Origin: Methanocaldococcus vulcanius M7
GTDB taxonomy: Archaea > AGJL01 > Methanococci > Methanococcales > Methanocaldococcaceae
Length of the DNA stretch: 64,000 bases
Reading direction: 5' to 3'
Assembly: GCF_000024625.1 (NCBI RefSeq)
Contig: NC_013407.1
Coordinates: forward strand, 496,001 to 560,000
The notes below the pieces were generated by a model. It was not told the DNA's origin. It saw only the letters and a list, made by a program, of their open reading frames with translations, and made no database searches. Positions 1 to 64,000 of this stretch are shown one piece after another (the first letter of the stretch is position 1; each line of letters opens with the position of its first letter). A program made the position numbers and the translations under genes.

Positions 1-214
1 CTTCAGGGAGTAGATCGATAACGAGAGTTCCTGGTGTAGCGGTTATTGACCACGAGAGGAGTATTAATCCGGTAGGATTTTCAATTATAGATTCCATTTC
101 AATAATTTGGGGCTCTATTTTTCCATTTATTGATCGTCTGACAACATCTACCCACGATTCTGTGATTGCCTTTATCAACACTGCTAAATATCCGATAGTT
201 GCGAGCAATCTCAT
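1..214 (-). CDS. ehbA: MnhE-family subunit, probable EhbA (C-terminus outside window)
   Basis: The first 71 residues are visible, read leftward from an ATG at 214 with GAGGAG a few bases upstream. They start [20 protein letters not shown] and include a stretch with [15 protein letters not shown] near residue 60. That last segment is typical of the MnhE subunit of multisubunit cation/proton antiporters. In Methanocaldococcus the usual MnhE-like protein is subunit A of the membrane-bound energy-converting hydrogenase Ehb, which couples ion flow to ferredoxin reduction. The family match is read from the sequence; assignment to Ehb rather than another antiporter is inference, because the rest of the operon lies outside the window. 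Confidence 0.65.
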
Positions 215-683
215 GGTGGTTCTCCTCATACATAATTGTTATTGTTGTAATTGTTGTATTTTATTGTCTTACTGTATTTTTATTATCTTCGTTATCTTTA
301 TTTTTATTGTTTTTCTTGGTTGATATTTTTGTATTGTTTATTTTTATTCCATTTGTATATATTGAAATTTCGAATATTTCGGTTAATTTATATGCTATCC
401 CAAATGTATAAACATGATTATATACTAATATGCTTGTATTTGTTTTTATTTTTTAATATTTTATTGATCTTCTTCGTATTATTTTAGATTATTAAAGTTT
501 CTTGTTGTATATTTTGTTTTCTTCTCTTGTGTGATTTTTATTTTATTGTTAACTTAAATCTTTTTATAGATAAGAAGGTTAAAAATATATAGGGAGTTAT
601 CTTTATTATTTATTTAAAATTATTTAAAATATAAAATAATTGAAAATAATTGTTAAAATTGTTAAAGATTGAGGTGAAGTATT
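215..683. other. T-rich intergenic region, divergent promoters
   Basis: There are 469 bases between the leftward ehbA-like gene and the rightward prefoldin gene. The top strand is very T-rich at 240-540 and gives hydrophobic Leu/Phe/Ile-only reading frames that I regard as spurious. A TATA-like CTTTTTATAGA lies at about 558-570, roughly 115 bases before the prefoldin start. AT-rich TATA candidates for the leftward gene lie at about 350-400. No RNA gene or repeat was seen. Confidence 0.5.
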
Positions 684-1118
684 ATGGATGAAAATTTGAG
701 ACAGAAGGCAATGGCATTGGAGATATTTAATCAGCAACTTCAAATGATACAGAGTGAAATAACATCCATTAGAGCTTTAAAATCAGAGATCCTTAATTCA
801 ATTGAAACAATTGAGAATATAAATGCTAATGAAGAAACATTAATTCCAGTAGGTCCGGGAGTGTTTTTAAAAGCGAAGATTGTTGATGATAAAGCGTTGA
901 TTGGTGTAAAATCAGATATTTATGTTGAAAAGTCATTTAAAGAGGTAATTGAAGATCTAAAAAAGTCGGTAGATGACTTAGATAAGGCAGAAAAAGAAGG
1001 ATTGAAAAAGGCAGAGGAATTATCAAAAGCAATTGCCAATTTAAGAAGAGAATTACAATTGGAAATGCAGAAGGTCCAACAAAAAGAGCAAGAAAATAAG
1101 AAAAATGAAGAAAATTAA
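684..1118 (+). CDS. pfdA: Prefoldin subunit alpha (canonical type)
   Basis: 144 residues with the prefoldin alpha layout: an N-terminal coiled coil (about 1-50), a central beta segment with ETLIPVGPGVFLKAKI (about 51-70) and ALIGV, then a C-terminal coiled coil rich in K/E/Q. Prefoldin is a cytosolic hexamer of two alpha and four beta subunits that holds unfolded chains for the thermosome. Start ATG follows GAGGTGAAGTATT. It resembles what I recall of M. jannaschii MJ0952, the conventional alpha subunit. A second alpha-like gene at 12390 looks like gamma-prefoldin. The gene stands alone and converges with cheR. Confidence 0.88.
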   Translation: MDENLRQKAMALEIFNQQLQMIQSEITSIRALKSEILNSIETIENINANEETLIPVGPGVFLKAKIVDDKALIGVKSDIYVEKSFKEVIEDLKKSVDDLDKAEKEGLKKAEELSKAIANLRRELQLEMQKVQQKEQENKKNEEN

Positions 1119-1136
1119 GTATTTAGGGTCTAATAA

Positions 1137-1982
1137 TTATTCAATTGGTTTTTGATAGATCCTTTCTCTTGCATTGTATGTTTTAAACAATTTTTTTGCT
1201 TCTCCATGAAGAATTTCTGTTTTTCCAAGTATCAGAAATCCTCCAGGATTTAACGCTTCATAAAATTTTAAAAAAATTTCCTCTTGAATTTTCTTGTCAA
1301 AGTAAATTATCACATTTCTACATAACACCATATCCATATTTTTTAATGGAGGATCTTTTATTAAATCATGAAATTGAAACTTAACAAATTTTTTTAAGGT
1401 ATTTTTTACCATATACTCTTCTTCATTAAGTTTTATAAAGTATTTTTCTATTATCTCAGGAGGAAGATTTTTCAGTTGTTTTGCTTGATAAACTCCCTTT
1501 CTTGCTTTTGCAAGTATTTCTTTATCTATGTCAGTTGCAGTTATAACTGCATTTAGCAACTTTCTCTTATATTTTTCCATCGCTTCGCTTAAAATTATTG
1601 CAATACCATACGGCTCCTCTCCGGATGAACAACCTGCACTCCATATTCTTATTTTTCTTACCTTTCTATCTTTTACCCACCCTTCTATAATCTTCTGAAT
1701 TTCCCTATAAACAGTTATATCCCTCCAAAATTCTGTAACGTTTACAGTTAATGTTTCTGCCAATTTTTCATTTTCATCTTCATGACTTTTTAAATATTCG
1801 TAATATTCCTTAAACGAACTGCATTTTGTAGCTTTCATTCTAACTTTGATTCTTCTCATCACATAACTATCTTTATACTGCGTAACATCAATTTTTAAAA
1901 CATTTTTTATATGGTTTAGTATTCTTTTGAAATACATCTGTTCGATTGGTGTTAACTTCTCAGTGTCATTCACCCCTCCCAT
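1137..1982 (-). CDS. cheR: CheR-type chemoreceptor methyltransferase
   Basis: 281 residues from ATG 1982. The N-terminal part is the helical CheR domain (FKRILNHIKNVLKIDV and RRIKVRMKATKCSSFKEYYEYL). The SAM-binding domain follows, with IWSAGCSSGEEPYGIAI and later VLCRNVIIYFD, both hallmarks of CheR. The family methylates glutamates of chemoreceptors using SAM. The frame is open upstream to 2036, but the extra 18 residues do not look like CheR. ATG 1982 has only a weak GTGGGGG upstream, so the start is uncertain. No cheA, cheB, cheY, cheW or receptor gene is in the window, and as I recall M. jannaschii itself lacks a chemotaxis system. Confidence 0.85.
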   Translation of the reverse strand: MGGVNDTEKLTPIEQMYFKRILNHIKNVLKIDVTQYKDSYVMRRIKVRMKATKCSSFKEYYEYLKSHEDENEKLAETLTVNVTEFWRDITVYREIQKIIEGWVKDRKVRKIRIWSAGCSSGEEPYGIAIILSEAMEKYKRKLLNAVITATDIDKEILAKARKGVYQAKQLKNLPPEIIEKYFIKLNEEEYMVKNTLKKFVKFQFHDLIKDPPLKNMDMVLCRNVIIYFDKKIQEEIFLKFYEALNPGGFLILGKTEILHGEAKKLFKTYNARERIYQKPIE

Positions 1983-2384
1983 TATACAACCCCCACTACG
2001 TATTTTGTCAACTTCTACTGTTGGTAGGATCTGCAAAATGTGCAGATTGCAAATTAATAATATGTTGAAAACATGTATTTAAATAGTATATATTTTAAAC
2101 CATTTCAGTAGTAAATTTTTATATTTGGGTATTTTATAGTATGTGTTTTGTTTTTACTATCCTGCTAAAAATTTGAGCACAATAATCGTTAAACTTAAAA
2201 ATAAAAATAGTAAAATTAACAGTATCCAAAGAGTTTTTATATTGGGAATTGTGAAATAACTACCAAATATTATATTCTAAAAAACTTATCTGGTAATCAA
2301 ATTTTATTTTTATTTTTTAAATAACTCAATTTTTGCAGATTTACCTCAATTCTTTAAAGTTTAAAATTAACAAGAGGGATCATT
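1983..2384. other. Intergenic region between cheR and cimA
   Basis: About 400 AT-rich bases between divergent genes, which must hold the promoters of both. T-rich and A-rich tracts at 2290-2330 could contain the cimA promoter. The cimA start is preceded by GAGGGATCATT. No further gene or repeat was recognised. Confidence 0.4.
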
Positions 2385-3860
2385 ATGAAAGTTAGAATAT
2401 TTGACACTACTTTGAGAGATGGAGAACAAACTCCCGGTGTTTCACTAACTCCAAGTGATAAACTGGAAATTGCAAGAAAATTGGATGAGTTGGGTGTCGA
2501 TGTAATAGAAGCAGGTTCTGCAATAACATCTAAGGGGGAAAGAGAAGGAATAAAGTTAATAACAAAAGAAGGTTTAAATGCAGAGATATGCTCATTCGTG
2601 AGAGCTTTACCGATTGATATTGACGCAGCAGTTGAGTGCGATGTAGATAGTGTCCATCTTGTAGTGCCAACATCTCCTATACATATAAAGTATAAACTTA
2701 GAAAAACAGAAGATGAGGTTTTAGAGACAGCTTTAAAGGCCGTTGAATATGCAAAAGATCACGGATTGATTGTAGAGTTGTCTGCAGAAGACGCTACAAG
2801 AAGTGATGTCAATTTTTTAATAAAGTTGTTCAATGAAGGAAAAAAGGTTGGGGCAGATAGGGTTTGTGTATGTGATACTGTTGGAATCTTAACTCCTCAA
2901 AAAAGTCAGGAATTATTTAAAAAGATAAGTGAAAATGTTGATCTGCCTGTCTCAGTTCACTGTCATAATGATTTTGGAATGGCCACAGCGAATACTTGCT
3001 CAGCAGTTTTAGGAGGGGCAGTTCAGTGTCACGTAACGATCAATGGAGTTGGAGAAAGGGCAGGAAACGCCTCTTTAGAAGAGGTTGTAAGTGCATTAAC
3101 AGTACTTTACAACTACAAAACCAACGTAAAAATGGAAAAGTTATATGAAGTTTCGAGATTGGTTTCAAGATTGATGAAACTTCCTGTGCCTCCAAACAAA
3201 GCGATCGTTGGGGATAATGCATTTGCTCACGAGGCAGGAATACACGTTGATGGATTAATAAAAAATACTGAGACGTATGAGCCAATAAAACCTGAGATGG
3301 TCGGAAATAGGAGGAGAATAATATTGGGAAAACATTCTGGAAGAAAAGCATTAAAGTATAAACTTGATCTGATGGGTATAAAAGTTAATGAAGATCAGTT
3401 AAATAAAATATATGAAAAAATAAAAGAGTTTGGAGATCTTGGAAAATACATTTCAGATGCAGATCTCCTGGCAATAATTAGGGAGGTTTTAGGTAAAGAA
3501 ATAGAGGAAAAGATAAAATTAGATGAGTTAACGGTGGTTTCTGGAAACAAGATCACTCCGATTGCTTCTGTTAAGCTTCACTATAAAGGAGAGGATATAA
3601 CGTTAATAGAAACTGCCTATGGAGTTGGGCCTGTCGATGCGGCAATAAATGCAGTAAGAAAGGCAATAAGTGGTGTTGCAGATGTTAAATTGGAGGAATA
3701 TAGGGTAGAGGCAATTGGAGGAGGAACAGATGCTTTAATTGAGGTAAGGGTAAAGTTAAGAAAGGGAATGGATATTGTAGAGGTTAAAAAAGCAGATGCA
3801 GATATAATAAGAGCATCTGTTGATGCAGTTATGGAAGGAATAAATTTACTTCTCAGTTAA
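2385..3860 (+). CDS. cimA: (R)-citramalate synthase CimA
   Basis: 491 residues. It condenses pyruvate and acetyl-CoA to (R)-citramalate, the threonine-independent entry to isoleucine and 2-oxobutyrate. The catalytic TIM barrel shows FDTTLRDGEQTPG at residues 6-18, the metal ligands in HCHNDFGMA at 192-200 and GVGERAGNAS at 221-230. The C-terminal third (about 390-491) is the leucine-feedback (LeuA dimer) domain with GVGPVDAAINAVRKA. The family also contains isopropylmalate and homocitrate synthases. I chose CimA because the whole protein matches my memory of MJ1392, also 491 residues. The start is supported by GAGGGATCATT. Confidence 0.93.
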   Translation: MKVRIFDTTLRDGEQTPGVSLTPSDKLEIARKLDELGVDVIEAGSAITSKGEREGIKLITKEGLNAEICSFVRALPIDIDAAVECDVDSVHLVVPTSPIHIKYKLRKTEDEVLETALKAVEYAKDHGLIVELSAEDATRSDVNFLIKLFNEGKKVGADRVCVCDTVGILTPQKSQELFKKISENVDLPVSVHCHNDFGMATANTCSAVLGGAVQCHVTINGVGERAGNASLEEVVSALTVLYNYKTNVKMEKLYEVSRLVSRLMKLPVPPNKAIVGDNAFAHEAGIHVDGLIKNTETYEPIKPEMVGNRRRIILGKHSGRKALKYKLDLMGIKVNEDQLNKIYEKIKEFGDLGKYISDADLLAIIREVLGKEIEEKIKLDELTVVSGNKITPIASVKLHYKGEDITLIETAYGVGPVDAAINAVRKAISGVADVKLEEYRVEAIGGGTDALIEVRVKLRKGMDIVEVKKADADIIRASVDAVMEGINLLLS

Positions 3861-3944
3861 AAATTAAAGATTAAAAATAACATTAAAAAATAAAAAATAG
3901 AGAGAGATTAATGTTTAAATCCTAATAGTTTCTTAGATTATGGT

Positions 3945-5345
<1,401 letters not shown>

Positions 5346-6002
5346 TTATAGGGACTTTAATCTTGATATTAATTCTTCCATATCTACTATCGTATTTATG
5401 CATCCATCTCTTAAGAGAGGTTGCCCTTGGGAGGGAATTCCCTTCCTTGATAAGGAGTTCATTCCATAAAACAGATCTCTATTGCAGGCAACCCCAAAAA
5501 CTGCCTCTGGCATCTCTTCTTTCAATATTCTTTTTAAAAATGTAGATCCCGGAATTATATAAACTTTGTAGCCCCTACTTTCCGCAACTTTTAAGATCTC
5601 TCCAACCCCACATCTATTGCAAAATACACACTCTACACCTTTGGGAGTTAATTTTGCAGGACATTTAACATCTCTAAGGCAGTGGGGAAGAACTAAAACT
5701 CTTTTTTTTGCTTTTTTAAATTTATCTTCATAATACTTATTATAAAATTCTATTCCAACTCTATAAAAGGTATCTTCCGTTCCAACTAATAGAAAAATTT
5801 TAAGTAGGACTGAATAAAGGTTATCCATTAAAAACAGAGCTAAATTTGGGAATATTAGTTTATTTTTCTTTAATAATATAAATCCAATCACTAAGATTAA
5901 TAAGAAGGATAGAAACGCAAGAGTAAGCAATACAATCGTTATGACTCCAATAAGTTGTAGAACTCCTCCCAAATCCAAGTTCTCTTCCTCCAAGTTAGTC
6001 AT
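5346..6002 (-). CDS. DUF116 membrane protein with cysteine motif
   Basis: 218 residues. Two hydrophobic stretches (about 13-42 and 48-75) precede a soluble domain with VLPHCLRDVKCPAKLTPKGV, CVFCNRCGVGEI and GVACNRDLF. The cysteine pattern is that of DUF116, found in methanogens and other anaerobes; I infer metal or cluster binding, but the function is unknown. The start lacks a clear ribosome-binding site. A 16-17-base tandem duplication at about 6002-6034 (TTTTAAAAATTAATCG twice) reaches the start codon, so translation may be leaderless. Confidence 0.75.
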   Translation of the reverse strand: MTNLEEENLDLGGVLQLIGVITIVLLTLAFLSFLLILVIGFILLKKNKLIFPNLALFLMDNLYSVLLKIFLLVGTEDTFYRVGIEFYNKYYEDKFKKAKKRVLVLPHCLRDVKCPAKLTPKGVECVFCNRCGVGEILKVAESRGYKVYIIPGSTFLKRILKEEMPEAVFGVACNRDLFYGMNSLSRKGIPSQGQPLLRDGCINTIVDMEELISRLKSL

Positions 6003-6208
6003 TTTAAAAATTAATCGCTTTTAAAAATTAATCGTAAAAATTATAAAGCTTTAAACTTTAACTCTCAAAGGTAAAACTGTTGTTATATAAATGTCCCTGA
6101 TTAAAAAGTATATGTTGTAATACTAAAACACTACTTATGAAAAACTATATATAATAGTTGGTATGAACCATACATCATAAAATAATACACTATAAAAATG
6201 GTGAGTTT

Positions 6209-6634
6209 ATGGAGGCGCTGGTTTTGGTAGGACATGGTAGTAGATTACCATACAGCAAAGAACTACTGGTAAACTTGGCTGAAAAAATAAAAGAGAAAAA
6301 TTTATTCCCTATTGTGGAAATAGGTATGATGGAATTTAACGAACCAACGATCCCTGAGGCCGTTAAAAAGGCAATAGATCAGGGAGCTAAGAAGATAATT
6401 GTTGTTCCAGTGTTTTTAGCCCATGGTATTCACACAACAAGGGATATTCCAAAGATGCTCGGGTTAATTGAAGATACTCATGAAGATGATCACCACCATC
6501 ATCATCACCATCATCACCACCACGATTTTGAAAAGTTAGAGATTCCTGAGGATGTTGAAATTGTATATAGGGAACCTATTGGAGCAGATGATAGAATTGT
6601 AGATATAATTATAGACAGGGCTTTTGGAAGATAA
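6209..6634 (+). CDS. cfbA: Sirohydrochlorin chelatase CfbA/CbiX-short
   Basis: 141 residues, the short homodimeric chelatase of archaea. It inserts Ni into sirohydrochlorin for coenzyme F430, or Co for cobamide. LVGHGSRLPYS holds the metal-binding H9, and FLAHGIHTTRDIP holds H72 and H75. A run of eleven histidines at 95-105 sits in the loop before the last helix, a feature known from several CfbA/CbiX-short proteins and probably a metal store. Length and motifs match M. jannaschii MJ0970 as I recall. It stands alone; the start follows a weak GGTGAGTTT. Confidence 0.9.
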   Translation: MEALVLVGHGSRLPYSKELLVNLAEKIKEKNLFPIVEIGMMEFNEPTIPEAVKKAIDQGAKKIIVVPVFLAHGIHTTRDIPKMLGLIEDTHEDDHHHHHHHHHHHDFEKLEIPEDVEIVYREPIGADDRIVDIIIDRAFGR

Positions 6635-6677
6635 TTTTTATAACATTGATTTGAACATTAAATCTATTTTGACTTAA

Positions 6678-6983
6678 CTATTTAAATCTTTTAGTATTTT
6701 TTAATTTTCTTATTGGATCTTCATCAGAAATATTATCGTCATTTAACGCGTTCTTTAAAATGGTGTTTTCACTTTTCATTATGTTGTTTATAACATCCTC
6801 GGATGTTTTTGACGATACGCTTTTATTTAGGGACTTTAACATTTTAATCTCACTTTCTATTTTTTCTTGCTGACATTTTTCGTAAACACTAATACTTCGG
6901 GATTTTTCTTTCATTAAAATGCAGTATGCTCCAGCAATGCCAACAGAAACTATTAGGAGTAGTATTATTACAACGACACTCAT
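6678..6983 (-). CDS. Small single-pass membrane protein, unknown
   Basis: 101 residues. One strong N-terminal transmembrane helix (about 3-22, VVVIILLLIVSVGIAGAYCI) is followed by a charged helical tail rich in K, S and N. It could be a signal anchor with the tail outside or inside the cell. GGGAATTAGT precedes the ATG. Convergent with cfbA. I recognise no family. Confidence 0.6.
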   Translation of the reverse strand: MSVVVIILLLIVSVGIAGAYCILMKEKSRSISVYEKCQQEKIESEIKMLKSLNKSVSSKTSEDVINNIMKSENTILKNALNDDNISDEDPIRKLKNTKRFK

Positions 6984-7047
6984 ACTAATTCCCTTTAAAG
7001 TTATTATCTTTTAAATTATTTGAGCTTATTTTCAATTTTATTAATCT

Positions 7048-7896
7048 CTAAATTCTTTTTAAGGTTAAACTCATATCTACACTCTTTACTGAGTGAGTTA
7101 AAAATCCGAGAGAAATAACATCGACATTGTGAATTGCATAATCTAAAATGTTTTTTTCAGTAATTCCTCCACTGACTTCAATTATGGGTCTAAACTTATT
7201 TTTTATTTCAAATTCATTAATTATTTCCAATGCTTTTTTTATTTCATCTGGCTTAAAGTTATCAAGCATTATAATATCTACTTTTTCCTCAAGTGCCTCT
7301 CTAAGTTCTTTAAAGTTGCTAACCTCTACTTCGATCTTTTTTGTAAAACTAACTTTTTCTCTTGCTTTTCTTACTGCTTCCTTTAATCCTACTACCGATA
7401 TATGGTTATCTTTAATTAGAATACAGTCATCTAACCTAAATCTGTGTGGATCTCCTCCCCCGACAATTACTGCATACTTTTGTAGTGGGGAGAGCATTGG
7501 AAGTGTCTTTCTTGTGCATGCTATTTTAACGTTTTTATTAACTGCTCTAACTTTTTTCACTACTCTATTGGTTGTCGTAGCGATCCCTGAAAGATGCATT
7601 ATCAAATTTAAGGCGGTTCTTTCAAGAATTAATATTGTTTTTGCATCTCCTTTGATTTTTAAGATCTTTCCAAGTGCCTTATCTCCATCTTCAACAAGCT
7701 TTTCACACTTTACTCCATAATTTTCAAAAAACTCAACGATAAAATCTATTCCACAAACTATACACGTCTCTTTCGCTTCAATAAACCCCTCCGCAATTGT
7801 GTTATTTGGAATTATAGATTCAGTTGTTAGATCTCCAAACCCGACATCATACTCCAATGACTTTTTTAGAACTTTTAATGCATAATCTTTTAGCAT
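7048..7896 (-). CDS. nadC: Quinolinate phosphoribosyltransferase NadC
   Basis: 282 residues. Converts quinolinate and PRPP to nicotinate mononucleotide in de novo NAD synthesis. Characteristic segments are GDLTTESIIP near the N-terminus, ERTALNLIMHLSGIATTT at about 91-108, ACTRKTLP with the substrate-binding R/K, GGGDPHRFRLDDCILIKDNH, and EVSGGITEKNI with the phosphate-binding glycines. Length is normal for the family. GGGATAAA lies before the ATG. Confidence 0.95.
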   Translation of the reverse strand: MLKDYALKVLKKSLEYDVGFGDLTTESIIPNNTIAEGFIEAKETCIVCGIDFIVEFFENYGVKCEKLVEDGDKALGKILKIKGDAKTILILERTALNLIMHLSGIATTTNRVVKKVRAVNKNVKIACTRKTLPMLSPLQKYAVIVGGGDPHRFRLDDCILIKDNHISVVGLKEAVRKAREKVSFTKKIEVEVSNFKELREALEEKVDIIMLDNFKPDEIKKALEIINEFEIKNKFRPIIEVSGGITEKNILDYAIHNVDVISLGFLTHSVKSVDMSLTLKRI

Positions 7897-8127
7897 TTTA
7901 TCCCAATTTATTTTTATAATTTTTATTTTTTAATTCTTTTGCTATTGAAACCAACATTATATTATGCATAATAACTTACTTATTGAATATATACTTTTTA
8001 ATATGGAGATAACATATTTAAAAATTGTCGGTTTTAGAAAGAATCGTCGTTTATTATAACTTCTATATACTTTAAAATAACATAATATTTTAAAATACTT
8101 TAAAAATAAATACTCACGGTGAAAACA

Positions 8128-8532
8128 ATGCTTAAAACACTACCTCCCACTTTGCGGGAGAAAAAAAGATATATTGCCTTTAAAATAATTTATGATGAAG
8201 AAATAAAAGAAGGAGAGCTGGTAAACTTAATAAGAAGAGCTGTTTTAGATTATTATGGAAGTTGGGGAACCTCAAAGGCAAATCCCTGGCTCGTTTATTA
8301 TAATTTTCCATATGGAATTTTAAGATGTCAGAGGGATAATGTTGATTACGTTAAAGCATCCTTAATACTTGTAAATGAATTCAAAGAAAAACCGATAAAT
8401 ATCATATGTCTTGGTGTTTCTGGGACGATAAGAAAGGCCAAAATTAAATTTTTAGGAATAAAACATCCAAAAAGATGGTTTTTAGTTAGAAGAGAGAAAA
8501 TGAAGAAAAAATCTAATAAATCGGTGGGATGA
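8128..8532 (+). CDS. rnp2: RNase P protein component 2 (Pop5)
   Basis: 134 residues from ATG 8128. The upstream GTG at 8119 is part of the ribosome-binding site GGTGAAAACA, so I chose the ATG. The start MLKTLPPTLREKKRYIAFKI and the core VNLIRRAVLDYYGSWG with FPYGILRCQRDNVDYVKASLIL are typical of archaeal Pop5. It supports the RNase P RNA in tRNA 5' processing, paired with Rpp30. The stop overlaps the selB start by four bases, so the two are co-translated. The basic C-terminal tail is variable in the family. Confidence 0.92.
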   Translation: MLKTLPPTLREKKRYIAFKIIYDEEIKEGELVNLIRRAVLDYYGSWGTSKANPWLVYYNFPYGILRCQRDNVDYVKASLILVNEFKEKPINIICLGVSGTIRKAKIKFLGIKHPKRWFLVRREKMKKKSNKSVG

Positions 8533-9923
8533 TGAAGAACGTAAATGTTGGGTTGTTTGGGCATATAGATCATGGAAAAACAGAACTGGCAAAACAATTA
8601 ACAGAGATAATCTCAACATCTGCATTAGATAAACCAAAAGAATCAAAAAAAAGAGGAATAACTATTGATTTAGGTTTTTCTTCATTTGTCCTTGACAACT
8701 ATCGAATCACCTTAGTTGATGCTCCTGGACATTCTGAGTTGATAAGAACAGCAATTGGGGCAGGAAATATTATAGATGTTGCCTTGCTTGTTGTAGATGC
8801 AAAAGAAGGGCCAAAAACACAAACAGGAGAACATCTTTTGGTGTTAGATCTATTAAAAATTCCTACAATAGTGGTTTTGAATAAGATAGATATTGCAAGT
8901 AGTGAGGAGATAAAAAGAACAGAAGAACTGATGAAGCAGATATTGAACTCAACTTTGTACTTAAAAAACTCTAAAATTGTAAAAATTTCAGCAAAGACAG
9001 GAGAAGGGATAGATCATTTGAAAAAAGAACTTAAACAGTTATTAGATACTATTAATATAAAGAGGGAGATTGATTGTTATTTAAAGATGCCAATAGATCA
9101 TGCATTTAAGATAAAGGGTGTCGGAACAGTTATAACTGGAACAATCCATAAAGGAACCGTAAAAGTTGGAGATCTACTAAAAATTTTACCAATAAATCAA
9201 GAAGTTAAAGTTAAGAGTATACAATGTTTTAAACAGGATGTAGAAAGAGCGTATGCAGGAGATAGAGTAGGAATGTCGTTAATGGGTGTAGAGCCAGAGA
9301 GTTTGTTTAGAGGATGCGTATTGACATCAGAAGATACAAAATTAAAAGTGGTTGATAAATTTATTGCAAAAATAAAGATTTTAGACCTTTTTAAATATGA
9401 TCTAACCCCTAAGATGAAAGTTCATGTAAATGTTGGGCTATTAACAGTTCCTGCTACAATAATTCCATATACGTTGGAAAAAATAAATGATAAGGAAGAA
9501 CCTATTGTGCTGAATGAAGTTAAAAAAGGAATGTCTTGCTACTGTATGTTTAAGTTAGAGGAGAAGGTTGTAGTCGAAGAAGGGGATAAACTTCTGATCA
9601 TGAGATTAGATCTACCTCCAACGACTTTGAGAATTTGTGGTTTTGGAAGAATAGTTGATTTTAAAAACGTAGATCTTAAAAAAATTGTAATTAAAGAAGG
9701 AAAAGTTGTTAAAAAGAAAGATAGAGTATACATAGAGGGACTTGCCACATCAAAAATATCGGGAGAAAAGCTTATTGGAGAGAAAGTTTATATCCCAGAG
9801 AAGGACATTTGGGGAGTTATAAAGGGAACATTTGGAACTAAGGGTTATTTGTTGGTAGATTTCGAGGATGATGTAGAGGGGGGAGAAAAGGCAGTGTTAA
9901 AGAGAGTTAGAAAGTGGGGTTGA
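8529..9923 (+). CDS. selB: Selenocysteine-specific elongation factor SelB
   Basis: 464 residues. The GTPase domain has GHIDHGKT (11-18), DAPGHSELI, NKID and SAKTGEG, followed by EF-Tu-like domains 2 and 3 and a short domain 4. It brings Sec-tRNA to UGA codons in selenoproteins, which hydrogenotrophic methanogens use in hydrogenases and heterodisulfide reductase. It closely follows M. jannaschii MJ0495 in memory. It overlaps rnp2 and starts ATGATG, either of which could be used. The presence of selB implies UGA recoding in this genome; no selenoprotein gene was seen in the window. Confidence 0.93.
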   Translation: MMKNVNVGLFGHIDHGKTELAKQLTEIISTSALDKPKESKKRGITIDLGFSSFVLDNYRITLVDAPGHSELIRTAIGAGNIIDVALLVVDAKEGPKTQTGEHLLVLDLLKIPTIVVLNKIDIASSEEIKRTEELMKQILNSTLYLKNSKIVKISAKTGEGIDHLKKELKQLLDTINIKREIDCYLKMPIDHAFKIKGVGTVITGTIHKGTVKVGDLLKILPINQEVKVKSIQCFKQDVERAYAGDRVGMSLMGVEPESLFRGCVLTSEDTKLKVVDKFIAKIKILDLFKYDLTPKMKVHVNVGLLTVPATIIPYTLEKINDKEEPIVLNEVKKGMSCYCMFKLEEKVVVEEGDKLLIMRLDLPPTTLRICGFGRIVDFKNVDLKKIVIKEGKVVKKKDRVYIEGLATSKISGEKLIGEKVYIPEKDIWGVIKGTFGTKGYLLVDFEDDVEGGEKAVLKRVRKWG

Positions 9924-10016
9924 GATCAGCAGATACTAAAACCGTATCTTTTATATACCCTACATAACAAAAATACTCTTTACACACACGAATTTTAATT
10001 GTTTTTGGTGAGAGTT

Positions 10017-10460
10017 GTGTATGTAGTGAACCTGCCATATAAAAAGTTGGGTGTGGAGTTTAACGAAAAACTTGTAATTTTAAAAATGAAGTGTAAAGAC
10101 ATTGAGGAAGATATTAGATTAAATTTTGAATCAGCGGCATTATTAAAAATACTTATGGAACAAAGTGCGATAATCGCTGAAAAAATAAACAAGGATTTTA
10201 AAAAAGATGGAATAAAGATTAGTGAGATCTACGATGTGGGAACTGTCTTTGGTGTGGATGGGAGAGTTTCTATTGGTGTATTACCTGCTGATGAGAGTAG
10301 AGTCGCATCGGTTCTTGTTGGATTTCACAAAAATGACAAGCACATCTCTGTTGTAGTGAAACCGAAAAAAATAGCTCTACTTAGTATGATAATTTCAAAA
10401 ATCATTATTGAAAATTTAAATTTAAACCAGAAAAAGCAGAAGTTTAAGATTCAGATGTAA
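10017..10460 (+). CDS. Conserved hypothetical (MJ0496-like)
   Basis: 147 residues from GTG 10017, which has GGTGA at 10007-10011 at normal spacing; an upstream TTG at 9999 has no such site. It is a soluble alpha/beta protein without cysteines, with [26 protein letters not shown] as an amphipathic helix. I recognise no catalytic motif. It lies just after selB, as I recall the M. jannaschii homolog does. Function unknown. Confidence 0.7.
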
Positions 10461-10639
10461 TTATTGTCTAATTATATCTAATTATATAAATGTCTAATTA
10501 TAAATTTTAACTTTTAAAAATTATGAACATATCACGCTCCTTTTATTTTCTTTTTTCTCTTTTTATATTCTCTTTTATACTTTAAATCTACTTTTCCTTT
10601 TTCATTTATTTTCGTTATATATTTCTGTCCCAATTAATT

Positions 10640-11062
10640 TTATATTTCATCTTTTTTAGTTTCACATATCTCTTCTATCCTTAATTGCTTTCCTTTTCCT
10701 ACAATCTCATAAAAACTTAGGGAAATTACTTTGATCTCTTTGCTTATCGGATAATGTTTTCCTCTTTTTGATAGTAAATTGGGATCTACAAATAAAACTT
10801 CTCCATCAAGTTTCACTGCTAAATAAGGTGTTCCTCCAAATATTTTGGAGAATGTTATAAGTTTTTCAATATCTTCTCGATTTACATAAAATTTTGATTT
10901 TGAAGATGACTTACATTCGAATATTAGTATCTTGCCATCTTTTCCGGCAATTATATCAACTCCTTTACTTCCCGCACTTCTAACTACTGCAAAACCTTCC
11001 TCTTCTAAGAGTTTTTTTAATTCTCTCTCAAACGAACTTCCTTTTCTATATTTATGCTTCAT
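10640..11062 (-). CDS. hjc: Holliday junction resolvase Hjc
   Basis: 140 residues. The archaeal Hjc nuclease fold shows its catalytic set: E12 in SSFERELK, D36 in SKGVDIIAG, and E49-C-K51 in IFECKSSS. It is a homodimer that cuts four-way junctions symmetrically during recombination and fork repair. Normal family length. The start overlaps the last 11 bases of the gene at 11052-11519, so the two form an operon. Confidence 0.93.
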   Translation of the reverse strand: MKHKYRKGSSFERELKKLLEEEGFAVVRSAGSKGVDIIAGKDGKILIFECKSSSKSKFYVNREDIEKLITFSKIFGGTPYLAVKLDGEVLFVDPNLLSKRGKHYPISKEIKVISLSFYEIVGKGKQLRIEEICETKKDEI

Positions 11063-11519
11063 TTTTGCTCCCTAATACCTTATCTATTATTTTTTTAAAT
11101 TCTTCAACTGGAATTTTGCTTTCTCTCTTTATTAACTCTTCTTCCTTAGCCCTTAACTGATCTATTGGCATTATGCCATTTTTATCTATATTGTCTAATG
11201 CCAATCCAACTTTATCTAATACTCTCTGCTCTGCCTCTAATTGATGGAAACCCTCTCTTGGACCCCCTCCTCTGAATGCCCTACATCTCCTTTTATCCCA
11301 GATTGCATATCCTCTATCCTTGCAGAATATTCTGTTTCTTTCAAAGTTCCTAATTTTTTGGGCTAAGGTATCTACTAAGTCCTCTTCTCCTTCAATATAT
11401 GCTCCAAAACACGTTTCTTTTACAAGGACTGGCTGATTTAATGAATTTATATATCTAACCAACCTTCCTGGTGTTGTTAATGCATTTTCTGCTAATACAA
11501 TAACTTTGGTTTTTTTCAT
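11052..11519 (-). CDS. Methanogenesis marker protein 6 (DUF2102)
   Basis: 155 residues. It begins KKTKVIVLAENALTTPGRLVRYINSL and has a conserved middle with CFGAYIEGEE and RGYAIWDKRRCRAFRGGGPREG. I recognise this as the DUF2102 family, listed as methanogenesis marker 6: present in methanogens with methyl-coenzyme M reductase, biochemical role unknown to me. GGTGAAATT precedes the ATG. It overlaps hjc, an odd but conserved pairing. Confidence 0.72.
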   Translation of the reverse strand: MKKTKVIVLAENALTTPGRLVRYINSLNQPVLVKETCFGAYIEGEEDLVDTLAQKIRNFERNRIFCKDRGYAIWDKRRCRAFRGGGPREGFHQLEAEQRVLDKVGLALDNIDKNGIMPIDQLRAKEEELIKRESKIPVEEFKKIIDKVLGSKNEA

Positions 11520-11767
11520 AATTTCACCGTAAATCGTTTAATTTTTATGTCTATTAATTTTATGTCTTTTGTTATTTTATTATTTATCCTTATCCGTTTA
11601 TTACTTTTAAGATGTTAATCATTAAATATTGGGCATTTTTTGCGGTTTTTTATTAATCAATCTCTTTATAAAGTTTTCTATTTATAGTCAATACTCGGTA
11701 TTTTTATATCACATTATTTTTATTTTTAATTAAAAATAATTTTTCTTCATTTTGAAAAGGTGTTAGA

Positions 11768-12181
11768 ATGATCGAGACCCTTAGTAGTATAAAGATTAGA
11801 GATGTGATGACAAAGGATGTGATAACAGTTGATAGTGAGGAGGGAGTTGTAGAGGCGTTTGAAAAAATGTTAAAATATAAAATTAGCTCTCTTCCAGTAG
11901 TCAATGAAAAAAACGAGGTTGTTGGAATAATTACCACCACTGATATTGGATACAATTTAATAAAGGATAGGTATACCTTAGAAACCAAAGTTGGGGATGT
12001 AATGACAAAAAATGTAATAACGATAAAAGAGTCAGCTAACCTTTTAGAGGCAATAAAAAAGATGAATTTAGAAGATAAAAAGGAGATTATTAATCAACTT
12101 CCAGTAGTTGATGAAAACAACAAATTAGTTGGAATTATATCTGATGGGGATATTATTAGGATTATCTCGAAGATAGTTTAA
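11768..12181 (+). CDS. Two-CBS-domain protein
   Basis: 137 residues made of two CBS motifs: [14 protein letters not shown]-type at about 9-60 ([34 protein letters not shown]) and about 75-135 ([33 protein letters not shown]). Such pairs bind adenosyl ligands such as AMP, ATP or SAM and sense energy state. No fused enzyme domain, so it acts alone or with an unknown partner. GAAAAGGTGTTAGA precedes the ATG. It resembles M. jannaschii MJ0653. Confidence 0.85.
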
Positions 12182-12389
12182 GTTTTCTTCTATTTTTATT
12201 ATTTTTTATATAATTTTTATTATATTGTTGTATTGTCTACTTATGTGTAATTTTGTGCCATAACAACACACAAAACCACAAACTTTTTATAGAACTTCTA
12301 ACTAATACATTAATTAGGAAGTAAAATATAATATTTATGAATAAATTTTATGAAGTTAAGATATAAATTGAATAAAGGAGGGGGAGATT

Positions 12390-12830
12390 ATGACAAACGA
12401 AGTTTTAGATATAAATGAGGCAGTTAGGGCATATATAGCTCAAATTGAAGGTTTAAGAGCAGAGATAGGAAAGTTAGATGCGACTATCGCAACTTTAAGG
12501 CAATCATTGGCTACTTTAAAAGGTTTAAAGACATTGGGAGAGGGAAAAACTGTCTTAGTTCCTGTTGGAAGCATTGCACAGGTAGAGATGAAAGTAGAAA
12601 AGATGGATAAGGTTGTAGTTTCAGTTGGGCAAAATATCTCCGCTGAATTGGACTATGAAGAAGCATTAAAATACATAGAGGATGAAATAAAAAAATTATT
12701 AGCATTTAGATTAGTGTTAGAGCAAGCAATTGCGGAGTTGTATGCAAAAATAGAGGATCTTATTGCAGAAACTCAACAAACATCTGAAGAAAATGTAGAA
12801 GAGGAGGAAAATGAGGAGAAGTCCGAATAA
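12390..12830 (+). CDS. Gamma-prefoldin (alpha-prefoldin paralog, filament-forming chaperone)
   Basis: 146 residues with the alpha-prefoldin layout: coiled coil 1 (about 1-50), beta hairpins with KTVLVPVGSIAQVEMKV (54-70) and KVVVSVGQNISAELD, coiled coil 2, and an acidic tail. It matches my memory of MJ0648, the M. jannaschii gamma-prefoldin that assembles into long filaments and rises in heat stress. The filament property is family knowledge, not visible here. GGAGGGGGAGATT precedes the ATG. A TATA-like ACTTTTTATAGAA lies at about 12281-12293, close in sequence to that upstream of the canonical alpha gene. Overlaps the next small gene. Confidence 0.82.
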   Translation: MTNEVLDINEAVRAYIAQIEGLRAEIGKLDATIATLRQSLATLKGLKTLGEGKTVLVPVGSIAQVEMKVEKMDKVVVSVGQNISAELDYEEALKYIEDEIKKLLAFRLVLEQAIAELYAKIEDLIAETQQTSEENVEEEENEEKSE

Positions 12831-12981
12831 AGATATTCATGAGATAATAAGTTTTCTAAAATCGCTACCAGAGGGTAGGAAGATCTATATTGAAATGTCA
12901 GGGATTTGGGTAGAGGTTAGTAAAGAAGAGGCGATAAACTTTTTAAAAAAGAAAGAAAACGAAAATGAAAGCTGTAAATAA
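12811..12981 (+). CDS. Small protein, 56 residues (MJ0647-like)
   Basis: ATG 12811 sits inside the end of the gamma-prefoldin gene in another frame, with GAGGAGG ten bases upstream. The product is 56 residues, basic and acidic mixed, with EGRKIYIEMSGIWVEVSKEEAINFLKKK. The beta-hairpin-then-helix pattern suggests a compact fold. A small gene also sits here in M. jannaschii, as I recall. Translational coupling with gamma-prefoldin suggests a linked role; function unknown. Confidence 0.65.
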   Translation: MRRSPNKDIHEIISFLKSLPEGRKIYIEMSGIWVEVSKEEAINFLKKKENENESCK

Positions 12982-13011
12982 ACTTATTTTTTATTTTTTT
13001 ATTTTTTTTAT

Positions 13012-13518
13012 TTAATTTTTACTGCTTTTCAGTTCATCAAAACTTCTGCAAACGCAGAACTCGCAGAGGGAGTATTCGTTGATTTGTTTATTCTTTACTG
13101 GACAGTAGTAGGTGTTTCCTTTTTTAATGATCCTTACATTTCCTGGGAAGGTTAAGTAAGTTGGATGTAGTGGTTTTTTTGCTATGAACGCTAAATAAGG
13201 ACATAGTATTTTTGATAGTTTTATAAATTTTTCTTCTTCTGGTGTGTTGTATTTTTTAAATCGCTCTATTCTTTCTAACATCTTTTTTAATTTTTCTTCA
13301 TCTATCTCCTCATCTTTAATATCTTCACACTTTTTTTTCTTAATTTCGTGGAATGTTTCAATTAAATATTTCATCATAGAATTTATGTAATGTTCTCTAT
13401 ATTGTGGAGGAAGATATTTGGCATCTTTTTCTATAAAGCTTCTTACCATCATTATATCATAAATGCTGAAATTTTCTAACTCCTTTTTTAATTTTTTAAG
13501 AAGTTCTCTGGATTTCAT
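13012..13518 (-). CDS. DUF2115 / UPF0305 family protein
   Basis: 168 residues. A helical N-terminal half with FIEKDAKYLPPQYREHYINSMM is followed by a C-terminal cysteine-containing part (LCPYLAF, TYYCPVKNKQ, CEFCVCRSF). This is the DUF2115 (UPF0305) family of methanogens; I recall MJ0646 as a member. The cysteines suggest metal binding. Last gene of a leftward cluster; 10 bases separate it from the transporter-like gene upstream. Function unknown. Confidence 0.75.
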   Translation of the reverse strand: MKSRELLKKLKKELENFSIYDIMMVRSFIEKDAKYLPPQYREHYINSMMKYLIETFHEIKKKKCEDIKDEEIDEEKLKKMLERIERFKKYNTPEEEKFIKLSKILCPYLAFIAKKPLHPTYLTFPGNVRIIKKGNTYYCPVKNKQINEYSLCEFCVCRSFDELKSSKN

Positions 13519-13528
13519 AATTTCACAT

Positions 13529-14104
13529 CTAAAAAATTCCTTCTATCAAAAAACATAGCATTGCAACAACTAATGCTCCTACAACCATTTTTATTCCAGA
13601 TATTATTACATTTTCTCTTGAGATCTTTCCAATAAATACTCCTAAAATAAAAAGTATCGTTATAGTTATGCCTATTGCAACATAAAGAGCAGTTTTTATA
13701 TCAAAAACGAAAAATGGCACAACTGGAAGGGCTGATCCTATTGTAGTCGATATTCCATCAATAAGACCGCAGATCATTGTCTCTCTTATTGCTTTTTGAT
13801 ATATCACAGATTTTTTTAAATATCCGCTCTTTTTTAGTAAACTTTTTTCTTTCTGTATTCTTTCTCTTTCTAATGAGGCCTTCTCAGCAGTAAAAGCTCC
13901 AAGAATATTGGATAAACCGTTAGCTATCCCCCCTCCAAGCCCTGCCGCAATTATAACTGACGCATCTGCTGAACCACTTGCTCCAATAACAACTCCAAGG
14001 GCGGATAATGAGCCATCAATTAATCCTCTAACGATGTATCTTGTCTCTGCCTCTCCGTTTATTCTATTTAAGATCGGTTTTAGACGACGCGGAACTTTCA
14101 ACAC
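13529..14104 (-). CDS. VIT1/CCC1-like membrane protein (TIGR00267)
   Basis: 191 residues with about five hydrophobic helices (about 30-50, 52-72, 115-135, 138-158, 168-188). IVRGLIDGSLSALGVVIGAS is the conserved first-helix motif of the VIT1/CCC1 Fe/Mn transporter superfamily, and a second ICGLIDGISTTIG repeats it. Likely an integral metal-transport protein, substrate not proven. The start is GTG 14104 or TTG 14101; AGGTGAT just upstream favours TTG by spacing. Confidence 0.78.
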   Translation of the reverse strand: MLKVPRRLKPILNRINGEAETRYIVRGLIDGSLSALGVVIGASGSADASVIIAAGLGGGIANGLSNILGAFTAEKASLERERIQKEKSLLKKSGYLKKSVIYQKAIRETMICGLIDGISTTIGSALPVVPFFVFDIKTALYVAIGITITILFILGVFIGKISRENVIISGIKMVVGALVVAMLCFLIEGIF

Positions 14105-14159
14105 TTATCACCTTTGTTTAGTTTTTTGGAATTTTTGATTTATTGTTAGTGATATAAAC

Positions 14160-14750
14160 TTATTTCAGACCCAAAATGTCTTTTAAATCATAACATTTTA
14201 ATAATCTCTCCCGAATAACCTGTTCTTTATGCTTAACTTGTTTAGCATTTTCGATAATTTCTCCTAATATTTCCTTTTTGATTATGGCAACCCCATTACA
14301 GTCCCCTACGACTATATCTCCGGGGTTTATTTTAACACCGCTAATAATCAATGGCACATTTATCTCTCCAAGATTTAAAGGTTTCCCTGCATTTGGGCAG
14401 AAATTTTTCGCAAAGACGGGGAATTTTATATATCTAATATCTTCTAAATCTCGGACGCATCCGTCTATAACAACTCCTTTAACACCCTTAATTTTTGCAT
14501 TTAATGATGCTAAGCCGCCCCAAACAGCTGTTTCATATTTTTTATCTCCAACGATCTCTGCGATAATGATCTTACCTCTGGCAAAGCTTATCGCTTTAAT
14601 TAAAGTTCCCCAATCGTTATAATTTGTTTTTACAGTTATTGCTTCTCCAAAGACAATTTTCTGAGTTTCTAAAATCGGTTTTATCCCGTTTAACGGCTTA
14701 GCCCCTGCATCACATAAATTTGGAACTGAAAAATTCTTTAAGATGTTCAT
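14160..14750 (-). CDS. RraA/HMG-aldolase-like protein
   Basis: 196 residues from ATG 14750; an in-frame GTG at 14759 is possible. Contains VPNLCDAG near the start, then VWGGLASLNAKIKGVKGVVIDGCVRDLEDI and GDIVVGDCNGVAII. These are the G..D.R/D motif and C-terminal GDxxGV of the RraA-like fold, which includes 4-hydroxy-4-methyl-2-oxoglutarate aldolases and oxaloacetate decarboxylases. Substrate in methanogens unknown. Part of the leftward hemB cluster, 32 bases after hemB. Confidence 0.78.
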   Translation of the reverse strand: MNILKNFSVPNLCDAGAKPLNGIKPILETQKIVFGEAITVKTNYNDWGTLIKAISFARGKIIIAEIVGDKKYETAVWGGLASLNAKIKGVKGVVIDGCVRDLEDIRYIKFPVFAKNFCPNAGKPLNLGEINVPLIISGVKINPGDIVVGDCNGVAIIKKEILGEIIENAKQVKHKEQVIRERLLKCYDLKDILGLK

Positions 14751-14782
14751 ACATCCCACTTGAATTTTTTCTTTCTGATTTT

Positions 14783-15757
14783 TTACTGTTTTAGTTTTTT
14801 GGCAATTTCCTTAGCCCAGTATGTTATAATAAAATCAGCCCCTGCCCTCTTTATACACATTAATACTTCGAATATTGCACTATCTCGATTTAACCAGTTA
14901 TTTTTTGCTGCTGCTTCTATCATTGCATACTCTCCACTTACACAGTAGCCACCAATGGGAATATCAAATCTATCCTTGGCCATTCTTATTATATCTAAAT
15001 AAGGAAGGGCTGGTTTAACCAAAATTAGATCAGCCCCTTCCTCTATATCTAAGGCGATCTCTCTCATTGCCTCTCTTGCATTTCCTATGTCCATTTGATA
15101 ACTTCTCCTATCTCCAAATTTTGGAGCACTTTCAGCCGCTTCTCTAAACGGTCCATAAAAAGATGAGGCATATTTGGCTGAATAACTCATTATAGCAACA
15201 TCATCATAACCATTTTTTTCTAAAACTTCTCTTATTGCTTTAACTCTTCCATCCATCATGTCCGAGGGAGCTACAATATCGACTCCTGCTTCTGCATAGG
15301 ATAAAGCGATCTTTGCCAATATTGGGAGGGTAGCATCGTTCAAGATCTTTCCATCTTTAACTATTCCGCAGTGTCCATGGCTTGTGTATTCGCATAAACA
15401 ACAATCGGCAATAACTAAAAGTTCATCCCCTAACTCATCTTTAATACCTCTTATAGTTCTTTGAACAACTCCGTTTTTATCATAGGCAGAGCTTGCTGTT
15501 TCATCCTTATGCTTTGGGATACCAAACAATATCACTGCTGGAATTCCTAAATCCGTTATTTCTTTTGCTTCGTTTATGGCTCCTTCTACACTAAACCTGT
15601 ATTGATTGGGCATTGATTTAATTTCTTTTTTTTCATTTTCTTTCAGATTTTCATCCACAAAAATTGGCATGATTAAATCATTCGTTGTTAAAGTAGTTTC
15701 TCTAACTAAGTTCCTAATTTTTTGGTTTTTTCTTAATCTTCTTGGCCTTATTAACAT
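14783..15757 (-). CDS. hemB: Porphobilinogen synthase HemB
   Basis: 324 residues. Condenses two 5-aminolevulinates to porphobilinogen, feeding sirohydrochlorin, F430 and cobamide. Schiff-base lysines are K195 ([18 protein letters not shown]) and K248 ([14 protein letters not shown]). The zinc-type cysteines are present: C119, C120, C122, C130 in [13 protein letters not shown]. Full length. GGGGTTAAT precedes the ATG. The product feeds the same tetrapyrrole branch as cfbA at 6209. Confidence 0.95.
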
Positions 15758-15816
15758 ATTAACCCCTTCTTTCTTGGCTTTCTATTTTTCTATTTTTTAA
15801 AGGTTTATTTTGATTT

Positions 15817-16797
15817 TTATTTCGTAAGTTTAATGAAGTGTTTTAAATCCTCAGTTTTGTAGATTTTTGGATGTAGGAGCTTTGCATATTCTTCCAAAAC
15901 CTCTATTGAATTTAATGTTTCATGTTTTAAGTAATCACTTGAAGTTATATAAAAATGTCCTGTTTTGTATGCCTTAAATTTTAGAAATTCGGGGTTTTCT
16001 TTTAATAGTTTTTTGGTATCTATCTCCTCTCCCATACTATCTAATATACAAACATCAGCATATCTGGCTTTATTTATGAATTCTCTTCTGTCTATTGGTT
16101 GATAGCATATTCCTTCTACATTTTCAAATAAATAATTTCCTTTTAGATCGTTTATTAAGTGAGGTATATAGTGGTCTTTTCCATATACATATGCTCTATT
16201 TTTATGATAACCAAAAAATGCTACAACGGGTTTGTATCTAACTTTATTAAGTGAGTTGAATATTCTCTTTTTTTCTTCCACTATTTTGTTGAATATCTTT
16301 TCTGCTTTTTTAAACTTACCAAATATTGATGCATAGAATTTTATCCACTCAATCTTTCCAAGAAAGCTCGGTTCTTTATAATTTCCAGTTTTTGCATAGT
16401 TGATATTTTTATTTCTTAACCACTTAGATAGTGGATTAAATATATTCCAATCAATGAGAATTACAATATCTGGATTTATATTTAAAATGTTTTCGTAGTT
16501 GGTAATTCCATCTCCCCCAACATTCAATATTTCTCCATCCACATATTTTTTATAGATGGGATAATTTTTTAAAACAACATCTGCCCAAAAAACTCCTTTA
16601 ACACTTTTGATCATCTTCTTAATGTTCAATAAATAGGCAGTATCTATAAACATGGCATCTGCAACTATAACACTTTTTGGAGGTTTTTTTAATAGAATTT
16701 TATTACTTTCAGAGTCAAAGATATGATCATCCATTATATCAAAATGAACTGCATATTTAACCGCACTGTTGAAATATCTATAAAAGTTTGGTGTCAT
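15817..16797 (-). CDS. Fe/B12-type periplasmic-binding-fold protein without signal peptide
   Basis: 326 residues. Core segments such as PKSVIVADAMFIDTAYLL, INPDIVILIDWNIFN, YKPVVAFFGYHKN and ARYADVCILDSM follow the order of Fe3+-siderophore/B12 binding proteins (Peripla_BP_2 fold), and the C-terminal EYAKLLHPKIYK is typical. No signal peptide or lipobox is seen; the N-terminus MTPNFYRYFNSAVKYAVHFD is polar. It may act inside the cell, or the start may be elsewhere. GTGGTATT precedes the ATG. It heads the leftward hemB cluster, suggesting metal or tetrapyrrole handling. Confidence 0.7.
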   Translation of the reverse strand: MTPNFYRYFNSAVKYAVHFDIMDDHIFDSESNKILLKKPPKSVIVADAMFIDTAYLLNIKKMIKSVKGVFWADVVLKNYPIYKKYVDGEILNVGGDGITNYENILNINPDIVILIDWNIFNPLSKWLRNKNINYAKTGNYKEPSFLGKIEWIKFYASIFGKFKKAEKIFNKIVEEKKRIFNSLNKVRYKPVVAFFGYHKNRAYVYGKDHYIPHLINDLKGNYLFENVEGICYQPIDRREFINKARYADVCILDSMGEEIDTKKLLKENPEFLKFKAYKTGHFYITSSDYLKHETLNSIEVLEEYAKLLHPKIYKTEDLKHFIKLTK

Positions 16798-17167
16798 AAT
16801 ACCACAGTAGTCATTGGTAAAGATAATTTAAATATTATTTAAGATTTCTTTATAATTGGGTATATTTATTTTTTCTGCAAAAACTTTAAAAAATAAAAAC
16901 ATTAAAGACATTAAGAAAAAATACCCCACTGCTAAAATTGTTAAAATTTCTTTATAGTATTACCACATACCAACTAAGAACGAACAAATAGAAGAAATAA
17001 CCACAATACTCCTCTTATGAGCGATACTTTTACTTTATAATCTATATAATCTAATATACTAAACATATGAATACTTAAAAGGGCTTTGAAAAATAAAAAA
17101 TAAAAAAACAGAAAAAATAAAGGCAAAAAAATAAAATCAAAAATAAATTAAAATAAGAGGGATGCCC
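16798..17167. other. Divergent intergenic region before pgk
   Basis: 370 AT-rich bases between divergent genes. TATA-like sequence at about 17038-17056 (TCTATATAATCTAATATAC) could serve pgk. The stretch at 17085-17155 is nearly pure A/T with long A runs. No RNA structure or hidden gene found. Confidence 0.4.
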
Positions 17168-18412
17168 ATGTTTCTAACACTTGATGATTTTAATTTTGAA
17201 GATAAGAGAGTGGTTCTCAGAGTTGATATAAATTGTCCAATAGATCCGAATACGGAAGAAATATTAGATGATAAGAGAATAAGAGAGATAAAAAACACAA
17301 TAACTGAACTTATTAATAGAGGGGCAAAGGTTGTTATTTTAGCCCACCAAAGTAGACCTGGGAAGAAGGATTTTACAACTTTAAAAAATCATGCAAAGGT
17401 TTTATCGAGAATTATTGGAAAGGATGTTAAGTATGTGGATGAGGTTATCGGAACTACGGCAAGAGAGGCAATAGTTAATATGAAAAATGGAGATGTGGTA
17501 TTGTTAGAGAATATTAGATTTTATTCTGAAGAAGTTTTAAGTGAATGGAAAAAATGGGAGGACATAACTCCAAAAAAACAGGCAGAAACAAATTTAATTA
17601 AAAGATTGTCTCCTCTTTTTGATTATTTTATTAATGATGCCTTTGCAGCAGCACATAGGGCTCAGCCGTCATTAGTTGGCTTTTCATATTATATGCCGAT
17701 GATCGCTGGAAGATTAATGGAAAAAGAAGTTAGTGTGTTGTCTAAGGTATTAGAAAACCCGGAAAAGCCATGTGTTTATGTCTTAGGAGGGGCTAAGGCA
17801 GATGATTCAATAAGAGTTATTAAAAATGTTTTGGAAAATGGAACTGCTGATAAGATCTTAACATCTGGAATCGTTGCAAATATATTTCTTATTGCAATGG
17901 GCTATGATTTGGGAATAAATATGAATGTTATAGAGAATCTTGGATTAGTAAATCAAATAGAAGTTGCAAAAAGGTTATTAGATAAATTTGGGGAGAAAAT
18001 AGAGGTTCCTGTTGACGTGGCAATAAATGTAGATGATGAGAGAATAGAGGAGGAGTTGGATAAAAACAAAAAAGTAAGTGGATTAATAAACGATATTGGA
18101 GAAAAAACCATAAAACACTATCAAGAGATAATTAAAAACGCAAAGACCATTGTTGCTAATGGTCCCGCAGGGGTGTTTGAAAAAGAAGCGTTTGCGAAGG
18201 GAACTGAAGAGTTATTGAAAGCGATTGCAGTTTCTAATGGATTTTCAGTGATTGGAGGAGGACACCTTTCCGCAGCTGCGGAATTATTCGGACTTGCAAG
18301 TCAAATAGATCACGTGAGCACTGGAGGAGGTGCAACTTTGGACTTTTTAGCTGGAGAAAAGTTGCCAGTGATAGAAATGCTTAAAGAATCATACAAAAAA
18401 TACAAAGAGTAA
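17168..18412 (+). CDS. pgk: Phosphoglycerate kinase
   Basis: 414 residues from ATG 17168. An ATG two codons earlier touches the GAGGG ribosome-binding site, so the second is favoured. Motifs: [14 protein letters not shown] (substrate-binding D and N), [27 protein letters not shown] and the nucleotide-site [13 protein letters not shown]. Interconverts 1,3-bisphosphoglycerate and 3-phosphoglycerate; mainly gluconeogenic in methanogens. Length fits archaeal Pgk. Confidence 0.95.
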
Positions 18413-18520
18413 ACTGTTTAGAAATCTTATAAAATCATTTTTAATTTTTATAGAAACCTTTAAAAACTATGGTATTAAAAATTAGATGAATAATATTACC
18501 AAAAAGAGAAAGGGGATCCT

Positions 18521-19495
18521 ATGGATTTAAAAAACATCATCAACGAAATAAAAAATTTTGAAGGAATTTTAAGGAAAATTGCAATAAAAGACGTTATTGA
18601 GACATTTAAATTTGAAGATGACGACTATGATTTTGATATTATTGTAGATTTTGGTGATGATGCTGCTGTTATAGGAATAGATGGAGATAAAGCAATATTA
18701 TTGGCAGCTGATGGAATCTGGGGAAAACTCTTAGAGGCAGATCCTTGGTGGGCAGGATATTGCTCTGTTTTAGTTAACTGTAAAGATATTGCAGCAATGG
18801 GAGGAAAATGTATTGGAATGACCAATATAATAAGTATAAAAGATAAAGATATTTGCAGAGAGGTTTTAAAAGGAGTTAAAGACGGTGTAAAAAAATTTGG
18901 AGTGCCAATGGTTGGAGGGCACACACATCCAGATGCGATATGTAATGTTTTAGATGTCTCAATAACTGGAATTGCTAAAAAGGACTGTATATTGAGAAGT
19001 GATAACGCAAAAATTGGGGATAAAATCATATTTGCTTATGACTTAGTTGGGCAAATTTATAAATCATTTCCATTAAATTGGGACACAACAACAATGAAAT
19101 CAAAGAAAGTAGTTAAAGCCCAGATGGATGCATTAGTTCAAATTGCAGAGAATAAGTTAGCTAATTCATGCAAAGATATAAGTAATCCCGGATCTATTGG
19201 AACGTTAGGGATGTTATTAGAAGTTTCGAGGAAGGGAGGAATTGTAGATATAACAAAAATTCCAAAACCTGAGGAAATTGATTTAATACACTGGCTTAAA
19301 GTGTATCCAGGAAGTGGATATGTGTTAACTGCAAAAGAGGAGAATTTTAAAGAAATAAAAGATATTTTTGAAGACGTTAAAATGACTGCTGAGATCTGTG
19401 GAGATGTTATTGCTGAGAAAAAACTTTACCTTACAGATGGAGAAAATAAAGAGATTATTTTTGATTTTGAGAAAGAATTTATATGTGGCTGTTAA
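18521..19495 (+). CDS. Methanogenesis marker protein 2 (PurM/SelD-like fold)
   Basis: 324 residues. An AIR-synthase-related two-domain protein: FGDDAAVIGIDGDKAILLAADGIW carries the ATP/metal motif, then NCKDIAAMGG and GVPMVGGHTHPDA as in PurM, SelD and ThiL. I recognise it as methanogenesis marker 2, restricted to methanogens, reaction unknown. Ends FICGC. GGGGATCCT precedes the ATG. It follows pgk by 108 bases. Confidence 0.78.
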   Translation: MDLKNIINEIKNFEGILRKIAIKDVIETFKFEDDDYDFDIIVDFGDDAAVIGIDGDKAILLAADGIWGKLLEADPWWAGYCSVLVNCKDIAAMGGKCIGMTNIISIKDKDICREVLKGVKDGVKKFGVPMVGGHTHPDAICNVLDVSITGIAKKDCILRSDNAKIGDKIIFAYDLVGQIYKSFPLNWDTTTMKSKKVVKAQMDALVQIAENKLANSCKDISNPGSIGTLGMLLEVSRKGGIVDITKIPKPEEIDLIHWLKVYPGSGYVLTAKEENFKEIKDIFEDVKMTAEICGDVIAEKKLYLTDGENKEIIFDFEKEFICGC

Positions 19496-19781
19496 AACTG
19501 CTTAAACATTAAAATTTCTGTTATCCAATATACCTAACAATGTAATCTTAAATAAAAATTAGAAAAAGTATGAAACAAAAAATATAAAACATATACAGAT
19601 CTATTTTTATCCGATAAATTTATAAATTTTGAAATTACAATGTGTAAAATTATACAAAGATTATATAAATATATGTAAATGTAAACCTAAATGAACATAA
19701 AAAAGAAAAGGCAAAATGCAAATAAAAAGTAAAATAAAAATAAAAAGATAAACATTAAAGCCCCAGTTTTTGGTGATCGGC

Positions 19782-22700
19782 ATGACTACATTAGAAAAAA
19801 TTGAATTAAAAAATTTTAAATCTTTTAAAAAACTATCCCTCGATATTCCTAAAGGATTTACAGCAATTGTTGGGCCGAATGGAAGCGGAAAATCAAACAT
19901 AGTAGATGCGATCCTATTTGTTCTTGGAAAAACGTCTGCAAAAAAGTTAAGGGCAAATAAATTCAGCGGGTTGATTACATATCACAACGGAAAACGTGCA
20001 GATTTTGCAGAGGTCTGTATTTATTTTTTAAATGAAAATGACACATTTAAAACATTTAACATAAATGCAGATCGAGTGGGAATATTAAGAAGGATAAAAA
20101 AAAGTGGGGAGAGTAATTATTACTTGATCTGGAAAGATAATGATAAAGAAAAACGGAGAAAAATGTCTAAACAGGAAATTATAGATTTATTTAGAAAATT
20201 AGGACTTTTAGGAAATAATGTGATCTCTCAGGGAGATCTTTTGAGGATAATCAACGTATCACCAATAGAGAGAAGGAAGATAATTGATGAAATTAGTGGA
20301 ATCGCTGAATTTGATGAAAAAAAGAAAAAAGCAGAAGAAGAATTAAAAAAAGCAAGAGAATTAATAGAAATGATAGATATAAGAATAAGTGAGGTAGAAA
20401 ATAATCTAAAAAAACTCCAAAAAGAAAAAGAAGATGCAGAATTATATTTAAGCTTAAATAGTGAGCTAAAATCTGCGAAGTATGCTCTCCTCTTAAAAAA
20501 AGTTGATTATCTAACAAAAATACTGGATAATTTAAAAGAAGATATAAAAAATTTAGAGGAATTAAAGTCCGAGTTTTTAGATAAAGTTAAATCACTTGAT
20601 GATGAAATAAATTCCTTAAAAAATAGATTAAAAAATATAATAACTGAGTTAAATGAAAAAGGCAATGAAGAGGTTTTAGAACTTCATAAATCTATAAAAG
20701 AGTTGGAGATAGAGATAGAAAATGATAAAAAGATATTAAATTCATCTAAAAATGAAGTAATCAAGATTGAGAGGGAAATAGAAAATAAAAAAAGAGAGAT
20801 TGAAGAAACTAAACAAAAAATTATAGAAAATAGGGACTTAATCATTAAAAAAGAAGAAAAAATAAAAGAAATTGAAGAGCAAATAAAAAATCTAAATTAT
20901 GAAAAGGAACGACTTAAAACTACTATAAATGAAAGTGAAAATACAATAAAATACTTAAAAAAGATGGAAATGGAACTTACCGACGAAATCTCAAAAAATC
21001 AGAATGAATTATATTCTCTAAGAAAGAAATTAAATGATTTAGATAACATACTGAACAGAAAAAACTTTGAAATTGAAAAAAATACTGAAACCATAAACAA
21101 ACTAAAAGAAGAGCTTGAATCAACAGAGGAAGTAGATACAAAATCTTTATACATTGAATTAGAAAATATAAAAGTAGAGATAGAATTTTCTAAACGAAAG
21201 ATAAACGAAATTGAAGAAAAAAAGAAAAATTTCCAAAATAAATTAGATGAATTACATGCAGAATATATAAAAGAAAATGCCCGGATTAAAGCAATAAAAG
21301 AGATGGAAGAACTATCTATTGACCGAACAATCAAGGAAATTTTAAATGCCAAACTCCCTGGCGTTATAGATATTGTAGGAAATCTTGGAAAAACAAAAAT
21401 TGAATATAAAACTGCAATTGAGGTCTCTGCAGGAAATCGGCTTAATTACCTCGTAGTTAAGAGAATGGAAGATGCAGTTAGGGCAATAAAATATTTAAAA
21501 GAGAGAAAACTTGGAAGGGCAACATTCTTGCCAATGGATAGAATTGAAGGACGGGAAACAGTATTTATAAACGAAAAAGGAGTAGTTGGACGAGCCATAG
21601 ATCTTGTAGAGTTTGATGAGAAATATAGAGATGTATTTGAGTATGTTTTTGGAAATACTGTTATCGTTGAAAATATAGACGTAGCAAAAGAGTTATCAAA
21701 AAAATATCGAAAAGTAAGGTTTGTAACACTTGATGGAGATGTGATAGAGCCAAGTGGAGTTATGATCGGAGGGACATTCAAGAGTAGGGCTAAAATTAAA
21801 GTAGATGTTGATTTAAATAAATTAAATAGGATAGCTGATGAGATTATAAAAATTGAAAACGAACTAAAATCTCTGAAAGATGAAATCGATAGATTGAATG
21901 AGATAATTAGAAAAAACCTGTCTAAAAAAATGGAAATTGAGAATACATTGGAAATTATCAAGAAAAATGAAATGAGAAGAATGGAAATTTTAGAGAAAAA
22001 TTCCTCATTGATAAAAGAGTTAACTCTGAAAAATGAAGAGATCCTTGATGAAATAGAAGAATTAAATCTTGAAAAAGAAGAAATTTTGAGAAATATAGAA
22101 AAAATAGAGAAAAAAATAGATGAACTGATGGAAAAAAGAGAGAATGTGATAAAAGAGCTTAGAAAATATGAAAGCGATGAAAATTTAAAAAGAATAAAGG
22201 AGATCGAAGAAGAGATAACAAAATTAGAAAAACAAAAAATAGGACTAAAAAATGAGATTGAAAAAGGACTCACACTGATCAAAGAAATTTTAATTCCAAA
22301 AACAGAAGAACTAAACAAAAAAATATCAGAGTTAATTAATAAAAAGTCGGTTTTAGAGAAGAATATATCGTTTTATGAAGAAAGTATAAAGAATAATTTA
22401 AAAATATTAAACGAAAAAAAGAAAAAATATAACGAATTAGCTAAAAATTTAAAGGAACTAACAGAAAAGAAAGAGAAGATTGAAAATGAGATTGAAACAT
22501 TGGAACATGAAAAAAAGAAATTATTGCAAAAAATAAAAGAAATTGAAAATGAAATAAACGAACTTAACGTTGAGAAAGCAAAATATGAGAGTAAATTAGA
22601 AGAAGAAGAACGAAAACTTTATTTATGCGAAAAAGTAGAAATAAAAGATGGTTTAGAAGAAAAGACAATTGAGGAACTGGAGATATATATAGGAGAGCTT

Positions 22701-23300
22701 GAAAGTGAAATAAAAAAGTTAGAACCAATAAATATGAGGGCTATTGAGGACTATAAATACGTTGAGGAGAGATACAAAGAATTAATCGAAAAAAGGAAAG
22801 AATATGAGAGAGACGAGAATAAATGCCTCCAATTAATGGAAGAGATAGAAAATAGAAAAAAAGAAGTGTTTATGGAAGTGTTTAATAAAGTTGCCAAGAA
22901 TTTTGAAGAGGTTTATAGAGAAATTGGAGGAGTTGGAAAATTAAGCTTAGAAAATGAGGAAAATCCATTTGAGGGAGGTATATTAATAGATGCTTCTCCA
23001 AAAGGAAAAAAACTTTTAAGTTTAGATGCAATGAGTGGAGGAGAAAAATCGTTAACTGCACTGGCCTTTTTATTTGCCATTCAAAAATTAAATCCTTCTC
23101 CGTTCTATGTTTTGGATGAAGTTGATGCCGCTTTAGATGTTAAAAACGTGTCATTAATTGCAGATATGATTAAAAATGCTTCAAAATATAGCCAATTTAT
23201 TGTTATAAGCCATAGAGAGCAAATGGTTAGCAAAGCAGATGTTGTTTATGGAGTTTACATGGAAAATGGATTAAGTAAAGTTGTTGGAATTAAATTATAA
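19782..23300 (+). CDS. smc: Chromosome segregation ATPase SMC
   Basis: 1172 residues from ATG 19782, preceded by a perfect GGTGATC; upstream TTG and GTG in frame overlap that site. N-terminal head with Walker A GPNGSGKSN at about 31-39, and SQGDLLRIINVSPIERRKIIDEISG. A long coiled coil is split by the hinge at about 515-655 (LPGVIDIVGNLGKTKIEYKTAIEVSAG through GVMIGGTFKS). The C-terminal head has the signature DAMSGGEKSLTALAF and Walker B FYVLDEVDAALD. Forms the condensin-like DNA loop extruder with ScpA. ScpA/ScpB are not in the window. Confidence 0.96.
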   Translation: MTTLEKIELKNFKSFKKLSLDIPKGFTAIVGPNGSGKSNIVDAILFVLGKTSAKKLRANKFSGLITYHNGKRADFAEVCIYFLNENDTFKTFNINADRVGILRRIKKSGESNYYLIWKDNDKEKRRKMSKQEIIDLFRKLGLLGNNVISQGDLLRIINVSPIERRKIIDEISGIAEFDEKKKKAEEELKKARELIEMIDIRISEVENNLKKLQKEKEDAELYLSLNSELKSAKYALLLKKVDYLTKILDNLKEDIKNLEELKSEFLDKVKSLDDEINSLKNRLKNIITELNEKGNEEVLELHKSIKELEIEIENDKKILNSSKNEVIKIEREIENKKREIEETKQKIIENRDLIIKKEEKIKEIEEQIKNLNYEKERLKTTINESENTIKYLKKMEMELTDEISKNQNELYSLRKKLNDLDNILNRKNFEIEKNTETINKLKEELESTEEVDTKSLYIELENIKVEIEFSKRKINEIEEKKKNFQNKLDELHAEYIKENARIKAIKEMEELSIDRTIKEILNAKLPGVIDIVGNLGKTKIEYKTAIEVSAGNRLNYLVVKRMEDAVRAIKYLKERKLGRATFLPMDRIEGRETVFINEKGVVGRAIDLVEFDEKYRDVFEYVFGNTVIVENIDVAKELSKKYRKVRFVTLDGDVIEPSGVMIGGTFKSRAKIKVDVDLNKLNRIADEIIKIENELKSLKDEIDRLNEIIRKNLSKKMEIENTLEIIKKNEMRRMEILEKNSSLIKELTLKNEEILDEIEELNLEKEEILRNIEKIEKKIDELMEKRENVIKELRKYESDENLKRIKEIEEEITKLEKQKIGLKNEIEKGLTLIKEILIPKTEELNKKISELINKKSVLEKNISFYEESIKNNLKILNEKKKKYNELAKNLKELTEKKEKIENEIETLEHEKKKLLQKIKEIENEINELNVEKAKYESKLEEEERKLYLCEKVEIKDGLEEKTIEELEIYIGELESEIKKLEPINMRAIEDYKYVEERYKELIEKRKEYERDENKCLQLMEEIENRKKEVFMEVFNKVAKNFEEVYREIGGVGKLSLENEENPFEGGILIDASPKGKKLLSLDAMSGGEKSLTALAFLFAIQKLNPSPFYVLDEVDAALDVKNVSLIADMIKNASKYSQFIVISHREQMVSKADVVYGVYMENGLSKVVGIKL

Positions 23301-23355
23301 ATAAACTATTGAAGATAAGATTAAATAATATTTCTTGTATTTTTATTTAATATTT

Positions 23356-24105
23356 TTATTTTAATAATTTGTCAACGATCTCTTTTATTTCTGGAACATC
23401 AATGTCCATTTCCTCTCCAAGCAATCCACACTTCATTATCTCCTCTCTTTGTGGAATTACTGCAATAACCTTATCTCTGCTAACATTTTTTAATATAAGA
23501 TCTTTTGTGTTATCATCTGCCTTATTAATTATAAAATAAACTTTTTTTCCTAATTTTTCTCCTATTTCTTCTATTTTTTTAGAGAGGTTAATTGACTCAT
23601 ACGTTGGATCGATAATACCAACAATTACATCACAACCACTCTCAACCCCTCTTCCAAAATGCTCTATTCCTGCTTCGGTATCAACCACAACAACCTCTCC
23701 ATCATTAAGTTTTAATGCATTTAAAAATTCCCTCAAAAGAGCACCCATTGGGCAGGCACAACCCTCTCCAAAGTCGTGTATCTTTCCAACAGCGAGAAAC
23801 TTAATGTTTCCCTTCTCAGAGACGTACTCCTTTGGAAGTGAGTTTATACTTATATCCTCATCAAACAATTTAACCTTCCTTCCAAGAGCTTTTTTTCTCA
23901 CTTTTTCCATAAATTTCTTCCTACCTCCAAGATACTCGATAAAATCCTTTGGTAAATCAACTCCAAGCAATCTGTGTAAACTTAAATTCGATTCATCCCC
24001 ATCAATTACTAAAACTTTATAACCCCTATTTGCAAGTTCTTTTGATATTAAAGCAGTTATTGAACTTTTACCACATCCTCCTTTACCACATATTGATATT
24101 TTCAT
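23356..24105 (-). CDS. CooC-like P-loop ATPase
   Basis: 249 residues. Deviant Walker A GKGGCGKSS (7-15) of the MinD/CooC group, DGDESN, and the CxC motif C116-A-C118 in GEGCACPMG, the nickel-binding pair of CooC. DTEAGIEHFGRG is the CooC switch II. Such proteins load Ni into CO dehydrogenase or help related cluster insertion, with ATP hydrolysis. No CODH genes lie nearby, so the target is inferred. Convergent with smc. Confidence 0.82.
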   Translation of the reverse strand: MKISICGKGGCGKSSITALISKELANRGYKVLVIDGDESNLSLHRLLGVDLPKDFIEYLGGRKKFMEKVRKKALGRKVKLFDEDISINSLPKEYVSEKGNIKFLAVGKIHDFGEGCACPMGALLREFLNALKLNDGEVVVVDTEAGIEHFGRGVESGCDVIVGIIDPTYESINLSKKIEEIGEKLGKKVYFIINKADDNTKDLILKNVSRDKVIAVIPQREEIMKCGLLGEEMDIDVPEIKEIVDKLLK

Positions 24106-24431
24106 GCTTTCCCTCTTATGCCATTTTTGAATATTTTTCTATGCTTTTTTCGATTATTTTTTATTTTCATTTTTATTATTTTATCTATTTTTATCGGTTA
24201 ATTATTAATCTTAGTTTGATAAGATATGCTTTTATTGTGTTCTACTTTATTTTATTTACCATTATTTAAAATTTTGATTATGTGAATATAAGATAATCAA
24301 ATAAACAAGATAAACATCAGGATTAATGAATATGTGAAAATTTAGATTATATCGACAATAAACTTATCAATTTTCTACAAAATCAAAAACTTTATATAAT
24401 ATGGAATTTTTATCTTTATTTTGTGATTACT
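24106..24431. promoter_or_regulatory. Divergent intergenic region with TATA box before HTH gene
   Basis: 326 bases. ACTTTATATAATATGG at 24389-24404 is a good archaeal TATA box about 40 bases before ATG 24432, so the transcript leader would be only about ten bases. The rest is AT-rich without clear features. Confidence 0.5.
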
Positions 24432-25121
24432 ATGGAGAAAGTTGCGATGCATATAATAGGAGATATAGTATTGTCTGAAAATACGGGAAAGGCATTAAAA
24501 AAATGGCGAAATTTGTTTAATATACAGCAAATCGAACTTGCAAAATATTTAAATGTATCTCCATCCGTTATAAGCGATTATGAAGTTGGAAGACGAAAAA
24601 ATCCAGGAGTGAACATTGTAAAAAAATATGTTTTAGCATTGATCGAGATAGATAAAGAAAAAGGCGGACAGACAATAAAAGCATTAAAGAGAATTTTAGA
24701 TAAAAGTCCCTCAATGAAGGCAATTTTATCAATAAAAGAATATGAAAATCCCATATCTTTAGAAAAATTTTTAGACATTATAGATGGAGAAATGGTCGTT
24801 GGAGATGTTTCAGAAATGCAAATTTATGGACACACAGTAGTTGATAGCATAAAGGCAATATTGGAAATGACCGGAGATGATTTCTACCATCTATATGGTT
24901 GGACAACTGAAAGAGCATTAATATTTACAAACGTTTCCACGGGAAGAAGCCCAATGGTTGCTGTTAGAGTTAGCATAATGAAACCGAGAGTCGTTGTTCT
25001 ACAAGGAATAACCCCTGGGAAAATAGATAATTTAGCAATAAAATTGGCAAAAATAGACAATATTCCATTAATAACAACAAGATTAGATACAAAAGAGTTA
25101 ATAAAGCGTTTGAATGGTTAA
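24432..25121 (+). CDS. XRE-type HTH transcriptional regulator (MJ1545-like)
   Basis: 229 residues from ATG 24432, with GTGAT at 24423-24427 as ribosome-binding site. The HTH covers about 22-60: KWRNLFNIQQIELAKYLNVS with PSVISDYEVGRRKNPG. The C-terminal domain (about 100-229) has YGHTVVDSIKAILEMTGDDFYHLYGWTTERALIFTNVSTGRSP, a conserved ligand-binding-like module. I recall the same gene order (MJ1545 then MJ1546) in M. jannaschii, so control of the mevalonate-entry cluster is a reasonable inference; no operator was identified. Confidence 0.82.
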   Translation: MEKVAMHIIGDIVLSENTGKALKKWRNLFNIQQIELAKYLNVSPSVISDYEVGRRKNPGVNIVKKYVLALIEIDKEKGGQTIKALKRILDKSPSMKAILSIKEYENPISLEKFLDIIDGEMVVGDVSEMQIYGHTVVDSIKAILEMTGDDFYHLYGWTTERALIFTNVSTGRSPMVAVRVSIMKPRVVVLQGITPGKIDNLAIKLAKIDNIPLITTRLDTKELIKRLNG

Positions 25122-25239
25122 TTAAGTATTAATATTTAATATTTGGTCTTGTTTTTCTTAATTTAATTTTTAATTTAATTTTTTCTGTTGGAAATTAAAT
25201 CAAATCATAAGTTAAAAAATTATTGCTTACGGTGAAAAA

Positions 25240-26277
25240 ATGGTAGGAATAGTCGGATACGGAGCATATATACCAAAATATAGAATAAAAGTTGAAGAAA
25301 TAGCAAGGGTTTGGAATAAAGACCCAAATGCAATAAAAAAAGGACTCTTAGTTTATGAAAAAGCAGTTCCAAGTTTAGATGAAGATACTGCAACCATAGC
25401 CGTTGAAGCATCAAGAAATGCTTTAAAAAGGGCTGAAATAGATCCGAAAGATATTGGAGCAGTTTATGTAGGTAGTGAAAGTCATCCCTATGCGGTTAAA
25501 CCAACATCAACCATAGTGGCAGAGGCAATAGATGCAACTCCAGAACTGACTGCGGCAGATTTAGAATTTGCTTGTAAGGCAGGAACTGCTGGGATTCAGA
25601 TGTGTATGGGATTGGTTGAGAGTGGTTTAATAAAATACGGATTAGCTATTGGAGCAGATACTGCCCAAGGAGCTCCGGGAGATGCATTGGAATATACGGC
25701 AGCAGCAGGAGGAGCTGCTTACATAATAGGAAAATCAAACGTTATAGCTGAATTCAACGGCACTTATTCATACACAACAGACACTCCCGACTTTTGGAGA
25801 AGAGAGGGAAAGCCATATCCAAGACATGGAGGGAGATTTACAGGAGAGCCAGCATACTTTAAGCATGTAATCAATGCCGCTAAGGGATTAATGGAAAAGA
25901 TGGGAACAAAGCCAGAGGATTATGATTACTGCGTCTTTCATCAACCAAACGGAAAGTTTTATATTAGAGTAGCCAAGACGCTGGGTTTTAAAGAAGAGCA
26001 ATACAAATATGGATTACTAACTCCCCAAATAGGAAATACATATTCAGGAGCGGTTCCTTTAGGTTTATCAAATATTTTAGATAATTGTAAAGGAGGAGAG
26101 AGAATTTTAGCTGTCTCCTATGGTAGCGGAGCTGGGAGTGATGCTTTTGATATAACAATAACTGAAAGAATAAATAAAATCAAAGATAAAGCACCAAAAA
26201 CTGCTTATTATTTAGAAAGAAAAGAATATATCGACTATGCGATATATGCTAAATTCAGAAGAAAAATTAAGATGTAA
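25240..26277 (+). CDS. Hydroxymethylglutaryl-CoA synthase (archaeal type)
   Basis: 345 residues. Joins acetoacetyl-CoA and acetyl-CoA to HMG-CoA for archaeal lipid isoprenoids. The catalytic Cys is C112 in [11 protein letters not shown]; the His is in [22 protein letters not shown] and [10 protein letters not shown] close the thiolase fold. Start ATG follows ACGGTGAAAAA. With the thiolase and DUF35 genes downstream it should form the known complex that channels acetoacetyl-CoA. Confidence 0.93.
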
Positions 26278-26328
26278 ATCTACAAAAATCTAAAAACTAC
26301 AAATTTAAATTAATTTACTAAATTCTGA

Positions 26329-27528
<1,200 letters not shown>

Positions 27529-27541
27529 TTGGGTTGATATT

Positions 27542-27769
27542 ATGGACAAGATTAAAAAGCAAGTTCTTACTATAGCGATTGGATGCATTGGATTTATGAT
27601 ATTTGACTTTATTGTATGGTATTATTTATTTGACGGATTAACTATATTTCTATGGATTTCTGCAGTAATATTTGCATGTCTGTTTGCAGTTTGGTTTATA
27701 CTATACAAAAAAGTCAAATTAAATATCCCATATTTACCATTTAATAAAAATAAAAACATGGGAGATTGA
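27542..27769 (+). CDS. Small membrane protein, two helices
   Basis: 75 residues from ATG 27542, 13 bases after the thiolase stop, with GGGTTGATATT upstream. Two hydrophobic helices at about 8-31 and 33-55 with a short polar turn (FDG), then a basic tail ending KNKNMGD. It lies inside the mevalonate-entry cluster, so it may be co-transcribed. No family recognised. Confidence 0.6.
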   Translation: MDKIKKQVLTIAIGCIGFMIFDFIVWYYLFDGLTIFLWISAVIFACLFAVWFILYKKVKLNIPYLPFNKNKNMGD

Positions 27770-27823
27770 CAGAGAAATTCTACCCCTTTATAAAAGATAT
27801 TTGTAAAAAAGATAGGATGTATA

Positions 27824-27955
27824 ATGTGGGTTGGAGGAGAGTGTAGATTGATTATGCTTATTGACATCTATATATCCTCAAAAATCTACGAACTCTATGG
27901 ATATGAAGATGGAGCATTGGAAGTTGAAGATATAGAAGAGGATAAGGCAAGCTAA
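27824..27955 (+). CDS. Possible small protein, 43 residues
   Basis: A short frame with [33 protein letters not shown] at its core (33 residues, positions 11-43). The ATG at 27824 has GATAGGATG upstream; a GGAGGAG at 27832-27838 could instead serve TTG 27848. The acidic C-terminus and its place before a CooT-like gene suggest a real gene, but the evidence is limited. Confidence 0.4.
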
Positions 27956-27969
27956 TTTATGGTGAAAAT

Positions 27970-28143
27970 ATGTGCAGTTGCAACCTCTACTTTAATGGAG
28001 AGTTAGTTATGGAAGATGTTATGATTGTTGAGAAAAAAGAAGATAAAGTCATAGCCATTGATCTATTTGGCGATAAAAAAGAATTCGTTGGAGATATTAA
28101 AAAAATTGATTTAAATGAGAATAAGATATTTATTGAGGGATAA
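27970..28143 (+). CDS. CooT-family small protein
   Basis: 57 residues starting MCSCNLYFNGELVMEDVMIV, with IDLFGDKKEFVGDIKKIDL and ending KIFIEG. The MC start, the alternating strand pattern and the final IDL...I..EG match the CooT family. CooT in Rhodospirillum is a nickel-binding homodimer that uses the N-terminal Met-Cys; methanogen relatives are uncharacterised. GGTGAAAAT precedes the ATG directly. The family assignment is from pattern memory. Confidence 0.65.
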   Translation: MCSCNLYFNGELVMEDVMIVEKKEDKVIAIDLFGDKKEFVGDIKKIDLNENKIFIEG

Positions 28144-28253
28144 ATCGATAATAACCGACTATTTAATTAAATTTTAATTAAATTTAAAGTGAATAGAAAT
28201 AATAAGAAAGAAATAAATAAAGGGAATAAATAAAAGCAAGATCGAGGGAGATT

Positions 28254-28649
28254 ATGGTAGTAAGAAGTTGGAGACATATAAAAGAGAGATACAACCTAAT
28301 AGGAGTTAGATGTAAAAATTGTGGAACTGTCTATTTCCCTTCAAGAGAGATATGCCCAAAATGTAGAAGAAAAACGGACTTTGAGGATATTAAATTGAGT
28401 GGTAGGGGAAAAGTTTATACTTATTCAGTAGTTCATGTGGCTCCGAAGGATTTTGAGAAGCAAGCCCCTTACGTGATAGCGATTATTGAGTTAGAAGAAG
28501 GAGTTAAAATAACTGGTCAAGTGGTTGATTGTAAGCCAGAAGAAGTGTATATCGGCATGCCGGTTGAAGCTGTGTTTAGAAGGATCAAAGAAGATGGAGA
28601 TGATGGAGTTATAACCTATGGATATAAATTCAAACCTGTTGAAAATTAA
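28254..28649 (+). CDS. DUF35 acyl-CoA-binding OB-fold scaffold protein
   Basis: 131 residues. A rubredoxin-like zinc ribbon (C20, C23, C34, C37 in VRCKNCGTVYFPSREICPKC) is followed by an OB fold (KVYTYSVVHVAPKDFEKQAPYVIAIIELEEG). In archaea this protein bridges thiolase and HMG-CoA synthase and covers the shared CoA site. Last gene of the mevalonate-entry cluster; GAGGGAGATT precedes the ATG. Intervening small genes separate it from the thiolase. Confidence 0.9.
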   Translation: MVVRSWRHIKERYNLIGVRCKNCGTVYFPSREICPKCRRKTDFEDIKLSGRGKVYTYSVVHVAPKDFEKQAPYVIAIIELEEGVKITGQVVDCKPEEVYIGMPVEAVFRRIKEDGDDGVITYGYKFKPVEN

Positions 28650-28758
28650 TTATTAACCAAGAAAAATTAAGAAAACAAATAAATAAAATAAATATAAAAT
28701 AATAGACCAATTAAAAAATGTTAATAGATTATAAATTATAAAAAGAGATATTTTAATT

Positions 28759-29418
28759 TTATTCTGCAACAGTTTCTTCAGCTTCTTTTACAAATCCTTC
28801 GTTTTCTTCTTTTTTAGCTAAAGATAAAACTTCTGATTTATAAACAATAACGTTTCTGACTGGGAATATCTTTTTACATTCATTCTTTATTCTCTCAGCC
28901 ATCTCCCCGAATAACATCGCTTGAACATACTGTGGAAATGTTTTCTCCTTAGCCATTGCTTTTATAATTTCAACCATCTTCTTTCTAAGATCGGATTTCT
29001 GCTTTGCGTCAGCTCTGTAAGCAGTTAAAACAACGGCCTTAGTTCTTACTTTGTATCCGTCTTGGGTTGTAACATCTAAGATAGCGTCAATTCTACTTCT
29101 TCTTCTCCTTATTTGGGATCTCATAAATTCTCTTGTTGTATCATGCCCATAATATTGAGCTATTGCTTTATTTCCAGTAATTCCAAATATTTTGAAATAA
29201 ACCCTATGCATGTGCTTTGTTGGATCTCCTGTTAAGTCCCTTAAACTTGTTTCTGCAACTCTACCTAAAACCAAACTTGGATCGTTTGCAGGAGTGTAGC
29301 CAATAAAGACGCCTCCGAACTCTGGTGTAGCGTAGATCTCATACCATACTTTCTCTTTCCACTTATCTTTTACCTTTCTAACTTTTCTTCTTGACCTTGC
29401 AGTTCTTGCAGTAGCCAT
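28759..29418 (-). CDS. rps3ae: Ribosomal protein eS1 (S3Ae)
   Basis: 219 residues. Basic N-terminus MATARTARSRRKVRKVKDKWKEK, then WYEIYATPEFGGVFIGYTP, GRVAETSLRDLTGD and the GHDTTREFMRSQIRRRRSRID block, all diagnostic of eS1. A small-subunit protein near the mRNA exit. AAGGTGAAAGA precedes the ATG. The acidic last 20 residues are variable. Confidence 0.96.
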   Translation of the reverse strand: MATARTARSRRKVRKVKDKWKEKVWYEIYATPEFGGVFIGYTPANDPSLVLGRVAETSLRDLTGDPTKHMHRVYFKIFGITGNKAIAQYYGHDTTREFMRSQIRRRRSRIDAILDVTTQDGYKVRTKAVVLTAYRADAKQKSDLRKKMVEIIKAMAKEKTFPQYVQAMLFGEMAERIKNECKKIFPVRNVIVYKSEVLSLAKKEENEGFVKEAEETVAE

Positions 29419-29516
29419 TCTTTCACCTTAAAAATTTGTTTTAGTGTGATTATTTTATTAATTTTTTATCAAAAATTTTTACATTAATTTTTAATTTTCA
29501 TCAGTTTTTGGTTTAG

Positions 29517-30128
29517 TTATTCCTCCTCTCTATAAAACTCAGTCAGATCAATATGATTTCGTAATGGCCTAACAACATCCCCATACAAACGTTTTATGTC
29601 TTTGGCTTTTGCTTTTTTTGCAGTTGTTTTATCTGTTTTTATCTTTTTCAATCTAAAAAATCCATCATTTATCCTATATACCTTTCCAATTTCAAATTCG
29701 AAATCATTTGGCACATATAAGTATATTCCATAGGTTTTATTTTTATCGTTTATAGATATTCCTATCTTTTTAGGAATAGATAAAGATTTTCCCCATATGA
29801 CTTTAATATCCTTCCCAATAGATTCTTTTACTGATTTTGGCGTTTCTATTTTGGTTATCTCTATCTCTTCTCCATCAACGTTTATTACATCTCCGACTTT
29901 GTATTTCTCATCTTCAGGAATATTTATTATTTTTGATTCAGAGAGATCATATCTACTTGTTATCAACTTTACCTGACTTAACTTTACCTTATCAACAATC
30001 TCCCTTACTCTACCACAATTTGGGCATTTAATTAAATAATATGCAGATTTTTCATGAATTTTTTTCTTTAGAACTTCTTGCTCTTCACAACCACAGTTCT
30101 CGCATACCATATTTATTTTTTCAGACAT
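29517..30128 (-). CDS. HVO_0476-family zinc-finger protein
   Basis: 203 residues from ATG 30128 (GAGGTTATTGAAA upstream; an in-frame TTG lies six bases earlier). N-terminal zinc ribbon with CENCGCEE and CPNCGRVREI, then a beta-rich domain with KYKVGDVINVDGEEIEITKIETP, and a basic C-terminus with KKAKAKDIKRLYGDVVRPLRNHIDL. Family name from memory; role unknown, but its place among ribosomal genes suggests translation or RNA binding. Confidence 0.75.
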   Translation of the reverse strand: MSEKINMVCENCGCEEQEVLKKKIHEKSAYYLIKCPNCGRVREIVDKVKLSQVKLITSRYDLSESKIINIPEDEKYKVGDVINVDGEEIEITKIETPKSVKESIGKDIKVIWGKSLSIPKKIGISINDKNKTYGIYLYVPNDFEFEIGKVYRINDGFFRLKKIKTDKTTAKKAKAKDIKRLYGDVVRPLRNHIDLTEFYREEE

Positions 30129-30186
30129 TTTCAATAACCTCTTAGATGTTATAATCTACATAACGTTAAAAAATTATTTTTAGGAG

Positions 30187-30858
30187 TTATCTTCTTCTCC
30201 TCCTTCTTCTTCTATTATCTTTTGGTTGGATTATAATTCTATATTTTGGATTTGCTGCTTTTTCTAAAAACTCTTCATATGTGAATGGCAAGTTTGTATC
30301 ATCAGATATAACTCCTCTATTTTTCAAATACTCTCTTGTTAATAAGTAGTAGATTAAAGCAACTGCTTTTTTACCTTTGTTGTTTGTCGGTATTACTAAG
30401 TCAATAAATGATGTCAAGTGCTCTGTATCACATAATCCAACGATAGGAACTCCTATTTCTGTTGCCTCTTTTAATGCCTGCCTGTCAACTCTTGGATCGC
30501 TTATAAATACTACTTCCGGCTCTATAAAGCCCTTATAGGATGGGTTTGTTAAGGTTCCAGGCACGAATCTTCCAACTACGGTTCTTATTCCTGTGTATTT
30601 TCCAAACTCTTCTAATGGGCCCATTGTATAGATTCTTCTTGAAACAGCCAATATATCTTCTGGTTCATATCTTGCTAAAAATTTAGCAGCTATTCTTAAT
30701 CTTTCATCTGTCTTTCTAACGTCTAAGACATATAATCCATCACTTCTTACTCTATATATAAATCTCTCCATATCTTTTGTTTTTTGCTGGGTTCCAATAT
30801 GAATACCTGAAGCTAAGTATGTATCCAACGGAACTAACAGTTCTTTTTCATTACTCAT
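30187..30858 (-). CDS. rps2: Ribosomal protein uS2
   Basis: 223 residues. [41 protein letters not shown], then [13 protein letters not shown] and [33 protein letters not shown] are conserved uS2 blocks. The C-terminus ends with eight arginines, an unusual tail that probably binds rRNA. GAAGGTGAAAGA precedes the ATG. Confidence 0.97.
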
Positions 30859-31066
30859 TCTTTCACCTTCTTTGTTGGATTAACGTTAAAAAAGAACTTT
30901 TTGTTTTTGTTATAGAATTTTAGGGGAGTTAAAAATTAGTAGTTTTTTCCCCAAATTATCTTTTTTTGGAGTTTAATTAAACTTTGATTTAAGATTTAAA
31001 AGATTATATAAATTTTGCTTATATAAATTTTTTGCTTATAACCATAACCAATATTAACTGTTTAAT

Positions 31067-31651
31067 TTACTTACCTCTTCTTCCATGAGCTCTTATACTT
31101 GGTCTAACCTTCTCAGCTCCTATTCCCTTGTTTCTTAATCCCCTACCTTTCTTACCAGCGGATGTTAAACCTCTGAACGCTCTGCCTCTATGTTTTCCAG
31201 TGCATAACCAGTTAAGTTGAGGATCTGCTTTAATGGCTGGGTGGTATGGATCTACCAATATAACCTCATACCACTTGTGTTTTCCATCCTCGCCTACCCA
31301 ATAACTGTTCAAGACCTCCATATTTGGATATTTTCTTGCTGCTCTCTCTTCAGCAATTCTTTGGATGGATTTACCCATTGTTATCTTATTAACTCCCAAT
31401 GTTGCTGGCTTCTTTGAGTTCTTTGGTCTTGGTTTTCTTAAACCTCCTCTTCTAACCCTTACTCTAACAACAATAATTCCCTGTTTTGGTTTATAACCCA
31501 AAGATCTTGCTCTATCCAATCTTGTTGGTCTCTCAACTCTTACAACTGCCGGTTCTCTTCTCCATTGCTGTAATCTTTCCCATAATAACTGCCTAACATA
31601 TGTTTCTTTTGGTCTCTTCCATGCTTCTCTTATATATTTATAAATTCCCAT
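31067..31651 (-). CDS. rpl15e: Ribosomal protein eL15
   Basis: 194 residues. Blocks [45 protein letters not shown] and [15 protein letters not shown] are diagnostic of eL15, which binds 23S rRNA. Very basic. GAGGGATAAG precedes the ATG. First gene of the leftward ribosomal group. Confidence 0.97.
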
Positions 31652-31784
31652 CTTATCCCTCTTTTTTAGGGTTCAGCATTATGCCACATCCCCTTTAATC
31701 TATTTTTGCAATATGACATATAGGGTAAATAACTACTCAATACTATTATATTAATTTAACGGTCTTTTTACAAAAACAACAAAA

Positions 31785-31800
31785 ACGAAAAGTATATATA
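31785..31800 (+). promoter_or_regulatory. BRE/TATA promoter of tRNA-Ser
   Basis: CGAAAAGTATATATA, a purine-rich BRE followed by a TATA box, ends about 32 bases before the tRNA. This is the normal archaeal position for a transcript starting just upstream of the mature 5' end. It survived provirus integration because integration was at the 3' end of the gene. Confidence 0.75.
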
Positions 31801-31832
31801 CTGCTTACATATAACTTAGTTTTGCTTTTAGA

Positions 31833-31920
31833 GCGGGGGTGGCCCAGCCTGGTACGGCGCGGGACTGCTAATCCCGTTGGGCATAGCCCAACTCGGGTTC
31901 AAATCCCGACCCCCGCGCCA
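31833..31920 (+). tRNA. tRNA-Ser (anticodon GCT), host of provirus integration
   Basis: GCGGGGG at the 5' end pairs with CCCCCGC near the 3' end. The anticodon loop CTGCTAA carries GCT. A long variable arm (TTGGGCATAGCCCAA) marks a class II serine tRNA. T arm CGGGTTCAAATCCCG. CCA is encoded at 31918-31920. Decodes AGC/AGU. The last 54 bases before CCA are repeated at 61973-62026, so the present 3' part was supplied by the provirus and the gene remains complete. Confidence 0.97.
31864..31917 (+). repeat. attL core (54-base direct repeat, copy 1)
   Basis: Bases from the anticodon loop to the discriminator of tRNA-Ser, identical over 54 bases to 61973-62026 and in the same orientation. The distance between copies is 30,109 bases. 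With an intact integrase gene ending 158 bases before the second copy, this is a standard tRNA-targeting attachment site. Confidence 0.95.
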
Positions 31921-31953
31921 TTAAAATAAAAACCAAATAGAGCTTTTTTAATA

Positions 31954-32044
31954 TAGTCCGATAGGAATTTGAAGCTATTTTATATCAAAGCTCAATGGAG
32001 AAGTTAAAGGACTATTTTAAGTTTGGTGCTACACTATCGGACTA
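31954..32044. repeat. Inverted repeat pair just inside attL
   Basis: TAGTCCGATAG at 31954-31964 and its exact reverse complement at 32034-32044, 69 bases apart. The flanking bases also partly match. The segment between has no gene. It could be an integrase or excisionase arm site, a long-range RNA stem after the tRNA, or the ends of a small element. Confidence 0.6.
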
Positions 32045-32108
32045 AAATTTGATACGGTAATATATTAATTAATTTGAAGATAAAAATATAAGTGTAGATA
32101 AAAAATAA

Positions 32109-32447
32109 TTAATCAATCTCAGCCAGCCTTTTAATGTCCAAAGGATCCTCAACAACTACTAAATGATACACGTAAAAGCTTAAAACTTGAACTAAAAAAG
32201 TATATTCCGCCCCGTTAATTTCATTCTCCTCAAAGCAACTATCATACAACTCATCCAATACACTTTGATAATCTAAAACACCATTTTCATCGGTGTGTTC
32301 CCCTATTTTTTTATCTAATGCTTTTAACAGTGCTTTTTTTCTATGTTTTGGAATAACGTTTTCTGGATAATCAACATAGGGTTTTAGTAGTTCAATCATC
32401 TCTTTTTTTGGGTTTTCTGTTGCTTTATTTTTACCGAATATTGGCAT
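32109..32447 (-). CDS. Viral protein of unknown function (116-residue frame, 112 used)
   Basis: 112 residues from ATG 32447 with GGTGGTTAAA upstream. It begins MPIFGKNKATENPKKEMIE and is helical and acidic toward the end, with no membrane segment. The first residues resemble MALFGKKDT at the start of the virion gene at 49440. The gene begins right after the stop of the 89-residue membrane-protein frame, so the two are probably translated together. Function unknown. Confidence 0.6.
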   Translation of the reverse strand: MPIFGKNKATENPKKEMIELLKPYVDYPENVIPKHRKKALLKALDKKIGEHTDENGVLDYQSVLDELYDSCFEENEINGAEYTFLVQVLSFYVYHLVVVEDPLDIKRLAEID

Positions 32448-32448
32448 T

Positions 32449-32718
32449 TTAACCACCAAGTAATATTTCTATTAGTAGTTTTAAGATTGGGATTAAGCCT
32501 TCTGAGATTCCGAGGTAACTACAACCAATGGCAATGGCATATTTAAGAGCTTCCAAAATCAAGATTTTCATCAATAGTTTCTTTTTGTCTTGTCTGGATG
32601 TTTTTTGATATTCTTTGACTAATCGGAAGAACTGTTTTAACTCTCTTATGATTATCGAAAGTATCTTTTTTGAATAGTTTAATATTGCCCAAACTAATGC
32701 CATGAAAAAGTTGTTCAT
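32449..32718 (-). CDS. Small membrane protein, possible holin-like product
   Basis: 89 residues: hydrophobic N-terminus MNNFFMALVWAILNYSKKILSIII, a basic middle (KTSRQDKKKLLMK), and a hydrophobic C-terminal half (LEALKYAIAIGCSYLG, LIPILKLLIEILLGG). No ribosome-binding site precedes ATG 32718 or ATG 32703. It overlaps the gene at 32543-32845 by 176 bases in the +1 frame, so it may be made by frameshifting from that gene. Size and topology fit a holin, but there is no sequence proof. Confidence 0.5.
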   Translation of the reverse strand: MNNFFMALVWAILNYSKKILSIIIRELKQFFRLVKEYQKTSRQDKKKLLMKILILEALKYAIAIGCSYLGISEGLIPILKLLIEILLGG

Positions 32719-32845
32719 GGAAGAGTAGTAGTATCAGTAAGAACACTGGGATGCAGATGACTGCTGCTCTATATTCATGGACCAGGAGTAAGATGATTTC
32801 TACCATTAGGACTGTTGCGAGGTATTGTTTTTGAGAATCATTCAT
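32543..32845 (-). CDS. Small membrane protein upstream of, and overlapping, the 89-residue frame
   Basis: 100 residues from ATG 32845, which has a perfect GGAGGTGA upstream; the longer frame to 32974 is not needed. Residues 9-42 form one or two hydrophobic helices (LATVLMVEIILLLV, AVICIPVFLLILLLF). The second half is polar and looks less protein-like, while the +1 frame there encodes a well-formed membrane protein. A shift at TTT-C (about 32704-32707) would fuse them into one protein of about 130 residues. Confidence 0.55.
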   Translation of the reverse strand: MNDSQKQYLATVLMVEIILLLVHEYRAAVICIPVFLLILLLFHEQLFHGISLGNIKLFKKDTFDNHKRVKTVLPISQRISKNIQTRQKETIDENLDFGSS

Positions 32846-32871
32846 ACTTTCACCTCCACATAGGGCTGGGA

Positions 32872-32895
32872 CATTAGAATTTTTAAATTCTAATG
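32872..32895. promoter_or_regulatory. Palindromic operator/promoter of the rightward late unit, copy 1
   Basis: A perfect palindrome with 11-base arms (CATTAGAATTT and AAATTCTAATG) around TT. Its 18-base core TTAGAATTTTTAAATTCT recurs at 49509-49526, before the leftward late unit. It lies in the 93-base gap between a leftward membrane-protein gene and terS; its centre could serve as a TATA box in both directions. Confidence 0.65.
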
Positions 32896-32899
32896 CTGA

Positions 32900-32928
32900 G
32901 GTTGATGGTGGTTGATGAATGGTTGATG
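32900..32928 (+). repeat. Three GGTTGATG repeats before terS
   Basis: GGTTGATG occurs at 32900-32907, 32910-32917 and 32921-32928, spaced 10 and 11 bases apart, that is on one face of the helix. They lie between the palindrome and the terS ribosome-binding site. They may bind a regulator or the terminase small subunit (a pac or cos site often lies near terS). Confidence 0.5.
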
Positions 32929-32938
32929 AGGTGTTGAG

Positions 32939-33379
32939 ATGAGTAACAATCAAAAAATTACCCCAGAGATGCATGATGACATAATCCTATGGAGGTCTCA
33001 AGGGTATTCGTGGAATCAAATTGCGAAAAAAATACATGAGGAATATGAAGTTGAAATTACAGCCCAGGCCGTTCATAAGTATTACAAAAAGCATCTTGAA
33101 AAAACTGCTCAGTTAAGATTACAAGAGATTTATGAGAAACATAAAGGCAAGGGGAGCGTTGAGCAAGAGTTGCTTGAAGACATTGGCACATTAAATTTTG
33201 CAATAAAAAAGGCGAAATCAGCATTAAATAGTGATGAAGTTAGCAAAAATCCTTACAAACTAAAAGCAGCTATCGAAGCGTTATGTTGTGCAATGAAGAC
33301 AAAATACAATATTTTAGGAGACTTCAGAAAAGAGGAGGATGAGGACCCATTACTTAAAGCCCTTACTGGTGAAGAGTAA
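32939..33379 (+). CDS. Terminase small subunit
   Basis: 146 residues. An N-terminal HTH (about 10-50: PEMHDDIILWRSQGYSWNQIAKKIHEEY with ITAQAVHKYYKKHL) is followed by helices, as in many TerS proteins, which bind viral DNA and start packaging. ATG follows GAGGTGTTGAG. The stop overlaps terL (TAATG). Assignment rests on the HTH, the size and the position directly before terL. Confidence 0.8.
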   Translation: MSNNQKITPEMHDDIILWRSQGYSWNQIAKKIHEEYEVEITAQAVHKYYKKHLEKTAQLRLQEIYEKHKGKGSVEQELLEDIGTLNFAIKKAKSALNSDEVSKNPYKLKAAIEALCCAMKTKYNILGDFRKEEDEDPLLKALTGEE

Positions 33380-34698
33380 TGGCTATGTCTAAAATGAAAC
33401 TTAAAGAACTTCGCAAAAAATTAAGAACTGATTTTGAATTTTTTGTTAAAACTGTATTAGGTGCTGAATTACACAAAGCTCAGAAAGAAATAGTAAAAGC
33501 ATTCTTTTCAGGCAAATATAAAACGATAATTGTAGCGGCAGGTAGGAGGTTCGGTAAATCAAAACTTATGTGCTTTCTTTTGATATTTCTGAGTTGCACT
33601 CAAAAGGATAAGAAATTTGCCGTTATTGCCCCATACTATGCAAATGCGAGGATAATCTTTAAAGAACTTAGAACATACATTGAGAAAAATAAAACACTGC
33701 AAAAACTCGTTAAGAGAATTACAGAATCTCCTTACATGGTTATTGAATTCAAAACTGGATGTATAATAGATTTTAGAAGTGCTGATAACCCTACGTCTAT
33801 TAGAGGAGAGAGTTATCATCTTGTTATCCTTGATGAGGCTGCATTCATCAAAGATGATGTTGTGAAATATGTAATTAAACCATTGTTGATAGATTATGAC
33901 GCACCTTTAATTGAAATCTCTACTCCAAATGGGCATAATCATTTTTATGAGTCATTTTTGATGGGAGAAAATAGACAAAATAGACACATTTCATTTAGAT
34001 TCCCAACGTGGTCAAATCCATTCTTACCTAAAAGTGTAATTGAAGAGATAAAGCGAGAATTTGGAGAAGATTCCTTAGTTTGGAAACAGGAGTTTTGTGC
34101 AGAGTTTATTGATGACCAGGATGCTGTGTTCAAGTGGGAGTATATCCAGCAATGCATTGATTCCAATATCGAATTGCTAACTGTCGGGGAGAAGGGGCAT
34201 AGATATGTTATGGGAGTTGATTTGGCTAAATATCAGGATTATACGGTTATTATAATATTGGATGTTTCTGAAAATCCGTATAAACTCGTGTATTTTGAAA
34301 GATTTAAGGATAAACCATATTCCTATGTTGTTGAGAGAATAAAAGAACTTTATATAAAATTTAAGCCCGTAGTTTGCGTTGATAGCACTGGGGTAGGAGA
34401 CCCTGTTGTAGAGCAACTTGAAGACTGCAATCCAATTCCGTTTAAATTTACGAATCAGTCTAAAATGCAACTAATAACTAAACTTCAAACAGCGTTGGAG
34501 AGAAAAGAGGTAATATTCCCATATATTGACACTCTTATTACGGAATTGAAGTATTTTAGGTATGTAAAAAAGAAAACTACGATTTCTTTTGAAGCTAAAC
34601 CTGGAATGCACGATGATTGTGTATGTTCTCTTGCATTAGCTGTATATGCTGCTGATAAGGCAACGAATAACATAATCGTTGATTACTTCAGCTATTGA
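33379..34698 (+). CDS. Terminase large subunit (TerL)
   Basis: 439 residues. ATPase: Walker A-like AAGRRFGKS at 53-61, Walker B HLVILDEAA at 147-155, coupling STPNG at 181-185. RNase H-like nuclease: D281 in VMGVDLAKYQD, D335 in CVDSTGVGD, and D412-D413 in HDDCVCSLALA. It pumps DNA into proheads and cuts concatemers. All motifs are intact, so packaging should work. Couples with terS by a four-base overlap. Confidence 0.95.
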   Translation: MAMSKMKLKELRKKLRTDFEFFVKTVLGAELHKAQKEIVKAFFSGKYKTIIVAAGRRFGKSKLMCFLLIFLSCTQKDKKFAVIAPYYANARIIFKELRTYIEKNKTLQKLVKRITESPYMVIEFKTGCIIDFRSADNPTSIRGESYHLVILDEAAFIKDDVVKYVIKPLLIDYDAPLIEISTPNGHNHFYESFLMGENRQNRHISFRFPTWSNPFLPKSVIEEIKREFGEDSLVWKQEFCAEFIDDQDAVFKWEYIQQCIDSNIELLTVGEKGHRYVMGVDLAKYQDYTVIIILDVSENPYKLVYFERFKDKPYSYVVERIKELYIKFKPVVCVDSTGVGDPVVEQLEDCNPIPFKFTNQSKMQLITKLQTALERKEVIFPYIDTLITELKYFRYVKKKTTISFEAKPGMHDDCVCSLALAVYAADKATNNIIVDYFSY

Positions 34699-34708
34699 GG
34701 TGGTTTAA

Positions 34709-36712
34709 ATGTCAGAATCCGAAGGAAAGATTGTTGTTGATTATTTCGGTGAATCTCCAGCTACTAAAACCACAGAGGTGGGAGTTAGTGATAGGACTCC
34801 AGCCGATATAGAACTTGGAGAGTTTTCAACAATCCAGATGATTGATATAACAGATGAAGCAAACTTAGAAGGGGCTTTCCTCATTGATGAGAAAGTTAAT
34901 TTGGCATTGCATTCATTGATTTATGACATAATTTCAAATTGGACATTAAAAGGCGATGAAAAGCAAATTGAAGAAGTTAAAAAGTGGCTATATGAGACGG
35001 GTATAATCTTTTCAAAAAATGCCACTGCTACGATTATCGAAATGCTTAGGGATTACTTTATTTATGGAAAGGCGATTTACCAGATTGTTTGGGAAAATGG
35101 AAAAATTGTAAGATTGCATAGGTTAGACCCAAAGGCTACTAAAATAATTAGGAATCCCTTCGGAGATGATAGGATTATTATTCATGATGCTACAATTGAT
35201 GGACAGATAAGAAAAATCGGATTTATTGATTTGGAAAGGAAAGAAGAGGTTTTAAATTTATTTACGGTTAAAAGTGAAATGGTTCAGGTTTGGTTAGACA
35301 TCAATGACATAATTCTGCTTGAAGGAACTTCATTAATGGCAAGGTGTGTTAATGCGGTTTATCAAAAGCAGAAGTTGTTAAATGAGATTTGTGCGTATGT
35401 GAACGAGCATCAAGCCATCCCTCCGGTCCAAATTAAAATTGGGCAGATACTAAGCGATGGCAGAGGCATTGGACTTCCAGATGGAACTAACATTACAGTT
35501 GAGAAGTTTAAAGAAATGCTGAAGAATTATGCCAATGACATCACAAAACTAAAATACAAAGGAGCTGTAGCGACACCTTGTTATGTCGATTATAATCAGA
35601 TTGACATGAAAATCAATTGGGAATACATTAAATTCATTTTAGACAAGTATGATGAGATTATTTTCAATGCATTTTATAGCTCAGAAGGATTATGGAAATC
35701 TGGAGTGGCAGATTATAGAAGGAAGGATATGAGAAGGGAAAGGCTGAAGCTAATAAGGTCTATGCAGGCGAAGATTAAGGAATTGATTAATGAGTTAATT
35801 AGAATGAACTTTGGAGACATTGATGTTGAATTTACTTTTATAACAGATGACACTGAAGAGCTTTTAGAGAAATCAGAGTATTACAAAAATGTAGCAGATA
35901 CAATTAAATCCTTAGCAGATATTGGAGCTTCAGAAGATACACTAAAAAGAATTGCTCAGGAGTTTGGCATTGAGTTGGATTTGGCATTGCAGAAGGGACA
36001 GGCTGAAATGTTTGCAGAAATGTTTGCAGAGATTGATAAAGAAACAATTGAAGCGATAGCACAAACATTAGTTGATAAAATTATGGAAAAGATAGAAAAT
36101 GCTACACTTGAAGTTAAAGATAAGGCCATGGAAATCATTCAGGAAAATAAAGGAAAGATAACAGCAACAGCTTATAGAAAAATTAGAGCTTTAATAAATA
36201 AAGAATTTCAGGGATTGGATTTTTCAGGAGAAATCCAGCAGGCTTTAAGTGATATTGTTAGAGTAACAGGATTAGAAATTGATATTGATAAAGGAGTCAT
36301 ACAGTTTGTTAAAAATTATACCTTCGACCTGTGCAAAAAATTAACAGAGAATCAGAAGGCGAGATTAAGACATATTTTGTTAGAAGAACTTAGCACAACT
36401 GAAGATACAAACATAACGCAAAAAATCATGGACACATTAAAAACAACAAGACATGAGGCAGAAAGAATAGCAAGGACTGAGCTTAGTAGGGCCTATGAAT
36501 GGTCAAGATATGAATATTATAAAAAGTATGCTGAGAAAAATAAGGTTAAAGTCATGGTAAGATGGTATACGAGAAAGGATGGCAAGGTATGTCCAAAATG
36601 TAGAGTTTTGGAGGGGAAAGAATGGGAGATTGATAAAGTTCCAGTTAAACCACCGTTGCATCCAAACTGCAGATGTAGCTTAGGATATAAAATTGTGGAT
36701 GTGAAAAAATGA
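34709..36712 (+). CDS. Portal protein fused to MuF-type head morphogenesis domain
   Basis: 667 residues. Residues about 40-400 are a portal-like region (AFLIDEKVNLALHSLIYDIIS, RLHRLDPKATKIIRNP, GTSLMARCVNAVYQKQKLLNE, FILDKYDEIIFNAFYSSEGLW), placed right after terL. Residues about 560-665 are a MuF domain: ARTELSRAYEWSRYEYYKKY, then CPKCRVLEGKEW and PPLHPNCRCSLGY. MuF proteins sit with the portal inside the prohead; fusion in one chain occurs in some phages. GAGGTGGTTTAA precedes the ATG. Confidence 0.85.
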   Translation: MSESEGKIVVDYFGESPATKTTEVGVSDRTPADIELGEFSTIQMIDITDEANLEGAFLIDEKVNLALHSLIYDIISNWTLKGDEKQIEEVKKWLYETGIIFSKNATATIIEMLRDYFIYGKAIYQIVWENGKIVRLHRLDPKATKIIRNPFGDDRIIIHDATIDGQIRKIGFIDLERKEEVLNLFTVKSEMVQVWLDINDIILLEGTSLMARCVNAVYQKQKLLNEICAYVNEHQAIPPVQIKIGQILSDGRGIGLPDGTNITVEKFKEMLKNYANDITKLKYKGAVATPCYVDYNQIDMKINWEYIKFILDKYDEIIFNAFYSSEGLWKSGVADYRRKDMRRERLKLIRSMQAKIKELINELIRMNFGDIDVEFTFITDDTEELLEKSEYYKNVADTIKSLADIGASEDTLKRIAQEFGIELDLALQKGQAEMFAEMFAEIDKETIEAIAQTLVDKIMEKIENATLEVKDKAMEIIQENKGKITATAYRKIRALINKEFQGLDFSGEIQQALSDIVRVTGLEIDIDKGVIQFVKNYTFDLCKKLTENQKARLRHILLEELSTTEDTNITQKIMDTLKTTRHEAERIARTELSRAYEWSRYEYYKKYAEKNKVKVMVRWYTRKDGKVCPKCRVLEGKEWEIDKVPVKPPLHPNCRCSLGYKIVDVKK

Positions 36713-37158
36713 AGTTTATGGACATAACAGTTAAAGTGGATAAATCTCTGCTGACAATAGCTGAAGAATTAGAAGACAACCTTAAGGATGCCATTAAGCA
36801 GGCGACATTGGAAGTTAAAGAGGAAGTTTTGGACAATATCAGAAGAGGATATGTGAAATTGAATTATCCCCCAATATCTGAAAGTTATAGAAAACAGTTA
36901 GAAAGAAAAGGGCTTCTACCTCATGAGGGGCTAATTTCACCGAGAGAAGATAAAAAGAAATTGGAAAAGTCAATAAGCCATTCATTTAGAAGGGGAGGGT
37001 TAGAAGGTGTTATAAAAACTTCAAGACCTTACGCAATCTTTGTAGAACAGGGGACAAAGAAAATGCCTGCTCGTCCATTTTTCCAGCCAGCACTAAAGGC
37101 AAAAAAAGAGCGTGTTGAAGAGTTAATAAAAAAAGCAATTGAAGATGCGTTAGATTAG
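36709..37158 (+). CDS. HK97 gp10-like head-tail completion protein
   Basis: 149 residues. Has the gp10-like pattern: a helical N-terminus, then ISHSFRRGGLEGVIKTSRPYAIFVEQGTKKMPARPFFQPAL, where YA.FVE.GT and RPF..PAL are characteristic. Such proteins complete the head-tail or tail end. The ATG overlaps the portal-MuF stop (ATGA). The stop codon overlaps that of the leftward baseplate gene, so the two late units meet here without a gap. Confidence 0.82.
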   Translation: MKFMDITVKVDKSLLTIAEELEDNLKDAIKQATLEVKEEVLDNIRRGYVKLNYPPISESYRKQLERKGLLPHEGLISPREDKKKLEKSISHSFRRGGLEGVIKTSRPYAIFVEQGTKKMPARPFFQPALKAKKERVEELIKKAIEDALD

Positions 37159-39098
37159 CCTTTAATACTTTCTAAAATATCAATTAACAGCTCTTTTTCA
37201 TATTCTAAACCTAACTTAACCCTTTTATCATTTGGTTTTATGCTAAACTCAACATAATTAACTCTTTTTTGAATAATGTTCCAAAACTTATCATTAGTAA
37301 ATACTATATCGCCTATTTTTGGTGGGATTAAATCTAAATAAGTTTCAATCTCCCAAACAGGCCTTGGATTTGCATATTGGGCGAGATAATCTCTACCTAT
37401 TTGTTCAGCTTCTTCAACCGTTTGGAGGGAAGGGATGTAAAGTGTTTCCATCAGTCTTTTTCCATATTTGGCGATAGATTGTTCATCAACGACGATAACA
37501 GTTATCGGCTCTAAGGATTCTGCAATATCGAAGTAAGTACTGTCAGTATAGTAATTATACGTTATTTCTACGATATCTGATGCATTCATCGAATCTAAAA
37601 TGTTTAAATAGCAATCCCCATAAGCGTCGTTAGTTATTGTGTAGTTTGTCGTCTCTGTTCCGTTAATTTTCACACTAATTGGTTCAATCAGTTTATATTT
37701 TAACTTAAAAGATGAATTTACACCATCATAAACGAATTGTTCTGTTTGTGGCGTTCTATCGTTAATATTGCTCTTATAGTTGTCTTTTGTTGCTTTTACA
37801 ACTAAATCATATCTCCCAACAGGTAGGTTACTTATATCCATATATGCCGTGTATTCCCCATTTCCATTGTCAGTGTAGGAATTTCCAAAGTTGTCTGTTA
37901 TCGTGCATCCTGAAACTCTATTTCCAGCTTTATCTTCAACGATTACTGTAATTTTAGCTGGCTCTGTTGATGCATATAGATATTTGTCTTTATCTGTAAG
38001 AACTGAAGCTTTTAAAACATAATTTCCCCATTCTGAAACTCTTAAACTAACGGTTGTTGATGCTGGCTCATATCCACTTTTTTGTGCAGTTATTTCAACT
38101 TCTACGGTATCATCTACTTGAGGGAGGGGATAAGTTATTTGATATTGCCCGTTTCCTAAACTTGTAGCTACAGGGCTAATAAGACAGCCATCAACTGGTA
38201 TTTGATTGTTATCTATGACTTTGATATTTATTATGGCATTTCCATCAACTCGCCAGCTGTATTCTTCTTTATCTGTTTCCACTTCAGCAATTTGAAGAGA
38301 TGGAGTTGTTGTAAAGTCGAAATTATTCAAATCATTATTATCATCTGGAATATCTGGTAAGTTAGGGTCCAATGGTGGGCTTGAATCTGGAGCATCATCA
38401 TTCAAGTCAGGGTAATCACGTGCAGAAGGGACATCTGAAGGTATTTCAACATCTACAAAGCGAATGAAAGTTAATTGTCCGAGAGAATATTTAATCATGA
38501 CTTTATAACTTCCTGGTTCGTCATAAGTGTGTGAGTGTGCAACAAAAATTCCAGCTGTTGTATTGTCAATTACCGCATAACACCATCTTTTATCACTGAT
38601 TAGATTTCCATTTGAATCTCTATATAGATTAGCTGTTTCTATCGTTCCATCTCCCCAATCAACTGTAACGGTTCCCGAACTAAAGACATCAGGGCTTGGA
38701 ACAGTATAAGTGTGTGATAATTCTGCCTCTGCAACATTATCTCCAATGTGCACTGTTGGAAAAGTTATTTCAGTTGAATTAGCGATATCTACTGCTGAAA
38801 CATCAACATGTTTGTCTTCATAGTCAATATCCCAATAAATTGCATAAACTTCACAAAGATATCCATTGTCACCTACAAGACACTCAAATGTCAAACTCCC
38901 GTTATTTGGAACTCTAACATCTACTTTATTTCCATTAACGTCTATGTATCTTAGACCTACACCGTTTCCTCCATCCGCACCAGTGTCATCTGCTTCGTAG
39001 TTTGTAACTGTAACAGTCCAAATAGAGCCTTTTGAGAATACTGCCAACCCTACGAAATCATTTAAAAAAACTGTTTTTCCGAGTTTTGAAATATCCAT
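37155..39098 (-). CDS. Tail/baseplate adhesin with PKD and Ig-like domains
   Basis: 647 residues. Residues about 130-220 include a PKD-type unit (GTVTVDWGDGTIETANL ... HTYDEPGSYKVMIKYS). A Pro/Asp-rich linker lies near 227-265. Two Ig-like units follow (about 270-360 and 365-450). A C-terminal baseplate-hub-like segment (about 535-647) has SIAKYGKRLMETLYIPSLQTVEEAEQIGRDYLAQYANP and IPPKIGDIV, common in phage tail-tip proteins. It probably combines the hub C-terminus with surface-binding domains. Last gene of the leftward late unit. Confidence 0.75.
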   Translation of the reverse strand: MDISKLGKTVFLNDFVGLAVFSKGSIWTVTVTNYEADDTGADGGNGVGLRYIDVNGNKVDVRVPNNGSLTFECLVGDNGYLCEVYAIYWDIDYEDKHVDVSAVDIANSTEITFPTVHIGDNVAEAELSHTYTVPSPDVFSSGTVTVDWGDGTIETANLYRDSNGNLISDKRWCYAVIDNTTAGIFVAHSHTYDEPGSYKVMIKYSLGQLTFIRFVDVEIPSDVPSARDYPDLNDDAPDSSPPLDPNLPDIPDDNNDLNNFDFTTTPSLQIAEVETDKEEYSWRVDGNAIINIKVIDNNQIPVDGCLISPVATSLGNGQYQITYPLPQVDDTVEVEITAQKSGYEPASTTVSLRVSEWGNYVLKASVLTDKDKYLYASTEPAKITVIVEDKAGNRVSGCTITDNFGNSYTDNGNGEYTAYMDISNLPVGRYDLVVKATKDNYKSNINDRTPQTEQFVYDGVNSSFKLKYKLIEPISVKINGTETTNYTITNDAYGDCYLNILDSMNASDIVEITYNYYTDSTYFDIAESLEPITVIVVDEQSIAKYGKRLMETLYIPSLQTVEEAEQIGRDYLAQYANPRPVWEIETYLDLIPPKIGDIVFTNDKFWNIIQKRVNYVEFSIKPNDKRVKLGLEYEKELLIDILESIKG

Positions 39099-39107
39099 AC
39101 TAACACC

Positions 39108-39695
39108 TTATCTTTGATTTGTAACTTTAACAACATTTACAATTTTATCATTAATTGTCTGTATCATTCTGCATCTTCTATTCCAGCTGAAAATTAAATG
39201 CGTCATAACATCATCGTAGCTCGTTGCTAAATCCCTTAATTCGTTAGTTTGGGAATCGTAGTAAAAACTCGTTTTAGCAAAGTGAAAGGCATCTTTTAAA
39301 AGCTGGTATTTGTTAGTTTCATTCTCATATCTGAGATTTACCTTTGCATCAACTGAAACTGCGTTTATTATGTTAATTTCATCACACAATTGATTTAGTA
39401 AATCCTGTAAATAACCAGAATAGCCCCCAATAAAAGCTATGTTTTTTAACTTAATCAGAGGGTCATAAGCGGTAAATTTTGAAACTCTACTGTTTGCTGT
39501 GCTTTCATGTTCCAACTGCACAATGTAGCCTCTAAAAAGTGTAAATTGTCCTTCTACAATTTCTACAAAATCAAAATATCCAACTGCATCGTTAAAAGGT
39601 GTGGTTATGGAAGCAGATGAGATTTTATTCATATATTGCTTAATGCTAATGTCAGTAAATTCCGTTTTCTTGCCGTTAATGTAAAGCTCAGTCAT
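39108..39695 (-). CDS. Baseplate hub-like protein
   Basis: 195 residues. TELYINGKKTEFTDISIKQYMNKISSASITTPF and FDFVEIVEGQFTLFRGYIVQLEHES resemble the N-terminal domains of tail hub proteins (gp27/gpD-like), and LLKDAFHFAKTSFYYDSQTNELRDL continues the pattern. The usual C-terminal hub segment is on the next gene (37155), nine bases downstream, so the hub may be split into two chains. Assignment is by pattern and position. Confidence 0.6.
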   Translation of the reverse strand: MTELYINGKKTEFTDISIKQYMNKISSASITTPFNDAVGYFDFVEIVEGQFTLFRGYIVQLEHESTANSRVSKFTAYDPLIKLKNIAFIGGYSGYLQDLLNQLCDEINIINAVSVDAKVNLRYENETNKYQLLKDAFHFAKTSFYYDSQTNELRDLATSYDDVMTHLIFSWNRRCRMIQTINDKIVNVVKVTNQR

Positions 39696-40723
39696 TATTT
39701 CACCATAACTATCGTCAAATCAGCAACATAGATGTTATCAAATCCAATAACTTTTCTAATACTGCATTTTTCAAGGGTTCCATAAAATATTTGATTATCA
39801 TACTGAACCAACAAAGTTCTTGTTTTTCTAAACTCTTCTAACTTCAAATAATCATCAATCGTATTTAGAAGCACACTAACGCTGAAGGATTTTGTAGTGT
39901 TCAAATAAGGAACCGCTTTTGTTTCACCATCTTCAATAGCATATTTTCCAACAGCTCTGCCGAAGTCCATACTTCTATCAATAACTTTGAATGCATATCT
40001 GTTGATAGCGAAATCAGAAGCTACTTTTTCCTCATAAGAAACCTTTACACTTGTTGCAGGGAAGATATAAGCATCTAAAGAAACTAATGAATCGTTAGCC
40101 GTGTCTCTTGCATAGATGTAGAATCTTCTTTTGGAGAGTATGTAAGGAGCTTTAACTTGGAGATGTATGGCTATGATATTCCCATTAGCATCCGTATATG
40201 TTTCTAAAACTCTATAAGGCAATACTTGGTTAGTATAATCATCAACAACTGTGATTTGGGAAATATCTTTGATTAGATTATTCACATTAGTAATTATCGC
40301 ATCGTAAATTGCGTAATATTTGTTAATTGACAAATTCAGTAAGAATTGCTTTGATAAATTAGGTCTTTGCAATGTGGCATCTAAATTGCTGGTATATCTT
40401 GGTTGTTGGTCATCGAAGTAAAGATAAAACACATCATTAGCTGAACCCGTTACATTATGCACTACAATGCTCATTTCGTTAGCAGTTTCGGAATAAATAT
40501 CGAAAGGCAAGACATTACCAGCAGAATCTGTAATTCTTAGTTCCTGCCCTCTATAATCCCAAAATGCTGTAAATTCTGGTGGAATATACAATTCTACATC
40601 TTCATTGTTGGCATCTTCACTAAGTAATAATTGAACTCTTTTGTAAAGCTTAATTGTAGCTAATGTTTGAATATTTGTTGTAAAAGTATTTGGAAAATTC
40701 GGAATTAATGAAAATGTTGTCAT
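39695..40723 (-). CDS. Distal tail/adhesin protein with DUF2341-like part
   Basis: 342 residues. Residues about 25-110 have LYIPPEFTAFWDYRGQELRITDSAGNVLPFDIYSE and DVFYLYFDDQQP, a DUF2341-like pattern repeated weakly at 150-215. The C-terminal part (about 235-342) ends FYGTLEKCSIRKVIGFDNIYVADLTIVMVK, like distal tail proteins that follow the tape measure. The stop and the next start overlap. GTGATAGT precedes the ATG. Confidence 0.55.
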   Translation of the reverse strand: MTTFSLIPNFPNTFTTNIQTLATIKLYKRVQLLLSEDANNEDVELYIPPEFTAFWDYRGQELRITDSAGNVLPFDIYSETANEMSIVVHNVTGSANDVFYLYFDDQQPRYTSNLDATLQRPNLSKQFLLNLSINKYYAIYDAIITNVNNLIKDISQITVVDDYTNQVLPYRVLETYTDANGNIIAIHLQVKAPYILSKRRFYIYARDTANDSLVSLDAYIFPATSVKVSYEEKVASDFAINRYAFKVIDRSMDFGRAVGKYAIEDGETKAVPYLNTTKSFSVSVLLNTIDDYLKLEEFRKTRTLLVQYDNQIFYGTLEKCSIRKVIGFDNIYVADLTIVMVK

Positions 40724-40727
40724 ACTA

Positions 40728-41924
40728 TCACTCTATTTTGAACTCTGTTTTTGCATCAAAGTCAGCAGTATCTGCAACTGCATATAATGTAACACCTGTT
40801 GGAACTTCAACTGAATAATCTCCTTTTGCATCAATCGTGGCTGTAGCTATTGTATTTCCTGCAGAATCGGTTATATTGACCGTTGCATTTGGAACTATAT
40901 CGATATAGCCGTAGAAGTAAAGAATTTCGATAGTTGAACCTGATGCTGGAGCTGTTGTGAATGTTATTGTTCCATTGGTATAATCAACTGTGAAATCTGT
41001 CCCTTCAACTAATTTCGTTCCATCAACCCAAACACGCACTTTTGGGATTATGGGTTTATTTTGCACTGTAAATGTTGTCGTAGCTCCATCTCCTGTAAAG
41101 GTTTCTACAGCTTTTGAAACATTGATTGTTGTTAATGTCGCAATGATTATCGTTGTGTTTGCATATTGTAGTGTTCCTACAGTGGACGATGGTTCTTTCT
41201 CAGCGTATTTTCTTACATAAATCCAATCAAACCTAACGTCTATGTCCCAACCTCCTCTTGTAGCATATAAACCAATGTAGTCATTTATCGTAACATTTCC
41301 AGTTTCATAATAGTATATTTGCGTTCCAATTATATCATCAGAAACGTAGTTTGTTTTAGGTAATTCAATTAAACTACTGTCAATGTCGATATATGGTATC
41401 TCGCCACCATTACCAGCCACGTAATTATATTTCACACCAATAACAACATTTTGTGCAGATATACTCTTTTTGATTCCAATATTGCTATTAGCATCGTCAG
41501 GATGTAGTCTTATCCAGCTTGTTTCAGGTATATCTACTGTTGTTGATGATGTTCCATATAATTCCCAGCTGTTTAAATCAAAATCGTCAAATACCTCAAA
41601 AACACTGCTCCCATCACTTGCATCAACTGCATCTGGATTTCCACACCATAATAAGATAGTTGTAGAGCCACCTGCTGGAATACTCGGCACTTTTACCCAG
41701 ATTTTAGCTATTTGATTGGCAGAATCCCACTCTTCTATCCAATGTGATATTAACGTCTCACCATCTGAAAGTGTGAATCTAATATCACTTCCATCATCTT
41801 TAGCTTTTGAAAAATCAAAGTTATTAGCATCTAACTGAATAAGCACTTGAAAATCTAATAAATCATAAGAATTTGGATTAGAAATATTTACAGTGGCATA
41901 ATATGTCCATCCATCCAATGCCAT
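40728..41924 (-). CDS. Receptor-binding tail protein with DUF2341 domain
   Basis: 398 residues. Residues 1-105 are a clear DUF2341 domain (LDFQVLIQLDANNFDFSKAKDDGSDIRF, EEWDSANQIAKIWVKVP, ILLWCGNPDAVDASDGSSVF). Residues about 110-245 form a jelly-roll-like carbohydrate-binding module, about 265-330 a module with TFTGDGATTTFTVQNKP and WVDGTKLVEGTDFTVDY, and about 340-398 a small beta domain. DUF2341 occurs in archaeal surface proteins, so recognition of host sugars or S-layer is inferred. Confidence 0.65.
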   Translation of the reverse strand: MALDGWTYYATVNISNPNSYDLLDFQVLIQLDANNFDFSKAKDDGSDIRFTLSDGETLISHWIEEWDSANQIAKIWVKVPSIPAGGSTTILLWCGNPDAVDASDGSSVFEVFDDFDLNSWELYGTSSTTVDIPETSWIRLHPDDANSNIGIKKSISAQNVVIGVKYNYVAGNGGEIPYIDIDSSLIELPKTNYVSDDIIGTQIYYYETGNVTINDYIGLYATRGGWDIDVRFDWIYVRKYAEKEPSSTVGTLQYANTTIIIATLTTINVSKAVETFTGDGATTTFTVQNKPIIPKVRVWVDGTKLVEGTDFTVDYTNGTITFTTAPASGSTIEILYFYGYIDIVPNATVNITDSAGNTIATATIDAKGDYSVEVPTGVTLYAVADTADFDAKTEFKIE

Positions 41925-41928
41925 GCCC

Positions 41929-42405
41929 TCACCATGTTATTGTTAGTTTCCCATTGAGAACTAAGATTGTTTTTACCTTTGTTTCATCTAACCCGGTCAT
42001 TTTAGCAATGTCTTCAATCGAATAACCATTATTCCAATAATTTAGCACATCAACAGCCTTAGATATTAAATCGGAAATCGCAATCCCATAATCTTTTGAA
42101 AATTCTAAGCTAATTGCTCCCATAAGGGCTAAAGCATCAACTGAACCAGTTTGCTCATAAGTTGTTTTATAATTTTGATAATCGTTAATTCTACTTATCT
42201 GGTCTTTAATCACGTCAGTATCATCTTTATATTGTACAATCAGCTTTTGTGTTGTCCTATAATACTCAATTTTCTCAACTGAACAAATATTGCCATTATC
42301 TAAAGTTACCTTTTTTTGGTATTCAACTGAACCCAATCCGTTAATATCTGACTCTGAAACGTTTTCTATTGTCATGATTTTAGTTTGTGGCTGGACGGCT
42401 GCCAT
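41929..42405 (-). CDS. Virion-region protein of unknown function
   Basis: 158 residues. The N-terminal half is beta-rich (KIMTIENVSESDINGLGSVEYQKKVTLDNG) and the C-terminal half carries a helix-turn-helix-like end (NNGYSIEDIAKMTGLDETKVKTILVLNG). It lies between the tape measure and the adhesins, so a minor tail role is likely. AAGGTGATATAA precedes the ATG. No family recognised. Confidence 0.55.
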   Translation of the reverse strand: MAAVQPQTKIMTIENVSESDINGLGSVEYQKKVTLDNGNICSVEKIEYYRTTQKLIVQYKDDTDVIKDQISRINDYQNYKTTYEQTGSVDALALMGAISLEFSKDYGIAISDLISKAVDVLNYWNNGYSIEDIAKMTGLDETKVKTILVLNGKLTITW

Positions 42406-42417
42406 TTATATCACCTT

Positions 42418-42534
42418 TTAAGCTGTGAATGTCCAAACGCCAGATTCAACTGTTGTTGTTGGGATTTGGTAATTTGAAACGTCTATAACAACTTCAACGA
42501 CTAATCTTTCAGTTTCATCAGCATAGTGCCACAT
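42418..42534 (-). CDS. Small virion-region protein, 38 residues
   Basis: MWHYADETERLVVEVVIDVS then NYQIPTTTVESGVWTFTA. ATG 42534 has an excellent GGTGATGTAA upstream and lies six bases past the tape-measure stop; its own stop lies 13 bases before the next ATG. The tight packing with a good ribosome-binding site makes it a real gene. Function unknown. Confidence 0.65.
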   Translation of the reverse strand: MWHYADETERLVVEVVIDVSNYQIPTTTVESGVWTFTA

Positions 42535-42539
42535 TTACA

Positions 42540-44732
42540 TCACCACATTGTTAATTGCTGTTTCAGAACCTTCTGGACAGCCAGGGCGATGTCTTCAGGG
42601 CTCGCATCGGTTTTAGAAACGTGTATATTGACGTTGATATTTGGGCTTGAGTTAGTAATATTCTGTATTGTTGTAACTTGCTGGCTTATGGGAATGCTTT
42701 TTGGATTTATCGCCATTGTTGTCGTTATTTTTCCAACTGCAGCTTGAATTCTTGATTTATGCTTTTCAATTCCTTCCGCAATTGTTTCGATGAATCCTGG
42801 ACCTACTTTATCTAATCTTGATAGAGGTCCCTCTTTTGCTGGTGAGTGAGGTAAATGGTCATCAATCCAGCTGAGTAAATCTAAGATTTTTTGCTTAATT
42901 TCATTAATTTTACTGGTGAATCCTCTGATAAATTCAGTAATGAGCCCAACTCCAGCTTGATAAAATCTACTTGGCAGTGATTTTAAGAAATTAATTATCT
43001 CATTCATTATATTCTTGAGTTTGTCTCTAATTCCAAATAGATTCTTATCCCATGCTAATTTTATAAGCCCCCACGGTCCAAGCAGGGAGTATTTCAGAGC
43101 TTCAAGAATCTGTGTTTTATGAGTCTTAATTTGGTTAATTAACCACTTAATTCCATTAATAAATAGTGTCAGCTTCTGCTTTACTGCACTAATAGCTGAA
43201 TTTACAATATCTCTTATACCAAACCAATTGTTTTTCCAAGCTAAGTATAGAACTGCCAGCACTGCAACTATTGCCAATATTGGTGCTGTTATAGGTGCGA
43301 TTGCCGCTATAAATGCACCTATTGCTCCTATGGCTGCTGACACTGCCCCAGCAATTGCTCCAAATGAAATCCCCAAAGCCCCAATGACTGAAACTATTTC
43401 CAATGTTGAAGATATCGCCATTGCAAATGCTCCAGCCAGTAATATTATAGGCCCCACAATTGCAGCAACTGCAGCAGCTAATCCTACAAATGCTCCGATT
43501 GCATGTTTTATTGGTGTTGGAAGCTTGTTAAAAATATCTAATATAGGTTTTAGAGCCATTAGAATGATTTTACCGACAGTAGCCATTCCTTGTGCAACTG
43601 AAACTGCAAATTCTTTTATTGCCGGCATTGCTTTAATCAGCATGTCTAAGAATTCTTTGATATTGCCTTTAGAGTCCTTAAAAATCTCTAATTTTATATT
43701 TTCAATTGCTGATTTCAACTGCTGTATCTTATACTCAACAGTGTTCGTCATTTCTCTGTATTTTTGTTCAGCCACTCCTGCAGAATTTTCCAATATCCTA
43801 ACGTATTCCTTATAAGCATCTCCTCCTTGTTGCATTAATTGTAGTAATGCTGAACCTGCCTCAGTTCCGAATATTTTAAATATCTCAGTTGCTGACAACC
43901 CTTTTTTCTTAATATCATCTAAAATATCTCCTAAATTCCTAAGTTTTCCTGATGCATCCATTACTTTAATTCCATACTGCTCTAATGCTTTCTGAACCTT
44001 AGTATCTGCCAACTCAGTTAATACTTCTCTCAATCCTGTCCCTGCATCTTCTCCTCTTCTACCTGCCTTATAAAACATCATCAAAGCAGCTACTGTATCT
44101 TCCAAACTTAACCCCAATGCCCTTGCTGCTGGTGCCGCATATTTCAAGGAGTATTGTAATTTTTCAACAGTCGCTGGAGAGTTGGCACACGCTTGAACAA
44201 AAACATCAACGGCTCTACCGGATTCTTGTGCTGACATTCCAAATGAGTTCAATGTTGAAACTACTAAATCTGTAGCTGTTGATAAGTCGGTTTGTGCTAC
44301 CGTAGCCAGATGTAGAACATTGGGAATTGCTGCAATTATTTCATTTGTTTTCATCCCAGCACTTGCCATGAGATACATTGCTTCAGCAGCTTCTGAAGCA
44401 GTGTATGCCGTCTGTGCCCCCATTTGCATAGCTGTTTGTGTCAATTTCTCAAATTCTTCAGCCGTAGCTCCAGTTATTGCTTTAATCTTATACATCTGCT
44501 GTTCAAATTCTATACCTGTTTGAATTGCTGAATACATTCCTGCAACAAATGGAGCTGAAAATGCTGTAACTCCAGCTCCAACCATTGCCATACTCTTTCC
44601 TACCCTATCAAAAACATCAGCCATGTTTTTAACTCTATTTTCCAATCTATCAATGTTTTGTTGTATTTTTTGAAATACTGCCGTTGCTTTATCCACCGCT
44701 GTAATTATGATTTGCAGATTAGTGTCAGCCAT
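42540..44732 (-). CDS. Tail tape measure protein
   Basis: 730 residues. TP901-type core at about 60-330: QTGIEFEQQMYKIKAITGATAEEFEKL, QTAYTASEAAEAMYLMASAG, AAPAARALGLSLEDTVAALMMFYKAG and EDAGTGLREVLTEL are classic tape-measure sequence. Hydrophobic stretches at about 410-510 (AFVGLAAAVAAIVGPIILLAG and following) probably cross the host membrane during DNA entry. The C-terminus includes DLLSWIDDHLPHSPAKEGPLS, also typical. It sets tail length. Confidence 0.93.
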   Translation of the reverse strand: MADTNLQIIITAVDKATAVFQKIQQNIDRLENRVKNMADVFDRVGKSMAMVGAGVTAFSAPFVAGMYSAIQTGIEFEQQMYKIKAITGATAEEFEKLTQTAMQMGAQTAYTASEAAEAMYLMASAGMKTNEIIAAIPNVLHLATVAQTDLSTATDLVVSTLNSFGMSAQESGRAVDVFVQACANSPATVEKLQYSLKYAAPAARALGLSLEDTVAALMMFYKAGRRGEDAGTGLREVLTELADTKVQKALEQYGIKVMDASGKLRNLGDILDDIKKKGLSATEIFKIFGTEAGSALLQLMQQGGDAYKEYVRILENSAGVAEQKYREMTNTVEYKIQQLKSAIENIKLEIFKDSKGNIKEFLDMLIKAMPAIKEFAVSVAQGMATVGKIILMALKPILDIFNKLPTPIKHAIGAFVGLAAAVAAIVGPIILLAGAFAMAISSTLEIVSVIGALGISFGAIAGAVSAAIGAIGAFIAAIAPITAPILAIVAVLAVLYLAWKNNWFGIRDIVNSAISAVKQKLTLFINGIKWLINQIKTHKTQILEALKYSLLGPWGLIKLAWDKNLFGIRDKLKNIMNEIINFLKSLPSRFYQAGVGLITEFIRGFTSKINEIKQKILDLLSWIDDHLPHSPAKEGPLSRLDKVGPGFIETIAEGIEKHKSRIQAAVGKITTTMAINPKSIPISQQVTTIQNITNSSPNINVNIHVSKTDASPEDIALAVQKVLKQQLTMW

Positions 44733-44733
44733 G

Positions 44734-44862
44734 TTACCAGCCCAACAAACACCCTATTATGGACAATATAAACAATAATCCGATAACTATGAATATCACC
44801 AAACAAATAGCTCCAAAAATTAATATTGTTCGTCTTTTCCACCTTTCAGTATCTACTGGCAT
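44734..44862 (-). CDS. Small membrane protein before tape measure, 42 residues
   Basis: MPVDTERWKRRTILIFGAIC then a hydrophobic helix to the end (LVIFIVIGLLFILSIIGCLLGW). It overlaps the end of the upstream chaperone-like frame by 10 bases and ends two bases before the tape-measure ATG. A weak ribosome-binding site only. Position suggests a membrane-acting tail factor; unproven. Confidence 0.55.
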   Translation of the reverse strand: MPVDTERWKRRTILIFGAICLVIFIVIGLLFILSIIGCLLGW

Positions 44863-45098
44863 GTGTATCGCCTTAGGATTTCTTTATACTGTAGTGACAA
44901 TTCAGATTCTTTAACCACTTCAACCTTACAACCTTTCTTACTTTGCTCTTTTCCAGCCACGTTTAAAGCAACTGCCTGATTGATATTAAAATCAACTATT
45001 GAGAGCTTTAGTAAATCAGAAGGTAAGCAATTATATCTTTGAGCTAAGGCATCTAACAATTCACTATTCTCCCTCACGAAAGGATGCCACATTTTCAT
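44853..45098 (-). CDS. Tail assembly chaperone, second frame
   Basis: 81 residues, MKMWHPFVRENSELLDALAQ onward, with SIVDFNINQAVALNVAGKEQSKKG. Small helical protein just before the tape measure, where the downstream half of a tail chaperone lies. It overlaps the upstream frame (45064-45432) by 35 bases in the +1 frame and has no ribosome-binding site; the codon before its ATG is a stop in that frame. It may be read as an extension of the upstream protein by a +1 shift. Confidence 0.65.
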   Translation of the reverse strand: MKMWHPFVRENSELLDALAQRYNCLPSDLLKLSIVDFNINQAVALNVAGKEQSKKGCKVEVVKESELSLQYKEILRRYTCQ

Positions 45099-45432
45099 TT
45101 ACATTTAGCTGGGATAGAACATAGTTCATAAGGAAATCCTTATCTCTACCGTCTAATTGTTCCCATTTAATACCTTTTGGCTCTACAATGCACTTTTCAA
45201 CTAACTTAGGTAGAATTTCAACAAAATTTTTTATGAACTCTGGATTTTTAGATATATTCTCTTTAATATTGTCTTTTGACGTTGGATTTTTAAGTAAATC
45301 TTGCATTATAGGTATATCTCCCATAACTTCTAAAATATCATAAGCTGATAACGTCTTAACTTTAAATACAAATCCACTTGGCAATTTTACTTCGGGATAT
45401 GCTTTTTTCAAGTATTCCTCAACGGTTACCAT
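45064..45432 (-). CDS. Tail assembly chaperone, first frame
   Basis: 122 residues: MVTVEEYLKKAYPEVKLPSG, FVFKVKTLSAYDILEVMG, and EILPKLVEKCIVEPKGIKWEQLDGRDKDFLMNYV. The motif of a beta segment, then helices, then CI..P...W..L...D...L is usual in tail assembly chaperones located between tail tube and tape measure. GTGGTGATTAC precedes the ATG. Confidence 0.78.
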   Translation of the reverse strand: MVTVEEYLKKAYPEVKLPSGFVFKVKTLSAYDILEVMGDIPIMQDLLKNPTSKDNIKENISKNPEFIKNFVEILPKLVEKCIVEPKGIKWEQLDGRDKDFLMNYVLSQLNVNENVASFREGE

Positions 45433-45443
45433 GTAATCACCAC

Positions 45444-46217
45444 TTATTCAGGTAGGTTTTCATAGAATATTATATCTTCATTGGCATTTGAAACGACAAA
45501 GCTAATTTCTTCCTTAATGTGTTCTTCTTTACCCCTGATGTAGTCAAACTTAGGTTTGTCTAAAATTGTTACGTTTCTCATTTGCACACCTTGAAGATGT
45601 CCATCAGCTCCCTTAACGAATCCAACTAACGTGAATTTTGGAACATTAACGGGTTTTCCACTTTTAACCCCTGCCACTGTGGATATTGTAACGGTTTCAG
45701 TAGTCTGCAGGGTTGCAGGTAATATGATGCTATCAATCTGCGAAAATAACAAATTTCCAACGATAGTTTCTGCAGTTGTGTAATTGAACTTCTCTGTTAT
45801 TGGATTTCCAAAAGCGTCTTTTCCTTGGACTATAATTATATCTGGAGTTACTGTTGCAGTTGTAGATATTGAGACTTTAATGATTGCTGGGATTGTAGGC
45901 TGTGCTGTAGGAGTAATTGTTTGTTCCGCCCCTGTTCCAGTAGCAGTGGCTAAAGTTTCTTCCACAGACTCCATCGCATCAATACCCATAAACAAACTCC
46001 AGAACTTATGTGTTCCCGCCAATGTTACGAACTTTCCTTTGAAATCTATAAACTGCGATACATCTTTGTAAATACCTTTAGTAGTTTCAGTAGAGAATTC
46101 TTTATGTTTCAACTCGCACTCAAATTCCACAACAGCTACTTCCTCGCCGTTAATAAGAAGCGTTCCTCCACCTTTAAACCTCTCGTATTCTGTAGTTGGG
46201 TAATATACACTTCCCAT
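45444..46217 (-). CDS. Major tail tube protein
   Basis: 257 residues, beta-rich. GSVYYPTTEYERFKGGGTLLINGEEVAVVEFECELKHKEFSTETTKGIYKDV is a tail-tube-like start with an early strand pair. A Thr-rich inserted domain (about 88-185, with TITPTAQPTIPAIIKVSIST) probably projects outward. The position between head connector and tail chaperones supports the call. GTGATTTGA precedes the ATG. Confidence 0.75.
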   Translation of the reverse strand: MGSVYYPTTEYERFKGGGTLLINGEEVAVVEFECELKHKEFSTETTKGIYKDVSQFIDFKGKFVTLAGTHKFWSLFMGIDAMESVEETLATATGTGAEQTITPTAQPTIPAIIKVSISTTATVTPDIIIVQGKDAFGNPITEKFNYTTAETIVGNLLFSQIDSIILPATLQTTETVTISTVAGVKSGKPVNVPKFTLVGFVKGADGHLQGVQMRNVTILDKPKFDYIRGKEEHIKEEISFVVSNANEDIIFYENLPE

Positions 46218-46226
46218 TCAAATCAC

Positions 46227-46622
46227 CTATTCGGTTATTGCATAATCCAAAACAGGAATGAATTTTTGGTCTTCAATATCTTTATCATCAATAACATCTT
46301 GAATTTTTTTAAGTCTGTAAATAATCGCCTGAACTAACTCTTTAGCCCTTTTTTCATATTGCTCTATCTTGTCTCTCTCATAATTGTCAATTTGCAGTTT
46401 TTCCCAATATTGGATTAAGATTCTTGAACCTGCGTAGAACAAACATGCCTCTTTTGCTAATGTCTGAAGTTCAGTATCTGTTGCTGGGAGTTCTGTATTA
46501 ACTTGGGCATCAATCCACGCAGATGCCACTGTAATAGCAGTAGTTAAACTGTCCTTGATATCCTGAAAAGGGAGTTTTAGATTTAAGAAACTATATAACT
46601 CTGTTTCAGTGCAATAAGCCAT
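46227..46622 (-). CDS. Head-tail connector/adaptor protein
   Basis: 131 residues from ATG 46622 (GGTTGAGATT upstream; the longer frame to 46640 starts with TTG inside the capsid gene's end). Mostly helical: CTETELYSFLNLKLPFQDIKDSLTTAITVASAWIDAQV and LQTLAKEACLFYAGSRILIQYW follow the pattern of gp6/gp15-like connectors that cap the portal. Sits directly after the capsid gene. Confidence 0.68.
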   Translation of the reverse strand: MAYCTETELYSFLNLKLPFQDIKDSLTTAITVASAWIDAQVNTELPATDTELQTLAKEACLFYAGSRILIQYWEKLQIDNYERDKIEQYEKRAKELVQAIIYRLKKIQDVIDDKDIEDQKFIPVLDYAITE

Positions 46623-46632
46623 AATCTCAACC

Positions 46633-47436
46633 TTATGCAATGTTTAGTTTGATAACCCCTCCCTCATGTAAAATACCGCCTCCAAACTTCTCTTTAACAT
46701 ACCATGCAAATTTTTCGGGCGGGTCAGTGTCAGTATCAACTCTAACAACTGTCGCTGGAAGAGCCACAGGGAATTCAACAACCAATGGATTAGCTTCAAA
46801 TAAAATACCTGTTCCAGCGTCGATTTCGGTGCATGGGATAATCTTAACGTTTAAATCAGTTTGAAGGACTTTTAATCCACTATTTAAGTAATCGTTGAAT
46901 CCTAATTGCCCGACATCTTCTGGATTCAATATCAATTTTGGTTTTTGGACAGGAACTTTGTTTTTTCTCATTTGGTTTATAGCTTGGAATATTGAATTTA
47001 CCTTATCCGTTATGGTTGCAGAGCTCCAAGTAACATTTTTTTCGTTTGGTGTTTGGGACAACACATCAATGACTTTTTTATTCTCTTGCTCTACTAAATC
47101 ATACAATACTGCTGTATTAATTGCTTTTTCAACAGGGAATCCTGTTTTTTTAGCTGCTAAAATGGTATCTGCATCAATCTCAATAAGTGGTGATTTATAA
47201 ACTTCAAGCTTAATGTCAATCTCTGTTTTTTCCAATTCAGCCAGCTCAGGTGTTGCAGTTTTAGCTGATTTCTTTGTAGAGTTTTTTAAAGTGTATTTTA
47301 TCCTTGTAACTAAATCCTTAAACTGCGGAACTGGTGTAACTGGAACTTCTTTTAATAAGGTTGAAATTGGCTCTAAGTCAGTGAGGATTTTATTTTCGAT
47401 CAATTGAAATTCAGCTTTTGTTAGCAACTGAACCAT
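46633..47436 (-). CDS. Major capsid protein, HK97-type
   Basis: 267 residues. N-terminal helix, then EVPVTPVPQFKDLVTRIKYTL and ELEKTEIDIKLEVYKSPLIEIDADTILAAKKTGFPVEKAINTAVLYDL, matching the E-loop and P-domain part. KLILNPEDVGQLGFNDYLNSGLKVL and AGTGILFEANPLVVEFPVALPATVVRVDTDT form the A-domain. It closes GGGILHEGGVIKL. The order protease-scaffold-decoration-capsid supports it. No delta domain beyond the usual size; a separate scaffold gene exists. Confidence 0.8.
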   Translation of the reverse strand: MVQLLTKAEFQLIENKILTDLEPISTLLKEVPVTPVPQFKDLVTRIKYTLKNSTKKSAKTATPELAELEKTEIDIKLEVYKSPLIEIDADTILAAKKTGFPVEKAINTAVLYDLVEQENKKVIDVLSQTPNEKNVTWSSATITDKVNSIFQAINQMRKNKVPVQKPKLILNPEDVGQLGFNDYLNSGLKVLQTDLNVKIIPCTEIDAGTGILFEANPLVVEFPVALPATVVRVDTDTDPPEKFAWYVKEKFGGGILHEGGVIKLNIA

Positions 47437-47446
47437 TCATACCACC

Positions 47447-47830
47447 TTATAATCCTACTTTGATTTCATAGATTCCATCAGAATCTGATGATTGAGGAAC
47501 TATGACTTTCAAGACCTTTCCAATGACTGTTTCAAGTGTTGCATTCCCATCATCGATTCTAACTTGTCCAGTTGCAGCATCATAGAATAAAATGTCCCCT
47601 TCAGCTGCTGGAGTTGCTACCCATGATGATGTTGTAGCATCATAAGCATAAGTTGTTGCTTTCAATTTTGTGACTCCATCCACAACCACTGGAACCTCAT
47701 CTCCAACATCATAAGAATCTACATTATCCACATCATCAACAACTCCCAAAACTTTCCCATTTGCAGTAAAAACTGTTTTTGGATAGGTTGTAGCTGTAGC
47801 AGTATATGATTTAATGTATTTGTATGCCAT
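47447..47830 (-). CDS. Head decoration protein
   Basis: 127 residues, all beta and low in Lys: KSYTATATTYPKTVFTANGKVLG, DVGDEVPVVVDGVTKLKA, EGDILFYDAATGQVRIDDG and VIGKVLKVI. Resembles small decoration or DUF2190-like capsid proteins encoded just before the capsid gene. GGTGGTCTAA precedes the ATG. A stabilising role on the head is inferred. Confidence 0.68.
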   Translation of the reverse strand: MAYKYIKSYTATATTYPKTVFTANGKVLGVVDDVDNVDSYDVGDEVPVVVDGVTKLKATTYAYDATTSSWVATPAAEGDILFYDAATGQVRIDDGNATLETVIGKVLKVIVPQSSDSDGIYEIKVGL

Positions 47831-47840
47831 TTAGACCACC

Positions 47841-48275
47841 TCATTCAATGCCATATCTTCTCCATGGGTTGATGTCTTTCCCTGGCTCTGCAAAAGAAGC
47901 CCCAACAATTTCAGTTGTCTTTTTTGTGTTAATATCCACCTTAGCAAAGACGTCTAAAACATCTTCAACTATTTTACAGTTAGCAAATACTTCTTTATCA
48001 ATGCCGAACTTTGAGCATATTTGTTCAATCTTCTTTTCCTTTTCCATTTGTGCAAAAATTTCAGCTTTTGTTTTTTCAACCGCTTCCCTAATTGCTTTAT
48101 CTTTTTCCTCTGCAAACTGCTCTTTCAACATTTTAGCCTGCTCCTCTAACTTTTCTTTAATCATCTGCTCTACTTCATCTTGCGTATAGACCTTAATACC
48201 AAAATCTTCCGCAAATTGTTCTAATGCTTTCTTAACATCGTCTGGATTTTGATTAGTTTGGTTTTGAGCTGTCAT
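47841..48275 (-). CDS. Scaffold protein
   Basis: 144 residues from ATG 48275, with GTGATGGTT as ribosome-binding site. A long coiled coil at about 30-85 (DEVEQMIKEKLEEQAKMLKEQFAEEKDKAIREAVEKTKAEIFAQMEKEK, 49 residues) is followed by a small C-terminal domain with NPWRRYGIE. Charged, coiled-coil and placed between protease and capsid genes, as expected for a scaffold. Overlaps the protease gene end by 23 bases. Confidence 0.72.
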   Translation of the reverse strand: MTAQNQTNQNPDDVKKALEQFAEDFGIKVYTQDEVEQMIKEKLEEQAKMLKEQFAEEKDKAIREAVEKTKAEIFAQMEKEKKIEQICSKFGIDKEVFANCKIVEDVLDVFAKVDINTKKTTEIVGASFAEPGKDINPWRRYGIE

Positions 48276-49071
48276 AACCATCACACTTTTTCTTTAATGA
48301 TTCTGGCATGCCTCTGTCAAGTGGATTATTAGGACTATACTTATGCCCTATTCCAAGTTCTAAAGCCCTTTTAACTGCGAAATTCCAGAGATACTGCCAT
48401 TCTTCACGACTATACATTTTGTTATAAGTTGGATGATTGAATAACTTTGAAATATACACCAAGGCAGCTTTAACTCTCGCAGGAGTATCGCAAGGGAATT
48501 TCCAGTTAGCCCTATCAGCAAAGAGCTCATCAGGAACGTCTTTATACTTTGATGGCTTTGTTTTATGCCCATGCTCTTTTGATGAAGGAGGTTTTGCATT
48601 TGCCATTGCTATTGGTGCAAAATTTAGAATTTTGGCATCTGTCATTTTGGGAGTGCTGTTAATACAAATTGCCAATCCATAAGGAAACACATCAACAACC
48701 TTTCCATTTTGAACTGCTTTTAACCACTCCGCACTAACTCCAACTTGGTTATTTTTCAGATATTCTGCAACTTGAGGGTCAAAAACTGCAAACTTACAAT
48801 AAGCTTTGCCTTCATCATCGGTCCAGACATCAATAATGTAGCCCTTAAAGGATTGCGGGTCTTGGAATGGTAGAATGTGGTCGATATCAACATGCTTTCC
48901 AATTAGGAATTTTGCTCTTTCTTTAACCAAATCTGGCGTAATCCCAGCTTTTCTATACTGCTGGTCGTTTGGGTCGTAAAATAAACACTCAACAATTGCT
49001 ACTGGGTCGTATGGTTTTCTATCACCCTTTGCAAATTCTATTTTTCCAATTCTGCAAGTGAAAGTGTCCAT
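48253..49071 (-). CDS. Prohead protease with C-terminal extra domain
   Basis: 272 residues. N-terminal half: FLIGKHVDIDHILPF supplies the likely catalytic His (H60 or H65), and NNQVGVSAEWLKAV the likely nucleophile S113, as in the herpesvirus-like prohead protease clan. The C-terminal part (about 175-272: DVPDELFADRANWKFPCDTPARVKAALVYISKLFNHPTYNKMYSREEWQYLW) is a separate domain also found alone in other proteins, role unknown. Cleaves scaffold during head maturation. Confidence 0.75.
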   Translation of the reverse strand: MDTFTCRIGKIEFAKGDRKPYDPVAIVECLFYDPNDQQYRKAGITPDLVKERAKFLIGKHVDIDHILPFQDPQSFKGYIIDVWTDDEGKAYCKFAVFDPQVAEYLKNNQVGVSAEWLKAVQNGKVVDVFPYGLAICINSTPKMTDAKILNFAPIAMANAKPPSSKEHGHKTKPSKYKDVPDELFADRANWKFPCDTPARVKAALVYISKLFNHPTYNKMYSREEWQYLWNFAVKRALELGIGHKYSPNNPLDRGMPESLKKKCDGYDSSKPN

Positions 49072-49143
49072 GTTTCCACCAAGATAAAAAGAAAAAAAAG
49101 AAATTAAAGCTTCTGCAACACAATCTTCTCAAGTAGGTCTAAC

Positions 49144-49440
49144 TTACCTCTGAGCTGGGCTACCTCCGATTCCAACGCCCCCAGCTTTGCCTCTTAATGC
49201 TCTGATTTCTTCTTTTAATTCATCGATCTCTTTATCTTTCTTAGCCAGTTCTGCTTTTAGTTCTGCAATTTTCTCACTTTGTGATTTTTCATGATAGAAT
49301 TGTTCCATTTCACTTCTTCTTACCAAAGTATCAACTTTGTCTTTTCTTATTGTTTCTTGTGCTATTTTTTCAACATAATCGCTCTTTTTAGGAACTAAAT
49401 CATCTATTGCATCAGTATCTTTCTTCCCAAACAATGCCAT
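49144..49440 (-). CDS. First gene of leftward late unit, coiled-coil protein
   Basis: 98 residues from ATG 49440 (GGTGTTCGTT upstream). MALFGKKDTDAIDDLVPKKS, then a heptad-rich helix (about 52-84: SQSEKIAELKAELAKKDKEIDELKEEIRALRGK, 33 residues). The end GGVGIGGSPAQR looks out of frame. A five-G run (49178-49182) separates it from a +1-frame open stretch reading ALESEVAQLRGKLDLLEKIV to a stop at 49104, which continues the coiled coil well. Either a frameshift mutation or recoding is possible. Confidence 0.6.
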   Translation of the reverse strand: MALFGKKDTDAIDDLVPKKSDYVEKIAQETIRKDKVDTLVRRSEMEQFYHEKSQSEKIAELKAELAKKDKEIDELKEEIRALRGKAGGVGIGGSPAQR

Positions 49441-49472
49441 AACGAACACCTTTTTGTTGTATTGTATTAGAA

Positions 49473-49486
49473 TGTGGGGCCCCACA
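49473..49486. repeat. GC-rich perfect palindrome in late leader
   Basis: TGTGGGGCCCCACA, 14 bases, self-complementary, in the leader between the late promoter and ATG 49440. It is strikingly GC-rich against the AT-rich background. Could be an operator or an RNA dimer/hairpin element. Confidence 0.55.
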
Positions 49487-49508
49487 GCCCCTATGCAAAA
49501 CCGCACCG

Positions 49509-49528
49509 TTAGAATTTTTAAATTCTGA
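49509..49528. promoter_or_regulatory. Palindromic operator/promoter of the leftward late unit, copy 2
   Basis: TTAGAATTTTTAAATTCTGA; the first 18 bases are identical to the core of the palindrome at 32872-32895. It lies about 70-90 bases before ATG 49440, and its TTTAAA-like centre could be the TATA element. Shared by the two late units, it is a candidate site for a late-gene activator or repressor. Confidence 0.62.
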
Positions 49529-49587
49529 TTTTATCTGTAAATTTAAATTTATAAATACTCAATTCGAAAAAATAAAAAAGTTCTTCC

Positions 49588-50016
49588 CTAAGTTCTTCCC
49601 TTCAACGGTCTCCCGTCTTTCTTTAATAATACTTGGCCATAAATTCTATACCTCCGATATAATTCCTTACACCACCTGTAACTAATCCCAACTTTTTCGG
49701 CTATATCTTTTAGAGTCATTCCCTCTTCAAACATTTTTTCGATTAACTTTAATTCTTTATTTGATAATGAGTATTTCCTTTTATTTCTTTTATTTTCTTT
49801 CTCCAGATAACGTAAATCAATTAAAAAATAGATAACCTCCCCATTCAACCCCTTTACCTTTGAGATTATTTTCTTTTTCATCAGCTGTCTTAATCTTTGA
49901 GAAATATGTCCCAAACCATTGCCCGCATCTATATTATAAACTTCTCTAATCTCTCTCGTCGATACTGCCCCACCATTATTGATTATTAAGTTTAGAAGCT
50001 CTTCCTGAGAAACCAT
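49588..50016 (-). CDS. Viral DNA-binding regulator (two HTH regions)
   Basis: 142 residues from ATG 50016 (GTGATAAAG upstream). N-terminal winged-helix-like part at about 1-70 (MVSQEELLNLIINNGGAVST, REIREVYNIDAGNGLGHISQRLRQLMKKKIISKV) and a C-terminal helix-turn-helix at about 85-125 (LSNKELKLIEKMFEEGMTLKDIAEKVGISYRWCKEL). Basic tail. It sits beside the leftward late promoter and may control the early-late switch (inference). Confidence 0.72.
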   Translation of the reverse strand: MVSQEELLNLIINNGGAVSTREIREVYNIDAGNGLGHISQRLRQLMKKKIISKVKGLNGEVIYFLIDLRYLEKENKRNKRKYSLSNKELKLIEKMFEEGMTLKDIAEKVGISYRWCKELYRRYRIYGQVLLKKDGRPLKGRT

Positions 50017-50140
50017 CTTTATCACTTTTTATTTGTATTATTAGTTTATCCCCATAATCTCTAACATCTAAAACATCTAAAAAATATTTTGCAACAGCCC
50101 TAACAACATCCAACGCTAACCTTCCTTGCCTAACTCCCAT
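49976..50140 (-). CDS. Small viral protein, 54 residues
   Basis: MGVRQGRLALDVVRAVAKYF then LDVLDVRDYGDKLIIQIKSDKDGFSGRASKLNNQ. ATG 50140 follows AGGTGGTTCT. The last 41 bases overlap the regulator gene at 49588-50016 in another frame. The helix-then-strand pattern and good ribosome-binding site support it. Function unknown. Confidence 0.55.
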   Translation of the reverse strand: MGVRQGRLALDVVRAVAKYFLDVLDVRDYGDKLIIQIKSDKDGFSGRASKLNNQ

Positions 50141-50228
50141 AGAACCACCTAAAAATAAAAAAGATATTTGGAATTATTTTAATAATCAACTCTATTCTCT
50201 CAGTTCTACATTTATGCTTTATTGGCAT
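50130..50228 (-). CDS. Possible very small viral protein, 32 residues
   Basis: MPIKHKCRTERIELIIKIIP then NIFFIFRWFYGS, read from ATG 50228 with GGTGGTTTT upstream. Its stop overlaps the start of the 54-residue gene. Only the ribosome-binding site and the close packing support it. Confidence 0.3.
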   Translation of the reverse strand: MPIKHKCRTERIELIIKIIPNIFFIFRWFYGS

Positions 50229-50244
50229 AAAACCACCAAAAAGT

Positions 50245-50529
50245 TTATTCTAAAATCTCAACTTTAATCTTCTTAATCTTACATTTCTCATAATACTCCT
50301 TACTTTTAACTAAAATATCGTAATCCTCATAATCTTCAACTTTATTTCCTTCCAATTTTGCAATTTCTTTTATTTCCTCCAACTCATCGTTTATCCCATC
50401 TAAAACAACATCTAAAAACTCTTTAGCATCTTCCTCAGTAGGAAAACTCAAAGTGAAGGTTCTACAACATTCATTACACGTTACCTTAGCTATTTTACCA
50501 TTTTCATCCACAATAACCCACATCTCCAT
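50245..50529 (-). CDS. Viral zinc-ribbon-like small protein
   Basis: 94 residues. KVTCNECCRTFTLSFPTEEDAKEFL carries Cys at 18, 21 and 22, a partial zinc-ribbon look, followed by an acidic helical C-terminus. GGTGATAAA precedes the ATG. Early leftward unit. No named family. Confidence 0.6.
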   Translation of the reverse strand: MEMWVIVDENGKIAKVTCNECCRTFTLSFPTEEDAKEFLDVVLDGINDELEEIKEIAKLEGNKVEDYEDYDILVKSKEYYEKCKIKKIKVEILE

Positions 50530-50557
50530 TTTATCACCAAAAAAGTTTAAAAAAGAA

Positions 50558-51283
50558 TTATTGCCCGTAAGTGATAATCACATACGACTTTCTCTTTTTT
50601 GCCTCAGCTATTACCATCTGCAAATACTTTGGCTCAATAATATGTTTTAGTGCGTTCCTTATCGCCTTTGAAGCTAAAACAGTATATTTAAACTCCTCTC
50701 CCATTCTACCAGGACTTATCCTTTCAGCAGTCCCCACCATAACAATATTCCTTCTCAAATCCCTAACCCTACATGTTGCTATAATTTTTCCATTAACTTC
50801 TTGGAAAGTTGGTGGCTCTACCTCAATATTTCCCTGCATCCTCATTGCTTTAACAATCCCAGCCCATGAGAGGATTATCTTCTCCTTTCCTGTTTTTTTA
50901 TCTGGATAAGTATATGCCAAAGGTAGATGCTCATTAGCTTCATCCAATAACATCAAATCCTCATCTAACGTGTCCATCTTTTCAATAACATTATCTAATG
51001 TCTCTACATTTTCAACAGTTTTCTCTAAGACAACCATTGCATTGTTTGATGCTTTAACTTCAACATTATTTCCATTTGTCTTCATCTTCTCCTCCTCCCT
51101 AAGTTTTTTAAATTCATCTTTTAGATTTAAGTTCTCTAACCATTTAACAAACGCAGCTGATTCAGCAATCCAATTATTGTGCTCCTTCATAATCTCCTCT
51201 ACTTGCTTTCTAATCCCATCTGGTGTTATTTCCGTTCCATACACATTTTTATGTGCCTTTGAAGCTAATTCATACTTGCACAT
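50558..51283 (-). CDS. Viral early protein, possible recombination/ssDNA-annealing type
   Basis: 241 residues. A helical N-terminal part, then ILSWAGIVKAMRMQGNIEVEPPTFQEVNGKIIATCRVRD, VGTAERISPGRMGEEFKYTVLASKAIRNALKHIIEPKYLQMVIAEAKK. The layout of a beta-sheet with G.AE..., then ASKAIRNALK helices, resembles single-strand annealing or recombination-mediator proteins seen in phages, but I cannot name the family with certainty. It overlaps the 80-residue gene upstream by 19 bases. Confidence 0.5.
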   Translation of the reverse strand: MCKYELASKAHKNVYGTEITPDGIRKQVEEIMKEHNNWIAESAAFVKWLENLNLKDEFKKLREEEKMKTNGNNVEVKASNNAMVVLEKTVENVETLDNVIEKMDTLDEDLMLLDEANEHLPLAYTYPDKKTGKEKIILSWAGIVKAMRMQGNIEVEPPTFQEVNGKIIATCRVRDLRRNIVMVGTAERISPGRMGEEFKYTVLASKAIRNALKHIIEPKYLQMVIAEAKKRKSYVIITYGQ

Positions 51284-51507
51284 ACTTCCAACCTCCTCTT
51301 GTGTAAATCCTCATTTTCCTTCCTTTTAATTGCCTTCTTAGCCCTTTTCCACGCTCTAAGACCAACTCGTCTAACACAACAACCGAAACCTTCCAACATT
51401 TCTTTCGTTTCTCTAAACTCCTCCTCCGACCCGCAAACCCCATAACTATCAACCTTTCCATCAAATTCAACAACAAAATAGATTTTATTTGATGAACACC
51501 GCATCAT
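51265..51507 (-). CDS. Small viral early protein, 80 residues
   Basis: MMRCSSNKIYFVVEFDGKVD, SYGVCGSEEEFRETKEMLEGFGCCVRRVGLRAWKRAKKAIKRKENEDLHKRRLEV. An N-terminal strand pair then a basic helix rich in Lys and Arg, suggesting nucleic-acid binding. Start ATGATG. It overlaps both neighbours, as usual for this unit. Function unknown. Confidence 0.55.
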   Translation of the reverse strand: MMRCSSNKIYFVVEFDGKVDSYGVCGSEEEFRETKEMLEGFGCCVRRVGLRAWKRAKKAIKRKENEDLHKRRLEVCASMN

Positions 51508-51661
51508 AACCCTCCCTCCTAATATCAGAGCATAACCTAACTCTTAGTTCCCTAATCAAATCCTCAGCTTCCTCCAACTTCAAAATCGCTCCAACAGTGT
51601 CTCCATTATTATAATCACTCTTAGCCCTCTCCAAAACCTCAATAGCTTTATTTATTTGCAT
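51485..51661 (-). CDS. Small helical viral protein, 58 residues
   Basis: MQINKAIEVLERAKSDYNNG, DTVGAILKLEEAEDLIRELRVRLCSDIRREGYDAVFIK: a helical hairpin. ATG 51661 has GGTGGGAAT upstream; the longer frame to 51694 has none. Overlaps the next gene. Function unknown. Confidence 0.55.
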   Translation of the reverse strand: MQINKAIEVLERAKSDYNNGDTVGAILKLEEAEDLIRELRVRLCSDIRREGYDAVFIK

Positions 51662-51732
51662 ATTCCCACCTATACGTTGATTATATATAACCAAAACATT
51701 TATGAATAGAAAATTAGAAAAACAAAAAGTGC

Positions 51733-52017
51733 TTAGGCAGTTATCTCTGCAACTGATACTCCATAAATATCTTCAATCAACGCAGCTAAATAGCCATTAT
51801 CTTCTATAGCTTCGATTATATCCTCCTTCTTTATGGTCTTCCTTCCTGATTTTTGTGCGTTCATTCTTGCTTTAACTAAAATCTCAATCAAAATCTTTCG
51901 CAAATAGTTGTTAAGTTCCTCAACTGCCTCATTAGAAATCCTGAAATCATAACCGCTTTTAGGATAGTTATCCACAATCTCCTTCATCGTCCTTTTTAAC
52001 GTAGCCTTAGGGATCAT
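51733..52017 (-). CDS. Virus-encoded archaeal histone, MJ1647-like
   Basis: 94 residues. Histone fold at about 2-72: IPKATLKRTMKEIVDN, FRISNEAVEELNNYLRKILIEILVKARMNAQKSGRKTIKKEDIIEAIED, with the loop-2 GRKTIK motif that contacts DNA. A C-terminal extension (about 73-94: GYLAALIEDIYGVSVAEITA) follows, as in M. jannaschii MJ1647, whose tetramers bridge DNA. Standard archaeal histones lack that tail. It may compact viral DNA or modify host chromatin in infection (inference). Confidence 0.88.
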   Translation of the reverse strand: MIPKATLKRTMKEIVDNYPKSGYDFRISNEAVEELNNYLRKILIEILVKARMNAQKSGRKTIKKEDIIEAIEDNGYLAALIEDIYGVSVAEITA

Positions 52018-52021
52018 ACTC

Positions 52022-52639
52022 TCACCTCAGCTTTTTAATGTCAGAATCCAAATCTTTTAATTTTTTTATCAAATTTTTGACGTTGTTAATCTCTTTAACA
52101 ACATCAGAAGTATCCTCTCCAAACTTGTATAATTGATACTCCTTTTCTTCCAAAAAACCAAGATATTCCTCTAAATATTCAATTGTTCTTCTCAAAGAAA
52201 ATTTATCAATTTTTACAAAAATTCGCTCTCCAATCTCTTTAGCCAACTTTTCATCCCAAATAATGTATCTGAAATATTCCTTGTTCTTACCCTTAAATAC
52301 CCAATACTCTCCTTTATTTTTTAAATCCACCATTATAAACTCATCATTAAACTCCTCTAAAGGATTACACCCACGACCCCACATTCTTAACCATCCCTCT
52401 CCCTTTACAAACTCGGATATTCTATATGGAACATCAAACCAGTACTCACATCTTGTTATTGGGATCGCTTTCCCATTTTCTAAAACATATATTCCCCAAA
52501 GTAATTCCACTATACCCCGTTCCTTACGGATTATATAACCATCTTCCGTCTCAAACGACTCACCAATCTTCATATTTTCCAAAAACTCTTTCAACTCCTC
52601 ATCTTTTAACTCAACCCCATTAATCCTCAATCTCCTCAT
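52022..52639 (-). CDS. Viral early protein of unknown function, 205 residues
   Basis: 205 residues from ATG 52639 (GAGGCGATAATT upstream; the longer frame to 52687 is not needed). RINGVELKDEELKEFLENMKIGESFETEDGYII, then Trp/Tyr-rich strands (VPYRISEFVKGEGWLRMWGRGCNP, KNKGEYWVFKGKNKEYFRYIIWDE) and a C-terminal coiled coil. First gene after promoter P1 and directly before the histone. No family recognised. Confidence 0.6.
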   Translation of the reverse strand: MRRLRINGVELKDEELKEFLENMKIGESFETEDGYIIRKERGIVELLWGIYVLENGKAIPITRCEYWFDVPYRISEFVKGEGWLRMWGRGCNPLEEFNDEFIMVDLKNKGEYWVFKGKNKEYFRYIIWDEKLAKEIGERIFVKIDKFSLRRTIEYLEEYLGFLEEKEYQLYKFGEDTSDVVKEINNVKNLIKKLKDLDSDIKKLR

Positions 52640-52749
52640 AATTATCGCCTCTAAGTTTTTTATAAACAAAGAAATAATGAGCTTCATCCCGCCCGTCTTT
52701 TAAAAAATTTATTTTGCAGTGTGGGGGAGGGTCTCTCAAGGCTTACATC
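52640..52749 (-). other. 3' part of the P1 leader with T run
   Basis: The lower strand reads on from the hairpin through a C-rich stretch (ACCCTCCCCCAC at about 52720-52731), then AAATTTTTT near 52700-52710, to the ribosome-binding site of the 205-residue gene. The C-rich stretch could pair with GGGTGGG of the hairpin in an alternative fold, and the T run would then follow a stem, as in attenuators. Confidence 0.4.
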
Positions 52750-52799
52750 CCACCCAATCAGCAGGCCCATTTCAGGACCTGCCTCATATACTTGGGTGG
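52750..52799 (-). ncRNA. Structured leader RNA or sRNA of P1 (nested hairpin)
   Basis: Outer stem CCACCCAA/TTGGGTGG (8 pairs) encloses an inner stem GCAGGTCC/GGGCCTGC (8 pairs, one G-U on the lower strand) with loop TGAAAT. The two are joined by an asymmetric internal loop with TGA on both sides, which recalls a kink-turn. It is markedly GC-rich, a known sign of functional RNA in AT-rich hyperthermophiles. It lies about 40 bases into the P1 transcript. The RNA and its role are inferred. Confidence 0.55.
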
Positions 52800-52829
52800 T
52801 CATTATGATATGTCATTATGTTATGACAT

Positions 52830-52872
52830 GTCATATTTCTATGACTTGTTTTATAATTGTGGAGATATAAAA
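52830..52872 (-). promoter_or_regulatory. Early promoter-operator P1 (leftward)
   Basis: Lower strand: TATA-like TTTTTATAT at 52864-52872, then CCACAATTATAAAACAAG, then the operator GTCATAGAAATATGAC (6-base arms, 4-base spacer, 52830-52845) near the expected transcript start. 33 bases (52830-52862) are identical to P2. Further TGTCAT half-sites follow at 52808-52834, including the palindrome ATGACATGTCAT (52823-52834). Drives the histone-containing early unit. Confidence 0.75.
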
Positions 52873-52986
52873 ACCTTTCTCTATAAATTTGTTAATAGTA
52901 GATATTAAAAAAGTTAATACTAATAATTAAAAATATAAATAAAAAGCACAATATAAAAAATTACATACTTTCTGAGGTAGGACAAA

Positions 52987-53187
52987 ATGAGGCACAAAAA
53001 TAAAGGATTTAAAATTAAAAGATATAAAAAAATTGGGAAATATAGAAGAAAATACTATATAAGCAGGGAGGAATTTGAAAAAATAGAAGAGATTTTAGAT
53101 ATTTGTTTAGTTAAGGCAATGGAAGAAACAAAAGACGATGAATTATTAACTTACGATGAAATAAAAGGATTATTGGGAGATAAATGA
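52987..53187 (+). CDS. RelB-like antitoxin candidate
   Basis: 66 residues, strongly basic N-terminus (MRHKNKGFKIKRYKKIGKYR) and an acidic C-terminal half with REEFEKIEEILDICLVKAMEETKDDELLTYDEIKGLLG. GAGGTAGGACAAA precedes the ATG. It overlaps the RelE-like gene by four bases (ATGA), the usual antitoxin-toxin coupling. No direct RelB motif, so the role rests on context. Confidence 0.68.
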   Translation: MRHKNKGFKIKRYKKIGKYRRKYYISREEFEKIEEILDICLVKAMEETKDDELLTYDEIKGLLGDK

Positions 53188-53450
53188 AAGTGTTGTTTGC
53201 CAAAACATTTGCTAAGGATTTAAAGAATGTTCCAAGGCATGTAAGAAAAAGGATAAAGTTGATAATTGAAAACTTTCAAAATGCTAAATCGTTAAATGAT
53301 TTAAACTTAGACATTAAGAAAATAAAGGGTTATCAAAATTATTACAGAATTAGAGTTGGAAATTATAGAGTAGGTATTGAAATTAATGGAGATACAATTA
53401 TTTTTAGAAGGGTTTTGCATAGGAAAAACATATACGATTATTTTCCATAA
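53184..53450 (+). CDS. RelE/ParE-family toxin
   Basis: 88 residues: MKVLFAKTFAKDLKNVPRHV, RKRIKLIIENFQNAKSLND, IKKIKGYQNYYRIRVGNYRVGIEINGDTIIFRRVLHRKNIYDYFP. The IKGY...YRIRVGNYRV..E...D.I...RV.HR..IY..FP pattern is diagnostic of RelE. RelE cleaves mRNA on the ribosome. Here it probably stabilises the provirus. Small size is normal. Confidence 0.9.
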   Translation: MKVLFAKTFAKDLKNVPRHVRKRIKLIIENFQNAKSLNDLNLDIKKIKGYQNYYRIRVGNYRVGIEINGDTIIFRRVLHRKNIYDYFP

Positions 53451-53454
53451 TTAA

Positions 53455-53592
53455 TTAATCAGAGCCAAATATTTTCTCCCTACCTCCTAATTTAAAATAC
53501 CAAATCCAAATGCCTATGCCAATAACTGCTATAATTGCAAAAGAAATGAATGAAATAATTAAAAATAACGTCTGCCCTTCTATAACTATCAA
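53455..53592 (-). CDS. Possible small membrane protein, 45 residues
   Basis: A frame from TTG 53592 (GGAG directly before it) encoding one strong transmembrane helix (LFLIISFISFAIIAVIGIGI then WIWYF) and a basic then polar tail KLGGREKIFGSD. Translation start is uncertain because the ribosome-binding site is very close. Lies between the RelE-like gene and the DUF1828-type gene. Confidence 0.4.
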   Translation of the reverse strand: MIVIEGQTLFLIISFISFAIIAVIGIGIWIWYFKLGGREKIFGSD

Positions 53593-53669
53593 CTCCTTTT
53601 TTATTATCTTTATACTAAATTATATTAATTTACTATTTATTTTATAGGTTTGCCATAGGACCAGATGAA

Positions 53670-54443
53670 TTATTCTACTAAAACACTTATCTCATCTTCC
53701 CTTCTACTCCATAAAAACGGCTCAATATCATACTTATATAAAGCGTTAATCATGTCTTCAGAAGGCTTTCTCTCAGTGTCATTAATTATTGCTATTCTCT
53801 TAACCTCTTCATCCCTAATTGTATTTTTCACATCCTCAAAGGCAAATATTGTTGAATTGATAATTCTTTTTTCAGGTCTGCTAATTATACCAACTATTTT
53901 TTTAGTTTTAATTTCTCCATAATTCAATATTTCCAAAAATCTATGTTTTAAACCACTTCTACCACCGACATCTCTTTTCCTATATGGAATTTTCTTTTTC
54001 TCAAAATACATCTCAACATCTTCCCAGAATATTGACCTAACCTTATGTTGAGCCAATAAATGAAACCCATCAACTGCAAGAATTGCTTGAATCATATTAT
54101 TGAAATATAATGGAAACTCATCCTTATTGGCAATTATAACTATTTCCCTACCTTCAAGATGAGCCCCAAAACCATTTAATACTGTTTTCAATTCATATAA
54201 TCTTTTTTCAGTATTAATATCAACTCCTGCCACCTCAAGATTATCTAAAGTATTGCCATCATCAGTAAGTATAATCGAATCTCCCACAACCTTCATATAA
54301 AATTGAATTAAATCATTAGATTTATCAATAAACGGTGTTGTTATTTCAACCCACTCCCCCCCATTTTCCAATATGATGTTTTCCCTTAGCCAATTAAAGT
54401 ATTCATCAATAAATTTTTCAATAAGTTTAATAGAATTTGACAT
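53670..54443 (-). CDS. DUF1828/DUF1829-type protein
   Basis: 257 residues from ATG 54443 (GAGGTGTGGATTT upstream). The N-terminal part has WVEITTPFIDKSNDLIQFYMKVVGDSIILTDDGNTLDNLEVAG, the DUF1828 signature. The C-terminal part (about 150-257, with KRDVGGRSGLKHRFLEILN and SRPEKRIINSTIFAFEDVKNT) fits DUF1829. Found scattered in bacteria, archaea and mobile elements next to DUF6978-type genes; I know of no established activity. Overlaps its upstream partner by 17 bases. Confidence 0.75.
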   Translation of the reverse strand: MSNSIKLIEKFIDEYFNWLRENIILENGGEWVEITTPFIDKSNDLIQFYMKVVGDSIILTDDGNTLDNLEVAGVDINTEKRLYELKTVLNGFGAHLEGREIVIIANKDEFPLYFNNMIQAILAVDGFHLLAQHKVRSIFWEDVEMYFEKKKIPYRKRDVGGRSGLKHRFLEILNYGEIKTKKIVGIISRPEKRIINSTIFAFEDVKNTIRDEEVKRIAIINDTERKPSEDMINALYKYDIEPFLWSRREDEISVLVE

Positions 54444-54945
54444 AAATCCACACCTCATTTACTGGAAACTTAATATTAGGGGCTTTTACAACTTTACAAT
54501 AATCAAGGAACTCCTGCGTAATTTGAATAATGTTTTTATCTGAGATATTTAACTTTTCAATCTCCTCAATAGGAACTGCCCATTTATCATCATAGCCCTC
54601 TACATAAATATGTAAATGAGGGCCTTTAATAGTCTTTCCAACATAACGACTCAATAAATTTATAAGGGAGTTGTGAGAATCATATAACGGGGGAAGTTTA
54701 GGAGGATTTCTATGTGGAGGACCATAATGTAAGTCCAACCTCCTTAAGATATATCGCTTCCTTGCAATGTTTGTATAGGATATTTTAATCTTATTTGATT
54801 TACTATACTTTCTATAAATATCTATATAGTAACTTTCAGTCCCATCCTTAGATTTAAGATTTATCCTGGATTTCCCACCGTTATTAGGGAATGGCACATC
54901 ATTGTCCAATGAAATCTTTGGTATATTAAATAGTTGCTCTGCCAT
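54427..54945 (-). CDS. DUF6978-type partner of the DUF1828 gene
   Basis: 172 residues: RINLKSKDGTESYYIDIYRK, RKRYILRRLDLHYGPPHRNPPKLPPL, GPHLHIYVEGYDDKWAVPIEE and NPSVNEVWIYV-like end (FPVNEVWIYVKFY). LDLHYGPPHRNP and HLHIY.EGY..KWA.P are the blocks I associate with DUF6978. Its tight coupling with the DUF1828 gene suggests a two-component toxin-antitoxin or defence module; this is inference. Confidence 0.68.
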   Translation of the reverse strand: MAEQLFNIPKISLDNDVPFPNNGGKSRINLKSKDGTESYYIDIYRKYSKSNKIKISYTNIARKRYILRRLDLHYGPPHRNPPKLPPLYDSHNSLINLLSRYVGKTIKGPHLHIYVEGYDDKWAVPIEEIEKLNISDKNIIQITQEFLDYCKVVKAPNIKFPVNEVWIYVKFY

Positions 54946-54990
54946 AGTTTGGGTTAGTGAAATTGTCCCACCTCCACGGCTTAATTACTT

Positions 54991-55497
54991 CTATGAAACA
55001 GTGAAAGCAATATAAAGAATAATATAAAGCATAACTGCAACAAGAAAATACTCAAAAACTTTTTTATGCCTTATAATTAGTTTTTTAGCATTTTTATTAA
55101 TCTTTTTAAGGTTGAATTGTTTGGATTTTGACTTATTAGATTTCTTTTTATCCTTATCTTTTGGTGAGCCAAATTTCTTACAAACATAAATTTCATACTC
55201 TTTAATATTTTTATTCCATAATATTGAAACACCTATACCGATACGGTTATATTTGTTGCTGAGTATATGTTTTCTATGGTTAGGATTTCTTAACCACTCC
55301 TTAACAATCCTCTTAGCGACAGTTGTATGAGTCTCTCCCTTTACGGCATAATGAACTGTGCAGTTCTTCCTCTTTAATGCTTCCCTATTGGCTGACTTCG
55401 TTAGTGACTTACTCAGCTTTAATGGCTTTAACTTCCTACGCTTTCTTTCTTTATTTATCACCTCATGTAATCTTTTTCTTAACCGTTGCGGTTCCAT
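54991..55497 (-). CDS. CAP/SCP-domain protein with C-terminal membrane anchor
   Basis: 168 residues from ATG 55497 (GGTGGGGGTC upstream). CAP domain at about 1-115: RKRLHEVINKERKRRKLKPLKLSKSLTKSANREALKRKNC, then VKEWLRNPNHRKHILSNKYNRIGIGVSI, which matches W..S..HR.NIL...IGIGV. A Lys/Ser-rich linker and a final hydrophobic helix (about 146-166) follow. No signal peptide, so the CAP domain likely faces the cytoplasm. The family has no single activity. Confidence 0.78.
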   Translation of the reverse strand: MEPQRLRKRLHEVINKERKRRKLKPLKLSKSLTKSANREALKRKNCTVHYAVKGETHTTVAKRIVKEWLRNPNHRKHILSNKYNRIGIGVSILWNKNIKEYEIYVCKKFGSPKDKDKKKSNKSKSKQFNLKKINKNAKKLIIRHKKVFEYFLVAVMLYIILYIAFTVS

Positions 55498-55588
55498 GAC
55501 CCCCACCAATTTTTGAAATAAAAAACTCAATAGATAAGCTTTATTTTTGTTACTTAACTACAATTTTTATACAACACCCCATAACTGG

Positions 55589-55933
55589 TTACAAGTTAAG
55601 TATGTTAAAATACGGCATTTTTATTTTATTCAAAAATTCATCTTTTTTCCCTATAGAGAGGTATTCAATAAATTTTTCTACTAAATATTCAATATCTTCT
55701 TTATCAATATCTATTAATATGATAGGATTTTCTAAAACTACTAATATCATGTCTTCTATATCTTCAATTGTGATAGTACAATACTCTTCTAATTCTATAA
55801 TTAAAAAATATAAGTTTGTTAAAAACTTATTTCGCTCATTTTTATCATATATCATAGCACCAGTCAAACAACCTTCCACATATCTTGACTCGATATATTC
55901 ATCAATTTTCTCTTTAATATCATTCATATCCAT
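55589..55933 (-). CDS. Acidic helical viral protein, 114 residues
   Basis: MDMNDIKEKIDEYIESRYVE onward, strongly acidic with ITIEDIEDMILVVLENPIILIDIDKEDIEYLVEKFIEYL. ATG 55933 has GTGGTTAAT upstream; the track to 55942 adds three residues only. Nine-base-scale spacing to the 80-residue gene upstream suggests co-transcription. Function unknown. Confidence 0.55.
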   Translation of the reverse strand: MDMNDIKEKIDEYIESRYVEGCLTGAMIYDKNERNKFLTNLYFLIIELEEYCTITIEDIEDMILVVLENPIILIDIDKEDIEYLVEKFIEYLSIGKKDEFLNKIKMPYFNILNL

Positions 55934-55945
55934 ATTAACCACTTT

Positions 55946-56188
55946 TCATCTATTCATTCCAAACTCCATTAAATAACTCCGAACAACATCTCTTACTGCT
56001 TGATGTATGACATCTTCCCCCCTATACCTTAACATTTCTTCAAACTCACCTCTAATGACTTCACAGATGATTTTTTCTCCAAGCTCAATATCTCTTCCAC
56101 AGTTATCTTTAACTTTTGTTTTTAAATATTCCAAAACTGCTTCTTTAACACCATCTTTTACTGCCTTATAGTTTTTCCAATTATTCAT
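55946..56188 (-). CDS. Small helical viral protein, 80 residues
   Basis: MNNWKNYKAVKDGVKEAVLE, YLKTKVKDNCGRDIELGEKIICEVIRGEFEEMLRYRGEDVIHQAVRDVVRSYLMEFG. All helical, mixed charge. GGTGATAATCT precedes the ATG. Follows the winged-helix regulator by 15 bases. No family recognised. Confidence 0.6.
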   Translation of the reverse strand: MNNWKNYKAVKDGVKEAVLEYLKTKVKDNCGRDIELGEKIICEVIRGEFEEMLRYRGEDVIHQAVRDVVRSYLMEFGMNR

Positions 56189-56203
56189 AGATTATCACCA
56201 AAA

Positions 56204-56539
56204 TTATCCAACAATTACCGAAACCTTATCATTTTCGTTTATTGAAAATTTAATGGTTTTATTCCCAATTTTTTCAATGAAATCATCTAATTTATATAAA
56301 ATCAGTGCATTTTTACCTTTTTGTGTTATTTTATAGCATGATTTTGGCAACATATATTCTGTCTCTTCTGTCCATTTTTCTACAAGACCTTCTTCAATGA
56401 GCTCAGATAATAATCTACTTAATGTACCTTGATGTAGTTTAGTCTCTTTTTGAAGCTGACTAAATGTTAATACCCCCTTATTATTAAGTATTTCTAATAT
56501 TTCTCTAACATATTTTTTTGATAAAGTTTTAATTATCAT
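56204..56539 (-). CDS. Winged-helix (MarR-like) viral regulator
   Basis: 111 residues. wHTH at about 8-75: KKYVREILEILNNKGVLTFSQLQKETKLHQGTLSRLLSELIEEGLVEKW, then the wing with YMLPKSCYKITQKGKNAL. Divergent from the gene at 56725 and next to operator P2, it is the best candidate for the repressor of P1, P2 and P3, or of its own inverted repeat (56580-56603). GGAGTAGA-like sequence precedes the ATG. Confidence 0.8.
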   Translation of the reverse strand: MIIKTLSKKYVREILEILNNKGVLTFSQLQKETKLHQGTLSRLLSELIEEGLVEKWTEETEYMLPKSCYKITQKGKNALILYKLDDFIEKIGNKTIKFSINENDKVSVIVG

Positions 56540-56579
56540 TCTACTCCCTCCATCTTTAACGTTTTTACGAATTTTTACA

Positions 56580-56603
56580 ACTACTCCTATTTTTATGAGT
56601 AGT
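56580..56603. promoter_or_regulatory. Operator-like inverted repeat before the winged-helix gene
   Basis: ACTACTC (56580-56586) and GAGTAGT (56597-56603) around ten AT bases. The left half with its tail (AACTACTCCTATTTTTATGA) is partly repeated at 56635-56652 (AACTACTATTTTTATGAC). It lies 40-110 bases upstream of the regulator start, so an autoregulatory site is likely. Confidence 0.55.
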
Positions 56604-56660
56604 TATATTAATTCGATGCGAGTAAAAATGTGAGAACTACTATTTTTATGACATCGAAAA

Positions 56661-56705
56661 TTTTATATACTACCACAATTATAAAACAAGTCATAGAAAT
56701 ATGAC
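56661..56705 (+). promoter_or_regulatory. Early promoter-operator P2 (rightward)
   Basis: TATA box TTTTATATAC at 56661-56670, then CCACAATTATAAAACAAG, then the operator GTCATAGAAATATGAC at 56690-56705 over the expected start site. 56673-56705 is identical to P1 read in reverse. An ATG lies inside the operator at 56701, but the gene's ribosome-binding site GGTGATACT points to ATG 56725. Confidence 0.8.
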
Positions 56706-56724
56706 TCCTCATAAGGGTGATACT

Positions 56725-57144
56725 ATGACTTACGAACACATGGTTAAATCAATTTTAACCTTACTGGCTACATTTGAACGAAAAAATAGAAGAGTTTTGC
56801 TACTATATGAGTATGTATTACAGCATAAAAATCTACCTACTGAAGCAATTCCAGTTATTTATTTTATTAAATATAATGATTGGTTTGAAGCATATAAAAA
56901 TTACTTAAAAAATAATTTAGACCACATTAACGACTTAGAATATAATGCTTTTTTGATATTAATAGGGGATACTCCTCACATAATGAATTTAGAATTATAC
57001 GAGTTCTTTTTAGAAATTTCCAATTTTTCAGAGGAGCAAAAAATGAGGATAATATATAAAATTACCAAAAAAATTAAAGAGGAGGAAAAGTATGTCAGAA
57101 GAAATTCGCAATATCAAAGAACTCCTGAAAAATCCTGTATTTAA
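56725..57144 (+). CDS. Viral early protein of unknown function, 139 residues
   Basis: 139 residues from ATG 56725 (GGTGATACT upstream). MTYEHMVKSILTLLATFERK, then helices with LPTEAIPVIYFIKYNDWFEAYKNYLKNNLDHIND. Wholly helical. It overlaps the AAA+ replication gene by 53 bases in another frame and is the first gene of its unit; a replication accessory role is possible. Confidence 0.62.
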   Translation: MTYEHMVKSILTLLATFERKNRRVLLLYEYVLQHKNLPTEAIPVIYFIKYNDWFEAYKNYLKNNLDHINDLEYNAFLILIGDTPHIMNLELYEFFLEISNFSEEQKMRIIYKITKKIKEEEKYVRRNSQYQRTPEKSCI

Positions 57145-59479
57145 AAAATTTTTTGATGAATTAAGAAATAAACATGCAAAGTCAATAAAAGATTTAGTTG
57201 AAATTATCCCATCTATAGAAACCCTGAAACTCCATCACGAAATAGTATTATCATCTGAAGAAAATATCGATAAATATTTTAGTGCTTTAAAGTTTTACTT
57301 TCCAGAGAGGATAAAGCGATATTTTTTTAACAAATATCAGATATTTATTGATTTTGACAACAGATCTAAATGGCATGATTTCGTAGACATAAACACACTA
57401 TTAAAAGTATATGAATTGAATTATATACAAAGTATAACAAAAGAAGGAAAAACAATTAAAGATAGTTTTGAGGAATTTTTTACAGAGTCAATAGTATTAT
57501 TATTAAAAAATACACATACACATGGAATAAGAGAATTAGAAGATACTCCAATAGTTATCAAATTTAAAAATAAATTATATGGAGATGTAAATACCTGGAA
57601 AATTATGAAAGTTGAAAGTGAGGATGACTCTTTAACTTACTATGTAAAACTTGATGATAATAATTTAATATATATGAATATTACTGGAACTCAAAAGAAA
57701 AAAAACATTGTTACTCCTGTCAACATGGACATTCCAATATTCCAACTACATAAATGTGAAAAAATCTATGACCCTATAGATAATAAAACAGTATTCTATA
57801 TTTCAGGATGGAAACTACAGGGTAATGAAGAAAAATATGTTGAAATAATAGATATTAATGATATAGGACAATTACTAAGTTCCCCAATCATAAACCTCTG
57901 TAAAAAATACAAAGAATTATACATGGAACTAAAAAATGTCCTAAAACAGATAATATCTCAAAAAGCTGAGGACTGTATAAAAACTGAAGGTTTCGCAGTA
58001 ATTACCCATAATGGACATCTAACTATTCCAAAAAGATACAAAATGCCAGATACAATATTTTGTGAAGATTTAGAGCATTTGGATAGAATATTAACAAAAG
58101 ATACAGATGAGTTAATTAAAGAGGATTTGATAAAATATCTTGCATTATTTAATAAGGTCCACAACTTGACTACAATAGGTGCATTTATAGCCAGCCATTT
58201 AATACATGTAATTAAACCAAAAATTGTTTCTCCTGTATTTATATGGGGAGATAGTGGCGTTGGAAAAACAAGTATTGCAATGTTACTTAGCTATGTAAAC
58301 CCCGCAAGTTCCCAAACTACAAGCCACCAGTTAATGCAGAAAATTTCTGGGTTCAGATGCGGTATAGTTTATTTTGATGAAAAAATAGAGTATTCATCAC
58401 AATTAACGCAGGATTTAAAGTATTCTGCCACAAACTGTGGATACATACATAGAATTAGCCATAACAAAAAATATGTTGCCAATGTCATGTTTTTGGCAAC
58501 ATCAAACCCCCAACCAAAATTTAAGACAAGGGGTCTTGAAGATTTAAAAGGGCTTTTGAGAAGAGCAGTATTTTTAAAAGTCATAAAAGAGCTTGATGAA
58601 ATAAAAGATGAAAAAATTGATGAAGCTTATGAGATATTGGACATATATAGAAATGATTTAATTAAAATACTGCTTGATGAGCTAACATCATTCTCAGAAA
58701 AGGAAATTAAAGACATATACAGACAATTTACAGTTAGGGAGAAGTATAAACTACTTCTAACTGGAATTGAACTCTGGAAGGCAATATGTGAAAAATACAA
58801 TATTAAATTAAATATAAATTATGATGAACTTATTAGGAGATTTGAGGATAGTGAAAAAGAGATATTAGGATTTGGAGATATAAGCTTATTAGAATTAATA
58901 AAAGGAAGAATTATAGAAGATGCAATACACACTGCAAGAGTTTTAGATGTAGAAGGTAAAGATATTGTAGTTAGAGTTGCAGATAAAAACGTTGTGAAAT
59001 CTCTACTTACATCAAAAGGATATGCAATATACTTAAAAGATAAGAAACTTTATGCTATACTTTCTGTTAGAGGGTTTAAAAATCTAAAAGATAAAATTAA
59101 GGAACTACCCGATTTAGAAACTAAGAGAGACATTGAAAGTTACCTCGGACAGAATGGCATTGAGTTTGAGTATAAAAATACGAGGGCATATGGAATATCC
59201 ATAAAAGGATTCTTTATAGAAATTAAAGACATTGAAATTGACATTGAGGATGATGAAGAAAATAACATTTCAAACTCAATACTTAAGAGCAGACAAAAGC
59301 AGAAAAACCTTGAGGAGAAAATTATAAAGACAATAGAAGAAGCTGGAGAAATTAGTTTCGATGAATTAAAAGAAAAAATAGGGCTTGATGAAGAAACATT
59401 AGAGAAATTAATCAAAAGGTTAATAAAACTTGGAGATATATTGGAGGTAAGACCTAATACTTATAAAATATTAGTATAA
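57092..59479 (+). CDS. AAA+ ATPase, probable viral replication initiator/helicase
   Basis: 795 residues. N-terminal part (1-370) has no recognised motif. ATPase: Walker A IWGDSGVGKTS at 384-394, Walker B GIVYFDEK at 424-431, sensor 1 VMFLATSNP at 465-473, and R490-R491 as candidate arginine finger. The C-terminus (about 735-795: LEEKIIKTIEEAGEISFDELKEKIGLDEETLEKLIKRL) is a winged helix, as in DNA-binding helicase loaders and MCM-like proteins. Overlaps the previous gene. An iteron array begins 116 bases after its end, which fits an initiator binding its own origin. Confidence 0.78.
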   Translation: MSEEIRNIKELLKNPVFKKFFDELRNKHAKSIKDLVEIIPSIETLKLHHEIVLSSEENIDKYFSALKFYFPERIKRYFFNKYQIFIDFDNRSKWHDFVDINTLLKVYELNYIQSITKEGKTIKDSFEEFFTESIVLLLKNTHTHGIRELEDTPIVIKFKNKLYGDVNTWKIMKVESEDDSLTYYVKLDDNNLIYMNITGTQKKKNIVTPVNMDIPIFQLHKCEKIYDPIDNKTVFYISGWKLQGNEEKYVEIIDINDIGQLLSSPIINLCKKYKELYMELKNVLKQIISQKAEDCIKTEGFAVITHNGHLTIPKRYKMPDTIFCEDLEHLDRILTKDTDELIKEDLIKYLALFNKVHNLTTIGAFIASHLIHVIKPKIVSPVFIWGDSGVGKTSIAMLLSYVNPASSQTTSHQLMQKISGFRCGIVYFDEKIEYSSQLTQDLKYSATNCGYIHRISHNKKYVANVMFLATSNPQPKFKTRGLEDLKGLLRRAVFLKVIKELDEIKDEKIDEAYEILDIYRNDLIKILLDELTSFSEKEIKDIYRQFTVREKYKLLLTGIELWKAICEKYNIKLNINYDELIRRFEDSEKEILGFGDISLLELIKGRIIEDAIHTARVLDVEGKDIVVRVADKNVVKSLLTSKGYAIYLKDKKLYAILSVRGFKNLKDKIKELPDLETKRDIESYLGQNGIEFEYKNTRAYGISIKGFFIEIKDIEIDIEDDEENNISNSILKSRQKQKNLEEKIIKTIEEAGEISFDELKEKIGLDEETLEKLIKRLIKLGDILEVRPNTYKILV

Positions 59480-59594
59480 AGTTATTTTATTATTTTTTTG
59501 AAATCTCAAATTTTCACCATCTTCAAACCCCAAACTCTTTTCATTATCCCTAATGTTGTAGGTATAATTATAGGACTAGAACCTACTCCACGTC

Positions 59595-59624
59595 AGCGAC
59601 CATAGCGACCATATCAGCGACCAT
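59595..59624 (+). repeat. Iteron cluster 1, three direct AGCGACCAT
   Basis: AGCGACCAT at 59595-59603, 59604-59612 and 59616-59624, the first two abutting. This is the most regular part of the candidate origin. Confidence 0.8.
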
Positions 59625-59767
59625 GAATATTACGGTTTTTTCAGTTAGATTTTTGATAAATTTTCTTATTTTTTTAAAAATAACAATAAAATATTATAGT
59701 CGCTGATAGATATAACAATCTGACTTTATCTTATTACAATAAGAACTACAGCGACTTTTTGAAAACC

Positions 59768-59854
59768 AGCGACCACAGCGACCACTTGGATATAACTATT
59801 ATGCGGTCAGGGTGTGGAAAAAATTTGAAGTCATTGAGTGGTCGCTCGGTCGCT
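59768..59854. repeat. Iteron cluster 2, two direct and two inverted copies
   Basis: AGCGACCA at 59768 and 59777 face inverted copies TGGTCGCT (59839-59846) and GGTCGCT (59848-59854), about 55 bases apart. The symmetric layout is common in plasmid and viral origins. Confidence 0.75.
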
Positions 59855-60054
59855 AAAAATTAAAAAGGATGTTAAGTTGAGTATATTGTATATAATCAAT
59901 AATATGTTTAGATTGTTAGCGACTCAGTTTTTATGTCATTATTATTCCAAATTTGACAGATGATTTGATTCATTTCTTGAAGATAAGAATATATTCATAG
60001 TAGCCGATACGGTTGCTGATAGAAATTTCACAGTTGCTCTTTAGTATAGAAAGC

Positions 60055-60098
60055 TTTATATATTTCCGCAATTATATTATATGTCATAAAAATATGAG
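60055..60098 (+). promoter_or_regulatory. Early promoter-operator P3 (rightward)
   Basis: TATA TTTATATAT at 60055-60063, then CCGCAATTATATTATAT, then GTCATAAAAATATGAG at 60083-60098. Same spacing as P1 and P2, with a few changes, including one in the operator arm, so it may be more weakly bound. Followed by TGTCAT and GGTGATACA, as in P2, before ATG 60118. Drives the integrase unit. Confidence 0.75.
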
Positions 60099-60117
60099 AT
60101 GTCATTTTGGTGATACA

Positions 60118-60309
60118 ATGGTGAGAGTAAAAAAGAAGGCATGGAGAAAACCAAGAGATGTGGTTATAGGCTTTGTTGCGGTTTGTAAGGCAAACGGTAA
60201 TACTGTAATTCCTAAACCAACTTTACCTCCTGATTATGTCGGCAAAAAAGTTATAATCATTCCGATTGAAGATGAAGATGAAGAGTTTGATGTGGTTGAT
60301 GATAATTGA
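60118..60309 (+). CDS. DUF2080/AbrB-like small protein
   Basis: 63 residues from ATG 60118 (GGTGATACA upstream; the frame is open further up but runs through the operator). VRVKKKAWRKPRDVVIGFVAVC, then KANGNTVIPKPTLPPDYVGKKVIIIPIEDEDEEFD. The GNT.IPKP....VGKKV.I pattern resembles DUF2080 and swapped-hairpin AbrB-type DNA-binding proteins. Could be a regulator of the integrase unit. Confidence 0.6.
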   Translation: MVRVKKKAWRKPRDVVIGFVAVCKANGNTVIPKPTLPPDYVGKKVIIIPIEDEDEEFDVVDDN

Positions 60310-60433
60310 AACTAAGAAAGTTGAAAAATCTAAATATCCAGCTCGAAATGTCGAAAGTTCTTATGGGGTTGTTAGTGTCCCTATTTATGGGGATAGGTAC
60401 GTTATCCCCGCTTCTAACTTGGAGTTTGGGTGA
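60299..60433 (+). CDS. Small protein with beta-barrel-like pattern, 44 residues
   Basis: MIIETKKVEKSKYPARNVES then SYGVVSVPIYGDRYVIPASN. It overlaps the end of the DUF2080-like gene in another frame; its stop overlaps the ribosome-binding site of the next gene. The V.VP..GDRYVIPAS ending recalls AbrB-like hairpins. Support is the close packing. Confidence 0.45.
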   Translation: MIIETKKVEKSKYPARNVESSYGVVSVPIYGDRYVIPASNLEFG

Positions 60434-60438
60434 TTCTC

Positions 60439-60615
60439 ATGAGGTATAAGTCAGAGGTTGATGCTTTGGCAGAGCATGTTGAAGAGGTTATTGAGATTTT
60501 AATATCTCATATGGATGAAGAGGATTTGATTAATTTGCATGCTATAGGCGTAGGGATATGTCAAAGAGTTGCTGAAGAGTTTAAAGAAAGATTAAAGTTG
60601 AGGGAGATTTTATGA
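60439..60615 (+). CDS. Small helical viral protein, 58 residues
   Basis: MRYKSEVDALAEHVEEVIEI, LISHMDEEDLINLHAIGVGICQRVAEEFKERLKLREIL. ATG 60439 has GGGTGATTCTC upstream; the frame from 60430 starts with a GTG in that site. Overlaps the next gene by four bases. All-helical; function unknown. Confidence 0.58.
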   Translation: MRYKSEVDALAEHVEEVIEILISHMDEEDLINLHAIGVGICQRVAEEFKERLKLREIL

Positions 60616-60863
60616 GGAGGGCAACATTCTATTTATGTAGGAATATTGATGGTAGGAAACTTAGGTATCTTTTGCATAGGTTGGAAAACGTGGAAAATAT
60701 AGATATTGAGACATTAAGAAGAGCAATTGAGGCGGAGAAGAAATACAAAAGAGCAATAACGCTCACAGAGGAAGAGGAGGCAATTATACAGAAGTTAGGT
60801 AAGAGTGCAAATTTACTTTTGAATTGTGAGTTGGTGAAGTTGGATGAGGGAGAAAGAGCTTAA
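60612..60863 (+). CDS. Small helical viral protein, 83 residues
   Basis: MRRATFYLCRNIDGRKLRYL, LHRLENVENIDIETLRRAIEAEKKYKRAITLTEEEEAIIQKLGKSANLLLNCELVKLDEGERA. GAGGGAGATTTT precedes the ATG. It overlaps the integrase start by 20 bases. An excisionase role is possible by position (small, basic, before the integrase), but unproven. Confidence 0.55.
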   Translation: MRRATFYLCRNIDGRKLRYLLHRLENVENIDIETLRRAIEAEKKYKRAITLTEEEEAIIQKLGKSANLLLNCELVKLDEGERA

Positions 60864-61815
60864 AAATCTCTTACTTTTAAAACCTAAGAGGGAAGAGATT
60901 AAAGAGACGGATGATATTAAAAAATGGCTTGATAAGTTTAAAGAAGAGCGTTTATTTGATGGTAGGAAGGAAAGCACTATAAAAAATGATTTAACACGGT
61001 TGAAAGTTTTCTTGGACTTTTGTTATAATAGGTTAGGAAAAAGCCCTGATGAAATGGAGACATCTGATTTCGTTAAGTTCTTTAACTACTTAGAGAAAGA
61101 GAGGAAGTTATCTAAAAATACTCAGAAGAGGTATTATGACTTATTGAAAGTGTTTTATAAGTTGATGAGGTTAAAGAACTTTAATGAGTTTGCTGAGGAG
61201 AGTAAGGAAAGAAAACGGTTTGCTTGCATAGAAATAAGACATTATGATGCTGTTGATGCTGAGATTTTGAATGAGATTTTGAGGAAGATTGTTGAGAGTA
61301 ATAGCAGAACAAGGATGAGAGATGCATTGATTGTAAGATTGCTATGGGATACTGGAGCGAGAGTATCTGAAATATTAAATCTAAGATACAAGGATGTTGA
61401 TTTCAATGAAGGAATAATTAGAATCACTAATACAAAAAATAGGGAAGAGAGAAAGGTGGTCTGTGCATCTGAAACCTTAGAGCTGTTAAGGCATTATTGC
61501 CAGTTCAACATAAGGCAAGGACCGGAGGATTACCTATTCCAAAATAATAGGGGAGGGAGGGTTAGAAAGGATTGGATTAGTGAGGTTTTTAGAAAAGCAG
61601 TTGATGAGCTTAAAAAGGAGGGTAAGATTCCGCCAAATAAGAGGATTGTTATTCATTCTTTGAGGCATGGTAGGGCTGTTGATTTACTTGAAAAAGGATT
61701 ACCTCTTGATGTTGTTAAAGAATATCTTGGCCATAGGAGTTTGGAGGTTACTTTGTTTTATTCTCATTCTAAGGAGAGAACTGAGAAGTTATTAAAAATT
61801 ATTAGGAAGTTGTAG
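60844..61815 (+). CDS. int: Tyrosine recombinase (integrase)
   Basis: 323 residues. N-terminal SAM-like core-binding domain (about 24-115). Catalytic domain with R173 (DTGARVSEILNLRYKDV), K in the beta-hairpin near 198-204, H271xxR274 (VIHSLRHGRAVDLL), H297 (YLGHRSLEVTLFY) and nucleophile Y306. Complete and undivided, so integration did not split it, unlike the SSV-type integrases. It ends 158 bases before attR. Confidence 0.95.
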   Translation: MREKELKNLLLLKPKREEIKETDDIKKWLDKFKEERLFDGRKESTIKNDLTRLKVFLDFCYNRLGKSPDEMETSDFVKFFNYLEKERKLSKNTQKRYYDLLKVFYKLMRLKNFNEFAEESKERKRFACIEIRHYDAVDAEILNEILRKIVESNSRTRMRDALIVRLLWDTGARVSEILNLRYKDVDFNEGIIRITNTKNREERKVVCASETLELLRHYCQFNIRQGPEDYLFQNNRGGRVRKDWISEVFRKAVDELKKEGKIPPNKRIVIHSLRHGRAVDLLEKGLPLDVVKEYLGHRSLEVTLFYSHSKERTEKLLKIIRKL

Positions 61816-61876
61816 TCCTGTTTGGTGGTAATCTGTAAGGTCTTTGGTGTTGTGTCGGATTATTACGGTAGGGTAG

Positions 61877-61912
61877 TGAGGTGTTGATGGAACATTTTTG
61901 AGGTGTTGATGG
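61877..61912 (+). repeat. Arm-type direct repeats near attR
   Basis: TGAGGTGTTGATGG at 61877-61890 and again at 61899-61912, exactly 22 bases apart (two helix turns). They lie between the integrase stop and attR, a usual position for arm sites bound by the integrase N-terminal domain or excisionase. Confidence 0.6.
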
Positions 61913-61972
61913 TAAAATTTATATATGTGTTGTCGCATAGTATATTAAAAAAGTTTGGTGGGGTGGTGTGGA

Positions 61973-62026
61973 ACTGCTAATCCCGTTGGGCATAGCCCAA
62001 CTCGGGTTCAAATCCCGACCCCCGCG
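61973..62026 (+). repeat. attR core (54-base direct repeat, copy 2)
   Basis: The 3' two-thirds of tRNA-Ser, identical to 31864-31917. It lacks the 5' acceptor and D arm, so it is not a tRNA gene. The following bases are TCA instead of CCA. This is the original host 3' end displaced by the provirus. Confidence 0.95.
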
Positions 62027-62037
62027 TCATCTATTTT

Positions 62038-62080
62038 AGGTTTTTATTTATTTTTATTATTTTTTAATTTTTATTATTTT
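62038..62080 (+). terminator. T-rich terminator of the former tRNA gene
   Basis: Long T-rich tracts (TTTTTATTTATTTTTATTATT and following) directly after attR. They fit the normal end of the original tRNA-Ser transcript, now 30 kb away from the working tRNA. Confidence 0.45.
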
Positions 62081-62230
62081 AGGTATTAAGTTTTGAAGGG
62101 ATTTATTTTGCTATTTTTATAGATGAGCTAAAATCTTTGCACTTCTATCTTCATTGCAAACCAAAAACTTTTTTTATTAAAAAGGGATATTAATTATCTA
62201 CAATAAAATTAACATTATGGTGAGTTCATC

Positions 62231-64000
62231 ATGGAGATGCCAAAGGACTATAATATAGAAGTCGAAAAACAGATACAGAAAAAATGGGAAGAAAGTAAAA
62301 TCTATAAGTTTGATGAAGAGAGTAATAAACCACCTTATATTATAGATACCCCACCACCATATCCAACTGGGAGATTACACTTAGGACATGCGTTAAATTG
62401 GACTTATATAGATATAATAGCAAGATACAAGAGAATGAAGGGTTTTAACGTTTTATTTCCACAGGGCTGGGATTGTCATGGATTGCCAACAGAGGTTAAA
62501 GTTGAAGAGATACACGGCATAACAAAATCAGATGTTGATAGGCATAAATTTAGAGAGTTGTGTATTGAATTAACAAAGGAAAACATCGAAAAAATGAGAA
62601 GACAGATGAAATCCTTGGGAATTTCTATTGATTGGGATAGAGAGTATATAACAATGACTCCTGACTATATTAAAAAATCCCAAACTGCCTTTGTTAGAAT
62701 GTATAAAGATGGATTAATTTATAGAGGTAAGTTTCCAGTAAATTGGTGTCCAAGATGTCAGACAGCAATTGCCTTTGCAGAAGTTGAGTATAAAGAAAGA
62801 GAAAGCAAATTAAACTATATAAAATTTCCAGCAGTTGATGGAAACGGATATTTATTGATAGCTACAACAAGACCTGAACTTATGGCGGCATGTGTTGCTA
62901 TATTAGTTCATCCAGAGGATGAGAGATATAAGCATTTAATCGAAAAAGAGTTTATAGTTCCATTGTTTGGGCATAAGGTTAAGTTGTTAGCTGATGAGGA
63001 TGTAGAGAAGGAGTTTGGAACTGGAGCGGTTATGGTTTGTACATTTGGGGATAAGACAGACGTTTTATGGGTTAATAGGCATAAATTGGAGATTAAGAAG
63101 GCAATTGATGAGAAAGGAAAATTAACAGAAATAGCTGGAAAATATAAAGGGCTAAAAACAGAGGAAGCAAGAAAGAAGATTATTGATGACTTAAAGAAAG
63201 AGGGTTATTTAGTTAAGCAAGAACCAATAAAACAGAATGTTGGTGTTTGTTGGAGATGTAAAACACCAATTGAAATTATTGTTACTGAGCAGTGGTTCGT
63301 TAATGTTAGAAAGCTAATTCCAAAGGTTAGAGAGGTAGCTGATGAAATTAAATGGGTTCCAGAGCACATGAAAATTAGATTGCTGAATTGGATTAAAGAT
63401 ATGGATTGGGATTGGGTTATAAGTAGGCAGAGAATCTTTGCTACACCAATTCCAGTTTGGTACTGTAAAAAATGTGGAAATGTAGTTGTTGCTAAGGAAG
63501 AGGATCTACCAGTGGATCCAACAAAAACAAGTTATGTTTGTGATAAGTGTGGCAGTAAGGACTTAATCCCAGAAACAGATGTTTTGGATACATGGATGGA
63601 CTCTTCAATAACACCGATGGTTATAACAAAGTGGTTGGATGATGATAAATTCTTTGAAAAGCATTATCCAGTCCAATTAAGACCACAAGGGCATGACATA
63701 ATTAGAACTTGGGCATTCTATACAATAATTAAATCAGTAGCTTTAACCAATAAAAAGCCATGGGAAGAGATCGTTATAAACGGAATGGTGTTTGGAGAAG
63801 ATGGGCATAAGATGAGTAAGAGTAGGGGAAATGTTGTAGAGCCAGATGAAATTATATCTAAGTATGGAGCAGATGCTTTACGACTGTGGGCAAGCAACAG
63901 CGTTGTTGGGGATGACGTCCAATTCTTATGGAAGGAAATTGATTATGCTTACAGATTTTTGAGAAAGTTCTGGAATGCTTGTAGATTTGCTAAGATGCAC
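62231..64000 (+). CDS. valS: Valyl-tRNA synthetase (C-terminus outside window)
   Basis: 590 residues are visible of roughly 880. HIGH motif in [17 protein letters not shown] near residue 40, editing-domain segment [25 protein letters not shown] motif in [17 protein letters not shown] near 530-545, and zinc-knuckle pairs CPRC, CWRC and CKKC...CDKC. Joins valine to tRNA-Val. GGTGAGTTCATC precedes ATG 62231; an ATG two codons on is possible. It marks the host side of the right boundary. Confidence 0.95.

Follow-up and report, generated by a model that had tools for sequence, protein, structure and literature searches.

A candidate iteron-type replication origin beside a gene for a putative SF3-like initiator in a head-tailed provirus of Methanocaldococcus vulcanius

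Where would the DNA of an excised head-tailed provirus of Methanocaldococcus vulcanius M7 begin to replicate, and which protein would start the process? The question is raised by a group of short repeats situated between a gene for an AAA+ protein (P0001) and a short operon that starts at 60118 and encodes a DUF2080 protein, a DUF2540 protein and an integrase (Table 1; positions refer to the window, that is, the whole 64-kb stretch of DNA analysed here). A literature search found no paper combining the terms ‘iteron’ and ‘Methanocaldococcus’.

Table 1 Features of the provirus and of its repeat array, in window positions
Feature	Position	Strand	Remarks
Provirus, about 30.1 kb	31918–62026		Bounded by a 54-base direct repeat
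54-base direct repeat	31864–31917 and 61973–62026		3′ part of the tRNA-Ser gene; attachment repeats
ArsR/MarR-type winged-helix regulator	56204–56539	−	Divergent to the initiator gene; MFTV1 has one at the same place
Small ORF	56701–57144	+	Overlaps the initiator start from upstream; no family match
Candidate initiator P0001, 795 aa	57092–59479	+	SF3-like AAA+ core ~360–590; domain 600–712; winged helix 736–795
Iteron array, ten AGCGAC(C/T) copies	59595–59924	7 on +, 3 on −	Exact matches, both orientations
Left iteron cluster	59595–59622	+	Three direct copies (59595, 59604, 59616)
AT-rich spacer between copies 3 and 4	59623–59697		Candidate unwinding element (putative function)
Single inverted iteron	59698–59704	−	
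Middle iteron cluster	59750–59783	+	Three direct copies (59750, 59768, 59777)
Inverted iteron pair	59840–59854	−	Copies at 59840 and 59848
Rightmost exact iteron	59918–59924	+	
Two one-mismatch copies (AGCAAC)	60012–60038	−	At 60012 and 60033; outside 59595–59924
DUF2540 protein and tyrosine integrase	60612–61815	+	73% DNA identity to MFTV1

The provirus encodes a large terminase, a portal/head morphogenesis protein, a major head protein (a weak match), a tape measure protein and an integrase, and its terminase, head and tape measure genes show that a preliminary description of this DNA was right to call the element head-tailed. Its other genes include those for a histone-fold protein (51736–52017, − strand; Pfam CBFD_NFYB_HMF, E 3.8e-9), a RelB-like antitoxin and ParE-like toxin pair (52987–53450, + strand), a DUF1828/DUF1829 protein (53670–54458, − strand) that strongly matches phrog_5059, a phage family of unknown function, and a CAP-domain protein of the cysteine-rich secretory protein family with a C-terminal hydrophobic segment (54991–55530, − strand).

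The copies of the repeat follow one another in the order +++−+++−−+ with gaps of 9, 12, 83, 51, 18, 9, 64, 8 and 69. No ORF of at least 50 amino acids in the ORF list of the 64-kb window overlaps the array, which starts 116 positions past the last stop-codon base of the AAA+ gene (115 bases between). The preliminary description, which spoke of about ten copies in both orientations in gene-free DNA, beginning 116 bases after that gene, thus agrees with our counts; its 9-base spacing inside the clusters is not uniform, the actual values being 9, 12, 18, 9 and 8. Elsewhere in the window AGCGAC(C/T) occurs only once, at 44169, and no second cluster of it was found in the provirus by motif count or by a short-word scan. 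Dinucleotide shuffles of the whole window contained 2.96 copies on average and none of 100 reached 11, while in the non-coding interval 59480–60117 (638 bases) the commonest 7-mer occurs seven times, against a maximum of five for any 7-mer in 300 shuffles. Short, specific repeats are therefore present in non-coding DNA in excess of chance, and they enclose an AT-rich region, since the best 50-mer of the spacer between copies 3 and 4 is 47/50 A+T and ties for the maximum of the provirus. The two one-mismatch copies to the right of the array may be chance occurrences or decayed iterons. GC skew was discarded as an origin marker: its sign changes near 57 kb, but the direction of the genes flips there too.

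The protein encoded next to the repeats carries a Walker A motif (GDSGVGKT), a DE box, a motif-C-like FLATSNP and the stretch GLLRRAVFLK, with the key residues conserved in its relatives; Walker A, DE box, motif C with its conserved N and an arginine finger come in the order found in SF3. The AAA+ core has no Pfam match above cut-off. Aligned with a P4/pRN1 SF3 profile by hhalign, it gave an E value of 2.8e-4 at a probability of 41%, the alignment covering Walker A, motif C and the RR finger, whereas an MCM control profile aligned around Walker A only. These motifs and this one profile comparison, at its 41% probability, suggest that P0001 is an SF3-like AAA+ initiator helicase. In AlphaFold modelling, of the entire protein as well as of the core, the core has a pLDDT mostly below 50, with only 6–7 sequences to align, and residues ~600–712 and 736–795 are modelled with confidence. 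The latter segment (pLDDT about 77–90) matches winged helices with a Foldseek probability of 1.00 and so upholds the C-terminal winged helix that had been assigned to the protein beforehand. Its matches include the winged helix of Pyrococcus abyssi Rpa2 in the PriS–PriL and polymerase D complexes. It is most like the winged helices of host RPA2 and MCM, and is 35–43% identical to those of host ORFs of ~180–229 amino acids, one of which, judged by eye, combines an OB-fold with a winged helix in an RPA2-like manner. Given this resemblance to host RPA2, the winged helix may recruit host enzymes instead of reading the iterons; it is thus not certain to be the iteron reader, and residues ~600–712 are an alternative.

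A family-alignment search of 36 Methanococcales genomes detected full homologues of the AAA+ protein at only six places, the provirus included. The five others are an integrated element in genome G007 (73% identity to the provirus protein), pURB500 of Methanococcus maripaludis C5, pMETOK01 of Methanothermococcus okinawensis, pI of M. lauensis SG7 (NZ_LR792633.1) and an 11.4-kb plasmid-like contig in genome G013; weaker matches in other genomes comprise the C-terminal winged helix. Searches of genome contigs and of viral contigs found no relative beyond the provirus itself, and a search of phage records found none. As the G007 genome has no terminase related to that of the provirus, we do not call its element a related head-tailed provirus. 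The initiator gene of the G013 contig runs across the contig ends (positions 1 and 11376), and its frame suggests the loss of a single base where the ends meet, which makes a circular contig probable. The protein of pI has an N-terminal primase-like domain (phrog_695, E 1.1e-5); where this relative has its primase-like and linker regions, P0001 has a beta-rich domain of unknown function (residues ~153–254, window positions 57548–57853; pLDDT about 75–82 over residues 170–220).

Beside the homologue in each of the six elements, the short-word scan found a cluster in non-coding DNA (log10 P about −15 to −20), which ranks first in five of the six scanned sequences and second in G007, behind a separate TTGCAAA cluster. 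Each array consists of 9–10 exact copies over 325–341 bp (one outlying G007 copy left out) and is built on a private motif, namely AGCGACC in the provirus, AATGACA in G007, TCGAACA in pURB500, TGGAACA in pMETOK01, GGGAACC in pI and GGGAATG in G013; aligned on GA, the six have nnnGA(A/C) in common. The expectation that relatives would keep the array and vary its sequence was borne out, as each of the five other full homologues (5/5) is accompanied by an equally sized array of similar grammar with a motif of its own. It is by this comparison only that the initiator gene is seen to adjoin the repeats and the repeats to be initiator-specific, and motifs that differ from element to element speak against a reader that is a shared host factor. 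The six elements represent only three independent lineages; in a test with one element per lineage, gaps of 8–10 and 62–72 bp were over-represented relative to random placement (p about 0.005 and 0.002), a modest result because the gap classes were picked after looking at the data. In four elements (the provirus, pI, pMETOK01 and G013) the array contains the most AT-rich 50-mer, alone or in a tie; the arrays of pURB500 and G007 rank high in this respect without coming first. With intergenic DNA being AT-rich in general, we take the spacer as supporting and not as decisive.

Further repeat clusters were observed in these genomes. The TTGCAAA cluster of G007 (contig C1, ~1096.2–1096.8 kb) packs fourteen copies into 600 bp, close to ORFs of the DUF2080-like and winged-helix types, and a 12.2-kb plasmid-like contig of the same genome (C2), which carries an MCM gene, has nine copies of AGAGGTC in 600 bp (1301–1900), possibly an iteron-like array. 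The M. vulcanius M7 genome, of 1.76 Mb, has two small contigs, of which one measures 10,704 bp; one of the two displays a cluster of eight CTTTCCA copies (9901–10500) and the other a cluster of ten GTTAATA copies (3601–4200), which are candidate origin repeats of other replicons.

The positions of the arrays bear on what they do. A transcription regulator could bind the repeats as operators and control the 60118 operon or the initiator gene: the array is upstream of that operon, winged-helix regulators are encoded nearby and initiators often regulate promoters too. Ten copies over 330 bp are, however, a wide array for an operator. The pURB500 and G007 arrays are located between the 3′ ends of convergent genes and that of pI is ~1.5 kb ahead of the start of its only gene, so that the arrays have no promoter in common and an operator role is unlikely, with a chance that we put at slight. 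Repeat arrays also serve plasmid partition, and the many winged helices that residues 736–795 match in structure include, weakly, the centromere-binding AspA proteins of pNOB8. Yet the protein co-located with the array is AAA+ helicase-like, neither ParA nor ParB, partition is of little use to a tailed provirus, and pI, a complete circular plasmid of 5142 bp with one annotated gene (the homologue) and the array, has no partition gene; a centromere-like site read by a segregation protein is accordingly a very improbable reading. Packaging is hardly credible at all. The terminase of this head-tailed provirus could recognise the array as a pac site, but its genes lie 25 kb away from the repeats and comparable arrays accompany the homologues in plasmids without an annotated terminase. 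Both roles are weakened by pI, which has the array and neither kind of gene. The gene and array of pI evidently suffice for maintenance with help from the host, and here homologue and array are close to the whole replicon.

Closely related elements show how the repeats change. When pI is compared with the G013 plasmid, every one of the ten copies is in register and in the same orientation; GGGAA is identical in 10/10 copies, the next base is changed from C to T in 10/10 and the one after it from C to G in 9/10, while most of the other flanking columns are changed in 1–4/10. The right half of the provirus array has its layout in common with that of G007 (+18/19+9+64/62−8/9−69/70+), with AGCGAC replaced by AATGAC, and the left halves agree less exactly. 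If one trans-acting reader serves all the copies, they would be expected to change together while their places stay fixed, as they do here. Divergence along the protein was compared in the sister pairs with the aim of locating the DNA reader; the C-terminal ~100 residues are among the least alike in both pairs (23–73%), a result confounded by a linker.

Of the systems known from elsewhere, the alpha protein of phage P4 and the type I iterons of its crr and ori (GGTGAACA) likewise pair an SF3-type helicase initiator with repeats in both orientations. According to the P4 record, crr begins directly after the alpha gene and consists of 8-base repeats with pairs 9 bases apart. When run on P4, the short-word scan placed crr and ori above all other clusters. 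P4 differs in having two separated repeat regions, the crr repeats recurring at ori, and the likeness of its AAA+ core to that of the provirus protein is at profile level only. The core nnnGAACA of the P4 repeat is common to the pURB500 and pMETOK01 arrays, which may be coincidence. P4 alpha carries a primase domain of bacterial type (PMC4234260), and P0001 has no recognisable one, no family match to a primase domain having been found in it; we therefore claim likeness to P4 for the mechanism and not for membership.

It is P4 that suggests the most serious rival, in which the array would be an accessory site like crr, bound by the initiator and needed in cis, with replication beginning elsewhere. 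P4 crr is required in cis and directly follows the alpha gene, and the annotated ori is about 4.5 kb away. P4, however, has its second repeat set at ori, whereas the provirus has only the one stray copy outside the array, and the array itself holds one of the most AT-rich stretches of the provirus. We regard the accessory role as improbable, if less so than the operator, partition and packaging roles, and prefer the array as the origin.

The methanogen plasmids show that the combination is not confined to the provirus. In pURB500, a homologous protein of 22–26% identity is followed downstream by ten copies of TCGAACAT over 325 bp; it differs from the provirus in its motif and in being a plasmid, not a head-tailed virus. 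Working shuttle vectors have been built on it (PMC4902934). The 1997 description of pURB500 reportedly mentions potential iterons, and a paper of 2011 is said to have found that a vector is maintained by ORF1 in trans together with a DNA element; in that case, some of the pattern was already known for this plasmid. The design of an initiator encoded beside its iterons, to which the preliminary description had drawn attention, is not peculiar to the virus, as methanogen plasmids share it. A different solution is found in the archaeal plasmid pRN1 of Sulfolobus, whose ORF904 is an SF3 helicase with a C-terminal winged helix and whose origin, directly downstream, is a 100-base stem-loop that, as its authors state, contains no iterons (PMC4234260). 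They proposed that archaeal replication proteins of the primase–SF3–winged-helix type use a stem-loop and not iterons (PMC4234260). The protein family described here, in the provirus and the plasmids, departs from that proposal in that iterons are present. Single-strand folding of the provirus array is strong (z −4.5), and a pRN1-like stem-loop was nevertheless dropped because the inverted iteron copies are expected to give this value. MFTV1, the described head-tailed virus of the genus, whose host is Methanocaldococcus fervens, has a DUF2540–integrase region 73% identical in DNA to that of the provirus and, as in the provirus, a divergent ArsR-type regulator before its replication gene, but it encodes an MCM helicase in place of a P0001-type initiator, and the short-word scan found no cluster in MFTV1 comparable to the array. 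Replication modules thus seem to be exchanged among methanogen plasmids and tailed viruses.

Taking these observations together, we consider it highly probable, on evidence at the level of sequence, that the array is the iteron-type origin of the excised provirus, or the cis-acting core of that origin, and is bound by the adjacent SF3-like initiator. The support consists of (i) the array itself, (ii) its presence beside the gene in all six elements, (iii) the kept layout, (iv) the joint change of the copies and (v) the AT-rich spacer, and the private arrays of the relatives speak for the candidate origin put forward in the preliminary description. Against it count the position of the pMETOK01 array, which is upstream of its gene, not downstream, and the small number of independent lineages, three. 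The best explanation is a mechanism like that of P4 alpha and crr. The SF3-like AAA+ helicase encoded upstream would bind the ten copies, binding would place it for opening the AT-rich spacer between the copies, and host primase and polymerase would then be recruited to the opened origin. A more specific version, conceivable but rather doubtful, has residues ~600–712 of P0001 reading the iterons and the C-terminal winged helix drawing in the host primase and polymerase, so that the host enzymes would be used and the host initiator bypassed; the winged helix is proposed as the recruiter because its relative in RPA2 was solved with PriS–PriL and polymerase D in Pyrococcus.

With this locus, a head-tailed virus of hyperthermophilic methanogens has a candidate origin and a candidate initiator that are defined and can be tested. 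Methanocaldococcus is not known to have recognisable Orc1/Cdc6 initiators, which makes any initiator working there informative. The six natural initiator–repeat pairs have differing motifs and a common layout and, since pI and its sister in G013 are told apart by the same two positions throughout their ten copies, the set allows direct tests of how the specificity between initiator and repeat drifts. With one gene and about 330 bp, the small replicon may also serve as a vector backbone for hyperthermophilic methanogens.
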